A stretch of DNA of 64,000 nucleotides from Leadbetterella sp. (GTDB lineage Bacteria > Bacteroidota > Bacteroidia > Cytophagales > Spirosomataceae): assembly GCA_019638185.1 (NCBI GenBank), contig JAHBUH010000005.1, positions 152,825 to 216,824 of the forward strand, read 5' to 3'. Shown one piece after another: positions 1-64,000 of the stretch. A program made the position numbers and the translations under genes. The notes below the pieces were generated by a model. The model did no database searches and was not told the origin of the DNA. It was given only the letters and a program-made list of their open reading frames with translations. Positions within the stretch are counted from its first letter, which is position 1. Each line of letters begins with the position of its first letter.

Positions 1-1
1 G

Positions 2-1180
2 GGAAAGCCATTCCGATATATTGCGTATGGAGGAAGCATCACAGCGGGGGTGAGAGATGGAGGCTACTTTAATGAGGGTATGGAAACCAGTTATCCCAAT
101 CTTATTGCGAGGCAATTGGGCATAAAGGATTTTGTTTTACCCAAATTTGAAAATAACGACTATAACGGTTTTGGGCGGTTGGTTTTGAGTAGCAAGAACT
201 ACACCGGAGGGCCGGTATTGAAATTTAATATAAGTACGAATAATTCCGGGGTGGATACCAATGTGGAAAAGCAGGTAACACTCAGGCCGGCCGGAAGCAC
301 TCAGGCTATTTGCAATTGGGGTGTACCTTTCTCTACACGATGGGAGGCCAGAGAGCACTTTGGAAGAGGAGAATTTCAGCCTTTTGCCGAGCGATTAGAC
401 TACCAGAATAACAAACCTTTGAGCAAACAGGGAGATTTGATTACGATGGAACACGGGTTTTCGGATATGATTGCTTACCTGACAGGAGCTAAAGACCAGA
501 ATATTACTGATTTTATGAACGGTTATCCCTGGGGTGCGGCTTCTATACAGGAAGAGGCGATAGCCATATTGTACAATACAAAGGGGCAGGATGTAGATAA
601 ACGACGGTTTATGTTTTGTGTATTTAATGTACCTGATATACTTGATCTGCCTATTCTACATTATATCACTTCAGCGGATGTGGAAAAGTCCCTTCTTTTT
701 GGGAAGGAGATAGTTTTCAGGGATTATAAACCTGATGAATTAGTGTGGTATCCTAACCCTACTTTAGACTCCCTAATGGGAAAAAACGTAAGTATGGCTT
801 TGAAGGATGGGATACTTAAAAGGCATGAGAGAGGGGAAAAAGGAATAGGCAGGCAGTCTGTTTATCTGTTAAAAAATAGTAATTATTTCCAAGGTGTAAA
901 TGCATACAATGATCTAATACTAAAATTGAGTAAAGAATATTCATTTCCCATTATAGATATGAAATCAATGTATTCCCGAATACGTAAAGGAGAATACGTA
1001 ACGCATGATGGTATAAAAGTGGAATTCAGATACCCTGCCGGCAATTTTTATTCATTGGACGGGATACATCCTACTGCCTTCGGGCAGGCTGTAATCGCTA
1101 ATGAAGTGATCAGTACATTAAATAAGTATTACAAAATTCAAATCCCACTAATCCCCACTAAAGATTACTTAAAAAGATAA
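2..1180 (+). CDS. SGNH/GDSL-hydrolase-like protein, 5'-truncated by window edge
   Basis: The frame is open to the window edge, so the N-terminus, probably a lipoprotein signal as in the two paralogues downstream, is missing. The first visible residues, GKPFRYIAYGGSITAGVRDG, align with both paralogues. SGNH block I is seen as GGSITAG (nucleophile Ser) and block V as DGIHPTAFGQAV, with the Asp and His of the catalytic dyad both present. This is therefore the only one of the three local paralogues with an intact Ser/Asp/His set. The ends of the protein are conserved among paralogues and the middle is divergent and AT-rich. It is followed after 5 bp by the large esterase gene, so they are probably cotranscribed. 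Substrate unknown; a carbohydrate or lipid ester is an inference from the fold. Confidence 0.8.
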   Translation, partial: GKPFRYIAYGGSITAGVRDGGYFNEGMETSYPNLIARQLGIKDFVLPKFENNDYNGFGRLVLSSKNYTGGPVLKFNISTNNSGVDTNVEKQVTLRPAGSTQAICNWGVPFSTRWEAREHFGRGEFQPFAERLDYQNNKPLSKQGDLITMEHGFSDMIAYLTGAKDQNITDFMNGYPWGAASIQEEAIAILYNTKGQDVDKRRFMFCVFNVPDILDLPILHYITSADVEKSLLFGKEIVFRDYKPDELVWYPNPTLDSLMGKNVSMALKDGILKRHERGEKGIGRQSVYLLKNSNYFQGVNAYNDLILKLSKEYSFPIIDMKSMYSRIRKGEYVTHDGIKVEFRYPAGNFYSLDGIHPTAFGQAVIANEVISTLNKYYKIQIPLIPTKDYLKR

Positions 1181-1185
1181 TTACT

Positions 1186-4100
1186 ATGGAAAAGAATTTT
1201 ATACTTTCACTACTTTTATTAGTGACGATTAATGGATATTCGCAAACTTCATATTCTTGGTTTACTCCTAATACTGAATTTCAAGGAATAGCAATAACGT
1301 GGCCATTGAATAGAACTGTTTTTCAAAGGTATACAGATGGGAAAGCCAATATTAGAATACACGCGGAGTTTAGTGTAGCAGGTAGTTTCCCTTCTGATAC
1401 TTACCAATTTTATTATCAGATTTATGGAGTTAATAAATTTGGACATCGAACCGGTGCTACTTTTGTAAGTGGAACCACCCCTCTTCCATTTATTTTAGAC
1501 ATATTAGGGCCGTATAAAAAAATTATACCTGAGTTTCATGACCACGGAGGAGGGAGAACACTTGAACTTTTGAAAATTACGGGAGAAGACTTCGAAACAG
1601 GGTGGTATGAACTTTCAATCCATTGTTTCAAAGGAGAACAGGTTCATTCTAGTTCAAGAATTAGATTCGGTGTGGGGGAAGTTTTCACTATTTATGGACA
1701 ATCTAATGCTGCCGGGCTTAACCAGGATCAGGAAACAGGTTTACAGCCTTTTTCAAATAGTACAACCGTTTATGATATGGTAAATGTTATCGGAAAGCAA
1801 TCTTTGGATATTACAAAAAATAACCAATTTAAGCTAATGAATTCCTTACCTGTAGTGAATTATAGGACCATTAAGGATCAATATGATAATGATATAGGCT
1901 TAATTGATGACTTAGGCTTTAGAAAGCTGGAGAGAAATGATTTAAATCCTACTTTTCGTTCAAATATCTATCCCAGGGGCAATGCATCCTGGGCCTGGTT
2001 ACCGTTAGGAAATAAGTTTGCGGATGAAGGGATTCCAACTTTGTTTTTTAATGCTGCTTTTCCGGGTAGAAATATTGGGGAATTGAAAGATACGAGTAAT
2101 GACGACTATAAGACGTTTAGGCAAACACTTCAAATGTATAACAATATCGTTGGAGTGAGAAGTATTTTGTGGCATCAAGGTGAGTACGATGCTATAAAGC
2201 AAATACAAAAGGAAGACAATCCATCTCCGATAACAGACTTTGATTATTATAATGCCTCGTTGAAGGAATTAATCGATAATTCAAGATTACATTTTAACTC
2301 AGGGTTGACGTGGGCTCTTTCAGGAGCTTCGTTGTTTTCCTGGAAAGCTCAAAATGAGAATCAGCCAATACAGTGGCAAGATGAGAATACTCCAAATATA
2401 GCTTTTAATACAAAATATAATAAGACTCCCCCTTTTGATAACAACTATTTTTATAGTATTGCATTACCATCACCCATTTATGATTCTCTTTATTCATCAA
2501 TTACAAATAAAACGTATGATACACAAACATATAATCCGAATTTGAAAAACGACCAACAGAATTATACAGGGATATCTAACTTTATTGCTGGATTTAATAC
2601 GGATAAGTATGGATTATCACGAAGAGGCCCAAAATATGCCATTCATTTAACAGGATCGGCTCTTGATGATCTCGCCACAGATTGGAAAAATCTGCCTTTA
2701 ATATCCGGTACTCCAATAAAAGGGAAAGAGGTAAAGTCAATAACTATCGCCCGCTCTGGAAGTTCATTTGTACTTACAGCACCCACAGGGTATGATTATT
2801 ATTTTTGGGTAATTAATGATAACAGTATATATACTCCATCAAACCCGTCAAATCTAACAAATAATCAAATAGTAGTTGAAGATTATGCAAGTAGCTTTAA
2901 GGCGGTTACTTGTTATCTCGGGAGGAAAATCTCGGGAGTACCTGAAGGTAATAGTAGTAATGGGTGGAATTTAAACTTTGAAATGACTATTCCTTTTCTT
3001 ATTCCTGGCTATGTTGGCCAAAAAAGCTTAGTTGTACCGAATAGTCAAAATGTATCCAATTCGAGCGGAAGTTTTAATGTGGAGGTTTCAGCTCTAGACA
3101 TAAACTGGGAAGCATCATCTAATGTTTCCTGGCTTCAAATCCCTTCGGGTTCAAATACGGGTGGAACAGGTACAAAAAATGTAACTATAAATTATTCTTC
3201 CAACTCATCGGGGAGCCCAAGAATAGGAATCATAACCTTTGCGGCACAAGCAGGCGGAGGTATAACTAAACAATTAATAGTGAACCAGGGAAACGGTGCC
3301 AATATTTCCCTTCCTTCTCTCACTCCCACCAACAGCAGCAGCGAGTGGAGCGGATTCGGCTCGACACGCTTTGACGGCAAGAGCATTGATGGCAACACCA
3401 TGCAGGTGAGCGGAACAACGTATTACCAGGGGATTGGTACGCATGCTAACAGCCGGATTGTCTATAACCTGGGCGGTGGCGGTTATAGTACCTTTACCGG
3501 GCTGGTGGGGCGTGACGACGAATCGGATAACGGCTGGGACGGCGGTAAAGTGGTGTTTAGTGTAAAAACCGACGGCTCTACCGTATGGACCTCGAATGTA
3601 CATGGCAACACCAGCGGTGCCCAGAGCTTCAGCATTAATGTGGCTGGTAAAAGCACCCTGGAGCTCATCGTGGACAAATACAACGATGAGCATTATGGAG
3701 ACCATGCCAACTGGATGGATGTTTACCTGAGTGGAGGAGGGGGCTCGTCGTGCAGTAACGCAGCACCTACCGGCGTTTCCGCTTCCCCTTCCTCTCACGG
3801 TCCAGGTGGAGGAAACACCACCCTCACGGCCAGTTGCAGCTCTGGGGCTACGGTGCAGTGGAGCACCAGTCAAACAGGTAATTCGGTGCCAGTGTTTACC
3901 GGCTCTACTACTACTTATACGGCGAAATGTGTTTCGGGTTCATGTACGGAGAGTTCACCGGTATCCGTTACGGTGACGGTAGGCGGCTGTAGTGGCCTTA
4001 CCAATGACCTGGTGATGGGGTATTGGACAGTAACGGGTCACGCCCTGGTAGCGAAGCAGTTTCACGGCAGCTGGTGGTTGGTGCAGAAGATTAATAACAG

Positions 4101-5079
4101 CCCGGAACAGTTCCTGGTGCGGGGCTCAGAAATGCTGACGCGGGGTGATGTGAGCCTGACTAACGGAACGTATTCAACTAAGGTCTCGTGTTTTGCGTAC
4201 ACGTATAGCAATTACGGGGGGCTTCAGCCACCGTCATCGGTGACTTTCCCCACACCATCAGGGTATAGCCTGGGTTATGAACCGGATGGGACACCGTATT
4301 ACACGGCTTCGGGTACCCCGCCATCGGGCTGCACGGATGCCTATCTGACTAATACATGGACGTACGCCAGTGCGGCGGGTAGTACGGGCAGTAGCCCGAA
4401 GATAGGGCTGTCGTTTGAAGGAAATGCCATGACCATGGGTTCGGTTAATTACACTGCGTCTTATCCGGGCTCGGGGATAGGCACCCATGCTACTTCGGAG
4501 ATCATATATGACCTGGGTCCATCTCATAGCTACACGCACTTTAAGTCTACGGTGGGTAAAGACAATGAGGCGGTGTGCGGGGAAGACCGGCTGGTATTTA
4601 AGGTGTACAATAATGCGACGAACGCTCTTTTAGCCACATCTCCTGTGGTGGGCACCCCTTCTTATGGCCTCCCGCAAACAGCGGAGATGAGTGTGGGGAT
4701 CAGTGGAGTACGTTATCTGAAACTGGTAGTGGAAGATGGCGGAGATAATATTTACTGTGACCATGCGAACTGGGCGAGGGCGAGGCTGGCGTGCAGTGCT
4801 TCAGGCCGGGTGGCGGCTACGGATACTACGTTTTTCACGGTTTACCCGAACGTAAGCCAGGGAGAGTTTACGGTGACTGTGGATCTGAAGGTGGCAGAGG
4901 AGGTGACGGTATCGCTGATCAGCTCATCGGGGGCGGTGTACCGGCAGGAGAGCTACCGGGGAGTGAAAGGTAAGAATGCATTGAAATTCGATGCGGGTAA
5001 GGTGATGACCGGGTTATACCACGTGCGGGTGAGTACGCGGGAACGGGTGGAAGCTAAAACGGTGATGATTGAGAAGTGA
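1186..5079 (+). CDS. Secreted multidomain SASA-type esterase with BACON, two NPCBM-like modules and T9SS sorting domain
   Basis: 1297 aa. Residues 1-20 form a signal peptide ending GYSQ. A sialate O-acetylesterase-like (SASA, SGNH fold) region carries GQSNAAG near residue 171 (Ser nucleophile) and WHQGE near 328. A BACON-like domain follows at about 620-700 (NVSWLQIPSG). Two NPCBM-type carbohydrate-binding modules lie at about 709-855 and 1053-1200; both have the GIGTHA core and end in a DHANW motif. An Ig-like stretch and an unassigned region lie between them. The last ~80 residues (VYPNVSQGEFTV to the C-terminus) are a type A T9SS sorting domain, so the protein should cross the outer membrane and be surface-bound or released. 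Base composition jumps from AT-rich to GC-rich near 3300, just after the BACON domain. Likely role: deacetylation of an extracellular glycan. The domain calls are firm, the substrate is inferred. Confidence 0.88.
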   Translation: MEKNFILSLLLLVTINGYSQTSYSWFTPNTEFQGIAITWPLNRTVFQRYTDGKANIRIHAEFSVAGSFPSDTYQFYYQIYGVNKFGHRTGATFVSGTTPLPFILDILGPYKKIIPEFHDHGGGRTLELLKITGEDFETGWYELSIHCFKGEQVHSSSRIRFGVGEVFTIYGQSNAAGLNQDQETGLQPFSNSTTVYDMVNVIGKQSLDITKNNQFKLMNSLPVVNYRTIKDQYDNDIGLIDDLGFRKLERNDLNPTFRSNIYPRGNASWAWLPLGNKFADEGIPTLFFNAAFPGRNIGELKDTSNDDYKTFRQTLQMYNNIVGVRSILWHQGEYDAIKQIQKEDNPSPITDFDYYNASLKELIDNSRLHFNSGLTWALSGASLFSWKAQNENQPIQWQDENTPNIAFNTKYNKTPPFDNNYFYSIALPSPIYDSLYSSITNKTYDTQTYNPNLKNDQQNYTGISNFIAGFNTDKYGLSRRGPKYAIHLTGSALDDLATDWKNLPLISGTPIKGKEVKSITIARSGSSFVLTAPTGYDYYFWVINDNSIYTPSNPSNLTNNQIVVEDYASSFKAVTCYLGRKISGVPEGNSSNGWNLNFEMTIPFLIPGYVGQKSLVVPNSQNVSNSSGSFNVEVSALDINWEASSNVSWLQIPSGSNTGGTGTKNVTINYSSNSSGSPRIGIITFAAQAGGGITKQLIVNQGNGANISLPSLTPTNSSSEWSGFGSTRFDGKSIDGNTMQVSGTTYYQGIGTHANSRIVYNLGGGGYSTFTGLVGRDDESDNGWDGGKVVFSVKTDGSTVWTSNVHGNTSGAQSFSINVAGKSTLELIVDKYNDEHYGDHANWMDVYLSGGGGSSCSNAAPTGVSASPSSHGPGGGNTTLTASCSSGATVQWSTSQTGNSVPVFTGSTTTYTAKCVSGSCTESSPVSVTVTVGGCSGLTNDLVMGYWTVTGHALVAKQFHGSWWLVQKINNSPEQFLVRGSEMLTRGDVSLTNGTYSTKVSCFAYTYSNYGGLQPPSSVTFPTPSGYSLGYEPDGTPYYTASGTPPSGCTDAYLTNTWTYASAAGSTGSSPKIGLSFEGNAMTMGSVNYTASYPGSGIGTHATSEIIYDLGPSHSYTHFKSTVGKDNEAVCGEDRLVFKVYNNATNALLATSPVVGTPSYGLPQTAEMSVGISGVRYLKLVVEDGGDNIYCDHANWARARLACSASGRVAATDTTFFTVYPNVSQGEFTVTVDLKVAEEVTVSLISSSGAVYRQESYRGVKGKNALKFDAGKVMTGLYHVRVSTRERVEAKTVMIEK

Positions 5080-5141
5080 TAAAGTGAGGTAGGCTCCCAA
5101 CGGTACGGCCGTATTCAGAGTCTTATGAGAAAAAGCAAATA

Positions 5142-6672
5142 ATGAAACCGCTACTAAATCTATTTTTATTGGCTGTGGGTAGCTTGATGAGCTGCCACAG
5201 GGATGCAATTTCCGATGAGCTGGTACCGGAAGGGGATACGGTTGAAATCAGGAAAGATGAAGGTGCCGGATTTCGGGGGCACCCGTATCATTCGCGTTAT
5301 ATTACTACCGGTGATACTATACTCCGATACAGGCAGCTTTCCGTTACGAAACCTGCACAGGTAGATCTGAAAAACCTGACCAACCCCTTACCGTAAGGGG
5401 GAGCCTTTCAGGATGGTGGTTTTTGGCGGAAGCCTTGCAGCGGGCGTGAGAGACGGAGGTCTTTTTAATGAAGGGATGGAGACTTCGTTCGGGAGCCTGA
5501 TAGCCCGGCAAATGGGCGTTGAATTTAAGAATCCTTTATTTGACAAAGAGGATTACAATGGTTTCGGGCGCCTGGAACCTACCACCTTTAACCCCACCCG
5601 GGGACCCATTCCCAAATTTAAGAATGTGAGTAATAATACGGGAATTGATTTTACGCGGCGGGAGGCCAATGGGAACGTGGTATTAAAGAAGGTACAGGGA
5701 TCTTATGATAACTATGGGTTTCCGTATGGAAGTTTTGTGTCACAGGGAGAAACGCCGATGTATATTAAAGGCACAAACGAATACATGTCGCCATTTGTAA
5801 AACGGCTGAATAATCCGGATATAACGGCTGAAATCAGGGAAGGGAGGACGTTTGACTTTTTTATTCTGGAGATTCCTGAGATGGATCAGGCCATGTTAAC
5901 TTTAGGGAAAGGGTCTACGGTTAAAGATCTACAACAGGATGTGTTAAACGGATTTCCAGAGTTCGACAACGGGAATCCTCCGGCTTTTCCTTTAGGCGCC
6001 CAAAATGATGGTCTTTTTTATAGGAATTTTTTCAAGAAAATGCGGAGAATTGAGGCGAAAGGAGTGATACTTAATTTACCTCACGTTTATGACTTGCCTT
6101 TCTATCAACAGAACTATAAAGATCAAATCCGGACATTGCTCAATACATATCACGTTCAAGGGCTTAATTGGATTGGAGCCCCCAGTGAGATAAAAGTAAA
6201 AGCAGAGCCAATTGGCGGAGGGGTTTTAAATGCGGAAGTTTTATATGGATACAGCGGCCTGGATTCTCTTCTTTCTCCTGTTGTAAATATTTATCTAAAA
6301 CCAGGAATTAATCCATACTCTCCTGTTATGTTAGGTTTTCATAACTTTATTGATATGAAAAATATGAAATCCGTACGTCAGGAAAACACAAGGAGTTTTA
6401 AGGTTGTAGAAGAAGCTTTGGGTTATCCTATTGTGGACTTGTTTAATCTGTACGAATCTATTAGCGCAGGAAGCTATGTGACTCATGACGGAATTAAGGT
6501 TAATGGCAGCTGGCCCGGAGGTAATTTTTTTAGTAATGATGGTGTAAACCCCTCGGCATTTGGGCAGGCGGTGATCGCTAATGAGATTATCAAAGTGATC
6601 AATAAGCATTATCATGTAACTATTGAACCGGTGCCCACGAGGGTATTTTTACAAAAATCTGCTAAATATTAA
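5142..6672 (+). pseudogene. SGNH-hydrolase-like lipoprotein, single frameshift
   Basis: Two adjoining frames (5142-5396 and 5413-6672) together match the intact paralogue at 6684. The first gives a lipoprotein signal (lipobox VGSLMSC) and then reads DLKNLTNP before a stop. The second, read back from 5413, gives YRKGEPFRMVVFGGSLAAG. The junction lies in the run CCCCTT at 5384-5389, and one surplus base there explains the break. The catalytic His of block V is also replaced: DGVNPSAFGQAV instead of DGIHP, while the Ser (GGSLAAG) remains. So even a repaired protein may be a non-catalytic or altered hydrolase. A sequencing error in the short homopolymer cannot be excluded. Alternatively translation could restart at 5413, but that product would lack a signal peptide. 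Confidence 0.75.
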
Positions 6673-6683
6673 ATCCCGTGATT

Positions 6684-8147
6684 GTGAAAAGAAAACTGCT
6701 ATTACATCTATTATTAGCTGCGGGCAGTTTGTTCAGCTGCCACAGTAATGGGCTATTAGAGCCGGAGATGCCGGGATACTCCATTGTTTTGGGAGATACA
6801 GTGAAAACCCGAACAGGAAAACTACCGGTTTTTCGGTTCAGCAATATTGAATCCGCGCCGCTAGCTATGGTGGTGGGTGATACGGTGGTCACCTATAATG
6901 CCGGATGGGTTTTGACTAAACCGGCTATCTCCCCTAAGCTGGATAAGATCAAAGTAACAGATGACCCGGATTTAAAAGGGAAACCTTACCGGGTATTTGC
7001 CTATGGTGAGGGCTTTCTGAGCGGCTATCGTGACGGCGGCCTTTTTAATGAAGGTATACTGACCAGCTTGCCGAACCTTTTGGCTAACCAGATGGGAGTG
7101 GAGATGAATCTTCCTTTTTTTGATAAAGAGGACTATAACGGCTTTAACCGACGCGTGCCTACCCGTTTTAACCCCACCGGAGGACCAGTACCCAAGTTTA
7201 AATTAGCCTCCAATAATAATGGCATAGCTACGATTGATTCTAAAACGAAAGTAGCGACATTAAAAAAGCCAGGAGTGGAGCGACTGGATAATTATGCCTT
7301 TCCCAATGGTTGGAACACAATGCCCGGTTCTGAAAATCAAATTGCATTGAGATTGTATTCTGAAAGAATATTTGGAAGTGGAAATCCACATTCTCTGATA
7401 AATGAGAACAAGGCTGACTTCTACCTCATTCAAGACGTTTTTGAAGGAGGTTTCAATTCACTACTGAATTTTAAATTAAATAATGGGGGCTATGGAGGTG
7501 AACCACAGATAAAAGGTATTAATGGTATTACTTCTAAGAATATTAATCCTTTTTATCCCACTCCCGGAGTGAATGGTCGGATTCTTAATTTTATCTACAT
7601 GAAGGAAAGTGGAAATCTAAAATACGGAGTAATACTCAATACGCCTGATTTTACAGATTTTCCTTATCTGACATGGGTAAAACGGGAAGAAGTGATAAAA
7701 ACATTGGAGAAGTATAAAGCCGGATATCCCTCAGAACCTTTTTCCTATATATTGCCCAGCTCAGAGATAGATTCATTAATGGGAGCCAATGTACATCCAA
7801 ACCTGAAACGAGGGTTGTATCCCCTGCATGAACGAAATTTTGTTAGCAAACGAGGAGTGGAATATTTCAGGAATCGGATACCCTTAATTAACCAGGAAAC
7901 AGAAGCATTAGCGAAAGAGTTTGGTTTTGCGGTGGTGGATGTATATAGCATCTATAAGTCTATTCATAAGGGTACCTATCAAAGTCCGGATGGTGTGAGC
8001 GTAACGGTAGAAGACTTCTATTCTTCTGACGGGGTATATCCCTCGGCCTTTGGGCAGGCTGTAATGACGAATGAGACCATCAGGGCCATTAATACGCATT
8101 ACAAGACCGCAATACCCCTGATTAATACCCGGGAATATCTGAAATGA
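6684..8147 (+). CDS. SGNH-hydrolase-like lipoprotein with degenerate active site
   Basis: About 487 aa. Only GTG starts exist (6678 or 6684). 6684 is chosen because it gives MKRKLLLHLLLAAG, matching the MKPLL start of the paralogue. The lipobox is AGSLFSC, so this is a lipoprotein, probably on the outer membrane. The SGNH scaffold is recognisable from its paralogues (YRDGGLFNEG, DKEDYNGF, PSAFGQAV). However, block I reads GEGFLSG without the nucleophile Ser, and block V reads DGVYP with Tyr for His. The most likely role is therefore binding or structural. The ends are GC-richer and conserved; the core, roughly 7230-7900, is AT-rich and divergent. It converges on the tricorn-like gene 24 bp away, with no clear terminator between them. 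Confidence 0.78.
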   Translation: MKRKLLLHLLLAAGSLFSCHSNGLLEPEMPGYSIVLGDTVKTRTGKLPVFRFSNIESAPLAMVVGDTVVTYNAGWVLTKPAISPKLDKIKVTDDPDLKGKPYRVFAYGEGFLSGYRDGGLFNEGILTSLPNLLANQMGVEMNLPFFDKEDYNGFNRRVPTRFNPTGGPVPKFKLASNNNGIATIDSKTKVATLKKPGVERLDNYAFPNGWNTMPGSENQIALRLYSERIFGSGNPHSLINENKADFYLIQDVFEGGFNSLLNFKLNNGGYGGEPQIKGINGITSKNINPFYPTPGVNGRILNFIYMKESGNLKYGVILNTPDFTDFPYLTWVKREEVIKTLEKYKAGYPSEPFSYILPSSEIDSLMGANVHPNLKRGLYPLHERNFVSKRGVEYFRNRIPLINQETEALAKEFGFAVVDVYSIYKSIHKGTYQSPDGVSVTVEDFYSSDGVYPSAFGQAVMTNETIRAINTHYKTAIPLINTREYLK

Positions 8148-8171
8148 GGCATCACCACCCATGCCCACTTC

Positions 8172-11100
8172 TTATTTCAGCTGCTTCAGAATTTCTTCCA
8201 CCGCCCTGTCCAGCTGCGGATCGTTTCCTTTTAGCCGGTCTTCAAAGGTATTTTTCACATAGATGTCCGGGGTTACGCCGGTAAATTCCAGGTTCTGACC
8301 GTCCAGGGTGTAGCAGCCCCAGCCCGGGATACGGTAGAAGGAGCCGTCTACCAGGCTCTTGCCGGAGGTGAAGATGATCCATCGGTAGGTTTCTGTTCCG
8401 ATCACCGTGCCCAGCTTCAGGGCTTTGAAACCGGCGGCGGTCATTTCGGCGTCACTCAGGGACGACTCGTTGATCAGGAGAACGATGGGCTTACCGGCTG
8501 GGGCAAAATTACTCTGGGGGGAAAGCTTACCGCCCCGGTATTGCCATTTCAGGTAGGGGCGCTGGGCCAGGAACTGCAGCACTTTGTCGTGCACGTTTCC
8601 GCCCCGGTTAAAACGCAGGTCCAGGATGGTGGCCTCCTTATTATTTTCCTGTTCCACCATATCCAGCAAAAAGGATTCCAGCGCCTGAGTGCTCATGTTT
8701 TTCATGTGCGAGTAGGCAATCCGGTTTTTGCTCAACTGATCTACCCTTTTCCGGCTTTCCAGGATCCACTCGTCGTACAGTTTGTCTTTGAAAGAAAAAC
8801 CGGCTTCGGGGTGTATTTTCACGGTGAAGGGCTTGCCATTTCTCTCCAGTTCCAGGGTGATCTCTTCCTGCAGGGTGGGGAGGGTGAAGTAAGAGTCCCG
8901 GTCACGGCTTTTATCTGTTTTTACCCCGTTTATGGCTGTCAGGATATCGCCTTTCTGAAGCGAAGCGCCCATTCCGGCTGATTTTCTGACCACGTGGTCT
9001 ATTTTGTAGGGGTCTGTTCCGTCAAAGACGATACCCGTCTCATTAGTCACGTATTTCAGGTGAGTGCTCTCTTCGTCACCGCTGGAGGTAAAGCCCAGGT
9101 GGGAGGAGTTCAGCTCGCCGAGGAGGTCGCCCAGCAGTACCCGCAGGTCTTTCCGGCTGTTTACAAAGGGCAGGTAGGCGGCGTAGCGGTCGCGCTGGGC
9201 TTTCCAGTCTACGCCGTGGAAGGTCTCGTTATAGAAGTTTTCTTCCAGGCCGGCCCAGGCTTCGTAGTACATCTGGCGGAATTCATTTTCCAGGTTTTTC
9301 AGGAACTTATAAGAGAGTGCTATTTTCTCGGTTTTATTGGATTCGGGCGAGTACGTATGGATGTCGCCGCCGGTCAGCACGTAAAACTTATCTGCTGCTT
9401 TTACCATGAAAGCGAAGGGCCGGTCAGCTACTTTTTCCGTTTTATCTTCTTCGAAATCGGTGGTGACGGTCCGGAAGAAGCGGGTGCGGCCCATGTCCTC
9501 GTTCGAGTTATAGAAAATATAATTTTTATCTTTTACGGTAAAGGTCTGGAGACCGGACTGGGTTCCGAAGAGGTTGGAAACCGGGGTGATACGGTCCGAC
9601 AGCCCGTCGGTATCGATCCGGATAGGTTTTGGGGTCAGGCTGTCTTTTTTGTCTTCGAAGAGTTTGGAAAAGTTATCCGAACGGAAGGGATCAGAATACC
9701 AGTGGAGCGCCAGGCGGTAGACCGTGGCATTCGGCATTCCGAATGGATAGGAGGGGCTGGTGCGGTTACTGAGAAAATAGATGGACCGGCCGTCTGCTGA
9801 CCATACGGGGCCGGCTTCCGTTACCCCGGTATTGGTGAGGTTCAGGGTCTTTTTATCTTTCAGATGATGTATAAAAATGTCCTGCTCGAAATTTCTTATG
9901 GCGGTGAAAAGTACGTATTCCCCGTCAGGCGAAAAAGAGGGGGCGGAGTTCTGGAAGCCCCAGATTTCGTCTTTTACGATGACCGATGATTGCAGAGTAG
10001 CCAGGTCAAGGAGGCGGACCTCGTCTCTTCCGCTCAGGTACACGGCCTGGGAGAGGGCCGGGTTCAGGGTGATATCGCGGTTATTCCGGGCGTCAGTAGT
10101 GAGCTCTTTCAGGTTTCCGCTGCCGTCGGCATTTACGGTGTACAGGTTCTGGTAGCCGTTCCGGGTCTGGTTAAAAAGCAGGGTACGGTTATCCTTGAGC
10201 CATTTTACTTCCAGCACGCGCTCTTTGGTTTCCAGTATTTTTGCAATGAATTTTCCTTTGATATCCGATACAAATAATTCTCCGCGCGATACAAACGCCA
10301 TCTTTTTGCCGTCAGGTGAAACATCAAAGGCCGAGATCTTCCCTTCGGTCTTAAATTCCTGGTTTTTAATCAGGCTGTTATTTAAACCCACCCGGAAGTC
10401 CAGGGGCCGGGTTTGTTTATTCGCCACTTCATAAATGAAGAGGCGGTAATCTTTTTCAAAGATGACTTTTTCGCCGTTCGCTGATACCGCCGGCCGGCGG
10501 ATAGACGTGGGGAATTCCGTCAGAGCGGTTTTGACTCCCTTATGAATAGCATACAGGTTATATTCCCCGTTTTTCTCATCAGAGCTGAAGTAAATAATGC
10601 CGTTTTTGTCTACGGTAGGGTTAAGGTCTTTGCCGTTATAGGAGGTGTATTGCGTAAACTTACCGGTTTTGGGATGGTAACCCAGCAGGTCGGGGTTATT
10701 TTCTCCCTTGTAGCGTTTCCGGGTCGCCTGGCCGTCACTTTCCATGGTATTGGTAAAAATGTATTCACCGGAAGGGGTTTCAGCCAGGGCGTTAGAGGTG
10801 TTAAAGAAGTGGGTGAACAGGCGTTTAGCCGTTCCGCCGGCAAGGTCCACCGAATAACTCCCGAAGCTGTTATACCGGTCCGAAGTGAAATAAATCTTTT
10901 TGCTGTCCCAACTCCAGTTCTCCACCCGGTCAGTGGCCTGGTGCCAGGTAAGCTGGCGGATTTCCCCGCCTTCCAGGGGCATCACAAAGATATCGAAATT
11001 GCCATACTGGTTAGAGCTGAAGGCCAGCCATTTGCCGTCAGGTGAAACCCGCGGATTTATCTCCACGCCCTCCAGCGCCGTGATCCGCAGGGCTTCCCCG

Positions 11101-11258
11101 CCGCTAACAGGCACTTTCCAGATGTCGCTGTCAAAACTGAAATAGGCGGTCTTTCCGTCGGGGCTGAGGGTGGGGTCGGTAGCAAAATGAGGGGTAGATT
11201 GGCTGTAGGCGGCGGTGGCCAGGCAGCAGCCCGTCAGAATAAGTAGTAACTTTTTCAT
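8172..11258 (-). CDS. Tricorn-like S41 family protease with N-terminal beta-propeller
   Basis: 1028 aa with a signal peptide (MKKLLLILTGCCLATAAYSQ), so exported, probably periplasmic. Residues ~25-600 contain repeated PD40/WD40-like blades such as LSPDGKTAYFSFDSDIW and FSPDGEYVLF. A C1-like helical region and a PDZ domain follow (~740-830, with LQKGDILTAINGV), then the S41 peptidase domain. The nucleophile Ser is in ESSLSDAEM near residue 934, after DLRFNRGGNVHD. The length and order (propeller, PDZ, S41) fit the tricorn protease family, which degrades peptides. It is a stand-alone gene with GC-rich housekeeping codon use. The next upstream gene, at 11385, is AT-rich and belongs to a different block. 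Confidence 0.93.
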   Translation of the reverse strand: MKKLLLILTGCCLATAAYSQSTPHFATDPTLSPDGKTAYFSFDSDIWKVPVSGGEALRITALEGVEINPRVSPDGKWLAFSSNQYGNFDIFVMPLEGGEIRQLTWHQATDRVENWSWDSKKIYFTSDRYNSFGSYSVDLAGGTAKRLFTHFFNTSNALAETPSGEYIFTNTMESDGQATRKRYKGENNPDLLGYHPKTGKFTQYTSYNGKDLNPTVDKNGIIYFSSDEKNGEYNLYAIHKGVKTALTEFPTSIRRPAVSANGEKVIFEKDYRLFIYEVANKQTRPLDFRVGLNNSLIKNQEFKTEGKISAFDVSPDGKKMAFVSRGELFVSDIKGKFIAKILETKERVLEVKWLKDNRTLLFNQTRNGYQNLYTVNADGSGNLKELTTDARNNRDITLNPALSQAVYLSGRDEVRLLDLATLQSSVIVKDEIWGFQNSAPSFSPDGEYVLFTAIRNFEQDIFIHHLKDKKTLNLTNTGVTEAGPVWSADGRSIYFLSNRTSPSYPFGMPNATVYRLALHWYSDPFRSDNFSKLFEDKKDSLTPKPIRIDTDGLSDRITPVSNLFGTQSGLQTFTVKDKNYIFYNSNEDMGRTRFFRTVTTDFEEDKTEKVADRPFAFMVKAADKFYVLTGGDIHTYSPESNKTEKIALSYKFLKNLENEFRQMYYEAWAGLEENFYNETFHGVDWKAQRDRYAAYLPFVNSRKDLRVLLGDLLGELNSSHLGFTSSGDEESTHLKYVTNETGIVFDGTDPYKIDHVVRKSAGMGASLQKGDILTAINGVKTDKSRDRDSYFTLPTLQEEITLELERNGKPFTVKIHPEAGFSFKDKLYDEWILESRKRVDQLSKNRIAYSHMKNMSTQALESFLLDMVEQENNKEATILDLRFNRGGNVHDKVLQFLAQRPYLKWQYRGGKLSPQSNFAPAGKPIVLLINESSLSDAEMTAAGFKALKLGTVIGTETYRWIIFTSGKSLVDGSFYRIPGWGCYTLDGQNLEFTGVTPDIYVKNTFEDRLKGNDPQLDRAVEEILKQLK

Positions 11259-11384
11259 TGATGAATAATAGTTTACAATTGATAAGTGGCCCTAAATTAC
11301 GAAATGGTACGATTAAACAGAAAATTATGAGTTATTGTTTACCGCAGTACTACAAGACTTTGAAATACCTAATAATCATAAAGG

Positions 11385-11687
11385 TTAATGCTCGTTAGGG
11401 TTATCTCCTTCTATTTCTTTCCGTTTAATGGCGTTAATGTTCATGATATAGATATAGGATTGCTCTATGCTGTTAAATAGTTCGATGCAGGTTTTGATAT
11501 TTTGATCATCTGCATTTTTAAAATCTTCTATTCTGATTCTCATCACTTCTCCGATCTCGCATTGGTCATTAAAGTCTGAAAATTCTCCGCTCATTGCCAG
11601 GTTAATAATGGTTATTTCTAATTCATCTAAAATGTTTTCCAGGGAGCGTACCAGACTGATCAGATTTTCCCGGTAAAGATTTTTCAT
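11385..11687 (-). CDS. Small acidic protein of unknown function, operator-linked
   Basis: 100 aa, no recognised family, no signal peptide and no membrane segment. It is Glu/Asp-rich and looks mostly alpha-helical (for example SLVRSLENILDELEITIINL). The gene is AT-rich, unlike the tricorn gene downstream. It starts at ATG 11687. About 40 bp upstream is a copy of the 17-bp dyad also found before the DnaB-like ATPase and the SLOG gene, so it probably belongs to the same regulon despite having its own promoter. A -7-like CACATTTG (minus strand, 11710-11717) sits between dyad and start. It could be an accessory or inhibitor of the neighbouring ATPase; that is inference from position only. Confidence 0.65.
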   Translation of the reverse strand: MKNLYRENLISLVRSLENILDELEITIINLAMSGEFSDFNDQCEIGEVMRIRIEDFKNADDQNIKTCIELFNSIEQSYIYIMNINAIKRKEIEGDNPNEH

Positions 11688-11709
11688 GATATACTGCGTT
11701 TGTTTTCTG

Positions 11710-11744
11710 CAAATGTGTCGATAATGTGCGCAGTGTATTTGCGC
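11710..11744 (-). promoter_or_regulatory. Operator O1 plus -7 box upstream of the small acidic protein
   Basis: The plus strand has GCGCA-GTGTATT-TGCGC at 11728-11744, an inverted repeat with 5-bp arms and a 7-bp centre. CAAATGTG follows towards the gene at 11710-11717 (minus-strand CACATTTG, close to the Bacteroidota -7 consensus TAnnTTTG). The distance from CAAATG to the dyad is the same as in the copy before the ATPase gene. The dyad occupies the -33 region, where no TTG is present. This fits either a repressor or an activator site. Confidence 0.6.
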
Positions 11745-11809
11745 CTGGGAATGTTTTTTATTCGACAGATTAAGGGGTAAACGTGAAGTTCCGTTTAAGG
11801 AAGAGTGTT

Positions 11810-12535
11810 TTAAAACGGAACAATATTATTTTCGTTTTTATCCAGGTACTTTCCTCCGGGAAAATACCAGAGCGGATATTTGAACTTTAGCCTGAAGTCA
11901 TCGCAGTCTTTTAAAAGCTTGGTTTTAGTGATGTACAAAAAAGCATCGTCATATTCAATCGGGTCATTGAACTTGTTTGTTTGAATAGGGTAACATGCGG
12001 GGCGATGAATAATCAGAAGATGATCTATATATTTTTCTTTGGACGAATAAAACCTAAAAGGAAAACCGTCTTCCACTCTTTTGTCAAGTAACGAAACTAA
12101 AATGATGTTTGTGTGTAAACTTTTTGCTAATACTTTCAGGTGCCTTAACACCAACTGATAGTTCTTATGTTCGCTAAAAAGAGGATTGACATCTTCTTCT
12201 AAGCTTCTCAGGTCGTCAATTACAAAATATTGAAAATTCCCTTTTTGAGTTACAATTAATTCCAGTAATTCGATCAGCGGAGGTCTGTCAATACAAATAG
12301 TATCATAGTTTTTTTTAGAGTCGGGGTATATATTCATTCTTTCTTTTTTATAGGCTATTTCCTCCGAGGATTCGCTTAAAGAGATAAAGCACACTTTTCT
12401 TGAACTATTACTTAATAAGTTCATAATAAATGACGTTTTCCCCATTCCCGGACGTCCACCCAACACAATTAACTCACCACTATCCAGATTAGTATTTTGT
12501 TCGATGAATGATAGATCAAGGTTGTATTCAAGCAT
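11810..12535 (-). CDS. DnaB-helicase-C-like / RecA-fold ATPase
   Basis: 241 aa. Walker A is GGRPGMGKTSF near residues 27-37, typical of the DnaB C-terminal domain. FISLSESSEEIAYKK follows at the position of the DnaB H1a motif, then Walker B as FVIDDLRSL, then a IILVSLLD strand. The length fits a lone RecA-fold domain without the DnaB N-terminal primase-binding part, so it is not the replicative helicase. It begins at ATG 12535 and carries its own dyad operator ~55 bp upstream. Same strand as, and ~114 bp downstream of, mcrC. Likely an ATP-driven DNA motor or nucleic-acid sensor in the defence-like island; partner proteins are inferred from shared regulation. Confidence 0.75.
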   Translation of the reverse strand: MLEYNLDLSFIEQNTNLDSGELIVLGGRPGMGKTSFIMNLLSNSSRKVCFISLSESSEEIAYKKERMNIYPDSKKNYDTICIDRPPLIELLELIVTQKGNFQYFVIDDLRSLEEDVNPLFSEHKNYQLVLRHLKVLAKSLHTNIILVSLLDKRVEDGFPFRFYSSKEKYIDHLLIIHRPACYPIQTNKFNDPIEYDDAFLYITKTKLLKDCDDFRLKFKYPLWYFPGGKYLDKNENNIVPF

Positions 12536-12572
12536 TGTTTTTCGGTTTTATAATTGTCATTCTGATATGATA

Positions 12573-12607
12573 CAAATGTGGAAGGATGGGGCGCAGTGTA
12601 TTTGCGT
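12573..12607 (-). promoter_or_regulatory. Operator O2 plus -7 box upstream of the DnaB-like ATPase
   Basis: The plus strand has GCGCA-GTGTATT-TGCGT at 12591-12607 and CAAATGTG at 12573-12580. The 12-bp core GCGCAGTGTATT and following TGCG are identical to O1, and the spacing to CAAATGTG is exactly the same. The intervening ten bases differ more than the two blocks, as expected of a functional two-part promoter element rather than a recent duplication. Confidence 0.6.
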
Positions 12608-12648
12608 TGGAGGGATGGATTTATATTTTAATTTTATATTCTAAATGG

Positions 12649-14052
12649 TTATTCATTGGTTTTTAGAGTATTAGTAATTCGCTGTATAAATACTTTTTCG
12701 GCTTCTATTAATGCTTTCATTGACTGATCGTTACGAACGTAAATACCATCAACTATAAATTTGATTTCGTTGCTATTATTCCCGTATAATGTTTCTGTAT
12801 GCGGCTCTTTAATATCTTTTGATAATGGGTAAAGCAGTCCACTTGCTATTAAGTTATTTCTATAATATCCTGAATAAGAATGTATTTGATGAAGATCATT
12901 TCTGTCAACGTCATTGTAAGTCATTTGCATTTTTTTGAATTTGGCATCAAATACGGCAATTTTTCCACTTTTTTTGTGCTCCATTACCAGATCAGGGAAT
13001 AAACGTCTTCTATAAAACTGATTTGGATAAATTCGTATTTCTTCTTGTCCATGGACAAACCAATCTGGGAAATTTCGACTTAAAAGTTTTTCAAGGTAGA
13101 GTTCAAATAATTCTGCAATGTCAAACAGATAACCACTTGTCGCCAAGTTTTGCTTTTCATTGTCGAACATTAGGTCTTTATTTAATAAAATTATTTCTGC
13201 ATACTCCAATACTTTTTTGAAACCACTATACATGGGGTTGTTAATAGTTTGATGAGTTTTGGCTTTTTGTATTGTTTCATAGTTAACAAATCGCCCGGAA
13301 TATTGTTGTTTTAATAATTGACTTAAACCCAGTAAACGACTATGAATTTCTCTGCCAAAAATACTTTCTAATTTCCTCAACGCTAAATGTAAAACATCAA
13401 CGATTTCTTGAATATACTTTTGTTCTCTGAAAGTTGTCGTTAGCTTCCCTTGAAACGGGATATCTCTTTTTAGATATTCATTAAAATTTATACTTCCTCG
13501 AACTTTTTGACTTCTTTCCTGATGTTTTTGATATTGCTGTGGTAAACCTAAAACAACTGCTTTTTCTAATGATTGAATGAATAAATGAGCAATGATAAAT
13601 AAAAACTGATTTTCTGTTTTGTCCTTTTTGGCTTTGACCATTTCATTTTCTACGTAAATGTCATTTACGAAGTTGAGCATACGTTTCAGAAAGGTGTCGC
13701 CATATTCTGTCGTGATATTGATTTTGCAGCCCTTGTAAAAAACAACACCAGCATACAAACCCGTTTGAATATAATATTCTTTTTCTTGGTTGATTCCTTC
13801 TTTGGAGTATAATTTCAGAATTAGACGTTCTTGATCTTGTTCAAAAATGCGATTGCGTTTGAAGTTAAATACTTTGACTTGTTTTGGTTGTTCTACTCCA
13901 AGTTTTAATTCATAGACTGATGAAAAAATTTGTTGTAATTTGTTTTTATTAGCCTTCGTGTCTTTTACGTTAAATTCCTTACACAAAGCCGATTCTGAAA
14001 TTGGAGCTTTTTTTTTATAAAAATTATGATTGACGGGACGGTTAATTTTCAT
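12649..14052 (-). CDS. mcrC: McrC-family restriction endonuclease subunit
   Basis: 467 aa, AT-rich. The C-terminal half has a PD-(D/E)XK nuclease core: FPDLVME near residue 354 and VFDAKFKK near 373 (Asp, Asp and Lys of the active site). The N-terminal region (DQERLILKLYSKEG, YAGVVFYKGCKINI) and the middle (SRLLGLSQLLKQQYSGRF) resemble McrC/LlaJI-type subunits. The ATG at 14052 overlaps the end of mcrB by 11 bp, so the two are translationally coupled. In McrBC systems McrC is recruited by the GTP-driven McrB ring and cuts modified or specific DNA. The recognised modification here cannot be read from sequence. Confidence 0.88.
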   Translation of the reverse strand: MKINRPVNHNFYKKKAPISESALCKEFNVKDTKANKNKLQQIFSSVYELKLGVEQPKQVKVFNFKRNRIFEQDQERLILKLYSKEGINQEKEYYIQTGLYAGVVFYKGCKINITTEYGDTFLKRMLNFVNDIYVENEMVKAKKDKTENQFLFIIAHLFIQSLEKAVVLGLPQQYQKHQERSQKVRGSINFNEYLKRDIPFQGKLTTTFREQKYIQEIVDVLHLALRKLESIFGREIHSRLLGLSQLLKQQYSGRFVNYETIQKAKTHQTINNPMYSGFKKVLEYAEIILLNKDLMFDNEKQNLATSGYLFDIAELFELYLEKLLSRNFPDWFVHGQEEIRIYPNQFYRRRLFPDLVMEHKKSGKIAVFDAKFKKMQMTYNDVDRNDLHQIHSYSGYYRNNLIASGLLYPLSKDIKEPHTETLYGNNSNEIKFIVDGIYVRNDQSMKALIEAEKVFIQRITNTLKTNE

Positions 14053-15895
14053 TTTTCCCTAAAGGTTTTTTAAATCTATTTAACGCTTCTTCTAATTTAT
14101 CATCTAATTCACGTTCTGTATGAAATGCTCTTAGATACTCTTTTAATGTTGGTCGTAAAAACAAGTTGAATAACTTTTCTACATTATCGGGTGTAATTTC
14201 TTTACGATTAGCTACATGGTTAATCTTCATAAAGAATGAATGACCAAACTCATAAGATTTACCAAGAGTTAATGTTTCTGTTTCTGTTTTAACAGGTTTG
14301 TTTTTATCATCTCTTCCTGATATATATTCGTTTAATAACTTACAAGCTTCTATATATTTATTGATATTATCATAATTCCCGTTATCTTCAATTACTTCAT
14401 AATCGCAATCTTTTCTTTCCCACTTAAATCTTCTGCGGAGTGCTAAATCAAAAGCATCAATACTTTTATCAACATCATTCATCATTCCGATAAAAAATAT
14501 ATTCTTAGGGATACCAAACTTTACTTCTCCACTTTTTTCATCATAATTATATGCTAATTTTTTATACTCACTATTATGAGGATTGTCTTCAATTAGCTGT
14601 TCTATAAGTGTCGAATATTGTGTTTTTACTAAATACTTTCCGCGTCCATCATCCCGGTAATCTTTTTCCAATAGTGACAAGGTTTCTCCAAATACAGTTG
14701 AAAGGTTTGCTCTGTTGATTTCATCCACAATAAAATAATATGTGGGCATTTCTTTTTTTTCATTTTTTGGTAATGCTTCCCATTCTATTAATGCTTCTTT
14801 TGCTTTGATACAAAATTTTTTGAAAACGCCATTTACCAATTCAAAACGAATATTCCCATTTTCAGAAACACCCTTGGGTTTTATGCCTTCAATAAAATCT
14901 TCGTATGTAAATGATGGGTGAAATTGTAAATATTCGTATCGTGATCTATCCCCATGACAAATAAACCCTAAACTATTACGAACTGAATAAGTTTTACCCG
15001 TCCCTGGGGGGCCATACATAATAACGTTGGGATTAAACTCGTCTATTATGTTTTTTGAGGTTATATAGCGTAGTAAGAAACGTGAAAGAAGAACGAGTTC
15101 AATCTTGTCTTCCCCAATGACATTTAATAATCCTTTTACTGCATTGCAGATATGGTGATTTTTTTCGAAAATACCCTTATCCTTGCCGCTATTACCAAAA
15201 AAGTCCTCATATAATTCTTCTATCCATGGTTCAGAATAGATAAATATGAAGTCTGACCAATTATCTAAAACAGCCAATTTCATTAGGATCTGCTTGGCAG
15301 CATAATCACCTCTGTTTACAATTCTGTCTACAATGTTAGCTTTTTTTTCTACATCAGTCTCTGTCACAATATCCTTAATCAACCCTTTTATTTTTTCGGC
15401 AAAAAAGTGTTTTGCTTCTTCGTATGTCGCTTTAGGATTGTTCTCTTTCTCAATGTGATAAGTTCCAGTATTATCATTATTGCGTTTTACTTCGAAGTTT
15501 TTAGCAAAACCTGGTTTAGAAGAGCCTAAGATCTCGCGAGTTGTTCGTTCTAAAAAGTTACATAAATACCCACCTGGTAAACCTTTAGTAGCATTATCCT
15601 TAGTATTTGTATAATCTTCTAATTCGAATGTGTCGTTTTCAATTTTATGTCTGTATTCTTCCCAATTGCCAATTAGTTCTTCAATCTTTTTCTTAAGGGA
15701 TTCTTTTTCTTTCTCGTTAACCCCATTTTTGAACGTTTTCCAAAGTTCTTTGATTAAATCTTGTCTCTCGGTTGATAATTTTATACTTTCCATAAGTGTT
15801 TTATTAACTACATTTTGTATTTGTTTTTTTAATTGATAATATTCCCCTTGGGTGAAGAATTGTGAAGTTATGAACTTAAAAATCAATACTGTCAA
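14042..15895 (-). CDS. mcrB: McrB-family AAA+ GTPase subunit
   Basis: 617 aa from a TTG at 15895, or 583 aa from ATG 15793. The 34 codons between look protein-like and the TTG lies 3 bp after the upstream stop, so the longer form is given, but the start is uncertain. Walker A is MYGPPGTGKTYSV (~295), Walker B is VDEINRANLSTVFGETL (~385). The McrB signature follows: GMMNDVDKSIDAFD with sensor ALRRRF (~470-485). The N-terminal ~250 residues contain a charged, coiled-coil-like stretch and no recognised methyl-DNA-binding domain, so its specificity is unknown. It forms an operon with mcrC. The gene is markedly more AT-rich than the DUF2779 gene directly upstream. Confidence 0.88.
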   Translation of the reverse strand: MTVLIFKFITSQFFTQGEYYQLKKQIQNVVNKTLMESIKLSTERQDLIKELWKTFKNGVNEKEKESLKKKIEELIGNWEEYRHKIENDTFELEDYTNTKDNATKGLPGGYLCNFLERTTREILGSSKPGFAKNFEVKRNNDNTGTYHIEKENNPKATYEEAKHFFAEKIKGLIKDIVTETDVEKKANIVDRIVNRGDYAAKQILMKLAVLDNWSDFIFIYSEPWIEELYEDFFGNSGKDKGIFEKNHHICNAVKGLLNVIGEDKIELVLLSRFLLRYITSKNIIDEFNPNVIMYGPPGTGKTYSVRNSLGFICHGDRSRYEYLQFHPSFTYEDFIEGIKPKGVSENGNIRFELVNGVFKKFCIKAKEALIEWEALPKNEKKEMPTYYFIVDEINRANLSTVFGETLSLLEKDYRDDGRGKYLVKTQYSTLIEQLIEDNPHNSEYKKLAYNYDEKSGEVKFGIPKNIFFIGMMNDVDKSIDAFDLALRRRFKWERKDCDYEVIEDNGNYDNINKYIEACKLLNEYISGRDDKNKPVKTETETLTLGKSYEFGHSFFMKINHVANRKEITPDNVEKLFNLFLRPTLKEYLRAFHTERELDDKLEEALNRFKKPLGKNEN

Positions 15896-15898
15896 TTT

Positions 15899-17374
15899 TT
15901 ATTTTGCTTTTTTAATTAACTTCCTCAACCTCCTCAAAATCATCACCATCGCCCAAGTATCCAGTTCACAATAAGCCAGCATATCTTTAATCAACTGCTC
16001 ATTATCATCATGCGGCTGATTATTAACAAAATGTTTGACATAGGCACTAAGCGCCTCGCCGCCATTAGATATGGCCATTCCCTTGTACGATAAATCGGCC
16101 ATTACGGGCAGTACTTTTTTGATGGAGCAAGAGCCTTGCTGGTCGGGATGGTAATAATAGAACTGCTTGAAGGGCGTGAGCAAATCCTGCATTCGGGCAG
16201 TTAAATCTTCGGCCCAGGTATGGTATTCGGGGGCTGCACTTGCCCATTCTGTTATCCTGCTCTTTTCAAAGGTTTCGTAAAAAGATAGTATGGTTCCTTG
16301 TGGGCCTATATCCCGGTGTAATTGACTAAATAAGGCCTTTCGGGGATCAGTGGAAGCCGTATGCAGGTACTCCCGATGCTCAATGGTGCCATCTGCCTGT
16401 TCTATATGAAGGGAGTATTGGAACGGTATCTGCATATAAGGCCGGGTGCCGTCAAAGGGCGGAATGGCGGGGTTGAAAGTCTCAAAATCTAAATGATAGA
16501 TGGGGTATTCAAGACCCTCGATAAACGCTCGTATTTGCTCGGGGTTAACATGGGGTTTCCCTGATAGGGCAGTTTCCTTTTGTATTAAATGCTTGTCCGG
16601 GGTTTGGTCATCTATAAGCAGGTCTTTGATCAGATGAATGCCCGAAGACCAGAGTCCTATCAGCTTTTTCTTTTGACCGCGATATAATTCAAAAACAGAG
16701 CCTTTGGGTAGAGCGGCGTTAAATTCATCTTTAAATACGTTACTGTATTCACCCTTAGTCAGGTCTTCAAGACGGAACTCGGGGCATACGGGCTGATCCA
16801 TGACGGCCAGCATCCTTTGTGCCAGTGCCGGAACCTGAAGAAGGAATTCGCTTACCTGTTCACTGACCTCTTCGAAGTAGAATAGATCCCGGGTAGAGAG
16901 TTCTCCCTGACGGATATACTGATTATTGACCAGCATCACCCGGACAGCATTAATTTTTAACCCGCATTTTTCCAGTACAAATCGTTGAAACGCCAAATCA
17001 TGAATGTGGGTTTCCTTCAGTTTGGTGGAGGATTTCACCTCGATGATGTCCCATTCCTCCTTCCCGGAAGGGACCAGGATATCTACCCTTACATAAAACC
17101 GGCTGGTGAGAAAGCCAGCTTCAAAAATAGGTTTGCGGTTCCTCAGGGCTAGACGGGTTTGCCGGATATTGGGAAGAAAATCGAAGGGAGTTAAGTCAAT
17201 ACCTTCCTCAAAATATTGTTGAGCTAATAGACCCACTTCTGTACCGCTTTCAAATATCTGTTGCGAAAAAGCATCCGGCGGAGGGATGGTTTCGGGCTGA
17301 TTGACCACACGCCACAAAAGGGCTTCGGAGTCTAAGCCGTTGAGAAATTTTGATTTGGTTAACAGTTTGGGCAT
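15899..17374 (-). CDS. DUF2779 protein: PD-(D/E)XK domain joined to a DEDD exonuclease-like domain
   Basis: 491 aa from ATG 17374. This start gives MPKLLTKSKFLNGL, the usual opening of the family, and removes an 89-bp overlap with the upstream gene; an ATG at 17467 would add 31 residues. Residues ~105-125 (EWDIIEVKSSTK) look like a Cas4/RecB-type PD-(D/E)XK centre. From ~290, YHLDFETFNP supplies the D-x-E of a DEDD exonuclease, and CELDTWAMVMILRRL near 465 gives a later acid. So the protein probably has two nuclease centres. It lacks the four Cys of Cas4-type Fe-S nucleases as far as I can see. The 4-bp gap from the SLOG gene indicates one operon. Role inferred: DNA processing in the defence-like island. 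Confidence 0.8.
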   Translation of the reverse strand: MPKLLTKSKFLNGLDSEALLWRVVNQPETIPPPDAFSQQIFESGTEVGLLAQQYFEEGIDLTPFDFLPNIRQTRLALRNRKPIFEAGFLTSRFYVRVDILVPSGKEEWDIIEVKSSTKLKETHIHDLAFQRFVLEKCGLKINAVRVMLVNNQYIRQGELSTRDLFYFEEVSEQVSEFLLQVPALAQRMLAVMDQPVCPEFRLEDLTKGEYSNVFKDEFNAALPKGSVFELYRGQKKKLIGLWSSGIHLIKDLLIDDQTPDKHLIQKETALSGKPHVNPEQIRAFIEGLEYPIYHLDFETFNPAIPPFDGTRPYMQIPFQYSLHIEQADGTIEHREYLHTASTDPRKALFSQLHRDIGPQGTILSFYETFEKSRITEWASAAPEYHTWAEDLTARMQDLLTPFKQFYYYHPDQQGSCSIKKVLPVMADLSYKGMAISNGGEALSAYVKHFVNNQPHDDNEQLIKDMLAYCELDTWAMVMILRRLRKLIKKAK

Positions 17375-17378
17375 ATTT

Positions 17379-17729
17379 TCAGGTAAATGTGTAAATAAAG
17401 GTACGAAATTCTTTTTGCGTTTTTTGGGAGTACTCAATGCTCCTTCGGGTACCGGCCGATTTTCCATCCCAAAATGCCACGATCAAATCGGCTTTGTCAA
17501 CAATCAGTCTGTTCCGAAAAATACCGGCCGATTTCCCATACTTTTTCCAATCGGGCAGCACTATTTCAATGGGTATATCGAATTCTTTCGCATACTTTTC
17601 GGCGAGTTGATCAGCACCTTTCGCACCACCCGAAATGATTTTTGTAATCCCCGGAAACAATTTCATTTTTTCTTTCAAATACGCATAATCGTTAAAATTA
17701 CGACTTCCAATTAGGGCTATTATCATCAT
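17379..17729 (-). CDS. SLOG-family protein (DUF2493-like)
   Basis: About 116 aa from ATG 17729 (17726 is an alternative). It opens with the Rossmann-type strand MMIIALIGSRNF. The family motifs follow: ISGGAKGADQLAEKYA (nucleotide-binding GG-x-GAD loop), LPDWKKYGKSAGIFRN and IVAFWDGKSAGT. SLOG proteins bind or hydrolyse nucleotide-derived ligands, and some act as sensors in antiphage systems. It is the first gene after operator O3 and directly precedes the DUF2779 nuclease, so a signalling or switch role is plausible but inferred. It is short, with no fused effector domain. Confidence 0.82.
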   Translation of the reverse strand: MMIIALIGSRNFNDYAYLKEKMKLFPGITKIISGGAKGADQLAEKYAKEFDIPIEIVLPDWKKYGKSAGIFRNRLIVDKADLIVAFWDGKSAGTRRSIEYSQKTQKEFRTFIYTFT

Positions 17730-17761
17730 CTTTGAATTAAAATCCAAAGAAAACAGCCGGT

Positions 17762-17778
17762 GTGCAGCCTATTTGCGC
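17762..17778 (-). promoter_or_regulatory. Operator O3 between the WYL gene and the SLOG gene
   Basis: The plus strand reads GTGCA-GCCTATT-TGCGC, a third copy of the dyad (GCGCA-N7-TGCGC) with two substitutions in the centre and one in an arm. It overlaps the WYL stop codon and lies 33 bp before the SLOG start. Towards the gene a minus-strand TTCTTTG sits about where CACATTTG sits in O1 and O2. It therefore likely controls the SLOG-DUF2779-mcrB-mcrC operon. Confidence 0.5.
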
Positions 17779-18788
17779 TATGAAAAATTATGGTAAGCCT
17801 TTTTGATTTTTTCTAAAATGGATTGTTTTAATTCTATGGGTTTAAGTACTTTTAAATGGTTAGAATGCGCTAGAACCCAGTTTTCCAGCTCCTGGTTAAT
17901 GACTAACCGGAAGCTGAATGTATAAACATGGGCATCGTTACATAATAATTGTTGGCTTTTGTGCAAAGGCTTAGTCAGCAGAAAAGGGGCAAAATCTGCA
18001 TCCACCTCGATACCAACCGTTTGAGCGGGTTGACCGGTATAGGTGATGCCCAGGGTATTACCAAAGTACTCTTCCGCATTAAAGTTTCCTTCCTGGTAGG
18101 TATAACCCACGGCTTCCGAAACCTCTTCCATACGGTCTAAAGCCAGGGTGATAATATATTTCCCCTGATCGTGCCAACCCAACAGGTACCAGCGCCCGTC
18201 AAATTCTTTTAGTAAATAGGGGTGGATGATGTGGTGTTTTACGGCGCTGTCTGTGAACTTCTTATAGCCGATGTGGAGTACGGTTTTAGTTTCAATATGA
18301 TTCAGTAATGATTGCAGGTAATGGATGCCCCTGGCCTCTTCGTCTTTTTCAAAAGAAATGGCGTATTGATTTTCTTCCTGTAACTTTATATACAGTTTAC
18401 TCTCAAATTTCCTGTAGATAGGATTAAGGTCGTTAAAGAAATCAAAACCTCTGTACTGTCCGAGAACTTTGGCCGCCGTACCGATAGCCCTGAAATCATT
18501 TTTATTTAACGTAGCGTTCTTGATAGAATAATCCGGGTCTTCATAAAAATACTGGCCATTTTCGGTTTTAATCGGAGCGAAATAACCCAAATCGCCCGAT
18601 CGCATAACTTTAATGTCGTTCTGGATGGTCCGTTTGGAAGGTATATTTCGGGTATCCCGGTGGGCCACTTCATCGGCATATTCCGCACAGGCATTGGCCA
18701 GTTCTTCCCAACTCCATTTTCTGTTACGCCTTTGCAGGCAATTATTAATGGTGTGGTAACGCAACAGGGCATCTAAATTTACAGGCAT
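17778..18788 (-). CDS. WYL-domain transcriptional regulator
   Basis: 336 aa, ATG at 18788. The N-terminal ~90 residues form a DNA-binding region (WSWEELANACAEYA, then RTIQNDIKVMR as a probable recognition helix). The WYL domain occupies ~160-330, with HIIHPYLLKEFDGRWYLLGW carrying the W-Y-L signature and TLALDRMEEV after it. WYL regulators of the BrxR/CapW kind repress or sense in phage-defence loci and bind inverted repeats as dimers. The operator dyads O1-O3 in this island have the right form. It is the promoter-distal boundary of the island. Whether it represses or activates cannot be read from sequence. Confidence 0.88.
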   Translation of the reverse strand: MPVNLDALLRYHTINNCLQRRNRKWSWEELANACAEYADEVAHRDTRNIPSKRTIQNDIKVMRSGDLGYFAPIKTENGQYFYEDPDYSIKNATLNKNDFRAIGTAAKVLGQYRGFDFFNDLNPIYRKFESKLYIKLQEENQYAISFEKDEEARGIHYLQSLLNHIETKTVLHIGYKKFTDSAVKHHIIHPYLLKEFDGRWYLLGWHDQGKYIITLALDRMEEVSEAVGYTYQEGNFNAEEYFGNTLGITYTGQPAQTVGIEVDADFAPFLLTKPLHKSQQLLCNDAHVYTFSFRLVINQELENWVLAHSNHLKVLKPIELKQSILEKIKKAYHNFS

Positions 18789-18840
18789 CGGGTTTAAGGT
18801 TTGAAGCTTGTAAAGTTAACCAAATTTCTCCTCACATAAA

Positions 18841-18878
18841 TCCGCCATTGAGGAGTAGGATACTTGCCTCCATATTTG
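18841..18878 (+). promoter_or_regulatory. Promoter of the response-regulator stump
   Basis: TCCGCCATTGA at 18841-18851 includes the -33 TTG (18848-18850), and the -7 box CATATTTG is at 18871-18878, 20 bp away. The arrangement and sequence match the promoter of the intact regulator at 21267-21304. It now drives only a 25-codon remnant. Confidence 0.6.
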
Positions 18879-18899
18879 TACGCTCAAAAGTCTGTGTAT

Positions 18900-18977
18900 A
18901 TGAGCCGAATCCGGGTATCTGTGTATGAAGATAACGTGCAACTGATCGAAATGCTGGGCTGGATTATCAAGCCATAA
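18900..18977 (+). pseudogene. 5' stump of a LuxR-type response-regulator gene
   Basis: Reads MSRIRVSVYEDNVQLIEMLG then WIIKP and a stop. This matches the first 23 residues of the regulator at 21324 (MARIRVSVYEDNVQL...LGWII). Homology extends ~80 bp upstream through the promoter and ends abruptly near 18972, where AT-rich DNA of the Fic block begins. The differences from the intact copy show it is an older paralogue, not a fresh duplication. It marks the left edge of an insertion or deletion event. Confidence 0.75.
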
Positions 18978-18993
18978 TTTCGTATTCATTGTT

Positions 18994-20088
18994 TTACTTT
19001 CCCTCTAAAATTTTCAACAATCGTTCATTCAAATACAATTTTTCTTTACCGACTTTTACTGATTTCAAAAAGCTGTTTTCTTCTAATGCTATCAAATAAT
19101 TTCCGACTGTTTTGGGGTTTCCGATATTTTCATCAATTAAGTGTTGGCGTTTGGTGTAAGGCAACCGAAACAAAATTTCAACTAAATCTTTGGAATATAT
19201 TTTTGGCAATTTTGTTTTTATTTCTTCTGCGGTTTTGTCTATGACTTTTGTGAATTTATTCAACCGTTCTAAACCTCTTGCAGAAGTTTCCTCAATCATA
19301 TCTAACATATACAAAATGTAGTTTTCCCAATCGTTTTTTTCGGTTACACTACGCAAATTTTTGTAATAATCCACTTTGTTTTTAATGATGTATTCACTCA
19401 AATAAATGGCTGGTGTATCGAGTAAACCCGAAAGTTTGAGGTATAGCAATAATAAAATCCGTCCTGTTCTTCCGTTACCGTCTGCAAATGGGTGGATTGC
19501 CTCAAATTGGTAGTGCATTAACGCCATCTTTATCAATGGGTCAATAGTATCATCTTCATTGATGAACTTTTCCAAATTTACCAATTTTTCACGAATAACG
19601 GCTTCGCCACTTGGTGGCGTATAAATTACTTCGCCTTTTGTGTTGCTCAAAGTTGTTCCGGGTGTAACCCGAATTGAAGCGGTGTTTTGTTTGATACATT
19701 GAACAATGCTTATGCAAAGGTTGGTTGTGATAAACGGCTTTTTCTTTAACTGTTCCAAACCGAACCAAAGAGCTTCTTTATAGCTCAATACTTCTTTGGT
19801 GGCTGAATTTTCAACTTTTTTGTCTGCAACCAACGATTTGTAAAGTTCATCATTGGTTGTGATGATATTTTCTACTTCCGAACTTGCCTTTGCTTCTTGA
19901 AGATAAATCGTGTCTAAAAACAAAGTTGGATTGGGTAAATTCTTCAAAGTCCCGTTCAGTTGAGCCAATGCTCTACCTGCCGAAATCGTTTTACGCAATA
20001 TCTCTTTTGTTTCTACATCTGCGTTTGGCGGCAATAAAGGCAGGTCGTTGTATGGTATATTTTTATCAAATTTGCTCATTTCGTTCAA
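18994..20088 (-). CDS. Class II Fic-domain protein (probable AMPylase) with C-terminal winged helix
   Basis: 364 aa. The catalytic loop HPFADGNGRTGR at ~199-210 fits HxFx(D/E)GNGRxxR completely, so the enzyme should be competent. The N-terminal inhibitory helix carries SSEVEN (~70), matching (S/T)xxxE(G/N), which places it in class II (self-inhibited). The C-terminal ~60 residues (TKRQHLIDENIGNPKTVGN) look like a winged helix. Function known for the family: transfer of AMP or another nucleotide to protein Ser/Thr/Tyr. AT-rich, alone on its transcript, with repeated inverted sites just upstream that suggest autoregulation. The target protein is unknown. No small antitoxin gene is visible next to it. 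Confidence 0.9.
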   Translation of the reverse strand: MNEMSKFDKNIPYNDLPLLPPNADVETKEILRKTISAGRALAQLNGTLKNLPNPTLFLDTIYLQEAKASSEVENIITTNDELYKSLVADKKVENSATKEVLSYKEALWFGLEQLKKKPFITTNLCISIVQCIKQNTASIRVTPGTTLSNTKGEVIYTPPSGEAVIREKLVNLEKFINEDDTIDPLIKMALMHYQFEAIHPFADGNGRTGRILLLLYLKLSGLLDTPAIYLSEYIIKNKVDYYKNLRSVTEKNDWENYILYMLDMIEETSARGLERLNKFTKVIDKTAEEIKTKLPKIYSKDLVEILFRLPYTKRQHLIDENIGNPKTVGNYLIALEENSFLKSVKVGKEKLYLNERLLKILEGK

Positions 20089-20095
20089 GTGTAAG

Positions 20096-20176
20096 TTTTA
20101 CTCTCGTTTTCGATACGAGGGTAAAAATATAAAAAAATTACTCTCGTTGTTTAAGTAGAGGTAAAAATTACTCTCG
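20096..20176 (-). promoter_or_regulatory. Cluster of inverted repeats upstream of the Fic gene
   Basis: TTACTCTCG occurs at 20098-20106, 20138-20146 and 20168-20176. The first pairs with CGAGGGTAAAAA at 20116-20127, and the second with AGAGGTAAAAA at 20157-20167. Together they make two imperfect palindromes and a half-site within 81 bp. They start 8 bp before the Fic start codon, so a bound protein would block transcription or early elongation. The winged helix of Fic itself is a candidate binder. Confidence 0.55.
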
Positions 20177-20260
20177 TTCGTTTTGGGCAGCAACAAAGTC
20201 TAACGGACGACTTGTTAATTCGGGAATGTTGATTTTAGAACTACCGTTCCGTCAGCCTTG

Positions 20261-20362
20261 TTGCTAACGGTTCAGGGCTTGGCGTTCGGGCGGGAAAGCC
20301 CGCAGGAACTTTCACGGTTGAACGTCAACCCGCCTGACGCCAAACCTTATTACCTGCTGTGT
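20261..20362 (-). repeat. attC-like imperfect palindrome between the Fic and GIY-YIG genes
   Basis: GGCTTGGCGTTCGGGCGGGA at 20276-20295 is the near inverse of ACCCGCCTGACGCCAAACC at 20328-20346, and weaker pairing continues outwards (TTGCTAACGG against CAGCAGG). The whole is ~100 bp, GC-rich in an AT-rich block, and lies just after the stop codon of the GIY-YIG gene. This is the position an attC site takes in an integron cassette, and GTTAGC occurs at the outer minus-strand end. No integrase gene is in the window. It could also be a simple terminator hairpin. Confidence 0.4.
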
Positions 20363-20373
20363 TTTTTCTGTCG

Positions 20374-21135
20374 TCATAAGTTGTATCTTATTACTTGTGC
20401 AGCACCTCTCTGTTTCAAGTGAGCAACAGATTTGTTTATGTAGAGGTTTCTAATTTCGTCTGGTGCTACATTACCGTCAAAACCATAACCTGTTACTTCT
20501 ACTTGGATTTTGATATTTTTTTCCTTGTCAATGGTCTTGTTCTTGGGTCTTTGTTTTGGATACCAATTTTTAACTTCAAAAACTTCAACGATTAGTCCTC
20601 TAAACTCACTCAAAACATATTTGATTTGAGGTAATCTCCATTCACTAATTAGCCAAGTTTCTTTTGTCGCTTGATAAATTGGATTTGTTCCGTTACCACG
20701 TTTATATGTTTTGTTTATGTTAATTAACACACAATCAGCACTCATTTCATTTAGTGGTTGTGCATTGTAAAGTCTTATGATTTCTTCTGAAGTCATAAGA
20801 CCTTTTTCTATGGAATTATGTCCACCAACTATGTTTGAAAGTAAAAGTCCGCAATAAGTCAATGTGTCAATTAAAGATGCTTCAATTTGAAATGCTTCGC
20901 TTTCCGAAAGACCGTGTCTAACAATAATGTGCTTTACGGTTTGTCCGCTTTGGACAATTTCTCTTATTTTGTCGTATTTTGCACTTGAAGTGTCTATGTC
21001 TGTTAATGCACAAGCTAAATGATTGAATACTCTATTGTCAATACCCTTACCAATGTAAAAAGGTTTATTGTCTGTTGGGTCAAGCAACATATAAACGTAA
21101 TACTTTAATTCTTGCCTTGATTTTTCGTCAAACAT
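20374..21135 (-). CDS. GIY-YIG nuclease-domain protein
   Basis: 253 aa. The N-terminal ~90 residues hold a GIY-YIG core: YVYMLLDPTD, then PFYIGKGIDNRVFNH, followed by VRHGLSESEAFQIEASLI, where the Glu of the family can sit. The remaining ~150 residues (SADCVLININKTYK onwards) are not recognised. No signal peptide or membrane segment. AT-rich like the Fic gene, in the same orientation, separated from it by the attC-like hairpin. It may be a mobile or defence-associated nuclease; no reading of its target is possible. Confidence 0.78.
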   Translation of the reverse strand: MFDEKSRQELKYYVYMLLDPTDNKPFYIGKGIDNRVFNHLACALTDIDTSSAKYDKIREIVQSGQTVKHIIVRHGLSESEAFQIEASLIDTLTYCGLLLSNIVGGHNSIEKGLMTSEEIIRLYNAQPLNEMSADCVLININKTYKRGNGTNPIYQATKETWLISEWRLPQIKYVLSEFRGLIVEVFEVKNWYPKQRPKNKTIDKEKNIKIQVEVTGYGFDGNVAPDEIRNLYINKSVAHLKQRGAAQVIRYNL

Positions 21136-21266
21136 TGGATTAACTAATTTTCTTTTTTACTTACTCTGGTCGGTTTTCAGCTTCCCCGTTTTCTGCAAAA
21201 ATCGTTTGTTTTTCTGTTACCCCATAGTATATTTACCTCCACCCCAAAAAAAATCTCTCACATAAA

Positions 21267-21304
21267 TCCGTCATTGAGCAGAACCTCCCTTCCCCTTATA
21301 TTTG
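21267..21304 (+). promoter_or_regulatory. Promoter and shared box of the response regulator
   Basis: TCCGTCATTGA at 21267-21277 contains the -33 TTG (21274-21276). The -7 box TATATTTG at 21297-21304 fits TAnnTTTG, with a 20-bp spacer. The TCCGYMATTGA box at the same distance (30 bp) from -7 recurs in the stump promoter and in the promoter of the downstream operon. Confidence 0.65.
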
Positions 21305-21323
21305 TACGTTAAAAATCAATCGT

Positions 21324-21956
21324 ATGGCCCGGATCCGAGTGTCAGTGTATGAAGATAACGTCCAGCTGAGTGAAACGCTGGGCTGGATCATTGAGTCCAG
21401 TGATGAGCTGGTGCTAACCGGCACGCATCTTCATCCGGTTCATGTAGCGGAAGAGGTGGCAATGGAGCTGCCTGATGTGATCCTGATGGATATTGAGATG
21501 CCGCAGATGTCGGGCATAGAGGCTTTACGGGAGATTTCGGAGCGGGCGGCTTATATGCCCAAGGTGCTGATGTTTACGGTGTTTGAAGATACGGAAAAGA
21601 TTTTTGAGGCTATTAAAGCCGGGGCTGTGGGTTACCTGCTGAAGAGCACCTCCGGCGAAAAGATCATTGAGAGCATCCTGGAAGTGGCCAAAGGCGGGGG
21701 TGCCATGAGCCCTTCTATTGCACTGAAGGTGCTCAGCTCCTTTCATGAACCCAAACAGAACCCCTACGGGCTTACCGAACGCGAGGTGGAGGTACTGCGC
21801 CGGCTGGTGGAGGGCGACAGCTATAAGTTGATTGCCGCACACTTTGACCTCAGTATTAATACGGTGGAAAAGCACATTCTTCATATTTACCAGAAACTGC
21901 GGGTAAATTCTAAGGGGGAGGCTATTACGAAGGCCTACCGGGATAAACTTTTGTGA
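21324..21956 (+). CDS. NarL/LuxR-type response regulator
   Basis: 210 aa. The receiver domain has the acidic YEDN pair near residues 9-12 and the phosphoacceptor Asp in VILMDIEMP (~57). The switch Thr is in MFTVFED and the Lys in GYLLKSTSG. The LuxR-type helix-turn-helix lies at ~145-205 (LTEREVEVLRRLVEG, then LSINTVEKHILHIYQKL). No histidine kinase is encoded nearby, so its partner is elsewhere. It lies 73 bp upstream of the envelope operon and both promoters share a box, so it probably controls that operon and itself. Confidence 0.92.
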   Translation: MARIRVSVYEDNVQLSETLGWIIESSDELVLTGTHLHPVHVAEEVAMELPDVILMDIEMPQMSGIEALREISERAAYMPKVLMFTVFEDTEKIFEAIKAGAVGYLLKSTSGEKIIESILEVAKGGGAMSPSIALKVLSSFHEPKQNPYGLTEREVEVLRRLVEGDSYKLIAAHFDLSINTVEKHILHIYQKLRVNSKGEAITKAYRDKLL

Positions 21957-21970
21957 CCCCATCACGGATT

Positions 21971-22008
21971 TCCGTAATTGACGCACATACACAGGAAATC
22001 TAGCTTTG
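21971..22008 (+). promoter_or_regulatory. Promoter of the envelope operon
   Basis: TCCGTAATTGA at 21971-21981 contains the -33 TTG (21978-21980). TAGCTTTG at 22001-22008 fits the -7 consensus exactly, 20 bp on. The box also forms half of the short palindrome ACGGA-TT-TCCGT at 21964-21975. No terminator is seen between the regulator stop and this promoter. Confidence 0.65.
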
Positions 22009-22029
22009 TGGAAGTAATTCCTCAAGGTG

Positions 22030-23694
22030 ATGCTAAAACGAATACTCCTTATATTATTTATCCCGGCGTGGGGTTTGGCCCAGGATCTGGAGACCCTGGG
22101 CAGCCAGAAACCGTTTACGGTAAACGGCTCGCTGGATGTGCGGGCCATCGGGTATTCGGTTAACGGTATTGCCGCCCGAAGAAGCCCGTTTATGTACATG
22201 ATCAGCGGCAGCCCGGTATTCTCCGTGTACGGCATTTCTATTCCTTTGTATTTTACGTACAGTGAACAAGAGCGCTCTTTCCGCCAGCCTTTTAACCAGT
22301 TTGGCATGAGTCCTACCTATAAATGGGCTACCCTGCATGCCGGCTACCGGAACCTGACGTTTTCACCGTATACCCTGGCCGGGCATACCCTACTGGGAGC
22401 CGGTGCCGAACTGAACCCCGGCAAGCTGCGCCTGGGTTTTATGGTGGGCCGGCTAAACCGGGCCACCACTGTAGATACCACCACAGGAATGGTACAGCCG
22501 TACAGCTTTTCCCGCCACGGTTATGCGGGGAAAATAGGGTTTGGTACAGACGATAACCATTTTGACCTGAGCTTCCTGAGTGCCAAGGACCGGGAAAAAG
22601 ATTTTAAGGGCGACCTGGAAACCAGTGAGGTGCGGCCGGCGGCCAATACGGTGCTGGGCGGGGACCTGAAGCTGACCTTTGCCGGCCGGTTTTTCATTTT
22701 TGCGGATGGCGGCATCAGTGTTTATACCGGCGACCGGTACTCTACCGTAGCGCTTTTTACAGACTCTGCCCGCATCATCAAGACCATCAGCCGGCTGATG
22801 CCCCTGAACGGTACATCGGAATACTATATAGCCTATAGCGGTGGATTAGGCTATAAAGAGAAGAATTTTAGCCTGAAAGCGGCGTATCGCTATGTGGATC
22901 CGGAGTTTCGCTCCATGGGCGCCTACTATTTCCAGAATGATATCAAAAACCTGACGGTGTCACCCACGCTTAACGTGCTGAACGGCAAACTCCGCCTGAT
23001 GGCCAGCATAGGGATCCAGGATGATAACACCAAAAAGCAAAAGCAGGCTACCACCCGCCGGGTGATAGGCCTCACGAACCTGTCGTGGGATTTTAATGAG
23101 AAGCTAGGCCTGGATGCCTCCTATACTAACTTCTCGTCGAACTCCGAACCCGTGGTAGCCCTGGTGCAGAATAAATACCTCCTGACCCAAACCACGGCTA
23201 ATATTTCCATCAGCCCGCGCCTGGTTCTGGCTAATGCCCGGAATACCCAGATGATCCTGCTGTCGTATAATAACAGTAACCTGAAAGATGTGAACGAGGA
23301 AACCCAAATTCAGAATAACATTAACTCTACCGTGGCCCTGCTGAATTATAACATTACCCTGAACCAGTCGGGACTGACCCTGATGTCAGGCCTGAATTAT
23401 ACCATTAACAAAATAGCGGAAGGGGATATAGACAACAAGGGCTTTTCACTGGGCGCCTCCAAGGCCTTCCTTAAAAATAAACTGCAGGTGGGTACTAATA
23501 ACTCCTATGTGTTAAGCACCCTGCCCCAGGGCAAAAGCAATGTGCTGAGCCTGGGCGGCACGGCCAGCTACCGGCCCCTGGCTAAACACCGGGTGAACCT
23601 GAGGGTCAACTCCCTGAAGTATACGTATGAAGAAGGAGCAGGAAACGGATTTTCGGAATTTACGGCTGAAGTAGGCTATAACCTGAGTTTTTAA
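22030..23694 (+). CDS. Outer-membrane beta-barrel-like protein, unassigned
   Basis: 554 aa from ATG 22030 (a GTG at 22027 is in frame). The signal peptide is MLKRILLILFIPAWGLAQ. The rest is a chain of short, alternating hydrophobic strands ending in aromatic residues (for example LSLGGTASYRPLAKHRVNL), and the last residue is Phe (GYNLSF), typical of outer-membrane barrels. No family was recognised. It is the first gene of an operon with three secreted or lipidated proteins; the spacing to the next is 13 bp. A role as pore or anchor for the giant protein encoded next is inferred. Confidence 0.75.
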   Translation: MLKRILLILFIPAWGLAQDLETLGSQKPFTVNGSLDVRAIGYSVNGIAARRSPFMYMISGSPVFSVYGISIPLYFTYSEQERSFRQPFNQFGMSPTYKWATLHAGYRNLTFSPYTLAGHTLLGAGAELNPGKLRLGFMVGRLNRATTVDTTTGMVQPYSFSRHGYAGKIGFGTDDNHFDLSFLSAKDREKDFKGDLETSEVRPAANTVLGGDLKLTFAGRFFIFADGGISVYTGDRYSTVALFTDSARIIKTISRLMPLNGTSEYYIAYSGGLGYKEKNFSLKAAYRYVDPEFRSMGAYYFQNDIKNLTVSPTLNVLNGKLRLMASIGIQDDNTKKQKQATTRRVIGLTNLSWDFNEKLGLDASYTNFSSNSEPVVALVQNKYLLTQTTANISISPRLVLANARNTQMILLSYNNSNLKDVNEETQIQNNINSTVALLNYNITLNQSGLTLMSGLNYTINKIAEGDIDNKGFSLGASKAFLKNKLQVGTNNSYVLSTLPQGKSNVLSLGGTASYRPLAKHRVNLRVNSLKYTYEEGAGNGFSEFTAEVGYNLSF

Positions 23695-23707
23695 CGATTT
23701 ACTGGCT

Positions 23708-26700
23708 ATGAAAAAAGGTCTGATATTTTTGATTTTTATGTTAGGGGTATGGGGCGCAGCCGCCCAGACCCTTTACCCGGTTAGTGTGAGCCTTAACCTG
23801 GTGCCGCCGTATTCCACCCGGCTGAGCGACTACGCCAATAACCCCGGCAAAGTGCTCATTACCCTCAGGAATACCCAGGCGCGGGAGGTGACCGTTTACC
23901 TACGGGCTACCATCAGCGGGGATAACGGCATCATGGTCTTTACCAAACCCGACTTCCGGGCTGCCCGGGGTATCACCCTACGGCCTAACGTGCCGTTTAC
24001 CCTCACCGTGGGAGACCTCCAGGAGGTATTTGATATTAACCAGCTGACCACACGGGGCATCACCATGCAGGACATTGAACGGAAAAACGGCCTGCCCGAA
24101 GGCATCTACCAGGTGTGTGTACGGGCCTATGACCTTAGCCGGCCTACCGAGGCGCTGTCGGCGGAGTCGCCGCTGGGCTGTACCACCATCCGGCTCACCA
24201 GTATAGAGCCGCCCATGCTGATCAAACCTTTTGAGAACGAAGAAGTCACTTCCGTTCAGCCCCAGAATATTATTTTCAGCTGGACCCTCCCGGCCGGAGC
24301 GCCTCCGGGGATCCGGTTCCGGTTAAAGCTGGTGGAGCTGTTAGACCCCAAACGTAACCCGAATGACGCCTTCCTGGCCGGAACCCAGCCGCCGTTTTTT
24401 GAGAAGGTGGTGACCGGGAATGTGTACGTGTATGGCCCGGCAGACCCGCCCCTGGCTGACGGCCGGAAATATGCCTGGGCCGTAACCGCCCTAGACGCTG
24501 AAGAGAGTGGAAGGAGGGAAGGAACGGCCTTCCGGAACGGCGGAAGAAGCGAGGTGCGGGCGTTTACCTACCAGCGCAAGAAAACGGCGGCCCTGGCGGA
24601 TGTTCAGCCGAAAGGCCCGCCTTCCATTAAAAATACGCCAAAATTAGACCCGGAAATGGACATTACCCGGCTGCTGACCTCGGTCAGCGGGAAGCTGCTC
24701 TATGCCTACCCGGAAGACTATACCATGGCGGCACCCTCCATCGGAATCAAACAAAAGTACCGGACCCTGAGTAAAAGCAATTACTCCGCGAAGTCGCAGA
24801 AACGTCCGGGTGGCGGACTGTTCGAAAACCTGTACGAGTCGCCCGCCTACCTGAACCCCGTGCCTTCCGCATCACCGGCTAAAAAAGTAAAGCTGACCCT
24901 GGTGATGGTATATGCCTTTAACGACGCCCTGGTGGTGGGAAAAGGGATGAAAATGGATGCCATCCCGGCAGGAAATAACTGGAACTTTATCAATTCGGCA
25001 TCTGGGGAGTTCACTGTAAATAACAAGAAAGTAGCCCTTAACACCATAAGAAAGGTGCTGGCTACCGGTTTCACTAACGATAACGGGGAGTTTAACCTGA
25101 GCTTTATGATGAGTGATACCTCCGCCCGGTTTGCCATGAAAAATACGTTTGGCAGCGGGGAGTTTAAGGGTAGTTACGAGGGGGCTGTTAAGAAAACCTG
25201 TGTGCTGATTGTAGACAGCCCGTATTATTGCACGCCTTTTATCATGGTGGATGCCCGGCCCGGAGATCATATAGTGCTGCCTGAGCTGGTGAGCCTGGTG
25301 AAAAGCCAGGAGCTCACCCTCTCTGTACAGAACAATACTCAGGAAGGCCAGAAGGGGGGCAAGGGCGGTGGCCTGGAAAATATAAACCTGGAGCTCTTCC
25401 GCCTGAATCCCATGGAGGTGGACCTGCCCGGGCAGGAAGGCCAGAACCTGCCGGCATCGGCCATTCAGGCCCTGAAAATGGGTGATTTCTCTACCAAGTA
25501 CCCGATTTCAAAAGTAGGCCGGGTGGTGGCGGTAGACCGTACCAATGCCCAGGGTAAGGTGACCGTGCCCCGGGTGATCCGGATCGACAGCCGGAAAAAT
25601 GAATCCTTTATAGCCCATTCGTACAGCGATAAAAACGTGGGGGTGTACAATAAGTTTGACGGCATAAAGGTATTGGATGCCGTGAGCCTCCCGGAGGGGA
25701 TCGTGCTGGATAACACTAACCCGGCATGGGACGTGACCCCGGAATTCAATAGTTTCTACAGGTACATCAGTACCTCAGCAGATATCATTATGTCCTCGAA
25801 AAACCCGGTGGTGAAGGGCAAGGTGGTAGAGAAAAACATGGGCCTGAAGGGCGTACAGGTGATATTAAAGGCCCAGGTAACTACTGTGACGGAAACCAGC
25901 AGCGGTTTCCTGGGCTGGCTTAAAGAACAGGTAGTAACCACCGAATGGAAACCCATAGACGCCCAGATCACGAAAGAAGACGGGTATTTTGAATTTAAGA
26001 ACCTTAAACCGGGTGATTATCTCCTTGAGTTCTCAAAATCAGGGTATAAATCCATCCTGTTTCCTTCCGGAAGTACTTCGTCTTCGCCGAAATACTTTAA
26101 ACTGCAAAAAGGTGAACTGCTGCAAACCAACGAGATCTCTATGAGCCCGTCAGGAACTGTCACGGCCTGTGTATCCGATGAAGACGGGAACCGGGTGGTG
26201 GCGGATGTCAGGGTAGACGACGGCGCCTTTTATAAAACCCTGGAAAGCGGGATCATGAAAGGCTGCGTGGTGAATATGCCGGCACCAGGAGGAAACGGGA
26301 GAAAAATTAAAGTAAGCCCACGGGCCTCAGATAGTTATTACGACGAGGAATTTACCTGGAACATTAAAGAAGACGAGACCACGAATATTCCTGCGGGCGC
26401 CCTGGTGGTACTGCGGAGAAAACACCGGCTCCGGGTGCAGGTAAACGGCCGGCAGGGGAATGACGTGATGCCTCTGGAAGGGGCCAGCGTAACGGTGAAG
26501 GAGTATACGGCTGTTACGGATGCCAAGGGGATGGCTTTACTGCAATTTGAAAGCCCGGGAACCGAATTTGTAGTGAAGGTAAAACCGGTGGATAACTTTT
26601 CGCACTGGGAGAAGGAAATGACCATACCGGTGACTAAAAAGCCCCTGGAAAGAACTGTAGACCTGACTCCGGCGCGGATCGTGCTGGCCGCAGTCAGTGA

Positions 26701-29629
26701 AAATGTGAACGGCAAGACCAGCCCTTCTGCCGGTGCCCGGGTGTATATAAAAACCCTGAAAAGCGGCTGGGGTAATAACAGCAGTAATTATGCCGAGTGT
26801 ATCACCGATGCCAACGGCCAATGTACGCTGAAAGGTATACCGGTGACGGAGAATAACCTGGAGGTATTTGTGGCCAAGGAGTCGGATAAAGGCACTTTTA
26901 CCGGGGAAAAGAAAGTGGCTAACTGGCTGAACGGCCAGTTCCAGGCCAAAGTGGGCCTCACCCTCACGCTTAATTCGGGCTTTAAGGTTAATGATGTATG
27001 GGGTTTCCCGGTGAATATAGAGACGGCCGAAGCCCGGTCCGATGGTTCCTACCTCATTTCGGGGTCGTTCCGTGACGTTCCCGGAAACCCAAACTTTCCC
27101 TCTACTGACAGCCGGCTCGACTTTAAAAATATCCGCTTCGTGGCATTACCTGCTAATGACAATACCCACCAGCCGGAAAAAGAAGCGGTACCGGTGGAGC
27201 AGAAGTCTTTCCGGGTAAAAGTGGGCCAGGGTCTGCAGGGAATGGTTACGCCTAACAGCATGCATTATCCCCTTGGCCTGGTTTTCCCGAAGATAGAGGT
27301 GAAGAAGAACAGCCAGGGAAAGGCCGAGCTGAAGGCGGCGGTGAGGCTGGAGCTTTCTTCCTTTGAAGGGGCCTACCAGCTTTCGGGGAAAATTGAGATC
27401 GGAGAAAACCTGGATCCTGATAATGTATTGGTATTCAGTGCTAGCAGCCTGGCGAAGCGAAGACTGAACCTGGGAACTTCTAACGGGGGGGCGACCTCTA
27501 TGTCTAACCTGAAATACAAAGTGCATAATTTCCCGGCAGAGGCGGAAGCAGAGCGCTCGTATATCTCCGGTGACTCGGTGAACCTGTTTACCGTATTGCA
27601 TACCAATATTAAAGATATGATCCCGGCTGACCTGGCCATAAAGGCCGGTTACATTACGGTGCTGCCTAATAAGATCGTGCCGTTTAGCGGTGGGGATGAG
27701 ATCGGGTTTTCGCTGGAAAAATGGACGGTGACAGGCCAGAAGCCTGCTTCCGGCCAGGTATGGAAGTACGACAAGAATAACGGCGGAATCTCCATTGACA
27801 AGGCCGTGGTGAACACGGGCATTGTGGCGGTGAACCTGACTAACATGATCATTAAGCCCGACTGCCTGATCGCCGATAAGCTGGACCTGAACAGCTCAGA
27901 TGCCGGGGCATTTACCCTGGGGGGGATAGTGCCGCTGGAGATTCTGAAGGGCACGCAAACGCTCTTTGCCTATGATCCGAACTGCTATCACGATAATAAG
28001 CCGCACTGGAAGCTCTCGCTGGCGGCGAAATCGGGCATGGTAGCGGCGCGGGTCACCAAGCTGGATGGCCTGGCCCAGGGTGATAAGCTGGAGTTCGGGT
28101 CCATGAACCTGTTTTCGGATAACCAGCAGCAGCTTAACGGTCCTTCGTCCAAGACCCTCACCCTGTTTAAGGTGCTGAAGTTTACATTAAGCACTATTGA
28201 TGTAGGAAAAGACTTCTTCACACTGGTAGGCCAGGCCGGCATGGATATCCCGAATATGGCTTCGCCCGATGGCAGCAGCATAAACGGGCAGATCGTGTAT
28301 TCTAAAAATGCTTCAGGCCAGGTAAAAGCCGATATCAAACCCCTGTATTTCCAGGTGGAAGGAAAGGGACAGGTGGCCTTTAAGGCCGATGACGCGGCGA
28401 AAAGCCAGACCATAGCAGACGGCCTGTACACCACCAAAGGCACCCTGAAAATATACGATACGCCCAGCGGTAAAGATTTCCTGGTGGAAGCCCTGCTGAA
28501 GCACCAGAAAACTACCAGCGGGTTTGCTACTACGGTGGAAGTGCTGGAAAATCAGAAGATCCCGCTGGAAGGGAAATCCCTGGCCATCAAACCCGGCCTG
28601 GCTAACAGCAGCATGAAAGTAGCCGGCGGCAAATGGGAGAACCTGGTGCTGAGTACCGTATTGCCCTCAGAGGGCTTTCAGAACATGAGTAAGGAAGAGG
28701 CGGACCGCAGCCTGACCTTTATCGTGAAAGGAGCCCTGGAGACGGATCCGTCCAAAGGCAAGCTGGGGGTAACCGGCATGGACACCGGCTTCGGTAACAT
28801 GAGCCTGTTCTATAACTTTGCCCGGCAGGAGGTGAGGGGTGACTTCACCTTTAAGCCGCCCGGAGGCATCTCCTGTGGTATCGTGAACATCACTTCGGTA
28901 GGCGGAGCGGTGGTGATCGGTACCGGCGGAATGTATATGCGCACCTCCGCCACCGGCGAACTTACCCTGGCCGGTGTTCCCACACCCATAGGAGGTAATG
29001 TTAACCTGCTGCTGGGGTATTATAATAAGCCCCTCTACGAGCAGGATCTGCAGGCTATACAGGATCTGGCAGTGAACAAAACGGTTCCGTCAGAGTTGCA
29101 CAGCGGTCTAAAGGGGATGTATTCGTCCTTTGTGCTCTCTGCATCTCAAAAAGTGGGTAAGATCGTTGATTTTAGTATCGGGGAAGTAGGAGTGGAGGCC
29201 TATGCAGGGCTGGCCTATGAGTACAGGACCTTCGTGAACTTTCGCTCAGCTACCAACTTTGATATAGAAGTGGGCAATTTCGCGTACGGGGGAGCCGGAA
29301 TCACCGGCGTGGCCAAGTTATTAGGAATCGGAGTAGAAGGGAAGCTGGATTTGAACGTACAGTTGTCTTTGAAACAGAAAGCCAGTCCCCAGGTGGGCCT
29401 CAGCGCCAAGAGCATTATGAACAGCATCAAGAGCCTGAAACTGGAAGGCTGTGGCAGTATAGGCGGCTCCGTTAAGTTAGAGGCCTGTTTGCTGTTGGAT
29501 TGTGCCGAATTCTCGTTTAACGAAAGTGTCTCCGCCCGGTTTACTATCGGTACCAAACCCGATATAAGTCTTTCTTTTGACAGTTGTGGAAACGGCATGC
29601 CTATGGAAACCTTAAGCACTAAGAAATGA
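23708..29629 (+). CDS. Giant secreted protein (1973 aa), TANFOR-like N-terminus with carboxypeptidase-regulatory-like repeats
   Basis: Signal peptide MKKGLIFLIFMLGVWGAAAQ. Residues ~20-300 (YPVSVSLNLVPPYSTRLSDY, then FSWTLPAGAPPGIRFRLKL) resemble the TANFOR-type N-terminal domain of large Bacteroidota surface proteins. Around 700-1100 there are several beta-sandwich CarboxypepD_reg-like units (VVKGKVVEKNMGLKGVQVIL, then GYFEFKNLKPGDYLLEF). The C-terminal ~900 residues are long beta-rich repeats without a recognised family, ending in a Cys-containing segment. No T9SS sorting domain is seen at the C-terminus. The stop overlaps the next ATG (ATGATGA), so the two are translationally coupled. Probably a periplasmic or surface scaffold; enzymatic residues were not recognised. 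Confidence 0.78.
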   Translation: MKKGLIFLIFMLGVWGAAAQTLYPVSVSLNLVPPYSTRLSDYANNPGKVLITLRNTQAREVTVYLRATISGDNGIMVFTKPDFRAARGITLRPNVPFTLTVGDLQEVFDINQLTTRGITMQDIERKNGLPEGIYQVCVRAYDLSRPTEALSAESPLGCTTIRLTSIEPPMLIKPFENEEVTSVQPQNIIFSWTLPAGAPPGIRFRLKLVELLDPKRNPNDAFLAGTQPPFFEKVVTGNVYVYGPADPPLADGRKYAWAVTALDAEESGRREGTAFRNGGRSEVRAFTYQRKKTAALADVQPKGPPSIKNTPKLDPEMDITRLLTSVSGKLLYAYPEDYTMAAPSIGIKQKYRTLSKSNYSAKSQKRPGGGLFENLYESPAYLNPVPSASPAKKVKLTLVMVYAFNDALVVGKGMKMDAIPAGNNWNFINSASGEFTVNNKKVALNTIRKVLATGFTNDNGEFNLSFMMSDTSARFAMKNTFGSGEFKGSYEGAVKKTCVLIVDSPYYCTPFIMVDARPGDHIVLPELVSLVKSQELTLSVQNNTQEGQKGGKGGGLENINLELFRLNPMEVDLPGQEGQNLPASAIQALKMGDFSTKYPISKVGRVVAVDRTNAQGKVTVPRVIRIDSRKNESFIAHSYSDKNVGVYNKFDGIKVLDAVSLPEGIVLDNTNPAWDVTPEFNSFYRYISTSADIIMSSKNPVVKGKVVEKNMGLKGVQVILKAQVTTVTETSSGFLGWLKEQVVTTEWKPIDAQITKEDGYFEFKNLKPGDYLLEFSKSGYKSILFPSGSTSSSPKYFKLQKGELLQTNEISMSPSGTVTACVSDEDGNRVVADVRVDDGAFYKTLESGIMKGCVVNMPAPGGNGRKIKVSPRASDSYYDEEFTWNIKEDETTNIPAGALVVLRRKHRLRVQVNGRQGNDVMPLEGASVTVKEYTAVTDAKGMALLQFESPGTEFVVKVKPVDNFSHWEKEMTIPVTKKPLERTVDLTPARIVLAAVSENVNGKTSPSAGARVYIKTLKSGWGNNSSNYAECITDANGQCTLKGIPVTENNLEVFVAKESDKGTFTGEKKVANWLNGQFQAKVGLTLTLNSGFKVNDVWGFPVNIETAEARSDGSYLISGSFRDVPGNPNFPSTDSRLDFKNIRFVALPANDNTHQPEKEAVPVEQKSFRVKVGQGLQGMVTPNSMHYPLGLVFPKIEVKKNSQGKAELKAAVRLELSSFEGAYQLSGKIEIGENLDPDNVLVFSASSLAKRRLNLGTSNGGATSMSNLKYKVHNFPAEAEAERSYISGDSVNLFTVLHTNIKDMIPADLAIKAGYITVLPNKIVPFSGGDEIGFSLEKWTVTGQKPASGQVWKYDKNNGGISIDKAVVNTGIVAVNLTNMIIKPDCLIADKLDLNSSDAGAFTLGGIVPLEILKGTQTLFAYDPNCYHDNKPHWKLSLAAKSGMVAARVTKLDGLAQGDKLEFGSMNLFSDNQQQLNGPSSKTLTLFKVLKFTLSTIDVGKDFFTLVGQAGMDIPNMASPDGSSINGQIVYSKNASGQVKADIKPLYFQVEGKGQVAFKADDAAKSQTIADGLYTTKGTLKIYDTPSGKDFLVEALLKHQKTTSGFATTVEVLENQKIPLEGKSLAIKPGLANSSMKVAGGKWENLVLSTVLPSEGFQNMSKEEADRSLTFIVKGALETDPSKGKLGVTGMDTGFGNMSLFYNFARQEVRGDFTFKPPGGISCGIVNITSVGGAVVIGTGGMYMRTSATGELTLAGVPTPIGGNVNLLLGYYNKPLYEQDLQAIQDLAVNKTVPSELHSGLKGMYSSFVLSASQKVGKIVDFSIGEVGVEAYAGLAYEYRTFVNFRSATNFDIEVGNFAYGGAGITGVAKLLGIGVEGKLDLNVQLSLKQKASPQVGLSAKSIMNSIKSLKLEGCGSIGGSVKLEACLLLDCAEFSFNESVSARFTIGTKPDISLSFDSCGNGMPMETLSTKK

Positions 29630-31581
29630 TGAAAAAAATAGTAATTCTTCTGACCGCCCTATTGCCCCTGGCCGCTTGGGGGCAAAAATCGCCCGGACTC
29701 ACACTTCGGGCTACACCTAAGGGCATTTTTATCACTTTCGGTCATCCGGACCTGGCCGGAAAGCCACAGGAGCTGCAAAGAAAGGCGGCCGGGGAGGCTG
29801 CTTTTAAAACCATTGCGCAGCTTACTCCACCCCAGGATATTGACCGGGTGCGGGAAAATATACGCGAAGCGGCCGGGGTGTTTGCGGCCGGTGCACAGCC
29901 CACAGATGCCCGCCTGGAAAAGGTATGGGCAGACTACAAGGCAAATAACCGGCAGACGGTGGGCTTCATCAGTGCTGTTCCCCAGCTGGCTTACATTTTT
30001 AACCTGGCCTGGCTGGACAGAGACGCGGTGGCCGGCCGGACCTACCAGTACCGCCTGCTCTCAGGCAGCTCCCGTTTTGATTCGGAAGAATTTAACTACA
30101 TCCTTCCTCCTTTTTTTCCTGTGCTGGAGCAGCAGGTCTCTGCTAATGACGATGAAGTGATCCGTATGGAAGTCGGTTTCCCTACCGTCTGGAAACAGCT
30201 GGTCACAGCGGATGTAAAGCGAAAGAACATTACACAGGGACCGGAGATGTATAAGGATATCCGCCCGCTCATCCAGGTTTCCGACAAGGATAAAATGGAG
30301 ATCATCGATACCACCCTCCGGGTCTACGGCGCTTACCATTACCGGGTGCAGCTCAGCGATATCTTTGGTAATAAGGATACCAGCGTATATTATTTTGAAG
30401 GAAACAATATCCCGAAAGAGCTGGTGCCCGAAGTGTCTGACGTAAAAATAACGTCTACGCCGGATAAACGCGCGCTTCAGATGACCTGGAATGTCAGCGT
30501 GCCGGAAAGGGTGCAGAGCATCACCCTCTACCGCAGCCGGGAATACGAAGGGCCCTACCGGGTGGCCGGGGTGTTTAACGGGAAAGACAAAAGCTATACC
30601 GATGCCATAGACGAGGCGAACGAACTGTATTTTTACTACTTTGAGGTAAAAGATATTTTCGGGTACGCTACCCGTTCTATCCGTTATCATTCGGTATACG
30701 AAGGAAACAGTATACCTCTGCCGCCGGAAGACCTGACCCTTACGGAAAGTGCGGAAGGGCGCCAGCTGAGCTGGTCGGCTTCTGACCGTATCACCCGGGG
30801 CTTTTATGTCTTCCGGAAGGAAGGATTGAACGGTACGTTTGAACAGGTTTCTCCCATTATCCTGATCAGGGAGGAGAAGGGTACTTACCTCGATTCGGCC
30901 CGCTTAAACCCGGAGTATAATTATTTCTATACCGTAAAATCAGAAAGTGATACCTATACACAGAGTGTTTTTTCAGATACCCTGTTTTATCAGCCGGTAC
31001 CCGGTGCACGGTCAGCTTACCTGAAGCCTCCGTATGATATCCATATTTCGTATGACGGTAAAGTGGCCCGCCTGAGCTGGGAAAATATACACGAAGATTA
31101 CCCGGAGGTGCTGGGTTACCAGGTATACCGCAAGGGGGAAAAAGACGATGAACTGCTTACCCCCCGGCCCCTGCCTTTTTCGCAGAATATGTACCTCGAT
31201 TCCACCTTTAACGGAGCCCTGCAGCTCAGCTATGTGATAGTAAGTGTGGACCGGGAAGGTAATCCCGGGCCCCGGAGCCTGCCGGTGCATCTGGACCTGA
31301 CCGGAGCCTATATCCTGGTGCCGGATGAAACCGGTTATGCTTCCGATGCCAAAGGCATTACCCTGAAATGGACGGGTATTTCTGCGGAGCAGATCAAAAA
31401 TATCAAGATTTACCGTGCGGAAGATAACGGGAAGATCCAGCTGGTTTCCACCCTGGATAACCGGAAGACCCAGTACCGGGATATCGCCGTGAAAAAAGGG
31501 AAAAGCTACACTTACCAGGTATCCACCGTGGATATAAGAGGAAAGGAAAACCGGGCAGAACCCATAATGGTTAATTTTTAA
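29626..31581 (+). CDS. Secreted protein with several fibronectin type III-like domains
   Basis: 651 aa. The signal peptide is MMKKIVILLTALLPLAAWGQ. From ~260 onward there are four or five FnIII-like units of ~90 residues, each with a Trp early (LQMTWNVSVPERVQSITLYR, RLSWENIHEDYPEVLGYQVY) and a Tyr near the end. The N-terminal ~250 residues are less clear. The start overlaps the stop of the giant gene. Such domains mediate protein or glycan contacts, and with the giant protein it may form one surface complex (inference). No catalytic motif found. Confidence 0.82.
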   Translation: MMKKIVILLTALLPLAAWGQKSPGLTLRATPKGIFITFGHPDLAGKPQELQRKAAGEAAFKTIAQLTPPQDIDRVRENIREAAGVFAAGAQPTDARLEKVWADYKANNRQTVGFISAVPQLAYIFNLAWLDRDAVAGRTYQYRLLSGSSRFDSEEFNYILPPFFPVLEQQVSANDDEVIRMEVGFPTVWKQLVTADVKRKNITQGPEMYKDIRPLIQVSDKDKMEIIDTTLRVYGAYHYRVQLSDIFGNKDTSVYYFEGNNIPKELVPEVSDVKITSTPDKRALQMTWNVSVPERVQSITLYRSREYEGPYRVAGVFNGKDKSYTDAIDEANELYFYYFEVKDIFGYATRSIRYHSVYEGNSIPLPPEDLTLTESAEGRQLSWSASDRITRGFYVFRKEGLNGTFEQVSPIILIREEKGTYLDSARLNPEYNYFYTVKSESDTYTQSVFSDTLFYQPVPGARSAYLKPPYDIHISYDGKVARLSWENIHEDYPEVLGYQVYRKGEKDDELLTPRPLPFSQNMYLDSTFNGALQLSYVIVSVDREGNPGPRSLPVHLDLTGAYILVPDETGYASDAKGITLKWTGISAEQIKNIKIYRAEDNGKIQLVSTLDNRKTQYRDIAVKKGKSYTYQVSTVDIRGKENRAEPIMVNF

Positions 31582-31587
31582 ATAGTT

Positions 31588-33531
31588 ATGAAAAAATATA
31601 ATCTATTCCTTCTGGTGCTGGGTATGAGCCTGTTTCATGCCTGTAAGGTGGTGGAGGAGCCTCTTATTTCACCTGAATTAGATGGGGTGACGGCCACAGA
31701 CATCACCATTTCTTCTGCCCTGCTGAGCTCGGCCATCAGCAAGGCCGGTAACCAGGATATTAAGGAGCACGGCTTCATATATTCGGAAAAGGCGGAAGAT
31801 GCCGATGGGGTAAAAACCAGTTCGGGGGCTATTGACCCTACCCGGCCTACGCCTATTGCCTTTAAAGAAGCGATCAGCGGGCTCAAAGTGAATACTACTT
31901 ATTATGTCCGTTCCTATGCCCTGACCAGCCAGGAAACCGTTTACAGTGAAGAGCGGTCTTTCAAAACCCTGAATATCGTTCAGCCGGGCATTCGTACAGA
32001 CGGTTCGGAAAGCATTACACATAACTCCGCCAGCCTGAAGGGAACCGTTACCACGCAGGGAACCTACCCCATTACCCAGTATGGTATAGTCTGGGGCACC
32101 GCAGCTGACCCGGGCGTTTCCCTGACCACCAAAGTGGCCATTAACGGTAACGTGAGCAGTTTCCCTGCTTCATTTACTGCCAGTGCCGCCGGGCTTAGCC
32201 CGTCTACCACCTATCATTTCAGGGCCTATGTTATCGCTAATAATGTAGTCAGCTATGGGGGGGATATGACCTTTAAAACAGGCGATATCGTGCAGCCCGG
32301 TATCCGTACCGATGCCTCATCCCAGTTAACCGTTAACTCCGCCCGGCTGGCGGGCACCGTGCTGAGCAAAGGTACTTTCCCGGTTTCAGAATACGGTATC
32401 TGCTGGGGAACTTCCACTAACCCTACCACGGCCGGCAGTAAGTTTACCCAAAATGGCGATGTGGCCACCGTTCCGGCTTCGTTTGCCACCACGGTCACGG
32501 GCCTGAGCCCCAATACCGCCTACTATTACCGGGCCTATGTGATCTCTAACGGGGTCACCACCTATGGCAGTGAGCTGAGCTTCCGGACACCTGTGGTAAC
32601 ACAGCCCCAGGTGGTTACCGGCGCATCAGGGGGCATAACCATAAACTCGGCCCGCCTGGACGGCTCACTGACGGCCGGCGGTTCCTACCCCATCACGGAA
32701 TACGGCGTTTGCTGGGGCATGACGGCTAACCCCACCACGGCTAACTCCCGGGCTTCGGAATCTGGTAATGTGACCACTTTCCCGAGAAACTTTACTTTGT
32801 TAGCCAGTGGATTAAGCGCTTCCGCCACCTACTATTACCGGGCGTATGTGGTCTCTAACGGGGTTACCACCTACGGAAACCAGCAGAGCTTCAGCACACC
32901 GGCCATATCGCAGCCGGGTGTCAGTACGGGCGGATCAGGAGGCATAACCATTAACTCGGCGCGCCTGGATGGCACGCTGACCTCCGGTGGTTCCTATCCT
33001 ATCAGTGAATACGGCGTTTGCTGGGGCACAGGCGGGAACCCCACCACCTCTAATTCCAGGGCGGCAGAGTATGGCAATGTAACCTCTTTCCCCAGAGGGT
33101 TTACGGTGACGGCCGGTGGCTTAAACCCTTCTACCATCTACCATTACCGGGCGTATGTGGTGTCTAACGGGGTCACCGTTTACGGAGCTGACCAGACCTT
33201 CAGGACGGCAGAGCCGTCGCCACCCAGCGTGTCTACTGTGGGGGCGGCCTTTGTGAATAATGCCAATGGCATCCGTTTTGATGGAAGAATAAATTCAGGG
33301 GGTAGTTACGGGATATCGGAGTACGGGATATGCTATGCTTCCAGTACCGATAACCCAACGATAGCCAACTCCAAACTCAGCAACGGCGGAAGCCCGGGGT
33401 CATTCCCCTATAATTACTCCCTTAACTTGAATATCCCGGGGCGGGTTTATTATTACTACAGGGCCTATGTAATTTCTAACGGAGTGGTGTACTACGGGAA
33501 TGTGTCAACTATATACAACACAAAAGATTAA
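31588..33531 (+). CDS. Repeat-rich FnIII-like lipoprotein
   Basis: 647 aa. Lipoprotein signal MKKYNLFLLVLGMSLFHAC. After residue ~120 the protein is a tandem array of ~103-residue units, each with a SARLxGxL stretch, EYGVCWG, and YYYRAYVVSNGVTTYG. The third and fourth units are the most alike; the last is divergent (YGICYAS). The array resembles the FnIII-like repeats of Bacteroidota surface lipoproteins. Fourth gene of the operon, 6 bp after the FnIII gene. Unit number could vary between strains through recombination. Confidence 0.85.
   Translation: MKKYNLFLLVLGMSLFHACKVVEEPLISPELDGVTATDITISSALLSSAISKAGNQDIKEHGFIYSEKAEDADGVKTSSGAIDPTRPTPIAFKEAISGLKVNTTYYVRSYALTSQETVYSEERSFKTLNIVQPGIRTDGSESITHNSASLKGTVTTQGTYPITQYGIVWGTAADPGVSLTTKVAINGNVSSFPASFTASAAGLSPSTTYHFRAYVIANNVVSYGGDMTFKTGDIVQPGIRTDASSQLTVNSARLAGTVLSKGTFPVSEYGICWGTSTNPTTAGSKFTQNGDVATVPASFATTVTGLSPNTAYYYRAYVISNGVTTYGSELSFRTPVVTQPQVVTGASGGITINSARLDGSLTAGGSYPITEYGVCWGMTANPTTANSRASESGNVTTFPRNFTLLASGLSASATYYYRAYVVSNGVTTYGNQQSFSTPAISQPGVSTGGSGGITINSARLDGTLTSGGSYPISEYGVCWGTGGNPTTSNSRAAEYGNVTSFPRGFTVTAGGLNPSTIYHYRAYVVSNGVTVYGADQTFRTAEPSPPSVSTVGAAFVNNANGIRFDGRINSGGSYGISEYGICYASSTDNPTIANSKLSNGGSPGSFPYNYSLNLNIPGRVYYYYRAYVISNGVVYYGNVSTIYNTKD
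31981..33219 (+). repeat. Four tandem ~309-bp coding repeats in the lipoprotein gene
   Basis: Units begin with a CAGCC-type start at 31981, 32293, 32602 and 32911, with a degenerate fifth from about 33220. Period 309-312 bp (103-104 codons). The third and fourth units share long identical stretches, for example CATAACCAT around GGxGGCATAACCATwAACTC, so duplication or gene conversion is recent there. Confidence 0.8.
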
Positions 33532-33552
33532 TAACGTAAAAACAAAAGAAAG

Positions 33553-34098
33553 ATGAAAACAGCAAAATGGATTTTAATGGTGAGTATGGTGATTCTTACC
33601 CTTAGTTTTTGTACAAAAAAGGATGAGCCGGGAGAAGAAGAACAGACCGGTGAAAGCAAGGCCGACATTACGCTCACTGCAGGCGGTGAAAAGTATACCA
33701 TCAAGGGGCCCTGCGGCTGGGCTTCAGCAGGAGGAAACCGTTACATTGGCGCTAATGACGGGTCTAACAGCCTGAAAACGTTTTCCACTTTCTTTAACCT
33801 GCAGGAACCGCCCAAGAAAACCACTACCTACACCCTGGTGGCTGACTCGTTTGATGAAGACCCCGCTCATATTACCATGAATATTACCGAAATCAAAAAC
33901 GGGGGGATGTTTGAATACAGTTCCACCGATAATTCCGGCAAGCTGACCCTGGAAGTAAGCGGAAAGAAGATCACGGTAAAATTAGACGGGATCACCCTGA
34001 AGCCTACTACGGAGAGTAGCTTTTACAAATCCCTGAATACCGGGGCTTTCAGCCAGACGGGCACGCTTTCCGGCACGCTGGAGTTTTATGTAGACTGA
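33553..34098 (+). CDS. Small lipoprotein of unknown function
   Basis: 181 aa. Lipobox LTLSFC after a typical signal. The mature part starts with an acidic linker (EPGEEEQTGES), then a beta-rich domain of ~130 residues (ADITLTAGGEKYTIKGPCGW, ending SGTLEFYVD). No family recognised. It is the last gene of the envelope operon, 21 bp after the repeat lipoprotein, and is followed by a strong palindrome. Confidence 0.75.
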   Translation: MKTAKWILMVSMVILTLSFCTKKDEPGEEEQTGESKADITLTAGGEKYTIKGPCGWASAGGNRYIGANDGSNSLKTFSTFFNLQEPPKKTTTYTLVADSFDEDPAHITMNITEIKNGGMFEYSSTDNSGKLTLEVSGKKITVKLDGITLKPTTESSFYKSLNTGAFSQTGTLSGTLEFYVD

Positions 34099-34104
34099 TG
34101 GATT

Positions 34105-34132
34105 GACAAGGATGGCGGCCGCCATCCTTGTC
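34105..34132. terminator. Perfect 28-bp palindrome between converging genes
   Basis: GACAAGGATGGCGG followed directly by its exact inverse CCGCCATCCTTGTC: 14-bp arms with no spacer. It lies between a plus-strand gene ending at 34098 and a minus-strand gene ending at 34140, so it can end transcription from both sides. No long T-run follows. Confidence 0.6.
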
Positions 34133-34139
34133 ATTTTAA

Positions 34140-34568
34140 TCAGGGTTTCACCCTGCTGTAAACATTCCATCCGTGGCTTTCGGTATTGCCGGAATCCGGT
34201 TCCGGAAAAGCCAGGGCTTCTTCTAAAGTGGCAAATTCCTTTTTGTACATCGTGATGGCATCCGGGGTGATGTCTTTCAGGAAAATAACAAAGTACCGGC
34301 CGCTTTTGGGGCTGCCCTCTGCGCCTTTCAGGGTGTACCGGTTCTTTTCGTGTTTTACGATATCCATGCGGTACTCTACCGTATAGGCGGACCCTTTCAT
34401 GGTGTAGAGAATGTGCGTGTCGCTAAAATCATGCACCGAGGTTTGCACACCGGAGCCCGGGATCTCGAAATCCCAGCGGTATTTTCCTTTTACGGGCTGA
34501 TCCGTGGTAAGTGCCATCAGGGTGCCTGTTAATACAAGGGCCGGGAGTAATTTGAAGAAGATTTCCAT
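34140..34568 (-). CDS. Small exported protein downstream of the heme receptor
   Basis: 142 aa with a hydrophobic N-terminus (MEIFFKLLPALVLTGTLMAL) that should act as a signal peptide or anchor. The rest is a small beta-rich domain, with GKYRWDFEIPGSGVQTSVHD and HGWNVYSRVKP at the end. No family recognised. It follows the TonB receptor gene by 11 bp on the same strand, so it belongs to the heme-uptake operon. A periplasmic heme-handling role is possible but rests on position only. Confidence 0.7.
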   Translation of the reverse strand: MEIFFKLLPALVLTGTLMALTTDQPVKGKYRWDFEIPGSGVQTSVHDFSDTHILYTMKGSAYTVEYRMDIVKHEKNRYTLKGAEGSPKSGRYFVIFLKDITPDAITMYKKEFATLEEALAFPEPDSGNTESHGWNVYSRVKP

Positions 34569-34579
34569 ACGTTTAAAAT

Positions 34580-36550
34580 TTAATTTGAAAAGATAAGACC
34601 TGAATCCAGGTTAAGACTGATAAAAAATGTTCTTCCCGCCGAACCGGAAGAGTAAAAGCTGTTAACCGCCGGCGTGTAATTGAAAATATTATTTAGCCCG
34701 GCACTTAAAGCCAGGTAATCTTTGTAATGACGCGATACCTGCAGCCTCCAGGTACTGTAACCGGGGTAATGGATTTTGTAATAGGCGCCCTCGTTATCTT
34801 CTGAATATACATCGGTACTGCTCAGGTATTTGCCGTTCAGGCTGATTACGGTACGGTGGCCGGTTTTCCCAAACGTATAATCGGTTTTGAACACGGCTGT
34901 GTGCGGCCGGGTATAGGAGAGGTTCCTTCCATCTTCTCTCCGGCCGTCATGGGTGTAGGTATAGCCCATCTGTACTTTCCAGTTCTTCAGCGGGGAAAAG
35001 GCCGTGTTAAGTTCGGCTCCTTTCAGAATCTGCCGCCCGGTGTTCTGGTAATATATGGTGTCATTCGCTGCATTCCAGAGCAGGTTAAGCTTGTCATGAA
35101 TGAGGTTTCGGAACAGGCTGGCAGATACGTACATTTTCCCGCGGGAATAGTCGCCGCTGAGTGAAAAGGTACGGCTTTTCTCGGGTTTAAGATGGGGATT
35201 ACCGATGATCTGGAACATGCCCAGGTGGTCCCAGTTGGTATGCAGTTCCTTCAGGCTGGGAGAGCGGAAGCCGCCCGCATAAGTGGTGCGCAGGGTAACT
35301 GCCCGGGAAAGCGTGTATTTCAGTGACACCGAAGGGCTGAGATTTCCCCCATAATTAGAGTGCTTGTCCCAGCGTACACCGGTCAGCAGGTTAAGCCGTT
35401 CTGCCGGGGTAAAATCATGCTGGGTATAAAGGGTATAGCTGTCTGCGCTAAACTTTTCGCCGGATTGAAACATATAGGTAGAGAGGGTCTCGCTCAGGAA
35501 CTCGGCCCCGCTGGTGAGCATTTGCCGGGAGGTGAGCCGGTTATGGGAGATCAACCGCAGGTTATGCAGGTGATGGGTATAATCTTTTTCTTTCAGGTCT
35601 ATGCGGTGATAGAAATTGACCTTATCGTAGCGACTGAAATTGTAGCTGAGGTCCAGGTGGTTCCGCTCGTCAAGACGGAGGCTGTTGCGCAGCAGCGCAT
35701 TATAGCTGTAATAGAGGTTATGCAAAACCGTTCCTTCCGCACCGGCATTAAACCGCTCTCTCTGCAGGTAGGTGCCTTTTACTTCCGAAGACAGGAGGTC
35801 GGAAAACCGGTAGGCCAGCTTCTGCTCCAGGTTCAGGCTTTTTCCGCCCTCTACTTCCTTCTTCCGGAGAACCGGGTCTGCGATCACCTTATCCGGGTAA
35901 ATACGGGTGAGGTACTCCCGGTCTTCCAGCGTATAATTCCGGATGGTTTTCCAGAGTGCGGAGGTCTGGCTGTTCAGCTGTCCCCGGTTCAGCCCCGCAT
36001 TCAGAGCATACTGCTGCTCCCCGAAGCTGCCGGCACGGGCGTTCAGGCCCAGGTGGAGGGGCCGGGTGTTCTTTTTAGTAATGATATTGATCACACCGCC
36101 CATGGCATTGGAGCCATAGAGAGTGGAGAGTGAACCTTTCACGATCTCCACCCGTTCTATATTATTGGGGTTAAGCAGGTCATAATCAATGTTATTCCGT
36201 GTCTCTCCGGCTATCCGCTCGCCGTCTACCAGGAAAAGTACATAGTTCCCGTCCAGGCCCTGCAGGTTAATGTTAGGCACGTTAGCATTACTGGTAAACT
36301 CTATGCCCGGCAGCTCCATTTCCAGCAGCGACCGGAAGGTGGCGGGATTCAGCTTCCGGATATCTTTAGCGGTGATCACCCGGGTGAGTACGGGGCTGTC
36401 TTTCACCAGTTTGGGTGTTCGGGTGCCTGTCACTACCACCTCACGCAGATGAGTGATATCTTCCGTTACCAGCGTGTCTGTTTGTGCCTGGACAGAAACG
36501 GCCGGTAGCAGTATGCAGAGCAGGTGAAACACTCTTTTTCCCCTACTCAT
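34580..36550 (-). CDS. TonB-dependent outer-membrane receptor, HmuR-like
   Basis: 656 aa. Signal peptide up to VSVQAQ. The plug domain spans ~30-165 (LREVVVTGTRTPKLV, FLVDGERIAGETRN, VEIVKGSLSTLYGSNAMGGV), then a 22-strand-type barrel. The length and the VDGERIAGE motif fit heme/hemoglobin receptors of the HmuR/BtuB type. The start overlaps the hmuY-like stop (TGATG), giving translational coupling. With the HmuY-like lipoprotein upstream it should bring heme across the outer membrane. Confidence 0.87.
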   Translation of the reverse strand: MSRGKRVFHLLCILLPAVSVQAQTDTLVTEDITHLREVVVTGTRTPKLVKDSPVLTRVITAKDIRKLNPATFRSLLEMELPGIEFTSNANVPNINLQGLDGNYVLFLVDGERIAGETRNNIDYDLLNPNNIERVEIVKGSLSTLYGSNAMGGVINIITKKNTRPLHLGLNARAGSFGEQQYALNAGLNRGQLNSQTSALWKTIRNYTLEDREYLTRIYPDKVIADPVLRKKEVEGGKSLNLEQKLAYRFSDLLSSEVKGTYLQRERFNAGAEGTVLHNLYYSYNALLRNSLRLDERNHLDLSYNFSRYDKVNFYHRIDLKEKDYTHHLHNLRLISHNRLTSRQMLTSGAEFLSETLSTYMFQSGEKFSADSYTLYTQHDFTPAERLNLLTGVRWDKHSNYGGNLSPSVSLKYTLSRAVTLRTTYAGGFRSPSLKELHTNWDHLGMFQIIGNPHLKPEKSRTFSLSGDYSRGKMYVSASLFRNLIHDKLNLLWNAANDTIYYQNTGRQILKGAELNTAFSPLKNWKVQMGYTYTHDGRREDGRNLSYTRPHTAVFKTDYTFGKTGHRTVISLNGKYLSSTDVYSEDNEGAYYKIHYPGYSTWRLQVSRHYKDYLALSAGLNNIFNYTPAVNSFYSSGSAGRTFFISLNLDSGLIFSN

Positions 36551-37149
36551 CAGAGCGATGTGGAGCCGTCCGGCTGATACGCGTATTCCAGGGTAATGAT
36601 CATGGTTTCATTCTTATCCCCCAGGTAGTTTTTGAATTTGATCTTCGCGTATTTCCCCTGGGCGGTTTTGACCACATACACGTCATCAAAAAGCGTATAA
36701 ACCGGTGGCGGGTTACTGGTGTCTACATTCAGCCAGTTGATCTCCGTGCTGGCCGGCTGGTCTTCAAAGACCGGTACGGGCAGCGTAAACTTGGTCATAA
36801 TAGATTTCATGCCGTCTGTCTTGTAGCCACTGGCCGGCGCCGTGCCCACTTCCGTTAGTGATTTTGCCGACGTCTTCAAGGCTCCCCCGGCTCCCTTGCC
36901 GGATGCCCCGCCATTCAGACGTACGTCATTGCGGTGAAAAGCGATATCCCAGTTAAGATCCGTGGAAAACGAGTTCGGGTTTACCGTTACGATCTCCCCC
37001 TTTTCAAACGAGAAATAGACCCACTCCGAGTAGCTTCTTGCATCAATCTGCACCGTTTTTACTTCTAAAACCGGTTTCGGCTCCTCCTCCTTGTCTTCAC
37101 AGGCTGTTAAACACAGCATCACCGGCAGAAAAAGATAGTTGAACTTCAT
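36550..37149 (-). CDS. hmuY: HmuY-family heme-binding lipoprotein
   Basis: 199 aa. Lipoprotein signal with lipobox CLTAC. The mature domain shows the HmuY pattern: IDARSYSEWVYFSFEKGEIV, then LNWDIAFHRNDVRLNGGASG and GGALKTS. HmuY proteins bind heme on the surface and pass it to the TonB receptor encoded next. The axial ligands of P. gingivalis HmuY are His; here the surrounding residues differ enough that I cannot name ligands. First gene of the operon, with a palindrome over its promoter. Confidence 0.87.
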   Translation of the reverse strand: MKFNYLFLPVMLCLTACEDKEEEPKPVLEVKTVQIDARSYSEWVYFSFEKGEIVTVNPNSFSTDLNWDIAFHRNDVRLNGGASGKGAGGALKTSAKSLTEVGTAPASGYKTDGMKSIMTKFTLPVPVFEDQPASTEINWLNVDTSNPPPVYTLFDDVYVVKTAQGKYAKIKFKNYLGDKNETMIITLEYAYQPDGSTSL

Positions 37150-37158
37150 TTTATTATT

Positions 37159-37171
37159 ATTTAGACTAAAT
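37159..37171 (-). promoter_or_regulatory. Fur/DtxR-like palindrome at the hmuY promoter
   Basis: ATTTAG-A-CTAAAT, a perfect inverted repeat with a 1-bp centre, 10 bp before the hmuY start. It abuts a minus-strand TATATTTA that could be the -7 box. An AT-rich dyad of this kind next to a heme operon suggests repression by an iron regulator. Confidence 0.5.
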
Positions 37172-37291
37172 ATAAATTATTTGAAGTGCAAATTTCAGCC
37201 TACCGGGAGTGCTATTTTATGACCTTGATCAGGTTATTTTATGATGTATTGTATTTTTAAACAGGAAGATTTTGATATGCGGATATAGAAA

Positions 37292-37331
37292 AGCCGGGCA
37301 GCAGGTTCATAAAAGAACACACTACCCGGCT
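37292..37331 (-). terminator. Terminator of htpG
   Basis: AGCCGGGCAG at 37292-37301 pairs with CTACCCGGCT at 37322-37331 (one G-T pair). Read on the minus strand it is followed by TTTTCTA. It lies 16 bp after the htpG stop codon. Confidence 0.7.
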
Positions 37332-37346
37332 ATTTGATTCATTTAT

Positions 37347-39152
37347 TTACCCCAGCTTCTCCACGCTCCTGTAGATAAACTGCGTAAGGTCCTTCCCGCT
37401 GAGCATGCCCTGGGAAAGCAGGGCCAGGTCTACCAGCTGCTTGGCTACACCGTTTTCATTGCCTTCTTTGGCTACCTTCTGAATGAGCGGATGGTTTCCG
37501 TTTACCACCAGGTTATACATTACGGGCATGGCGCCGAACATGCCGCCCTGGCCGTTGATCTTGGACATATCCGTGTAGCGGCGCATAAACTCGGTTTGTA
37601 CGATAGACACGGGGAGGTCATCTACCGGCAGGGCTTCGATCTGCACGATGTTATTACCGATAAACTCCTTGAAAGACTCTTCCACCTTTTTCTTCTCGTC
37701 TTCCGAAAGCACCACTTCGGTTTTCAGGCCCTTATCGATCAGCTTATCCAGCGCCTCGGAATCCACGCGCTTGAATTTCAGCTTCTCTACCTTCATTTCC
37801 AGGGCGTTAATGAAGTGGGCATCCAGCACATCGTCAAATACCAGTACGTCGTATCCGCGCTTGATGGCACCTTCTATGTAGGCGTCTTCCTTGAGGATGT
37901 CGTTTGTGTAAAGGGCTATGGCGTTACCATCCTTATCCATCTGGTTGGCTTCCAGGCGGGTCTTGTACTCGTCTATGGTGAAGTGCTCGCCGGCCGTGTT
38001 TTTGAAGAGGATGAATTCTTTGGCTCTTTCAAAGAACTTGTCGTCAGAGATCACCCCGTATTTCACAAACAGCCCGATGCTGGCCCATTTCTCATCAAAA
38101 GCCGGACGGTTCTCGCGGAACAGCTCGGCCAGTTTTTCGCCCACTTTCTTGGTGATGTAGGTATTGATGCGCTTCACGTTACCGTCAGCCTGTAAATAAC
38201 TCCGGGATACGTTCAGCGGAATATCCGGCGAGTCGATCACCCCGTGCAGCAGCTGCAGGAACTCGGGTACGATGTCTTTTACGTCATCGGTAATAAAGAC
38301 CTGTTTGCTGTAGAGCTGTATTTTTTCACGGTTCAACTGGAAATCCTGTTTGACTTTCGGGAAATACAGCACCCCGGTGAGGTTAAAGGGATAATCCACG
38401 TTCAGGTGGATCCAGAACAGCGGATCTTCCGAGTAGGGGTAAAGTTCTTTGTAAAACTTCAGGTAGTCTTCATCGGTGAGTTCGGATGGCGGCTTTACCC
38501 ATACCGGGCTTGGGTTATTGATCACCTTGTCATTAAACTCAATGGGGGTGGGCAGGAACTTGCCGTACTTGGTCAGGATCTGCTCCAGGCGGTGTTCGTC
38601 CAGGAATTCCTCGGAATCTTCGGCAATGTGCAGGATCACATCCGTGCCTCTTTCGGCTCTTTCGGCAGCGGAGATCTCAAATTCCGTGCTACCGTCGCTG
38701 AACCATCTTACGGCCGGAGCGTCAGCCTGGAAGGACCGGGTGATGATCTCCACTTCTTTGGCCACCATGAAAGCCGAGTAGAAACCCAGGCCAAACTGCC
38801 CGATGATGTTTCCTTTGTCCGACTCCTGCTGGTATTTCTCCACAAACTCTTTGGCGCCGGAAAACGCGATCTGGTTAATGTATTTCTTCACCTCGTCAGC
38901 CGTCATCCCGATCCCGTTATCGGAAATGGTGATGGTTTTGGCGTCTTTGTCAAATGACACTTTGACCTTCAGTTCACCCAGCTCTCCATCAAACTGGCCG
39001 ATGGAAGAGAGTTTCTGAAGTTTTTGGGTGGCATCTACGGCATTCGAAACCAGCTCTCTCAGGAAGATCTCGTGGTCTGAATACAGGAATTTCTTGATGA
39101 TCGGAAAAATATTTTCGGTATTAATCGAAATGGTACCCTTTTCAGTTGTCAT
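37347..39152 (-). CDS. htpG: Molecular chaperone HtpG (Hsp90)
   Basis: 601 aa, close to the usual length. It starts MTTEKGTISINTENIFPIIK. The ATP-binding GHKL domain is clear: FLRELVSNAVDATQKL (~28-43), ISDNGIGM (~78) and IGQFGLGFYSAFMV (~117). The middle domain (YPFNLTGVLYFPKV, LNVSRSYLQ) and the C-terminal dimerisation domain follow. Cytosolic ATP-dependent chaperone. Single gene with its own terminator. No sign of damage. Confidence 0.97.
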   Translation of the reverse strand: MTTEKGTISINTENIFPIIKKFLYSDHEIFLRELVSNAVDATQKLQKLSSIGQFDGELGELKVKVSFDKDAKTITISDNGIGMTADEVKKYINQIAFSGAKEFVEKYQQESDKGNIIGQFGLGFYSAFMVAKEVEIITRSFQADAPAVRWFSDGSTEFEISAAERAERGTDVILHIAEDSEEFLDEHRLEQILTKYGKFLPTPIEFNDKVINNPSPVWVKPPSELTDEDYLKFYKELYPYSEDPLFWIHLNVDYPFNLTGVLYFPKVKQDFQLNREKIQLYSKQVFITDDVKDIVPEFLQLLHGVIDSPDIPLNVSRSYLQADGNVKRINTYITKKVGEKLAELFRENRPAFDEKWASIGLFVKYGVISDDKFFERAKEFILFKNTAGEHFTIDEYKTRLEANQMDKDGNAIALYTNDILKEDAYIEGAIKRGYDVLVFDDVLDAHFINALEMKVEKLKFKRVDSEALDKLIDKGLKTEVVLSEDEKKKVEESFKEFIGNNIVQIEALPVDDLPVSIVQTEFMRRYTDMSKINGQGGMFGAMPVMYNLVVNGNHPLIQKVAKEGNENGVAKQLVDLALLSQGMLSGKDLTQFIYRSVEKLG

Positions 39153-39193
39153 AATGCTATTGATTTAACATGCGTATATGCCAGGAGTTAAAT

Positions 39194-39226
39194 CAAAGGT
39201 TGTTCCAAGCGGATTTAATCTGACAA
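39194..39226 (-). promoter_or_regulatory. Possible htpG promoter
   Basis: On the minus strand AACCTTTG (plus strand 39194-39201) resembles the -7 box and TTG (plus CAA at 39224-39226) the -33 box, with a spacer of 22 bp. It lies ~42 bp before the start codon. Confidence 0.35.
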
Positions 39227-39305
39227 TTTGGCAGGAATATAAATTAACTATATTTATAGTTTTATAAAATAATTCTTAGCTTTGTAACCTGATGAACAGA
39301 TTCCT

Positions 39306-40066
39306 ATGAAAAAATGGTGGTATTTACTCCTGGTATGTTTCCCGTTTTTAGGCTGTAAGGAACAAAAGACAAATCGGCCTTCGGGCAAAGTTACGGTAAG
39401 CTGGGAGAGTCCGAGCAGGGGCATATCTTCATATCGATGATGTGGGATCAGGTGCTGAGAAATCCGGAAGCGGATTATGACTTCTGGCATAAAAAGGGAT
39501 TTGAAAGGTATGCTCCGGAGATACGGGAGAATTTTAAAGCCCGAATTATTTTAGAAGTGTTTATCCGTAAGTGGAACCGGAAACGGATCATTCCCCTGGT
39601 GACGGATTACCTCAGTAAATATGAAACGAACCGGATGATCGATGAAGTGAGAGAGGGGATCGGGTACGGAGTGGCGGAAAGTGATGACCTGAAGCTGAGC
39701 GACTTAAATGGTCGGGAAGAAACCTGGGAATCCGTGATCCGGAAACATAAGGGGAAGAAAATCTACGTGGATTTCTGGGCCAGTTGGTGTGCCCCCTGTG
39801 TGGATCAATTTCAATATAAAGATAAGCTGAAAGCGAAGCTCGGAGATCAGGTGGTTTTCCTTTACCTGACGCTGAGCGACAAAGAAGAAAAATGGAAGCA
39901 AGCCGTAGAAAAATACGGGGTCAGGCAGAACAGTTATATGGTCACCAATTCCCGAAGCTCGAAATTTGTGGAAGAACATAAAATTCAGTCCATCCCCCGC
40001 TACATGATCGTGGATGAAAACGGGAAAATCATCCACGTAAATTTAATATTCCATTTTAAATTTTAA
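39306..40066 (+). pseudogene. TlpA-like thioredoxin-fold lipoprotein, frameshifted and 3'-truncated
   Basis: ATG 39306 opens a lipoprotein (lipobox PFLGC) that reads to GKVTVSWESPSRG and stops at 39438. A second frame (39437 onward, readable back to GESEQGHIFI) carries the rest, so one base change near 39405-39420 splits the gene. The thioredoxin domain is clear: VDFWASWCAPCVDQF has the CxxC, and SIPRYMIVDENGKII has the cis-Pro. After that the protein ends in HVNLIFHFKF, about 20 residues short of normal TlpA-like proteins, in AT-rich sequence. Two lesions make a dead gene likely. If expressed from 39437 it would be a cytosolic fragment. Confidence 0.7.
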
Positions 40067-40109
40067 ATTTGCAAGGTATATTAACCCTATGACCGCTAGA
40101 AAACAGGAA

Positions 40110-40775
40110 TTACTTTCGCTTTAACTTAACTCCTTTTTTGATGCTTTTTGGCTTTACCTGCAGATATTCTGATAAGAAGTCTGCTTCCTGATCATTGAGC
40201 GAATACACAAATCTTTTTTCGGATAGGAGATATAAGGTTGCACCCACAGCAAATGTACCGGCGGAAATAAAAAAAGTCTTTCGGAATGCACTTCTAACCT
40301 TAGAATTTTCTGTAAATGCAGCCACAGGAGTAGACCCGAATACCCCGCTGGCACCTATTCCAGTTAAAAAAGTACTCACGTACTCCAGGGCGCGGCTCCC
40401 GGGTGAATGCCGTAGGGCCACAATATCTTTTAGTGGATATTCGGTTAAATTGTCTCTATAGAAATAATGGTAGGAAGAAAAGGTGGAGTAGGGGGATCCT
40501 ACAGTATAATATTTTAAATTGTATGATTTATTTTCAAATAACAGAGTAGAATCAGATAAGGCCCGGATATAGCCTTCACTCTCCCGGATTTCAATAGTGG
40601 TAGAATCCACTTTTTTATATTGAATCAGGGTAATACTCCTTGTGGGCCTGATTTTCGTACGTTTCGATGCGGAATAGAGATATACATTTTCTAAGTTTAC
40701 ACATGTGCCTTTCTGAGCCCGGCAAACAGAAAAGGGGGCCAGGATGGCCCATAAGGTAATAATTGTGAGTCGCAT
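40110..40775 (-). CDS. Exported hypothetical protein with a membrane segment
   Basis: 221 aa. Signal peptide MRLTIITLWAILAPFSVCRA. A beta-rich region follows (KVDSTTIEIRESEGYIRALS, DIVALRHSPGS), and a hydrophobic segment near residues 170-190 (FFISAGTFAVGATLYLLSE). The C-terminus is very basic (KPKSIKKGVKLKRK). No family recognised. It follows the thioesterase gene by 23 bp on the same strand but is more AT-rich than the operon upstream. Confidence 0.6.
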   Translation of the reverse strand: MRLTIITLWAILAPFSVCRAQKGTCVNLENVYLYSASKRTKIRPTRSITLIQYKKVDSTTIEIRESEGYIRALSDSTLLFENKSYNLKYYTVGSPYSTFSSYHYFYRDNLTEYPLKDIVALRHSPGSRALEYVSTFLTGIGASGVFGSTPVAAFTENSKVRSAFRKTFFISAGTFAVGATLYLLSEKRFVYSLNDQEADFLSEYLQVKPKSIKKGVKLKRK

Positions 40776-40798
40776 TGTATTTATTGGGTTAATAGTGC

Positions 40799-41197
40799 TT
40801 ATTCTCCTTTCCCCGCCAGCCTGTCCTTCGTATACTCAATTTTCGTTTTTCCGTGTGCCGTGGGGTTTCCTTCCTCATCCAGCGCTACCATCACGATCTT
40901 ATCGATCCGGATGATGGTGTGGTGGGTCATTTTGTTCCGCACCTCGCAGGCCAGGGTCAGCGAGGTAGTGCCGAAATGCGTGGCCACGATGCCGATCTCG
41001 ATGATGTCGCCCTGACGGGCGGAGCTGATGAAATTGATCTCTGACATGTACTTGGTCACGCAGCGTGGGTTTTCCAGCTGGATGATGGCGTACAGGGCGG
41101 CTTCTTCGTCGATCCACTCCAGGAGCCGGCCGCCAAACAGCGACTGGTTAGGGTTCAGATCCTCGGGTTTGATCCATTTACGGGTATGAAAGTTCAT
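40799..41197 (-). CDS. Acyl-CoA thioesterase, YciA-type hotdog fold
   Basis: 132 aa, a normal length. Family motifs: NQSLFGGRLLEWIDEEAAL (with the catalytic Asp/Glu region on the hotdog helix), FISSARQGDIIEIG and TTSLTLACEVRNK. Hydrolyses acyl-CoA to free acid and CoA; chain length cannot be told. Cytosolic. Lies 12 bp after folD, so in the same operon. Confidence 0.87.
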   Translation of the reverse strand: MNFHTRKWIKPEDLNPNQSLFGGRLLEWIDEEAALYAIIQLENPRCVTKYMSEINFISSARQGDIIEIGIVATHFGTTSLTLACEVRNKMTHHTIIRIDKIVMVALDEEGNPTAHGKTKIEYTKDRLAGKGE

Positions 41198-41209
41198 GGG
41201 TGTACAGGT

Positions 41210-42091
41210 TTATCCGTATATTTCTTTTTTACTGGCCAGCAGGGTATTGTACATCAGGGCGGCCACCGTCATCAGGCCTACGCCGCCGGGTACGGGAGTG
41301 ATGTAAGAGGCTTTCGGGGCCACCTCGTCAAACGCCACGTCGCCTTTCAGGGCAAAACCCGATTTTTTAGAAGGGTCTTCCACCCGGGTCAGGCCCACAT
41401 CGATCACCACGGCGCCTTCTTTCACCATATCGGCGGTAATAAAACCGGGCCGGCCCAGGGCCGCTATGAGGATATCCGCCTGCTGGCAGATCTCCTTGAT
41501 ATTCCGGGTCTTGCTGTGGGTGAGGGTAACGGTGCAGTTACCGGGGTAATCATTCCGCTCCATCAGCAGGCTCATGGGCAGGCCCACGATCTGGCTTCTC
41601 CCCACCACCACGCAGTGCTTGCCGCTGGTTTCAATCTTATACCGCTTAATGAGCTCCAGTACCCCGAAAGGCGTGGCGGAGATATACGCCGGCAGGCCTT
41701 TGGCCATACGGCCCACGTTAATGGGGTGGAAGCCGTCCACATCTTTTTTAGGGTCTATGGCTTCAATGACCTTGTCCACGTTAATATGGTCAGGAAGGGG
41801 CAGCTGTACGATGAAACCGTCAATGTCCGCATCGCGGTTAAGGCTGTCTATGATGCCCAGCACCTCTTCTTCTGACGTGCTGCTGTCTCTTCTGACCAGG
41901 GTAGACTTAAACCCGATCTCCTCACAGGAGCGGATCTTGCTGGCTACGTAGGTTTCGGAAGCGCCGTTATCGCCAATGAGGATAGCCGCCAGGTGGGGCA
42001 TCTTGCCGCCCGCGGCCCGGATCCGGTCTACTTCCTGCTTGAGTTCGGCCTTAACCTGGCCGGAGATTAATTTCCCGTCGATGATCGTCAT
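41210..42091 (-). CDS. folD: Bifunctional methylenetetrahydrofolate dehydrogenase/cyclohydrolase
   Basis: 293 aa. Signature segments are present: [14 protein letters not shown] (catalytic Lys), [42 protein letters not shown] and [15 protein letters not shown]. Converts methylene-THF to formyl-THF in the cytosol, with NADP reduction. Separated by 2 bp from the upstream MFS gene; folB is also in this operon, so it is partly a folate cluster. Confidence 0.96.
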
Positions 42092-42093
42092 TC

Positions 42094-43266
42094 TTATACA
42101 GTAGAAACTGATTGTTTTCGGTTATATATCAATAAGTAAATCAGGGCAACGCTCACCACTGCCGTGGTAAAAATAAACGATGCCGGAAGATTTTCCACCC
42201 TATTCTGGTAAATAAAAGTAGGGAGAAGGGCCCCCAGGCCGATTCCCGCCTCCAGGGCAATGTACATGGTGGCCACGGCTTTACCCCGGTTCTCTTCCGC
42301 ACAGAGGTCGATGGTCCAGGCCTGCGTAATGGGGGAAATAATGCCGTTTCCTATCCCAAACAGCACCCCGGATACCGTCAGCAGCCACACATCAGTGGTA
42401 AATACCAGGCATACCAGTGAAGAGAGCATAAACAGGCAGCCGATGATCAGCACACTAGGCCGGCCCCTGCGGTCAGACCACCGCCCGGCAATAAACCGCA
42501 CACCGATAGACGCCAGGGTATAGATCAGGAAATAATATCCCTTGTTTTTCAGTCCTATGCTTTTACTGAGGTCAGGAATGAGCGTGATCACCGCCCCGTA
42601 AGAAAACAGGCAAAAGAACACCACCACTACCACCGGCATCACGCTCCCGTCAAAGATCTCGTGTCGGTTAATCTTCAGCAGCCCCCACCGGAAGGCCTCT
42701 TTCCGCTCTGCAGGCAGGGTTTCTTTCATATTGATCAGGATGGCAATGGAAAGAAACGACAGCACCGAAGAGGTATAAAACAGGATATTGAAGTCAAAAT
42801 GCTGCACGATCCAGCCGCCCATAAAGGGCCCGAAGGCCATGCCCAGGCTGCCGATGAGCCCGTGAATGCCCATGGATTCACCCCGGCGGTTAAAAGGCAC
42901 TATGTCTGCAATATACGCGGCAGTGCCGGTGGGTTTGAAGCCCGTGGAAAAACCATGCACCAGGCGGAGCAGCAGAAAGGGGATAACCGTGGTGGTAATG
43001 GGGTACAGGAATCCGCACACAAAACACACCAGTGACCCGAAGGCCATGACCGGTACCCGGCCCACTTTATCGGACAGTTTTCCGCTGAAGGGCCTGGATA
43101 CGCCCGCAGTAAGGGTAAACAGGGCTATGATCAGTCCTTTGAACTCCCCGCCGCCCATTTTAGACAGGTAGTCGGGCAGCTCGGGGATGAGCATATTAAA
43201 ACTTGAAAAAAACAAGAATGAGCTGGCGCAAAGCAACCAAAACTGGAGAGTATATACGCGGTTCAA
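42094..43266 (-). CDS. MFS transporter
   Basis: 390 aa and 12 predicted membrane segments. The start is TTG at 43266, since an ATG 24 codons later would cut off the first membrane helix; its TTGA overlaps the folB stop. The MFS loop motif between TM2 and TM3 is seen as [13 protein letters not shown], and its counterpart in the second half as [13 protein letters not shown]. Substrate unknown. Its place inside a folate operon hints at a pterin, folate or drug substrate, but this is inference. Confidence 0.88.
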
Positions 43267-43625
43267 TGAATAAAGCTTTCTTCTAACGTGACTTTTGACC
43301 GGTGCACTACGCCGCCCACCGGCGGATTATATTTGGAAACATCCACGGTGACTTTCGTAATGCCCGTAAATTCTTCCTTCAGCCGGTGGATGATGCGGTA
43401 ACCAATGTGCTCCAGCAGCCGGCTCCTGACCTGCATCTCTTCTGCCACGATGCCGTAAACCCGGCTGTAATCCAGGGTGTCTGAAAGGTCATCCGACAGG
43501 CCCGGGGCCCGCAGGTCCGCGTCTATACAGATGTCTATGCTGTAGCGGTTACCGGTCTTCTGCTCCTCATCGGAAAACCCGTGATGGGCAAAAAACTCCA
43601 TGCCCTCCAGTGTGATCTGTCCCAT
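43263..43625 (-). CDS. folB: Dihydroneopterin aldolase
   Basis: 120 aa. It starts MGQITLEGMEFFAHHGFSDEE, with the family's FxxxHG motif and Glu. LSDDLSDTLDYSRVYGIV, SRLLEHIGYRII and KYNPPVGG follow. Cleaves dihydroneopterin to hydroxymethyl-dihydropterin in folate synthesis. The start overlaps the stop of the DivIVA gene (TGATG) and the end overlaps the MFS start, so translation is coupled on both sides. Confidence 0.95.
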   Translation of the reverse strand: MGQITLEGMEFFAHHGFSDEEQKTGNRYSIDICIDADLRAPGLSDDLSDTLDYSRVYGIVAEEMQVRSRLLEHIGYRIIHRLKEEFTGITKVTVDVSKYNPPVGGVVHRSKVTLEESFIH

Positions 43626-44785
43626 CAGATGCTGTCGAAAAACGAGCCGCTCTTGGGAGTTTCCTCACTTCCGGGATGCTCCGTTTTTTCTACCATGGCC
43701 TTACGGATGGCAGCTTTTACTTTGTTTACCTTGTCCAGCATTTCCTCGGTGTTAGAGCCGTCTACGCTGGGCGGTGCAGCCGCCTGCGGCCGGCCGGCAA
43801 TCAGCCGGGCCTTCAATTCTTCCAGCCTATCCCACTGCCCGTTTTCAGCCAGGAGGGCCTGCTCGTTCCAGGTTCCGGGGTCATGGGCGGCAAAATGCGG
43901 CCCGGCAGCTGCCAGGATATCTTTCAGCCGGTATTCCGGCGTGGTGGCCAGCGTACGGAAGTCCATAATTCCGGCACTGTTCAGGATTTCTTTGATCTTG
44001 GGACCTATGCCCTCTATCACTTCCAGGTTAGTCTTATCTTCTTCCGGGGTCACTTCCAGGCTGATGGCGTTAACCGCTGAAGGAATGCTTACCCCGCTGG
44101 AATAATCGTCTTCTATTTTCTCACTGGTTTCCCGGAAAAAATCCACGGTTTCAGCCTTCACTTCGGCTATGGGTGCTTTTTCTTCCGGGACAGCCGTCGT
44201 TAACTCTGTAGAGTCGGTATCGCTCAGCAGTTGGGTCAGCTCACTGTGGTATTGTTTTAAACGGAGGATCAGGTCATTCTTTTTCCTTTCCAGGAGATTA
44301 TAGCGGGAGTCCAGCTCTGCAATCTCCAGTTCAGAAGCTTTCTGAATATCTTTGGCTTTGCCTTCGGCTTCACTGACCAGCTGTTTCCCGGTGTTTTCAG
44401 CTTCCCGGATGAGCTGATCGGCTTTGCGGTGAGCTTCTTCCAGCGTCTTAGCCGCCTCGTGGTCGGCCCTCTGTATGGTCTGGGATGCCTCCAGGCGGGC
44501 CGCTTCCACCTTGCGGGTGGCTTCGGCATTGGCGGTTTCAGCAATCCGCGAGCTGGTATCTTCGGCGGTTCTCAGGGTTTTGATGAGGGTCATTTCCACG
44601 TCTCTGAGCTTAGATGCTTCCTTCTCCGCTATATCCAGCTGCATCTTTAACATCTTTATCTCATTAAACATTTTATCCCATTCCTGGGCTATATCTCCCA
44701 GGAAGTTATGGACATCATCCACGTTATATCCCCTGAAAGATCTCTCAAATTCATGCTGCTTAATTTCTAAAGAGGTGATTCTCAT
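43625..44785 (-). CDS. DivIVA-type coiled-coil protein with C-terminal helix-hairpin-helix region
   Basis: 386 aa. The N-terminus MRITSLEIKQHEFERSFRGY is a DivIVA/GpsB-type lipid-binding start. A long coiled coil (~30-215) follows, rich in Glu, Ala and Lys heptads. After an acidic linker, VIEGIGPKIKEILNSAGI (~270) is a helix-hairpin-helix of the kind that binds DNA or nucleoprotein. So the protein could connect the membrane with DNA. First gene of the folate operon. A role in cell division or chromosome positioning is inference. Confidence 0.85.
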   Translation of the reverse strand: MRITSLEIKQHEFERSFRGYNVDDVHNFLGDIAQEWDKMFNEIKMLKMQLDIAEKEASKLRDVEMTLIKTLRTAEDTSSRIAETANAEATRKVEAARLEASQTIQRADHEAAKTLEEAHRKADQLIREAENTGKQLVSEAEGKAKDIQKASELEIAELDSRYNLLERKKNDLILRLKQYHSELTQLLSDTDSTELTTAVPEEKAPIAEVKAETVDFFRETSEKIEDDYSSGVSIPSAVNAISLEVTPEEDKTNLEVIEGIGPKIKEILNSAGIMDFRTLATTPEYRLKDILAAAGPHFAAHDPGTWNEQALLAENGQWDRLEELKARLIAGRPQAAAPPSVDGSNTEEMLDKVNKVKAAIRKAMVEKTEHPGSEETPKSGSFFDSI

Positions 44786-44980
44786 TTCTACTAATATTAA
44801 AAGGATCGGTTATGTTAAGACGGAAAAATAATTATGAAGTGACACATCATCTGCACTAAATAACGAGACAACTCCTGTTCTAGGCACAAAATAACAAAAA
44901 AATAGTAGTAAAGTAAAAAGTAAAAAACTAAAAGTTGCAGAACTCTCCGCAAGCGCCGCGGCCGGCCGCTTTTAATTTTT

Positions 44981-45877
44981 TCACGGGAACAGGCTCCACT
45001 CGGAAATGGTGCGGTCATCGCTGCCGGAAAACAGCCTTTGGGTATTTTCATTCCACCACAGGCGGTTGACCGAAGTACCGTGCGATGCAAACTTTCCCTT
45101 ATCGATCACCTTCAGCAGGCGCATGCTGTTAATGTCCCAGATTTTAACCGACTTATCCATGCTGCATGACGCCAGCAGCTCCGTACCTTTCAAAGGCAGG
45201 ACGTGGTTAATGGCATAATTATGGGCCGGTACTACAGCAGCGGGCAGGTAATCCAGGGTGCTGTCCCAGATCCGGATGTGGGCATCCCGGCCGCTGGAGA
45301 TCAGGTACTGCCCGTGATAGGCCAGCGTAAACACGGAATTGGTGTGACCTTCCAGGGTTTTTTTCAGCGCCAGGGTGTCCAGGTCGTAGATGTGGATGCG
45401 GTGGTCGGAGGAACCCACGGCCAGTTCGCCCAGGGCCTCATTCACGGCCAGGGCACGGATGCTTTTGCCTGATACCTGCAGGTGTTTGATGAAACTGTTT
45501 TGCCGGTTATCAATGACGTGGATATAGCCCAGGCTGTTGCCGGCCAGCGTTACGTTCCCGGCAGATAGAATGCAGAAGACAGATACCTTTCCCAGCTTCA
45601 GTGAGGCTTCCACCTTCTTGCCGGCCGTGTCTATGAGGTGCAGGCCCTCCGAGTTTTCCCCCAGCCAGATGCGGCCCTGCTGCCGGTTATGTTCAAAGGC
45701 ATACACCGGGTGGTTTACCCGTGCCACGGGCACGCCTTCCTCGGGGGAAACCCACTCTACCAGGTAGCCGTCGCCGGAAGCTGAAAGGATACGGCCCGCC
45801 GTGATCCCTTCTGCCAGATCATATACACTGTCCTTGTGCCCTTTGTACGTAGCCAGCTTATTAATTTCAAAATTCAT
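44981..45877 (-). CDS. WD40-repeat protein
   Basis: 298 aa from ATG 45877 (MNFEINKLATYKGHKDSVYD). Longer in-frame extensions would run into the divergent gene and are not protein-like. Seven WD-type blades are visible, the later ones canonical: LEGHTNSVFTLAYHGQYLIS with RIWD, then LLASCSMDKSVKIWDI, then GSDDRTISEWSL at the end. It makes one closed propeller, cytosolic, a scaffold for protein contacts. No enzymatic domain. Partners unknown. Its promoter lies inside the start of the divergent PPTase gene. Confidence 0.87.
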   Translation of the reverse strand: MNFEINKLATYKGHKDSVYDLAEGITAGRILSASGDGYLVEWVSPEEGVPVARVNHPVYAFEHNRQQGRIWLGENSEGLHLIDTAGKKVEASLKLGKVSVFCILSAGNVTLAGNSLGYIHVIDNRQNSFIKHLQVSGKSIRALAVNEALGELAVGSSDHRIHIYDLDTLALKKTLEGHTNSVFTLAYHGQYLISSGRDAHIRIWDSTLDYLPAAVVPAHNYAINHVLPLKGTELLASCSMDKSVKIWDINSMRLLKVIDKGKFASHGTSVNRLWWNENTQRLFSGSDDRTISEWSLFP

Positions 45878-45920
45878 TTGTACACTACAGGATCTGTGGT
45901 TTAATTGCTGAAATTTTAAA

Positions 45921-45951
45921 CAAAAGTAATCTGAATGCCCCTGTTTAGCAA
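45921..45951 (-). promoter_or_regulatory. Promoter of the WD40 gene
   Basis: Minus-strand TACTTTTG (plus 45921-45928) fits TAnnTTTG exactly. TTG (plus CAA at 45949-45951) is 20 bp further, inside the first codons of the PPTase gene. The spacing equals that of the other good promoters in the window. Confidence 0.6.
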
Positions 45952-46558
45952 CACCCGCCTGGATAACGGACTGGAGATCGTGGTATGGAACCTCACGGAA
46001 ACCCTGGAGGAGCTGACAGAGGCGGCCGTGCTGAGCCCGGAAGAGCAGACCGCCTGGGAGGCCATTTCCGTTCCCTCCAAAAAACGGGAATTCCTGGCCG
46101 GAAAGTATGTGCTGGAGAAGGCGTGCGCCGTGCTGAACATCGTTTACCGCGGTATAGAGAAGGATGAGAACGGCAAACCCCACCTGGTAGGGCGTGAGTA
46201 CGAGATCTCGCTGACCCATACAGAAGACTTTATCGCTGTGGCTTTCTTCCGGCACTCTGCAGTAGGGATAGACCTGGAAAAACCCAGGGAACAGATATTC
46301 CGGATCCTGCCCCGGCTGTACTCAGCTGAAGAAGTGGCCGCTGTAAACGGAGACCTGGATACCGCCACCATCTACTGGTCAGCCAAAGAAGCCCTCTACA
46401 AGCTGTACGGCAAAAGAGCCATAGACTTCCGGAAGCACCTGAAGCTTTATAATAATGAAAAGGAGCTGGAAGGGCTTATCTCCGTTAACAGCACCTGCAT
46501 TCATTGTCGCTTTTACATCACCCGCGTCCTGGAATACTACCTGGTGGTGGCTTACTGA
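45935..46558 (+). CDS. 4'-phosphopantetheinyl transferase superfamily protein
   Basis: 207 aa. The metal and CoA-binding motif VGIDLEKPRE lies near 108-117 and the second motif YWSAKEALYKLYGK near 147-160. Transfers the phosphopantetheine arm from CoA to carrier proteins. The length and lack of the short AcpS form suggest the Sfp-like class. Cytosolic. Divergent from the WD40 gene with 57 bp between starts. Confidence 0.9.
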   Translation: MPLFSNTRLDNGLEIVVWNLTETLEELTEAAVLSPEEQTAWEAISVPSKKREFLAGKYVLEKACAVLNIVYRGIEKDENGKPHLVGREYEISLTHTEDFIAVAFFRHSAVGIDLEKPREQIFRILPRLYSAEEVAAVNGDLDTATIYWSAKEALYKLYGKRAIDFRKHLKLYNNEKELEGLISVNSTCIHCRFYITRVLEYYLVVAY

Positions 46559-46562
46559 ACTC

Positions 46563-46907
46563 TTAATTCCGGGCCTGGCTCAGGATATCCTCCAGGCTGA
46601 TGCCGTAGTGCGACTCGTGGTAAACCGCCGTTCCGCCCTTCAGCAGGATAAACTGCGGCGACTCGTGCTGCACCCCGTATTTTTCAGCGATGGCGTTTGA
46701 AATATCGCGATGCGCTATCAGGTCCAGGTAATACATTTTTAAAGCTTCGGTGCCTTCTGCCTTAGGCCAGCGGCGTTCCAGCCGATCCAGGGCCGTGGCG
46801 CTGATGGAGCAGCGTGTACTGTGTTTGAAAATGCCTACGGGCACCTCACGTGACTCTTCGGTCAGGGTGTCCAGTTGGGCTATATCGGTTAATTCCTGCC
46901 AGATCAT
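46563..46907 (-). CDS. ytxJ: YtxJ-type monothiol bacilliredoxin-like protein
   Basis: 114 aa, thioredoxin fold. VGIFKHSTRCSISATAL carries the single active Cys of the family (RCSIS, no CxxC). YYLDLIAHRDISNAIAE and HESPQFILLKGG (with cis-Pro) complete the pattern. YtxJ-type proteins are linked to bacillithiol-dependent redox control. It follows panC by 45 bp on the same strand. The stop is 4 bp from the converging PPTase stop. Confidence 0.88.
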   Translation of the reverse strand: MIWQELTDIAQLDTLTEESREVPVGIFKHSTRCSISATALDRLERRWPKAEGTEALKMYYLDLIAHRDISNAIAEKYGVQHESPQFILLKGGTAVYHESHYGISLEDILSQARN

Positions 46908-46952
46908 GGATAAATTTATATCTGTAATAACAAGTGCCGCTTCAAAAATGGT

Positions 46953-47780
46953 TCATAAAATAAGGTTATCGATCAGCCTGACGCCGTCCAGGTGAGCTGC
47001 CACCACCAGCACCGTTTTCACCGCCGGGTCATACGCGGGTATCCGCTCCAGGTCACTGAAAGCCACCACTTCGTAATACTCCAGCCGGAAATCAGGGTGC
47101 TCAGCGTACGCTGCAGCCAGCGTGCTTTCCACCTCTGCCGGTGATACGCCGCTCTGCAGCAGCGCTTTCCCTTTCAGCAGCGACTGGTAGATGAACGGCG
47201 CCACCCGGCGTTTTTCCGGGCTCAGGCGCACATTCCGGGAGGACATGGCCAGGCCATCCGCCTCCCGTACCGTTTCGCAGAAAACCAGCTCGATGCCAAA
47301 GCTGAGGTCATTCACCAGGCGGTTAATCACGGCGCACTGCTGTATATCCTTCTGCCCGAAATAGGCCCGCTGCGGGCGCACCATGTGAAACAGCTTACTG
47401 ACCACCAGGCCCACGCCGTTGAAATGCCCGGGCCGGAAGGCTCCCTCCAGGATCTGCTCCAGTCGCCCGAAATCCATTTTCAGTACCGCAGGTGCCGGGT
47501 ACATTTCCCGGACAGACGGTACAAAAACCGCATCGCAACCGGCTTTTTCCAGGCGCTCCAGGTCGGCCTCCAGGGTGCGCGGATACCGGGCCAGGTCTTC
47601 CGGGTTATTAAATTGGGTGGGGTTTACAAAAATACTGGCCATACTTATTTCGTTTTCTTCTTTGGCCCGGCGGATCAAAGAAATATGGCCTTCATGCAGG
47701 GCACCCATGGTGGGTACGAAACCTACGGAATGACTTTTTGTGTAATTTTGCGTCTCAATGACGGTTTCAAATACTTTCAT
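46953..47780 (-). CDS. panC: Pantoate-beta-alanine ligase
   Basis: 275 aa. Nucleotidyltransferase motifs: FVPTMGALHEGHISLI (HIGH-type), FVNPTQFNNPEDLARYPRT, FFGQKDIQQ-like YFGQKDIQQCAVI and the KMSKS-like MSSRNVRLSPEKR. Uses ATP to join pantoate and beta-alanine, giving pantothenate for CoA. Cytosolic. Its start codon is only 4 bp from the divergent M23 peptidase start, so the two promoters must overlap the coding regions. Confidence 0.96.
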   Translation of the reverse strand: MKVFETVIETQNYTKSHSVGFVPTMGALHEGHISLIRRAKEENEISMASIFVNPTQFNNPEDLARYPRTLEADLERLEKAGCDAVFVPSVREMYPAPAVLKMDFGRLEQILEGAFRPGHFNGVGLVVSKLFHMVRPQRAYFGQKDIQQCAVINRLVNDLSFGIELVFCETVREADGLAMSSRNVRLSPEKRRVAPFIYQSLLKGKALLQSGVSPAEVESTLAAAYAEHPDFRLEYYEVVAFSDLERIPAYDPAVKTVLVVAAHLDGVRLIDNLIL

Positions 47781-47784
47781 ACCG

Positions 47785-48378
47785 ATGTTTTTGAGAATTT
47801 TAACAATTTTGATTTGCAGTGTCCATACGCTGAGCGCCCAATATAGTTATAAAAATAACGTGGAGGATTATTGGGAAAAAGAACTTTCCGCCATGACTGA
47901 CCTGACAGAAGTGGTGAGCTATATCCATAATGATCCTTTTAAAAACCTCTTCATCCGCCACATTCCCGCCGGTAACCCGCTGGAAAGGGAAATAGAGGTA
48001 AACTCCTTCTACGGCGCCCGCAAGCACCCCATTCATAAAGTCCTTAAATTTCACCGGGGCATAGATCTGGAAGGCAGCACCGGCGAGTACGTGGTGTCCA
48101 GCGGAGACGGCGTGGTAGCAGAAACCGGCTTCCAGCCAGACCTGGGCTACTTCGTAAAGGTCCGCCACAAATACGGTTTTGAATCCCTCTACGGCCACCT
48201 CAGCAAGATCATCGTCAAAAAAGGCCAGGAAATTCAAAAAAACACCCGCATCGGCAAAGTAGGCGCCACCGGTAAAGTCACCGGCCCCCACCTGCACTAC
48301 ACCCTCAAAAAGAACGGCGAATACCTCGACCCGTTTGATTTTCTCTTCATGAAGTTTGAGGAGGAGGCAGGTATCTGA
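47785..48378 (+). CDS. M23-family (LytM) cell-wall peptidase
   Basis: 197 aa from ATG 47785, which gives the clean signal peptide MFLRILTILICSVHTLSAQ; an ATG at 47758 would lie inside panC. The LytM domain is complete: KFHRGIDLEG (zinc His and Asp), YGHLSKI and GPHLHYTL (catalytic and zinc His). It should cleave peptidoglycan cross-bridges in the periplasm, or serve as an activator. A -7-like TAATTTTG lies at 47743-47750 inside panC. No -33 TTG at the right distance was seen. Confidence 0.92.
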   Translation: MFLRILTILICSVHTLSAQYSYKNNVEDYWEKELSAMTDLTEVVSYIHNDPFKNLFIRHIPAGNPLEREIEVNSFYGARKHPIHKVLKFHRGIDLEGSTGEYVVSSGDGVVAETGFQPDLGYFVKVRHKYGFESLYGHLSKIIVKKGQEIQKNTRIGKVGATGKVTGPHLHYTLKKNGEYLDPFDFLFMKFEEEAGI

Positions 48379-48461
48379 AAGAGCCTTTTTTCTTCGTTTT
48401 TCTCTCCTGACCGATAGTTTCAGGACCATTGTACCCGTTTAATAAAAATGGCAGTTTTTTT

Positions 48462-48493
48462 TTGGAGGGAAAAACAACCCTCTTTTATTTTTG
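48462..48493 (+). promoter_or_regulatory. Promoter of the lipoprotein remnant and membrane-protein cluster
   Basis: TTG at 48462-48464 (in TTTGG) and TATTTTTG at 48486-48493, spacer 21 bp. TAnnTTTG is fully matched, 30 bp before ATG 48524. The stretch 48379-48523 holds nothing else that I recognise. Confidence 0.6.
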
Positions 48494-48523
48494 GCCATTA
48501 TAAACTAATTCAAACAAATTTTT

Positions 48524-48743
48524 ATGAAAAGATCTGCATTTATCAAGAGTTTCGCTGCTATCGCAGGGGGGGATTGTGTTAAGTTGTAAAAACGGGCTTA
48601 CCGCTGACTTCCTGGAACCGGAAACTACTCAATCGCTGTCGTTAAGCGACGCAAAAAAATGGTTCGAAGGGTCGTGTTCTGTTTGGGAAATAATAATCTA
48701 TATATTATTAAGGGGAAGGATAAAGGGTATGTTCTTTTCGTAA
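48524..48743 (+). pseudogene. Lipoprotein 5' remnant broken at a G7 tract
   Basis: ATG 48524 reads MKRSAFIKSFAAIAGG and then meets a stop at 48587. Removing one G from the run of seven at 48566-48572 gives IVLSCKNGLTADFLEPE then SLSLSDAKKWFEGS, i.e. a normal lipobox (IVLSC) and mature start. The readable protein then degrades and stops at 48741. It is therefore the head of a larger lipoprotein that has lost most of its length. With only the frame lesion it could be phase-variable, but the truncation argues for decay. It stands directly before three small membrane-protein genes. Confidence 0.6.
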
Positions 48744-48765
48744 CAGAATTGATTTTTTAGGAAAT

Positions 48766-49212
48766 ATGATAATCAAAAACTGGCTTTTAGACATCCGGGA
48801 TTATGCATTTATACTGGAATATAAACAAACGGGAGACGCAACAAAAAAAGACTATATAAGTAAAGTGCTACCCATGTTTGGGGTCTATTATACGGTACTA
48901 ATGGGAGCTATTTTGTATCTTATACGGGCATTTTATGATATTCCGCTCATTAAGCAAATATACCATTCCGGTTTATTTGTAAAAGTTGGGTTTGCTCTTT
49001 TGTTCGTATATCTGCCTTTCAGGATACTTCATTTCTTTTTGGATCGAAAGTTTGCTGATATTCCATTTCCAAACTCTCAAACACCTCCACTTGCTTTAAA
49101 AAGAAAGAAAAAAGTATACTGGTTAACGTTTGTTTCGGGGATAGTCCTTTTTGTCCTTTTGATTGTGATAACGCTTAAGATAGGTTATGTCGGTGACGGC
49201 CCCATTTTTTGA
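48766..49212 (+). CDS. Small membrane protein, tandem paralogue 1
   Basis: 148 aa. Three hydrophobic segments: GVYYTVLMGAILYLIRAF (~48-65), VGFALLFVYLPFRILHFF (~78-96) and a long one near the C-terminus (FVSGIVLFVLLIVITLKI). The N-terminal motif LLDIRDYAFILEYKQTGD recurs in the next two proteins (LTDVRDY, LTDLRDF), showing common descent. Family unknown. AT-rich. It may belong with the broken lipoprotein just upstream, for example as an immunity-type partner, but no direct evidence exists. Confidence 0.7.
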   Translation: MIIKNWLLDIRDYAFILEYKQTGDATKKDYISKVLPMFGVYYTVLMGAILYLIRAFYDIPLIKQIYHSGLFVKVGFALLFVYLPFRILHFFLDRKFADIPFPNSQTPPLALKRKKKVYWLTFVSGIVLFVLLIVITLKIGYVGDGPIF

Positions 49213-49220
49213 ATAACAAA

Positions 49221-49248
49221 ACTCTTCCGGCACTCACACCGGAAGAGT
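49221..49248 (+). terminator. Hairpin after paralogue 1
   Basis: ACTCTTCCGG at 49221-49230 and CCGGAAGAGT at 49239-49248, a perfect 10-bp stem with an 8-base loop, followed by GTGTTATTT. It lies 8 bp after the stop codon; a weak or attenuating terminator. Confidence 0.55.
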
Positions 49249-49306
49249 GTGTTATTTAAATGTATTAGAGTTTGTACCGGACACGTTTACAATAATTAAT
49301 TACCAC

Positions 49307-49720
49307 ATGAATAAATTTCTGACTGATGTGCGGGATTATATATACATACAATCCAATTACAAGGCAAATGGTCTGCTTTACTGGATTCTAACGGGAGCAG
49401 CTGTATTTTCCTTCTATATTGGGGTTTTTATGTTATTGGGTATTGTTATGCCTGACCCACTTTATTTATATCTCACAGGAATTAAATACTATTCTCCAGG
49501 GTTTAGGTATTTCAACTATCTGTTTATTATAGCATTATGTGGAATAATGGCGATTGGGTTTAATAGCCTGACGTCTAAAGTTCCGTTGCCTGATAAAGCA
49601 GACATTACGCCTAAAGTGTTTAGAAGGAAACTTCTGAACACTTACCTTTTCGTGTTTACGGGATTTGTGTTTATGATTTTGTGTATTTTTATTTTTGGCT
49701 ACTTCAAATTTCAAAGATAA
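49307..49720 (+). CDS. Small membrane protein, tandem paralogue 2
   Basis: 137 aa from ATG 49307 (MNKFLTDVRDYIYIQSNY), chosen because the N-terminal motif aligns with both neighbours; an upstream ATG would add 20 unrelated residues. Three hydrophobic segments at ~28-52, ~75-92 and ~110-132. It shares the (L)TDVRDY motif and topology but little other sequence with its neighbours. Function unknown; AT-rich. The last codons are followed by the third gene after 16 bp. Confidence 0.68.
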   Translation: MNKFLTDVRDYIYIQSNYKANGLLYWILTGAAVFSFYIGVFMLLGIVMPDPLYLYLTGIKYYSPGFRYFNYLFIIALCGIMAIGFNSLTSKVPLPDKADITPKVFRRKLLNTYLFVFTGFVFMILCIFIFGYFKFQR

Positions 49721-49736
49721 TTTTCAAATAAACCTA

Positions 49737-50156
49737 ATGAAGCAAATCCTGACAGACCTTAGAGACTTCTCCTATTTATGGACATTAAAGCAAATGAATA
49801 ATCCGTCCGGAGGTGAAAAAGTAAGATATAAGACCAAATTCTACTACATAATCGGGATCTACTATTTTACCTTCCTTGGCCTTATTTTATATCTTTCCAG
49901 GAAGTTCTTCCGGGTTGATGTAAACGCACTTTTAGGGATAAATATGGGGTTAAAGATATTTCTTACGGCGGTAATCATCTATTTGCCCATAATGTTGATA
50001 GGAAACATTCTTTTAAGAAGCATATCTTCGTTTCCTATTAGTGAAGAAGATATTGCACGTAAAAGGAAAACCTATATCTCAGCAGTTCTGTTAGGCTTTG
50101 CATTGCTGGCCCTGGCTGTTTATATGACTACCCTGCTTGGGAAAGTAAACGTTTAG
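49737..50156 (+). CDS. Small membrane protein, tandem paralogue 3
   Basis: 139 aa from ATG 49737 (MKQILTDLRDFSYLWTLKQ). Three hydrophobic segments: IIGIYYFTFLGLILYLSR, FLTAVIIYLPIMLIGNI and AVLLGFALLALAVYMTTL. It is closer to paralogue 1 than paralogue 2 is (GIYYFTFLGLILYL against GVYYTVLMGAILYL). Function unknown. The region after it (50157-50328) holds no gene. Confidence 0.7.
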   Translation: MKQILTDLRDFSYLWTLKQMNNPSGGEKVRYKTKFYYIIGIYYFTFLGLILYLSRKFFRVDVNALLGINMGLKIFLTAVIIYLPIMLIGNILLRSISSFPISEEDIARKRKTYISAVLLGFALLALAVYMTTLLGKVNV

Positions 50157-50328
50157 TCTGTGCTAAGGCCATGATGTTCTGTTTCAATTCCTACCGCCTC
50201 AAAATTTCCTTAACTTTTTCTATAATTCATTGCATTTAGTTAATAATCTGACGTTCTGTTATAGGATTATAAGTGGATTAATTTTTATTATATAGCCCTG
50301 GTAGTTCAGTCAGTTAACTTTTAAAAAA

Positions 50329-51765
50329 ATGATCAGAACACTCTTTCTCATCCTGCTTTTATCCGCGGTGCTTTCCTGCAAAGACCACGGCAGCAGCGAT
50401 AATAACACAGACCCGGGTACCGCAGACGGCCGGGTGACCGTTTGGGTGACCACCGGGAACCAGGCCCGGTTACTGGCCCGTGACACTACGCTGAGCCTGG
50501 TTCCGAAACGTACGGATAACCAGGGCGTCACCCTGACCGTGGACCAGGCCGGAACCCTGCAGGAAATGGAAGGCTTCGGGGCGGCGCTGACGGAATCATC
50601 GGCCTATCTTATTCATACCCGGCTGAATACATCACAGCGAAAAGAACTCCTGCAGGAGCTTTTTGACCGGGAAAAGGGCATAGGGATCAGCTACCTGCGG
50701 ATTACCATGGGCGCTTCTGACTTCTCGCTGGAGGATTTTACGTATTGCGACAGGCCCGCCGGTGAAACCGATCCCGAACTCCTGCATTTCTCCATTGCAA
50801 AAGACCAGCGCCACCTCATCCCCGTGCTGAAGGAGATCCTGGAGATCTCGCCCCGGATCCGCATCATGGCTACGCCCTGGAGTCCGCCGGCCTGGATGAA
50901 AACAAACGGAAAGCTGGCCGGAGGAAAGCTGAAACCCGAATACTATGGCGCCTATGCCCGGTATTTTGTGAAATACCTTCAGGCCTATCAGAAAGAGGGC
51001 ATCACCATTGACGCCCTTTCGCCTCAGAATGAGCCTTTGCATGAAGCGGCTTACCCTTCTATGCGCATGGAAGCGCAGGAGCAACTGGATTTCATCAAAA
51101 ACCACCTGGGCCCTCAGCTGGAAAAGGAAAACCTGAAAACAAAGATCCTGGCGTATGATCATAACTGGGACCGGCCGGATTACCCCATGACTATACTGGC
51201 CGATCCTGACGCCCGGAAATACGTAAGTGGTTCAGCCTTTCATGCCTATGCCGGAGACGTGAGCGCCATGACCACGGTGCATGAGGCCTATAAAGACAAA
51301 GGCCTGTACTTTACCGAGATTTCCGGGGGGCAGTGGGCCACGGATTTTGCCGGTAACCTGGGCTGGAACATGAAAAATATCTTCATCGGGGCGCCTGAAA
51401 ACTGGTCTAAAAACGCCCTGCTCTGGAACCTGGCCCTGGATGAGCACCACGGGCCGGTGAACAAAGGCTGCGCCGACTGCCGGGGGGTGATCACCATTTC
51501 CGAAGGCGGTTTGGTTCAGCGCAACGTGGAATATTATGCCCTGGCGCACCTGAGTAAATTTGTGGCAGACGGGGCCGTGAGGGTCAAAACTAACCCGGTA
51601 ACGGCCGTGAAGCAGGTGGCTTTTAAAAACCCTGACGGCAGCGTGGCGGTCATTGTGCTGAACGATGCCGATGACCTCCGGCGACTGAACCTGGTGCTGG
51701 ACGATGTGCAGGTGACCGCTAACCAGGAACCCGGGTCTGTAGCTACCTATTTGATTAAAAAATGA
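50329..51765 (+). CDS. Glycoside hydrolase family 30 lipoprotein
   Basis: 478 aa. Lipoprotein signal with lipobox AVLSC. The TIM-barrel catalytic domain has EGFGAALTESSA near the start, IRIMATPWSPPAWMKTN, the acid/base Glu in LSPQNEPLHE (~235) and the nucleophile Glu in YFTEISGGQW (~329). The C-terminal beta-domain follows. The motifs fit GH30 subfamilies such as 1 or 3 (beta-glucosylceramidase or beta-1,6-glucanase type). As the first gene before susC/susD it points to a beta-glucan substrate. Surface or periplasmic. Linkage specificity not readable. Confidence 0.92.
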   Translation: MIRTLFLILLLSAVLSCKDHGSSDNNTDPGTADGRVTVWVTTGNQARLLARDTTLSLVPKRTDNQGVTLTVDQAGTLQEMEGFGAALTESSAYLIHTRLNTSQRKELLQELFDREKGIGISYLRITMGASDFSLEDFTYCDRPAGETDPELLHFSIAKDQRHLIPVLKEILEISPRIRIMATPWSPPAWMKTNGKLAGGKLKPEYYGAYARYFVKYLQAYQKEGITIDALSPQNEPLHEAAYPSMRMEAQEQLDFIKNHLGPQLEKENLKTKILAYDHNWDRPDYPMTILADPDARKYVSGSAFHAYAGDVSAMTTVHEAYKDKGLYFTEISGGQWATDFAGNLGWNMKNIFIGAPENWSKNALLWNLALDEHHGPVNKGCADCRGVITISEGGLVQRNVEYYALAHLSKFVADGAVRVKTNPVTAVKQVAFKNPDGSVAVIVLNDADDLRRLNLVLDDVQVTANQEPGSVATYLIKK

Positions 51766-51849
51766 TATTTCTCATAGGAATATTTAAACATCTTCATTTG
51801 TTTTGTGGTTTCGTTTAAGTGAAAAAATCAATCAGTTTATATTTTAAGT

Positions 51850-54800
51850 ATGGAAAAAGTTCAACGTTTCAAAGGTTATCTGAATAGCCTGAATCCGGTT
51901 CTCTTACTGGGGCTGGTGATGTTATTGGCCTGGAGCATTCCCCTTCATGCGGAAGCCCGGGTAGCAGAAATTAAAGGTACCGTAAAAGACTCGAAAGGGG
52001 AGGCGCTCATAGGAGCCAGTATTAATGTGAAGGGGAAAACGACAGGTACCATGGCCGATGTGAACGGTAACTTCAGCATCCAGGTGGATGCGAATGACAT
52101 CCTGGTGGTTTCTTATGTGGGCTATGTCAGCCAGGAAGTCTCGGTGAATGGCCGTTCGGTCGTTAATGTGGTGCTGATGGAAGACCAGAGCCTGCTGGAA
52201 GAAGTAGTGGTGGTGGGTTACGGTACGCAGAAAAAAGCGGACCTCACGGGGGCCATTGCTAATATTAAAACCGAGGAGATCACCAAACAGCCGGCTACCT
52301 CCGCCATGCAGTCTATCCAGGGTAAAATAGCCGGTGCCACCATCATCGCTAATGAAGCGCCCGGTTCTACGCCTACGGTGCTGATCCGCGGTATGGGTAC
52401 GGCACTCGGGGGCAGAAACCCGCTGTATGTAGTAGACGGGATGCCAGTGGATAACATTAATAACATCCACCCGAACGACATCCAGTCCATGGATATCCTC
52501 AAAGACGCCTCTTCCGCTTCTATCTACGGTCTGAGAGCCGCTAACGGGGTGGTTATCGTTACCACTAAAAAAGGGAAAAGCGGTAAAATGCAGATTTCCT
52601 ATGACGGTTACATGGGCGTGAAAGGCGTGCTGAACCGGGTGGAAATGGCTAATGCGCAGCAGTATATTACCTATTTTAACGAAAACCTGGATAATATAGC
52701 CGCGGCTAACCAGCCCTGGAGGCTGAAGCCTAACCAGGCTAATAACACCGACTGGTATAACGAACTCCTTCAGAAAGGACAGCAGATGAGCCATTCCGTG
52801 AACCTCTCCGGCGGATCAGAAAACGTGGACTTCTTTGTGAGTTACAATAACCTGGCCGAAGAAGGTATCCTGAAAGGCGCTAAATACCAGCGGAATACCC
52901 TGCGGAATAATAACCAGTACCGCTTCTTTAAAGATCGTCTGAAAATTAACCAGACCCTGAACTTTACCTTTACCGAAGCACAGCCCAAAGGCTACGGTCT
53001 CTTTAATGAGGCCTACCGCCAGTCGCCGCTGGTGCCGGTATGGTATGCTAACGGAAGAGCCGGCCGCACCGTATGGAACCGCACCACCGGTATAGTAGGG
53101 TATGAGAGAAACGCAGGTGAAACCGTAGGTAACCTGAACTCCATAGGTAACCCCGTATACTCCCTCATGCAGCAAAGAGAGCTTTTAAATACCAATACCC
53201 TGCAGGGCGGGTTTGACGCCGAAGTGAAGATCACGGATTACCTGAAATTCAACTCGCGCGTGGGAGCTACCCGTTACGGTTCAAGAAGTCGGAATTTTAC
53301 GGATGTTCGTAATAACTGGCTGAACGCCGACCCTACCCGTACAGAAGCCGAATTTAATACGCTGAAGGCGGCTAATCCTACCACCACGGCCTATGCGAAT
53401 AACAGCTTTAGCTACTCCACGTCTGAATCTTTCCGGTGGGTGTGGGAAAACTTCGCTACTTTCCAAAAGTCATTTGGAAACCATAACCTGGAAGCTACAG
53501 CCGGTTTCTCGCGGGAGAAAGTAGGGATAGGCAGCGGCATTAGCGGAACAGGCTACGATGTGCCCCGGCAGGAGCAGTACTGGAACATTAACCTGGGCAC
53601 CGGCGGGTACCAGAAGACCATTAATCAGACCTATTATACGCCCAGAGCCCTGGCTTCTTATTTTGCCAGAGCCCAGTATAACTTTAACAGCAAATATTAC
53701 CTGACCGCTACGGTTCGCCGGGACGGATCCAGCGTATTTAAAAACAGCCAGGAATACTGGGGTACTTTCCCCTCCGTGGGTGCAGGCTGGACCGTATCTA
53801 ACGAAAGCTTCATGAAAGACTCCTTCCTGGATTACCTGAAGGTCCGGGCCAACTGGGGTAAGCTGGGTAACCAGGATATCCCGCTGAACGTATCGCAGAT
53901 CCTGACCGATGCAGGAAGCAGTAACCGGAACTACGTGTTCGGAGCCGGCCAGGACCTGGTATTCGGTGCGGTGTACGGTACACCTGCCGTAGATGTATCC
54001 TGGGAGGTAACTACGGAAACCGGCTTCGGTGCTGACTTCGCGTTATTGAAAGACCGGCTGAGCGGTTCCATTGATTACTATCATAAGCTGAACACAAACG
54101 CCATCCTGCTGGTAACGCCTACCTTTACTTCGGAATACGAAAATAACTTCTATGCGCACGGCGCTAAAGTACTGAACAGCGGTATCGAGCTGGGCCTGAA
54201 CTGGTCGGATAAAACGGAGATCGGACTGAAATACAGCGTTGGGGTAAACTATGCGTATAATAAAAACACCGTAAAAGACGTGACACCGGCCTATGACGGA
54301 CAAACCGGCGGTAGCCTGGGTAACGGCCAGATCACCAAGCAGCTTAAAGAAGGATATCCTATCTATGCCTGGTGGATGTACGAAGCTAACGGCGTATGGC
54401 AAACCAAGGAGGAGCTGAATGCCAAGGATGTGGTGAAACTGGGATCACCCCGGCCCGGCCACCTGAAATATGCCGACACGAACAGTGACAGCTTAATTAA
54501 TAACCTGGATAAGGTGTTTTACGGATCCTACCTGCCTACTTCTACTTACGGGGTTAACCTGAGTGTGGAGTACAAAAACATTGACCTTTCCGTTTATGGA
54601 TACGGCGTGGGCGGAAACCAGATCTATAACGGCCTGAAAGGTACCCGGATAGACGGTGGTGAGAACGTGCCGCTGGATCTGTTTGAGAAACGCTGGCACG
54701 GTGCGGGTACCAGCACCGTGGATCCCGGCGCTGACCGCGACTCTTACGCTTCCAGCTATTACCTGGAGCCGGGCGGATTCTTCCGGATCAATAACATCAC

Positions 54801-55008
54801 CCTGGGTTATACCCTGAATAAGCTCTACTCCGGCTCTTCCAAGCTGAGAGTGTATGCTACGGCCCAAAACCCGCTGATGTTTACCAAATACACCGGGTTC
54901 TCGCCTGAAATTGCCGATAACGGCGACCCTTCCGGAACCTCGGGTATCGAGCTTTCAGCTTATCCTACCACCCGAAACTTTATCATAGGTCTGAACTTAC
55001 AATTTTAA
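51850..55008 (+). CDS. susC: SusC-family TonB-dependent glycan transporter
   Basis: 1052 aa. After the signal (to HAEA), a CarboxypepD_reg-like domain (~38-120; GTVKDSKGEALIGASINVKG) precedes the plug, with the family hallmark EVVVVGYGTQKKADLTGAI. The long barrel ends PTTRNFIIGLNLQF with terminal Phe. It imports oligosaccharides through the outer membrane with the SusD lid encoded 5 bp downstream. No anti-sigma or hybrid two-component regulator gene is adjacent. Substrate inferred from the GH30 and PF10091 neighbours: a beta-glucan. Confidence 0.95.
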   Translation: MEKVQRFKGYLNSLNPVLLLGLVMLLAWSIPLHAEARVAEIKGTVKDSKGEALIGASINVKGKTTGTMADVNGNFSIQVDANDILVVSYVGYVSQEVSVNGRSVVNVVLMEDQSLLEEVVVVGYGTQKKADLTGAIANIKTEEITKQPATSAMQSIQGKIAGATIIANEAPGSTPTVLIRGMGTALGGRNPLYVVDGMPVDNINNIHPNDIQSMDILKDASSASIYGLRAANGVVIVTTKKGKSGKMQISYDGYMGVKGVLNRVEMANAQQYITYFNENLDNIAAANQPWRLKPNQANNTDWYNELLQKGQQMSHSVNLSGGSENVDFFVSYNNLAEEGILKGAKYQRNTLRNNNQYRFFKDRLKINQTLNFTFTEAQPKGYGLFNEAYRQSPLVPVWYANGRAGRTVWNRTTGIVGYERNAGETVGNLNSIGNPVYSLMQQRELLNTNTLQGGFDAEVKITDYLKFNSRVGATRYGSRSRNFTDVRNNWLNADPTRTEAEFNTLKAANPTTTAYANNSFSYSTSESFRWVWENFATFQKSFGNHNLEATAGFSREKVGIGSGISGTGYDVPRQEQYWNINLGTGGYQKTINQTYYTPRALASYFARAQYNFNSKYYLTATVRRDGSSVFKNSQEYWGTFPSVGAGWTVSNESFMKDSFLDYLKVRANWGKLGNQDIPLNVSQILTDAGSSNRNYVFGAGQDLVFGAVYGTPAVDVSWEVTTETGFGADFALLKDRLSGSIDYYHKLNTNAILLVTPTFTSEYENNFYAHGAKVLNSGIELGLNWSDKTEIGLKYSVGVNYAYNKNTVKDVTPAYDGQTGGSLGNGQITKQLKEGYPIYAWWMYEANGVWQTKEELNAKDVVKLGSPRPGHLKYADTNSDSLINNLDKVFYGSYLPTSTYGVNLSVEYKNIDLSVYGYGVGGNQIYNGLKGTRIDGGENVPLDLFEKRWHGAGTSTVDPGADRDSYASSYYLEPGGFFRINNITLGYTLNKLYSGSSKLRVYATAQNPLMFTKYTGFSPEIADNGDPSGTSGIELSAYPTTRNFIIGLNLQF

Positions 55009-55013
55009 TCATC

Positions 55014-56444
55014 ATGAAAAGAAGTAAATTATATATAACATCAGTAATGGCGCTGTCTTTGGGGATCACCTCCTGTGCAGACGACTTCCTGAATGTAGAT
55101 TCCAGAGAAACCGTAGAAGCCCGGGATAAGGACGTTACTTATGAGCCGGAAGCCTTTATAAATGGCGTTTACGGGATGTTTACCGAGTGGGACTATGCGT
55201 TTTCTTTCCTGGGTATTACGGATATGCTCTCCGATAACGCCGATAAAGGCTCATCGCTCACGGATAAAGGTACGGATAAGGATGTACTGGATGATCTGAC
55301 CTATAATGCGGGTAATGCGGGCTCATTCCATGCCATGTGGACGCGCTGGTACAAGACCATCGGTCGCGCCACCCTGGCCATTGAATATACGGAAAACTTC
55401 GGGCTGACAGACCAGGCCTATAAAAACAGGCTGATCGGCGAGGCCCGGTTTATCCGGGCGCTGAACTACTTTTACCTGGTTCGGGGCTGGGGAGCCGTGC
55501 CGCTGCAGCACCTGGACCTGAAAAGAAGAGCGCCGGAAGCAGAGGTGTACGCGTACATTGAGCAGGATCTGCTGGCGGCTATTGATGTGCTGCCTTTGAA
55601 GTCGGGCTATGCGGCAAAAGACCTGGGACGGGCTACCAAGGGTGCCGCACAGGGACTTCTTTCCAAAGTGTATCTTTACCAGAAGAAATACCAGCAGGCT
55701 GCAGATATGGCAAAAACGGTATTGGCCTCCGGTCAATATTCCCTGGAGCCGGATTACGCTAAAATCTGGCGGGAAGAAGGTGAAAATGGGCGGGAGTCGC
55801 TTTTCGAATTCCAGGCCCGGGGGGTATCCATTGCCCATGGGATCCAGCAGTATTCACAGACCCAGGGAGCCCGGGGTACCGGCGGCTGGGGCTGGGGCTT
55901 TAACACCCCTACTGATAACCTGGTGAAAGCATTCCTGGCTGAGAAAGACTCTATCCGGATGAATGCCACCATTATGTTCAGAGGCGAAACCCTGTATGAC
56001 GGCCGCGTAGTGAATGCCGGTGCTGAAAACGCCATGTACAATGAGAAAGCGTACGACTCGGCTAACCCCGGTGGCGCCGATAACGGTAAAAACCTCCGCT
56101 ACCTGCGTTTAGGCGAAATTTACCTCATCCTGGCGGAAGCGGCTAATGAGCTGGGAAATACGGCAGAAGCCCTGCAGGCCCTGAATACCGTTCGGAGCCG
56201 GGTGAAACTTCCTGCCTATACATCATCTAACCAGGCAGAGATCCGGAATAAAATCTGGAATGAAAGAAGGCTGGAACTGGCGTTTGAACATGATCGCTGG
56301 TCTGACCTGGTACGTACCCGTAAGGCAGAAGAAGCTATGAAGGCTAACGGTAAGGATTTTAAACCTGCTAAGCACTACCTGTTCCCGGTACATACCAATC
56401 AGCTGATCCAGATTCCGGGTTTTGAACAAAATCCGAACTGGTAA
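55014..56444 (+). CDS. susD: SusD/RagB-family glycan-binding lipoprotein
   Basis: 476 aa. Lipobox LGITSC. Tetratricopeptide-like helices (RFIRALNYFYLVRGWGAVPL, GLLSKVYLYQKKYQQAADMA) and the C-terminal RagB/SusD domain (IRNKIWNERRLELAFEHDRW, LFPVHTNQLIQIPGFEQNPNW) are typical. It forms the lid on SusC at the cell surface. Follows susC by 5 bp and is followed by a strong terminator. Confidence 0.95.
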   Translation: MKRSKLYITSVMALSLGITSCADDFLNVDSRETVEARDKDVTYEPEAFINGVYGMFTEWDYAFSFLGITDMLSDNADKGSSLTDKGTDKDVLDDLTYNAGNAGSFHAMWTRWYKTIGRATLAIEYTENFGLTDQAYKNRLIGEARFIRALNYFYLVRGWGAVPLQHLDLKRRAPEAEVYAYIEQDLLAAIDVLPLKSGYAAKDLGRATKGAAQGLLSKVYLYQKKYQQAADMAKTVLASGQYSLEPDYAKIWREEGENGRESLFEFQARGVSIAHGIQQYSQTQGARGTGGWGWGFNTPTDNLVKAFLAEKDSIRMNATIMFRGETLYDGRVVNAGAENAMYNEKAYDSANPGGADNGKNLRYLRLGEIYLILAEAANELGNTAEALQALNTVRSRVKLPAYTSSNQAEIRNKIWNERRLELAFEHDRWSDLVRTRKAEEAMKANGKDFKPAKHYLFPVHTNQLIQIPGFEQNPNW

Positions 56445-56465
56445 TTTCCGGTTAATTTATAAACC

Positions 56466-56503
56466 AAAAGCACACAGATACGTTACTATCTGTGTGCTTT
56501 TTA
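56466..56503 (+). terminator. Terminator after susD
   Basis: AAAAGCACACAGATA at 56466-56480 pairs perfectly with TATCTGTGTGCTTTT at 56487-56501 (15 bp, loop CGTTAC), with a T-run at the end. It lies 21 bp after the stop and before the next gene, so readthrough of this element would set expression of the PF10091 lipoprotein. Confidence 0.85.
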
Positions 56504-56515
56504 ATTTGTGCAAAA

Positions 56516-58132
56516 ATGAAAAGGTTATTATTTCTGCTGTTATTAGGGGTAGGAGGCTGCAAGGAGAAGGAAGAAGTTCCGGCAGAAAATCTCCTGGTAT
56601 ATAAAATTTCCTTAGACGGCAATGATACGCAAAACGCCTCCTTAGTGGAAATCCCGCTGAGACCGGAGATCCGGGTGGAGTTCAGTCATGCGCCGGAGCC
56701 GGGCACTAACTTTTCCACGTTTGTGATCCTGCTTAATAAGAATAACGAAAGAATCCCGCTGAATTACCAGGTTTCGGGGACCAGTCTGACGGTAAGTCCT
56801 TTGGCTGACCTTCCTGGTTTTCAGAAATATACTTTTGTCATCCAAAGGGGCTTGCCCTCCTCTACAAAAGGCACCTTACAAAGTGAGCATAGCTTCCTGT
56901 TTTATACCACCTATGACCCGCAGGATAAATTTGAGCGGATCAGCCGGGAGGCCCTCCTGGATAAGGTGCAGGCCCAGACCTTTAAATACTTCTGGGATTT
57001 TGCCCACCCGGCCTCGGGCATGATCCGCGAGCGGAACACCTCCCAGGCTACCGTCACCACCGGTGGCACGGGCTTCGGCATCATGGGCATCGTCACCGGA
57101 GCAGCACGCAAATTCATTACCCGCACGGAAGGACTGGAACGGGTGAAAAGGATAGTAAGCTTCCTGGAAAAAGCCGACTCCTATCACGGGGCCTTTGCCC
57201 ACTGGTATAACGCTGAAACCGGCAAAACCCAGCCCTTCAGCGCCAAAGATAACGGCGCTGACCTGGTAGAAACCTCTTTCCTGTTTATGGGCCTCCTGAC
57301 GGCCGCAGAATATTTTAATGACAGCGATCTGACCCGGCGCGTGAATGCCCTCTACCAGGCCGTGGAATGGAATTTCTTCCTGAATGGAACGGAAAGCCTC
57401 TTCTGGCACTGGAGTCCTGACTACGGCTTTGAGCTGAACCTGAAGATCCGTGGCTGGAACGAAGCCCTGATGGTGTATGTCCTGGCGGCCGGATCGGAAA
57501 AATATGCCATTGAGAAAGCGAACTATGTTAACGGCTGGACCCGTAACGGGGGCTTTGTGAACGGCAACTCCTACCACGGCATCCGGCTGCCCCTGGGCCC
57601 CGATTACGGCGGCCCGCTCTTTATGTCGCAATACAGCTTCCTGGGAATTAATCCTTTCGGGCTGTCTGACGATTACATCGCTGACTATGCCGTGCAGTGC
57701 CGGGATCATACGCTCATTAACCGGGCCTATTGCATAGCTAATCCGGGCCGTTTTCCGGGCTATAACCGCTACTCCTGGGGGCTTACGGCCAGTGATAACC
57801 CCGGCGGCTATGCAGCGCACTCCCCACGAAACGACAAGGGCGTGATCACGCCTACGGCGGCGCTGGGCTCCTTTCCCTATACGCCGGAGGAATCCATGGA
57901 GGCCTTAGAGTTTTTCTATTACAAATCAGGTGACCGGCTGTGGGGTGAATACGGGTTTAAAGATGCGTATTCCGTGAAAGACGACTGGTATGCCGGCAGC
58001 TATATTGCCATAGACCAGGGGCCTATCCTTATCGGTATCGAAAACTACCGGTCCGGCCTGCTGTGGAAGAATGGGATGAAAAGCCCGCCGGTACAAAAAG
58101 GGCTTAAGGCCCTGGGTTTTAAATTGCCGTAA
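56516..58132 (+). CDS. PF10091 (glucoamylase-like/GH144-type) lipoprotein
   Basis: 538 aa from ATG 56516 (MKRLLFLLLLGVGGC), a lipoprotein; an ATG at 56492 would lie in the terminator hairpin. The first ~130 residues form an Ig-like domain. From ~135 the catalytic domain reads QTFKYFWDFAHPASGMIRER, then TGGTGFGIMGI, YNAETGKTQPFSAKDNGADL, FGLSDDYIAD and WGLTASDNPGG. This is the GH144/PF10091 pattern of endo-beta-1,2-glucanases and relatives. It has a close partner on the opposite strand next door. The substrate must be a glucan imported or bound by the SusCD pair; the exact linkage is not certain. Confidence 0.88.
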   Translation: MKRLLFLLLLGVGGCKEKEEVPAENLLVYKISLDGNDTQNASLVEIPLRPEIRVEFSHAPEPGTNFSTFVILLNKNNERIPLNYQVSGTSLTVSPLADLPGFQKYTFVIQRGLPSSTKGTLQSEHSFLFYTTYDPQDKFERISREALLDKVQAQTFKYFWDFAHPASGMIRERNTSQATVTTGGTGFGIMGIVTGAARKFITRTEGLERVKRIVSFLEKADSYHGAFAHWYNAETGKTQPFSAKDNGADLVETSFLFMGLLTAAEYFNDSDLTRRVNALYQAVEWNFFLNGTESLFWHWSPDYGFELNLKIRGWNEALMVYVLAAGSEKYAIEKANYVNGWTRNGGFVNGNSYHGIRLPLGPDYGGPLFMSQYSFLGINPFGLSDDYIADYAVQCRDHTLINRAYCIANPGRFPGYNRYSWGLTASDNPGGYAAHSPRNDKGVITPTAALGSFPYTPEESMEALEFFYYKSGDRLWGEYGFKDAYSVKDDWYAGSYIAIDQGPILIGIENYRSGLLWKNGMKSPPVQKGLKALGFKLP

Positions 58133-58160
58133 AAAAAAGAGGCCCGAAGCCTCTTTTTTT
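58132..58160. terminator. Bidirectional terminator between the two PF10091 genes
   Basis: A-run, GAGGC (58139-58143), loop CCGAA, GCCTC (58149-58153), T-run. Works in both directions, with a T-run on either strand. It overlaps the last bases of both converging genes. Confidence 0.85.
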
Positions 58161-59457
58161 ATTTCAGTTTCGGGCTCTCAAAGCCCAGTTTCTTCAAACC
58201 GTCCCGGATCTCCGGAATCCCCATGAAGAGGTTCCATAACAGTCCGCTGCGGTGATTCTCGATCATCACCACAATAGGCCCCTGGTCAATGGCCAGGTAA
58301 GACTGTGCCACCCAGTTTTTGGAGTCGTTAAAGGCATCGTAAAAGCCGTACTTGCCCCATAGCTGGTCACCGCGCTCGTCATAGAAATAACGCAGGGCTG
58401 CCATAGACTCTTTCGGGGTATACGGGAAAGACGATAGCGCCGCCGTAGGGGTGATCACCCCCAGGTCATTGGTAGGCGAGTGGGCGTTATACCCCTCGTG
58501 ATTATCCGAGGCGGTCAGGCCCCAGCTTTTCTCGCTGTACCCTTTAAAACCTTTGGGGTTTTTAACACAATGCAGGTAGTTTATGCGGGTATGATTAACG
58601 TTCTGCTCCCAGTAGTCGGCATAACGGTCTTTCAGCCCCCGGGGGTCCAGCCCCAGGAAAGAGTAGTGGGCAAAAAACAGTGGGCCGCCGTAATCAAATC
58701 CCAGCGGAAGCTTCACACCGTAAAACTCTTTCCCGTTAAAGAAATGGTCATTTTTAGCGTAGCACTTGTGATAGATATCCGGGTTAATGGCATATTTTTT
58801 AGACGAAGCGGCCAGCACATACGTGATCAGGGTTTCATTATACCCCCTCAGTTCAAAGTTCATGGCCCAGCCGTTATTGGGGCTCCAATGCCAGTAAAGC
58901 TGGTTTTTGGATCCCTGGGTGTACCAGTCCCATTCTATCTCGTTCCACATCATGGTGATCAGGCCGCGCAGGCTGTTCTCTGCAGGGTTATTCTGATCAA
59001 AATACTGTCGGGCGGTAAGCAGCCCCTGGAACAGGAAAGCCGTTTCCACCAGGTCGCCGCCATCGTCCTTCCGGCTGAAAGGAATGGTCTGGCCGGTGCT
59101 GCCGTGAAGCCAATGAGGAAATACACCGTGATACACCGGCGCTTTAGATAGAAAACGGGCTATTTTCTGGATGCGCTGCGCGCCCTCTTCCCGGCTGATC
59201 CAGCCCCGGTCTACGGCCACTACGATGGCCATCACGCCAAAGCCCGTGCCCCCTGTGGTGCAGGTTTCGTCACCGTAGCCGAAAGAATGATTACTTCTCT
59301 CCCGGGCCAGCCCGCTTACCGGGTGGCCGAAATCCCAGAAATACTGAAAAGTCTGCTTCTGAACCAGGTCCAGCAGCTGGTCATCGGTCAGCTTGCTCTT
59401 TTGGGCACAAAGCAGGCCGGGCAGGAGAAGTAGTGCCAGCAATGATCGTATCATCAT
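58159..59457 (-). CDS. PF10091 (glucoamylase-like/GH144-type) secreted enzyme
   Basis: 432 aa. Signal peptide MMIRSLLALLLLPGLLCA, with no lipobox Cys at the cleavage site in a lipoprotein pattern apart from LLCAQ; most likely periplasmic. Same catalytic pattern as the neighbour: KQTFQYFWDFGHPVSGLARE, TGGTGFGVMAI, ESMAALRYFYDERGDQLWG. It lacks the N-terminal Ig-like domain of the neighbour. Follows the DUF4270 gene by 5 bp on the minus strand. With the lipoprotein paralogue it probably splits surface and periplasmic steps of one glucan pathway (inference). Confidence 0.9.
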   Translation of the reverse strand: MMIRSLLALLLLPGLLCAQKSKLTDDQLLDLVQKQTFQYFWDFGHPVSGLARERSNHSFGYGDETCTTGGTGFGVMAIVVAVDRGWISREEGAQRIQKIARFLSKAPVYHGVFPHWLHGSTGQTIPFSRKDDGGDLVETAFLFQGLLTARQYFDQNNPAENSLRGLITMMWNEIEWDWYTQGSKNQLYWHWSPNNGWAMNFELRGYNETLITYVLAASSKKYAINPDIYHKCYAKNDHFFNGKEFYGVKLPLGFDYGGPLFFAHYSFLGLDPRGLKDRYADYWEQNVNHTRINYLHCVKNPKGFKGYSEKSWGLTASDNHEGYNAHSPTNDLGVITPTAALSSFPYTPKESMAALRYFYDERGDQLWGKYGFYDAFNDSKNWVAQSYLAIDQGPIVVMIENHRSGLLWNLFMGIPEIRDGLKKLGFESPKLK

Positions 59458-59462
59458 TAAAA

Positions 59463-60848
59463 TCAGTACCGGTTATAGTAAAGGAGCAGGCGGGGCTTTA
59501 AAAATACCAGCCTGGAGAGATTGTCGTTGGCCAGGATAGCCGCCCCGCTGGTGGTCACCCCTGCCGGGAGCAGCAGCAACTGCTTATTCAGGTCGCCCTT
59601 GAACACCTGCCGCTGCACATAGCCGGTAATATCCACGTTCAGGAAAGTAGAGGTGTCAGTCAGCGTATAATAGTCGCCCATTACCACATCACTCAGCCCG
59701 TTAAACAGGTAGGTGCGCTGGTTAGACGAGTTTCTTTTCTGCTGGTTACGCGAATCGGCCTCTGCCAGGGTCATATAATAGGTTCTGCGGTAGAGACCGT
59801 TCAGTTTGGACGGATCCAGCTCAAACTCCAGTATTGCCTTGGCTATTTTCACGTTTTTCCCGAGATGTTTAAGCGAGCTGAGGTCTATTTTGGGACTGAT
59901 CCCGCTTCCACCCTGGAGGTAAAGCCGATCAGCTGCCGTGGTCAGCGGTATCTCGTTATGGTCTTTGGTCAGGGAGGCCAGCGCGGTCTTGCTGCGGTCA
60001 AACGCCAGCGAGGAGAAACGCGGTCCGCTGATATCAAATACGTACACCTGGCGCACGGTGTCGCCTTCGGTATGCCAGTACGGGATCATGGAGCTGTTTG
60101 TGCCGTTCAGGTCAAAAACCCCCACTGAAAAGCCGTACACTGCTTTATTGCCTTTGTCCGGAACGATGGCAAATCCCTTGAACTTACTGAGAAAGGTGGT
60201 GTTATTGCCTTTGGCAGCAGCGGCTTCGTCCATCATTTCCCGGGCCAGGGCCTTGGGCAGGGGTACAAAGAAGGGCTTAGCCTTCCCGGTAGAATCATCT
60301 GTCAGGGTGCGAAGGTTAAGCTGGAACTCGGCAATAGGCTGGGGATCATACGCCAGCTTCTCATTGCCGTTATACGGGGTGGTCTTCATGACCTCCTTCA
60401 GCCGGTGTATCTTGAACTTGCTGATGGCGGTGGTATCACCGTATATGCGGGCACCGTCATAATAAAGCCGGAAATTCATGGAGTCGGCCACCGTGGAAGC
60501 ACTCAGTTTAAGCGTATCGTACAGCGTGGTGCCGTTAGTACCGGTAATCACGGCACCTGAAGCATTAAACTGCGGGAATAAGGAGGGCTGGAAATAAGCC
60601 ACGGCCTCCACCGCACCAAACACGGGGTCAGTTATGTTTCCTGAAAGCAGGTAAACGGAGTTTCCGTTCACTGCTGAATCCGACAGCACCGTGGAGTAAT
60701 TCACACTTACGGTGTCGGTATAGATCGCATTGAGGGTTCCGTCTGTGCCTAATCCCAGGCCAATGTCTGAAGGATCATGACATGCAAAGAGAGAAACGCT
60801 TAAAGCAAGCGCTATAAGCTTTCCGAAACCAGAAAATTTGTTTTTCAT
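59463..60848 (-). CDS. DUF4270 lipoprotein
   Basis: 461 aa from ATG 60848 (MKNKFSGFGKLIALALS); lipobox SLFAC. The longer frame upstream runs into the next gene. The mature protein has the DUF4270 opening DPSDIGLGLGTDGTLN, then beta-rich segments, ending FLKPRLLLYYNRY. Function unknown in the family. Such genes are commonly found next to the glycogen-synthase-like gene in Bacteroidota, as here (7 bp apart). Confidence 0.86.
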   Translation of the reverse strand: MKNKFSGFGKLIALALSVSLFACHDPSDIGLGLGTDGTLNAIYTDTVSVNYSTVLSDSAVNGNSVYLLSGNITDPVFGAVEAVAYFQPSLFPQFNASGAVITGTNGTTLYDTLKLSASTVADSMNFRLYYDGARIYGDTTAISKFKIHRLKEVMKTTPYNGNEKLAYDPQPIAEFQLNLRTLTDDSTGKAKPFFVPLPKALAREMMDEAAAAKGNNTTFLSKFKGFAIVPDKGNKAVYGFSVGVFDLNGTNSSMIPYWHTEGDTVRQVYVFDISGPRFSSLAFDRSKTALASLTKDHNEIPLTTAADRLYLQGGSGISPKIDLSSLKHLGKNVKIAKAILEFELDPSKLNGLYRRTYYMTLAEADSRNQQKRNSSNQRTYLFNGLSDVVMGDYYTLTDTSTFLNVDITGYVQRQVFKGDLNKQLLLLPAGVTTSGAAILANDNLSRLVFLKPRLLLYYNRY

Positions 60849-60855
60849 AAAGTGC

Positions 60856-61665
60856 TTAATCAGCCAATTCAGTATAAAGGTTATAGAAAGTTTCCGCCAC
60901 GTTCTCGTCGCCCACGTACGAGTTAATCTGCCTCTCGGCAGTTTCATCCAGGGCGGAGGTCACGGCTTCGTTCAGGGATGGATTGGCTCTCACCACCACA
61001 TCAGAGTACTGGCAACCTATCTTGATAAATCCGTAGAAGTCACGGGAGCGCAGGTTAGCCAGGTTCTCGTCGCCGATGTCCATCATTTTCACTTTCGGAA
61101 ACATGTCATCTGAAAACGTATGATCAAACGAGTTATTATAAACCGAGAAGATGGTTTTGGTATTTTTGAAGATGGGATCGTTCTTATAAGTCGTTTTCAG
61201 GTACAGCGGGATCAGGGCGGTCATCCAGTCGGTACAGTGCACCACATCCGGCGCCCAGCCCAGCTTTTTAACGGTCTCCAGCGCTCCTTTGCAGAAGAAG
61301 ATGGCCCTTTCGTCGTTATCATCGTAAAATGTGCCTGCTTTGTCAGTAAATACGGTCTTTCTGTGGAAATAATCTTCATTGTCAAGAAAATAAACCTGGA
61401 GCTTGGCCGAAGGGATAGAGGCTACTTTAATGATCAAAGGCTTCTCCTCTTCGCCGATGCTGATGTTAATCCCGGATAATCTGACCACCTCGTGAAGCCG
61501 GTGCTTGCGCTCATTGATTAGTCCGAACCGCGGAATCAGAATTCTAATCTCCATCCCCCTTTCCTGCATTTCCTGTGGTAGTTTTCTAAGTAACGAAGCG
61601 ATTTGGGAAGTTTCAAGAAAAGGATCAATTTCACTGGAGATGTACAGAATACGTAATTTACTCAT
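60856..61665 (-). CDS. Glycogen/starch synthase-like protein, N-terminal GT5 domain only
   Basis: 269 aa from ATG 61665 (MSKLRILYISSEIDPFLETS); 12 extra residues from a further upstream start are not needed. The starch-synthase catalytic N-domain is visible: RGMEIRILIPRFGLINERKH, APDVVHCTDWMTALIPLYL, FSVYNNSFDHTF. The C-terminal GT1-like half that completes the active site of GlgA (about 200 residues) is absent, and the frame ends with a normal stop. It may be regulatory or have a shifted function; a real enzyme would need another subunit. Conserved partner of DUF4270 downstream. Confidence 0.85.
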   Translation of the reverse strand: MSKLRILYISSEIDPFLETSQIASLLRKLPQEMQERGMEIRILIPRFGLINERKHRLHEVVRLSGINISIGEEEKPLIIKVASIPSAKLQVYFLDNEDYFHRKTVFTDKAGTFYDDNDERAIFFCKGALETVKKLGWAPDVVHCTDWMTALIPLYLKTTYKNDPIFKNTKTIFSVYNNSFDHTFSDDMFPKVKMMDIGDENLANLRSRDFYGFIKIGCQYSDVVVRANPSLNEAVTSALDETAERQINSYVGDENVAETFYNLYTELAD

Positions 61666-61698
61666 ATAAAACCTTTGGATGTTAACTAAATACGGGTG

Positions 61699-61732
61699 CA
61701 AAGATACTATAAAAAAATCGATAAATAACCAA
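61699..61732 (-). promoter_or_regulatory. Promoter of the GT5-like gene
   Basis: Minus-strand TATCTTTG (plus 61699-61706) fits TAnnTTTG, with TTG (plus CAA at 61730-61732) 23 bp further upstream. It lies 33 bp before the start. Confidence 0.5.
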
Positions 61733-61824
61733 AAAATACTAAACTAATTTATGATAACCGCCTGCTTTCTACCTGATTCACAGGGATCGGCTAAAAAAAA
61801 CTCTTTAAACATTTTCCCGGTTAT

Positions 61825-61855
61825 TTGTGAATTACTAAAATATTGCCTAGTTTTG
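61825..61855 (+). promoter_or_regulatory. Promoter of rpmH
   Basis: TTG at 61825-61827 and TAGTTTTG at 61848-61855, spacer 20 bp, 42 bp before the rpmH start codon. Fits the Bacteroidota consensus completely. Confidence 0.7.
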
Positions 61856-61897
61856 CAGTCCGATTTTAAGGATGAACAAATTTAATAGAAAAAGGAT

Positions 61898-62053
61898 ATG
61901 AAACGTACATTCCAGCCGTCAAACAGAAAGAGAGCTAACAAGCACGGATTTCGTGAGCGTATGTCTACTCCGGGCGGAAGAAGAGTGTTAAGGGCTCGTC
62001 GTGCCAGAGGAAGATGGAAGCTGACAGTTTCCGATGAGAAGACTCACAAGTAA
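61898..62053 (+). CDS. rpmH: Ribosomal protein bL34
   Basis: 51 aa, shorter than the usual gene-finding cutoff. Reads [20 protein letters not shown], then [20 protein letters not shown] and [11 protein letters not shown], the full bL34 pattern in its Bacteroidota form. AAAGGAT lies just before the ATG. Part of the 50S subunit. Followed by rnpA as in most bacteria. Confidence 0.97.
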
Positions 62054-62113
62054 TTTGTCCGGTTTTCCCGTAAAGATATTAGCCACATTTGTGGCTTTTT
62101 TTGTTTCTTTTGC

Positions 62114-62482
62114 ATGGATAAGAAAGATCAGAAACTTCCCCGGACCCAGCGCCTGAAAAGTCATAAGATGATCAGCCGGCTGTTTGACCGGAACTCCAAA
62201 GACTGCTTCACCGTTCCGGTATACCCTTATCGTGCAGTGGTCTTCCGGGAACCGGATACCCCGGCGGGATTCCCCGAAGTACTGGTCTCCGTGCCCAAAA
62301 GAAGCTTTAAAAAGGCCGTTCTGCGAAACCGCATCAAACGCCTCACACGGGAGGCCTACCGGCTGCAGAAGACGGCTTTTGCCCATAAAACCTATATCGC
62401 TTTTCTCTATGTGGGAAAAGAAGTGCCGGAGTTCAGCCAGGTGCAGCGCGCCGTGGGGGCTATCCTGGATAAGCTGAAATAA
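62114..62482 (+). CDS. rnpA: Ribonuclease P protein component
   Basis: 122 aa. Basic protein with the RnpA core: RLKSHKMISRLFDR, LVSVPKRSFKKAVLRNRIKR (the RNR motif) and LTREAYRLQK. Assists the RNase P RNA in 5' processing of tRNA. Directly follows rpmH (60 bp gap), the classic order. Confidence 0.93.
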   Translation: MDKKDQKLPRTQRLKSHKMISRLFDRNSKDCFTVPVYPYRAVVFREPDTPAGFPEVLVSVPKRSFKKAVLRNRIKRLTREAYRLQKTAFAHKTYIAFLYVGKEVPEFSQVQRAVGAILDKLK

Positions 62483-62537
62483 ACTTCAGGCGGATACGTT
62501 CCGCGCCAATCCGCCGTTAATCTATTTTAACCCGATA

Positions 62538-64000
62538 ATGAAACGTAAGACTTTATTTGCAGGAACGGGCCTTTTGCTGCTGGGCAGCCTGGGTTTTCAG
62601 GCTTTCCGGCAGGACGACCGCCTGTTTGAGATCGCTAAAAACATCGAGGTCTTTGTGAATGTTTACAAAGAAGTGAACGGCCTGTACGTGGATGAGATCA
62701 ATCCCACCCGGGCCATGCGGATAGGCATTGAGGCCATGCTGAAAGAGCTGGACCCCTATACCGTGTTTTACCCCGAAGATATGATTGAAGAGTACTTCAC
62801 TATGAATGTGGGTACCTATAACGGCATCGGGGCGAATATAGAACTGCACCGGGGCAGGCACATCGTGACGCTGGTGTACGAAGGCTCCCCCGCCGATAAG
62901 ATGGGGATAAAAGCCGGTGATGAGATCCGGAAGATCAACGGTGTGGATGTCACCGCCCGTAAGGCAGAGGAATTCGGTCGCCTGCTGAAAGGCCAGAAGG
63001 GCAGTACCGTACGGCTGTCCGTACTGAAATACGGGGCGAGCCGGCCCCAGGACATTAGCGTAACGCGGGAAGACGTGAAGGTGAATAACGTCCCGCATTT
63101 CGGCATGGTGAATGATAATACCGGCTATATCCAGCTGACTTCTTTCATGAATGCGGCTTCGGGCCGGGAGATCCGGACCGCCATCCAGGATTTAAAGGGA
63201 AAAGGCATGAAAAACCTGATCCTGGACCTGCGCGGAAACCCCGGCGGCCTGCTTCAGCTGGCCGTGGAGATCAATAACTTCTTCCTGCCTAAAGGCGTGC
63301 CCGTGGTGGAAATGAAAGGCCGGGCGGCGGAGCAAAACCATAAGTTTGAGACCCAGAGCCAGCCGGTAGACGCAGATATGCCCCTGGCGGTGCTGATAGA
63401 CGCTAAAAGCGCCTCCGCCTCGGAAATTGTCAGCGGCGCCCTCCAGGATTATGACCGGGCGGTGATCATTGGCCAGCGTACCTTCGGTAAAGGCCTGGTG
63501 CAGGTGACCCGGGAGCTTCCCTATAACACCCAGGTGAAGGTCACCACGGCTAAATATTACATCCCTTCCGGCCGCTGTGTGCAGGCCATTGATTACGGCC
63601 ACCGGAATCCTGACGGCACTTTTCCCAAGCTGCCTGACTCCCTGCGCACCGCTTACCGCACTAAGGGCGGCCGTACGGTATATGACGGGGCGGGCATTGA
63701 CCCGGACATCGTGACGGGAAAGAGCGAGCAGAGTGAATACGTGAAAGCCCTTATTAACCAGAAGCTGATCTTTGATTACGCCACCCTGTATTACCATGAA
63801 CACCCGGCTGATAAACCCCGGGAAGGCTTTTACCTGGATGATGCCGCATTTCAGAAATTCAGCGAATGGCTGAAAACCCAGAAGCTGGACTACCGTACCC
63901 CTGAGCAGCTGGCCATACAGGAACTGGCGGCTAAAACAGAAGACCCGGCCGACATAAAAGCCCAGCTGGAGCAGTTGAGCCGCAAGGCGGATGCCCGCGC
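62538..64000 (+). CDS. S41-family C-terminal processing peptidase, 3'-truncated by window edge
   Basis: ATG 62538 opens MKRKTLFAGTGLLLLGS, a signal or membrane anchor. The frame stays open to the last base (487 codons). A PDZ domain (~95-175; GIGANIELHRGRHIVTLVYE, AGDEIRKINGVDV) precedes the S41 domain. The catalytic Ser is in KSASASEIVSG (~292) and the Lys in TFGKGLVQVT (~317), so the enzyme is competent. LILDLRGNPGGLLQLAVEI is also present. Cleaves C-termini of periplasmic proteins. The C-terminus beyond the window is unknown. Confidence 0.93.
   Translation, partial: MKRKTLFAGTGLLLLGSLGFQAFRQDDRLFEIAKNIEVFVNVYKEVNGLYVDEINPTRAMRIGIEAMLKELDPYTVFYPEDMIEEYFTMNVGTYNGIGANIELHRGRHIVTLVYEGSPADKMGIKAGDEIRKINGVDVTARKAEEFGRLLKGQKGSTVRLSVLKYGASRPQDISVTREDVKVNNVPHFGMVNDNTGYIQLTSFMNAASGREIRTAIQDLKGKGMKNLILDLRGNPGGLLQLAVEINNFFLPKGVPVVEMKGRAAEQNHKFETQSQPVDADMPLAVLIDAKSASASEIVSGALQDYDRAVIIGQRTFGKGLVQVTRELPYNTQVKVTTAKYYIPSGRCVQAIDYGHRNPDGTFPKLPDSLRTAYRTKGGRTVYDGAGIDPDIVTGKSEQSEYVKALINQKLIFDYATLYYHEHPADKPREGFYLDDAAFQKFSEWLKTQKLDYRTPEQLAIQELAAKTEDPADIKAQLEQLSRKADAR

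Follow-up and report, generated by a model that had tools for sequence, protein, structure and literature searches.

The analysed window, a DNA stretch of 64,000 nucleotides, contains at positions 11385-18788 an island of seven open reading frames that follow one another on the minus strand, and both the gene order and the gene families proposed in the initial annotation proved correct, with Pfam matches for six of the products and no family above the cut-off for the last one. The first gene (17778..18788) encodes a 336 aa regulator of a probable HTH-WYL-WCX type, in which the WYL (4e-11) and WCX (3e-7) domains exceed the Pfam cut-offs, no Pfam HTH model is matched, and the N-terminal HTH is inferred from the protein length and from the full-length alignment to its relatives. 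It is followed by the gene of a SLOG/YAcAr protein (17379..17747; Pfam YAcAr SLOG, 6e-11), the true start of which is probably ATG 17729, since the listed TTG falls within a promoter -7-like element. The product of the third gene (15899..17467, likely start at ATG 17374) matches DUF2779 (Pfam PF11074, 4e-43) and appears to comprise a Cas4-like region in its N-terminal part and a DEDD-type exonuclease domain in its C-terminal part; the Cas4-type Pfam match is weak (3e-4, below the cut-off). The DUF2779 family is counted among presumed 3'-5' exonucleases, and is said to include DUF83, in the account given in PMC3985635.

The next two genes encode the AAA+ motor McrB (14042..15895, likely start at ATG 15793; Pfam AAA_5, 2e-16) and the PD-(D/E)XK nuclease McrC (12649..14052; Pfam McrBC/McrC, 9e-34). 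The NCBIfam McrB model matches the former with 3e-33, which is below the model's own cut-off, and its translation contains the sequences GPPGTGKT, DEINRAN, and MNDVDKS, which we take to be the AAA+ motifs of the McrB family. At the end of the island there are genes of a 241 aa DnaB/KaiC-type RecA-fold ATPase (11810..12535; Pfam DnaB_C, 1.5e-13) and of a 100 aa acidic protein (11385..11687), which is probably helical according to a low-confidence single-sequence structure prediction (pLDDT 62.6). The GC content of the seven genes is 31-46%, and that of four genes in the flanks 52-53%. For the two genes that come next on the upstream side of the island, PADLOC gives the names SoFic (2.6e-109) and PD-T4-3 (1.4e-55), and a broken start of a response-regulator gene adjoins the island. 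The flanking tricorn-type gene is matched in 23 of the 41 family genomes, own included; in a comparison aimed at an empty site, the other island flank was matched in none of the nine tricorn-type gene neighbourhoods retrieved.

The common operator postulated in the initial annotation is real. A palindrome, CGCA-N7-TGC(G/A), occurs in three copies, at 11728, 12591, and 17762, each with a promoter -7-like TTTG 29-30 nt from the palindrome start. The box of promoter P1 (17745..17777, minus strand; CGCAAATAGGCTGCA, TTTG at +29) lies directly behind the stop codon of the WYL gene and faces the SLOG gene, while P2 (12573..12606, minus strand; CGCAAATACACTGCG, TTTG at +30) faces the ATPase gene and P3 (11710..11743, minus strand; CGCAAATACACTGCG, TTTG at +30) the gene of the acidic protein. 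The distances between the boxes and the gene starts are, in ascending order, 48, 56, and 71 nt, and in the relatives they are mostly 51-83 nt. In the 105-nt gap between the DUF2779 and McrB genes no terminator-like site was found, by a terminator scan that performed no better than chance, and McrB may have its own promoter there; generic sigma-70 and terminator scans stayed at chance level. In the 4.2-Mb genome to which the island belongs, the pattern derived from the three boxes occurs nowhere else with up to one mismatch; six further sites appear at two mismatches, and a reversed control gives three. When the box is combined with the promoter element, TTTG at +29 being permitted as the third window site has it, the genome contains three sites, all of them in the island, and none for the control.

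Palindromes of the same kind accompany relatives of the regulator, the nearest of which are, in the order, 36-41% identical to it. Their consensus is CTRCGCA-N7-TGCGYAG, from which the window boxes deviate in the outer half-site letters (CTR/YAG); this consensus is not matched in the genome of the island, where the spacer of the boxes deviates. Of 59 relatives from the order, 35 have a box no further than 600 bp from their WYL gene, and the remaining 24 are without an exact box within this distance. Among 20 WYL loci the spacer of 7 was found in 12, any other spacer between 3 and 12 giving at most two sites (for spacer 5, two near sites at one locus). TTTG is located at exactly +30 in 54 of 66 boxes of the relatives, or 41 of 53 after thinning, where the runner-up position accounts for 4 of 53; there is a conserved A-rich tract upstream, and the sequence between the box and TTTG is mostly variable. 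A looser box with TTTG is present in 8 of 12 plasmid WYL loci (0.43 expected) and absent in four, and in more distant WYL loci a box with TTTG occurs within about 3 kb in 7 of 20, once inside the WYL gene itself. The box is associated with this WYL family: the consensus is present in 43 of 68 genomes with a close WYL homolog (E below about 1e-45) and in 12 of 126 without one (p=5e-15), and, when all WYL hits are counted, in 49 of 104 vs. 6 of 90 (p=1e-10), the control pattern giving p=0.10 and p=0.11, respectively. The WYL protein of the window is on a long branch of the tree (1.52), and its specificity was therefore judged from the boxes. That the box is a recombination site or a plain repeat is unlikely in view of the promoter geometry and of its association with WYL genomes.

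The position of the box, about where the -33 element of the three promoters belongs, allows two opposite modes of control. The WYL protein might be a repressor similar to BrxR and CapW, the latter reportedly a WYL repressor, that blocks RNA polymerase until it is released by a ligand made during infection, and thereby keeps costly nucleases silent. BrxR is described as binding inverted repeats and repressing within a defence island (PMC9122601), and a box between promoter elements could simply obstruct the polymerase, so that the box position alone is compatible with repression. However, the exact distance between box and TTTG, the variable sequence between them, and the A-rich upstream tract look more like traits of activator-dependent promoters, and on its sense strand the box offers no TTTG for use as a -33 element; these are arguments from the sequence pattern. 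We regard repression as decidedly the less credible mode, and the regulator as probably an activator.

The initial annotation treated the seven genes as one defence system, and this is not supported. McrC relatives that are 49-77% identical to that of the window were found at 15 loci, some outside Bacteroidota; McrB adjoins McrC in 14 of them, the 15th ending at a contig end, and relatives of the WYL, SLOG, ATPase, and acidic proteins are beside none of the 15 in flanks of up to 10 kb. DUF2779 is encoded in 79 of 247 genomes of the class, own included, and none of 19 loci examined matched McrBC or SLOG. At two of these 19, both of one genus, a WYL gene comes directly upstream, its orientation being that seen in the window. 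Of the boxes at these two loci (L071 and L072) just one, which faces DUF2779 in L072, has TTTG in place, and the box of L071 is without TTTG at +30. Under midpoint rooting, their WYL proteins do not belong to the well-supported clade of the window WYL, and this link is probably separate from that of the window. SLOG occurs in 3 of the 247 genomes, own included, and no other island genes were matched in the two further loci, of 3.3 kb each; the 692 phage records it matched, all below 60% identity, say no more than that phages often carry this family. Among 59 WYL loci retrieved, none matched DUF2779, McrB, or SLOG.

The two last genes of the island are near-orphans within the samples searched. 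The ATPase matched 31 of the 247 class genomes, own included, nearly all by frame length replicative DnaB, and a two-row profile matched 179 of 194, mostly in DnaB-sized frames. Beyond DnaB no relatives were found in genome and viral contigs, for which the search covers close relatives, or in plasmids and phages; one distinct relative in the class (G212, 29% identical) is likewise behind a WYL gene, the product of which is just 23% identical to the window WYL. Relatives of the acidic protein were found neither in 187 other sampled genomes of the phylum or plasmids nor, as regards close relatives, in viral contigs. The single-sequence structure predictions (pLDDT 40.2 for the ATPase and, as above, 62.6 for the acidic protein) were too poor for a fold search.

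Contiguity on one strand and the shared boxes would fit a single new seven-gene system, with all products working as one machine under one operator. However, the 15 McrC loci, the unequal GC content of the parts (McrBC 31%, DUF2779 46%, ATPase and acidic genes 35%), the 59 WYL loci, and the failure to find a second locus with the same gene set among the sampled DUF2779, WYL, and McrC loci make this explanation very improbable. The initial annotation expected that, if homologous loci routinely had McrBC alone, or if the SLOG, DUF2779, and ATPase genes were scattered, the set would be a chance grouping. Such a distribution was largely found, yet the conclusion does not follow, because the WYL boxes make the three transcription units resemble one regulon. 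A chance accumulation of unrelated mobile genes at a hotspot, devoid of any functional link, would agree with GC content that differs per module, with the broken response-regulator start, and with the known single-gene defence candidates next door, SoFic and PD-T4-3, but hardly with three matching boxes of the same promoter geometry that face three transcription units and occur only here in the genome; we consider it, too, highly unlikely.

We find it fairly probable that the island is a WYL-controlled regulon assembled from separately acquired parts, with an activator of the PafBC/SiwR type that senses nucleic-acid damage. The WYL protein would bind the palindromic box at its fixed distance from the -7-like element, and its WYL domain, as the relatives suggest, might sense a product of nucleic-acid damage such as single-stranded DNA or RNA ends. 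P1 would then be switched on for SLOG and the dual nuclease DUF2779, with possible read-through into McrBC, P2 for the DnaB-like ATPase, and P3 for the acidic protein, and the products, in a presumed anti-phage role, would turn against nucleic acid that is invading or damaged. McrBC would cut modified DNA, DUF2779 would trim ends, SLOG would make or sense a nucleotide signal, and the ATPase and the acidic protein would be accessories; McrBC may be a mobile passenger in a mosaic defence/repair island. SiwR, described below, is a precedent for this explanation; counting against it are the WYL relatives, plasmid loci, and more distant WYL loci that have no such box, the deviation of the window boxes from the consensus of the relatives, and the repression by BrxR and CapW.

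Elsewhere, the box precedes genes of RNA repair (RtcB, Ro60/TROVE, Hen1, and T4-type RNA ligase), as well as recA, an AddA-like helicase-nuclease, and ubiquitin-like or methylase clusters. The RNA-repair, recA, and AddA-like targets favour the view that the main task of the WYL family is the control of nucleic-acid repair, with DUF2779, SLOG, and the ATPase as repair proteins and McrBC as an accidental insertion. This seems to us rather unlikely, since the plasmid relatives of the window WYL adjoin ubiquitin-like, CRISPR, and DNA-methylase clusters, and McrBC, like SoFic and PD-T4-3 next to the island, is of the defence type. Beyond the damage-responsive regulon proposed here for the island, it is conceivable, though we would not quite count on it, that a LexA-independent regulon for nucleic-acid damage is widespread in Bacteroidota and can be recognised by this box at its place 15 nt ahead of the -7 TTTG. 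It would be driven by a PafBC-like WYL activator and comprise RNA repair (RtcB, Ro60, Hen1), in some genomes recA/AddA-like repair, and box-carrying mobile defence modules, the window island being one plug-in. Through this plug-in, damage sensing would govern both the type IV restriction enzyme and the dual nuclease. A common switch rather than a common machine might be the reason why unrelated genes are neighbours in the island. Judging from the literature searched, the timing of defence-gene expression in Bacteroidota seems to have been little studied; with an explicit box and a fixed promoter geometry, genes under the WYL sensor could be listed from sequence alone and tested together.

A PADLOC run on the island, which the initial annotation had advised, yielded no single named system, its hits to the seven genes being weak or generic. 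The combination of McrBC with SLOG, the dual nuclease, and the DnaB-like ATPase under a common operator is without a name in the libraries and literature searched, as the initial annotation had supposed. Among its parts, the ATPase differs from replicative DnaB helicase in its size of 241 aa and in having no matched helicase N-terminal domain; its DnaB NCBIfam scores are far below the cut-off, and the best DnaB_C stretch covers just residues 15-62. McrB next to the PD-(D/E)XK protein McrC resembles type IV McrBC restriction systems, from which the window differs in that no N-terminal base-sensing domain of McrB was recognised by Pfam. The DUF2779 domain with a Cas4/DUF83-like region is shared with PF11074 proteins, as these are presented in PMC3985635, whereas the 19 class loci are without McrBC or SLOG. 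With the RtcB, Ro60/TROVE, and Hen1 loci the island shares the WYL family and the kind of box, but Pfam found no RNA ligase, TROVE, or Hen1 genes in it. The WYL regulator, the mosaic defence island, and the inverted-repeat operators are reminiscent of BrxR and CapW; BrxR, as characterised in PMC9122601, represses through 11-bp repeats with a 5-bp spacer, whereas in the window shorter half-sites are separated by a spacer of 7, and the box keeps a fixed distance from the promoter. The closest likeness in regulation may be to the mycobacterial WYL-domain activators SiwR and PafBC, which are of the HTH-WYL type with WCX to which the window regulator probably belongs. SiwR is reported to activate the operon next to its own gene; the gap between the two is roughly 60 bp, and in it SiwR binds an imperfect palindrome of 19 bp that lies between -35 and -10 (PMC10693628). 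The PafBC-like class A is noted for its prominence among Actinobacteria, Firmicutes, and Bacteroidetes (PMC6789036). The window resembles them, by sequence, in its palindromic box between promoter elements, and differs from them in the box itself, in the -7 element of Bacteroidota type, and in having genes of nucleases, SLOG, and an ATPase as its presumed targets.

The seven minus-strand ORFs at 11385-18788 reported in the initial annotation were confirmed by ORF translations and family searches, which assigned their products as WYL plus WCX, a YAcAr SLOG protein, DUF2779 with a weak Cas4-type region, McrB (AAA_5), McrC and a short DnaB_C-type ATPase, and gave no assignment for the acidic 100-aa protein. 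The translations show motifs GPPGTGKT, DEINRAN and MNDVDKS in McrB, PDLV...FDAK in McrC, and VDILV...EVK together with LDFET and YCELD in the DUF2779 protein; these motifs, which we take as a sign of activity, would fit working enzymes. The GC content of the seven genes differs among them (31-46%, vs. 52-53% in four flanking genes). The island is extended upstream by genes of SoFic (18994-20088, PADLOC model 2.6e-109) and of a PD-T4-3-like GIY-YIG protein (20374-21135, PADLOC model 1.4e-55). Next to the WYL gene lies a broken duplicate of a response-regulator gene start (18831-18967); compared with its counterpart at 21257-21391 (intact gene at 21324) it is 83% identical across 69 nt and 76% across 59 nt, and it likely marks the edge of past insertions or deletions.

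As a conserved set the seven genes were not found in the sampled genomes, where McrC, DUF2779 and SLOG loci largely occur apart. McrB reached the cut-off in 4 of 247 class genomes, its own included, with one full-length relative (64%, genome G206). When a two-row McrC alignment was searched against named genomes, 15 McrC relatives of 49-77% identity emerged; they include those of Acinetobacter pittii, of a Pseudodesulfovibrio and of an Ignavibacteriales bacterium, and all others are from Bacteroidota. One of these loci (L349) lies on a contig as long as that of G206, so that the two are probably one and the same record. McrB adjoins McrC in 14 of the 15, and the fifteenth is a 3.3-kb contig beginning inside McrC. 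Within flanks of up to 10 kb on each side, shorter at contig ends, blastp (E up to 1e-4) found WYL, SLOG, ATPase or acidic protein matches at none of these loci, and two DUF2779 pieces, several kb off, at one. DUF2779 is present in 79/247 class genomes (own included); at the 19 best-scoring loci, in one of which (L074) DUF2779 itself was absent from the called ORFs, neither McrBC nor SLOG was matched, and a WYL gene was directly upstream in two (one genus), divergent in one and two genes away in one. SLOG occurs in 3/247 class genomes, own included, and the acidic protein had no match among 187 other sampled phylum genomes. One ATPase relative set clear of replicative DnaB, 29% identical, lies directly behind a distant WYL gene. 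At 6930-9482 of a locus of another class member (L085), a 308-aa DnaB_C-type ATPase directly follows a DUF2779 gene.

What appears to link the island genes is a palindromic box of the form CGCAAATA-N2-CTGC(G/A), its first letter A-flanked in one copy, which occurs three times in the window: before the SLOG gene (17762-17778, P1), the ATPase gene (12591-12607, P2) and the acidic protein gene (11728-11744, P3). When the own genome was scanned with the pattern of these three boxes, every other site had at least two mismatches. Relatives of the window WYL protein were found at 1e-20 in 104 of 194 order genomes (own included), the best being 36-41% identical. At 59 of the best 61 WYL loci after the own one (those omitted are from G380 and G430), CGCA-N7-TGCG lies inside the called WYL ORF or at most 600 bp from it in 35, and RtcB or TROVE is encoded within the fetched stretch in 30 (RtcB 20, TROVE 12); DUF2779, McrB and SLOG had no match at any of the 59. 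In the first 20 loci a spacer of 7 gave 12 near sites, and any other spacer of 3-12 at most two. Among 20 further, more distant WYL loci, seven have a box with TTTG within about 3 kb, one of them inside the WYL gene, and none had an RtcB or TROVE match. The consensus box, absent from the own genome, has 100 sites in 55/194 order genomes, vs. 11 for a reversed control pattern. Genomes with the box and genomes with a close WYL coincide: kinship between genomes being ignored, the box occurs in 43/68 genomes with a close WYL vs. 12/126 without (p=5e-15), and in 49/104 with any WYL match vs. 6/90 without (p=1e-10), the control giving 6/68 vs. 4/126 (p=0.10) and 8/104 vs. 2/90 (p=0.11).

The box stands at a fixed distance from a promoter element. 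The Bacteroidota -7 element, of consensus TAnnTTTG, ends in TTTG. Boxes from 81 fetched loci were oriented by the A-rich strand, an A-rich tract lying upstream, and the 66 of 73 fitting that form were kept; in 54 of them TTTG begins at exactly +30 relative to the box start, as it does in 41 of a thinned set of 53 sites with below 60% flank identity, where the next-best position has 4. Before the acidic and ATPase genes of the window TTTG is at +30, and before its SLOG gene at +29; the three genes start 56, 71 and 48 nt, respectively, from their boxes. A sense-strand ORF starts 35-300 nt from 46/66 relative boxes, mostly at 51-83 nt; the antisense count is 43/66, so the direction is argued from TTTG and the tight gene-start distances, and not from ORF counts, which by themselves give none. 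With +29 admitted, since the SLOG site of the window has it, the own genome holds three box-plus-TTTG sites (none in the control), and none before the SoFic and PD-T4-3 genes. The strict +30 pattern has 137 sites in 73/194 order genomes (two in the own genome), vs. 11 in the control.

Remote boxes were fetched as 20 and then 40 more stretches, hand-picked from two lists, so that frequencies mean little; in the 40, an ORF starts within 400 nt of 29/41 boxes, and of the island genes only a Fic-type one was matched. Downstream genes encode TROVE (L234, L235, L238, L285, L299, L300 and L308), RtcB (L228, 454 nt away), a T4-type RNA ligase (L296), an AddA-like helicase with a weak nuclease match (L278) and Hen1 (L224, L289 and L301; a later gene in L300); many others had no Pfam match. 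At 5089-9144 of L224 the Hen1-type gene (Hen1_L, 1.5e-108) starts 77 nt after the box and is followed by an 858-aa gene that, by size and position, may be Pnkp. Box and promoter element also precede recA at 3978-5126 of L277 (93 nt) and 2679-4003 of L279 (227 nt), a hint that recA may be under WYL control in some Bacteroidota. The form GCARATAGGCTGC is shared by the P1 box and by those before one recA, before the AddA-like gene and beside the WYL gene L113. The L153 boxes and that of the other recA come close to this form, and P2 and P3 have only CGCAAATA in common. The tree gives the window WYL these two, L113 and L153, as its closest neighbours, but only tentatively because the window WYL sits on a long branch. 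Consensus boxes abound in G340 (10) and G288 (6) (loci L219-L222 and L227), several within repeated gene sets including an integrase and a DNA methylase; the box may travel with a family of mobile elements. In L222 a DNA methylase is on the opposite strand of a box that adjoins an integrase.

Plasmids served as an independent test. Twenty-six plasmid records match the window WYL; 12 of the 15 listed were opened, all from Bacteroidota. A less strict box, GCA-N7-TGC together with TTTG at 29-31, adjoins the WYL gene in 8/12, vs. 0.43 expected from the remainder of the same stretches. In Myroides and Chryseobacterium plasmids this box begins at the stop codon of the WYL gene, like in the window, and precedes a DNA methylase gene and a hypothetical gene with a DEAD/DEAH helicase gene behind it, respectively. 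By our reading of annotations, 9/11 annotated loci are defence-type, with ThiF, Mov34 or ubiquitin-like operons (some with patatin), a type III-B CRISPR locus and DNA methylases. In L362, L363, L364, L369 and L371 a divergent box faces ThiF- or Mov34-containing operons, and patatin genes lie nearby in L364 and L369.

Searches of the open PMC literature found no description of the box or regulon in titles, abstract openings or text passages, and no paper on McrBC with SLOG and WYL; the 2016 paper of Burroughs and Aravind about RNA-repair systems may discuss WYL genes. The gene combination, the box and its promoter geometry appear to be new variants; WYL control of defence islands is already known. 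McrBC may be read from P1. The window WYL protein could be a repressor: BrxR shows that repressors of the WYL type control defence islands too (PMC9122601). PafBC acts by sigma adaptation (PMC10693628; structure and distribution in PMC6789036). The mycobacterial WYL activator SiwR turns on the operon next to its own gene by binding a palindromic site that is placed between -35 and -10 in the gap separating the two (PMC10693628). The fixed box-promoter spacing seen here suits such an activator better than a repressor, and we consider the window WYL protein more probably an activator.
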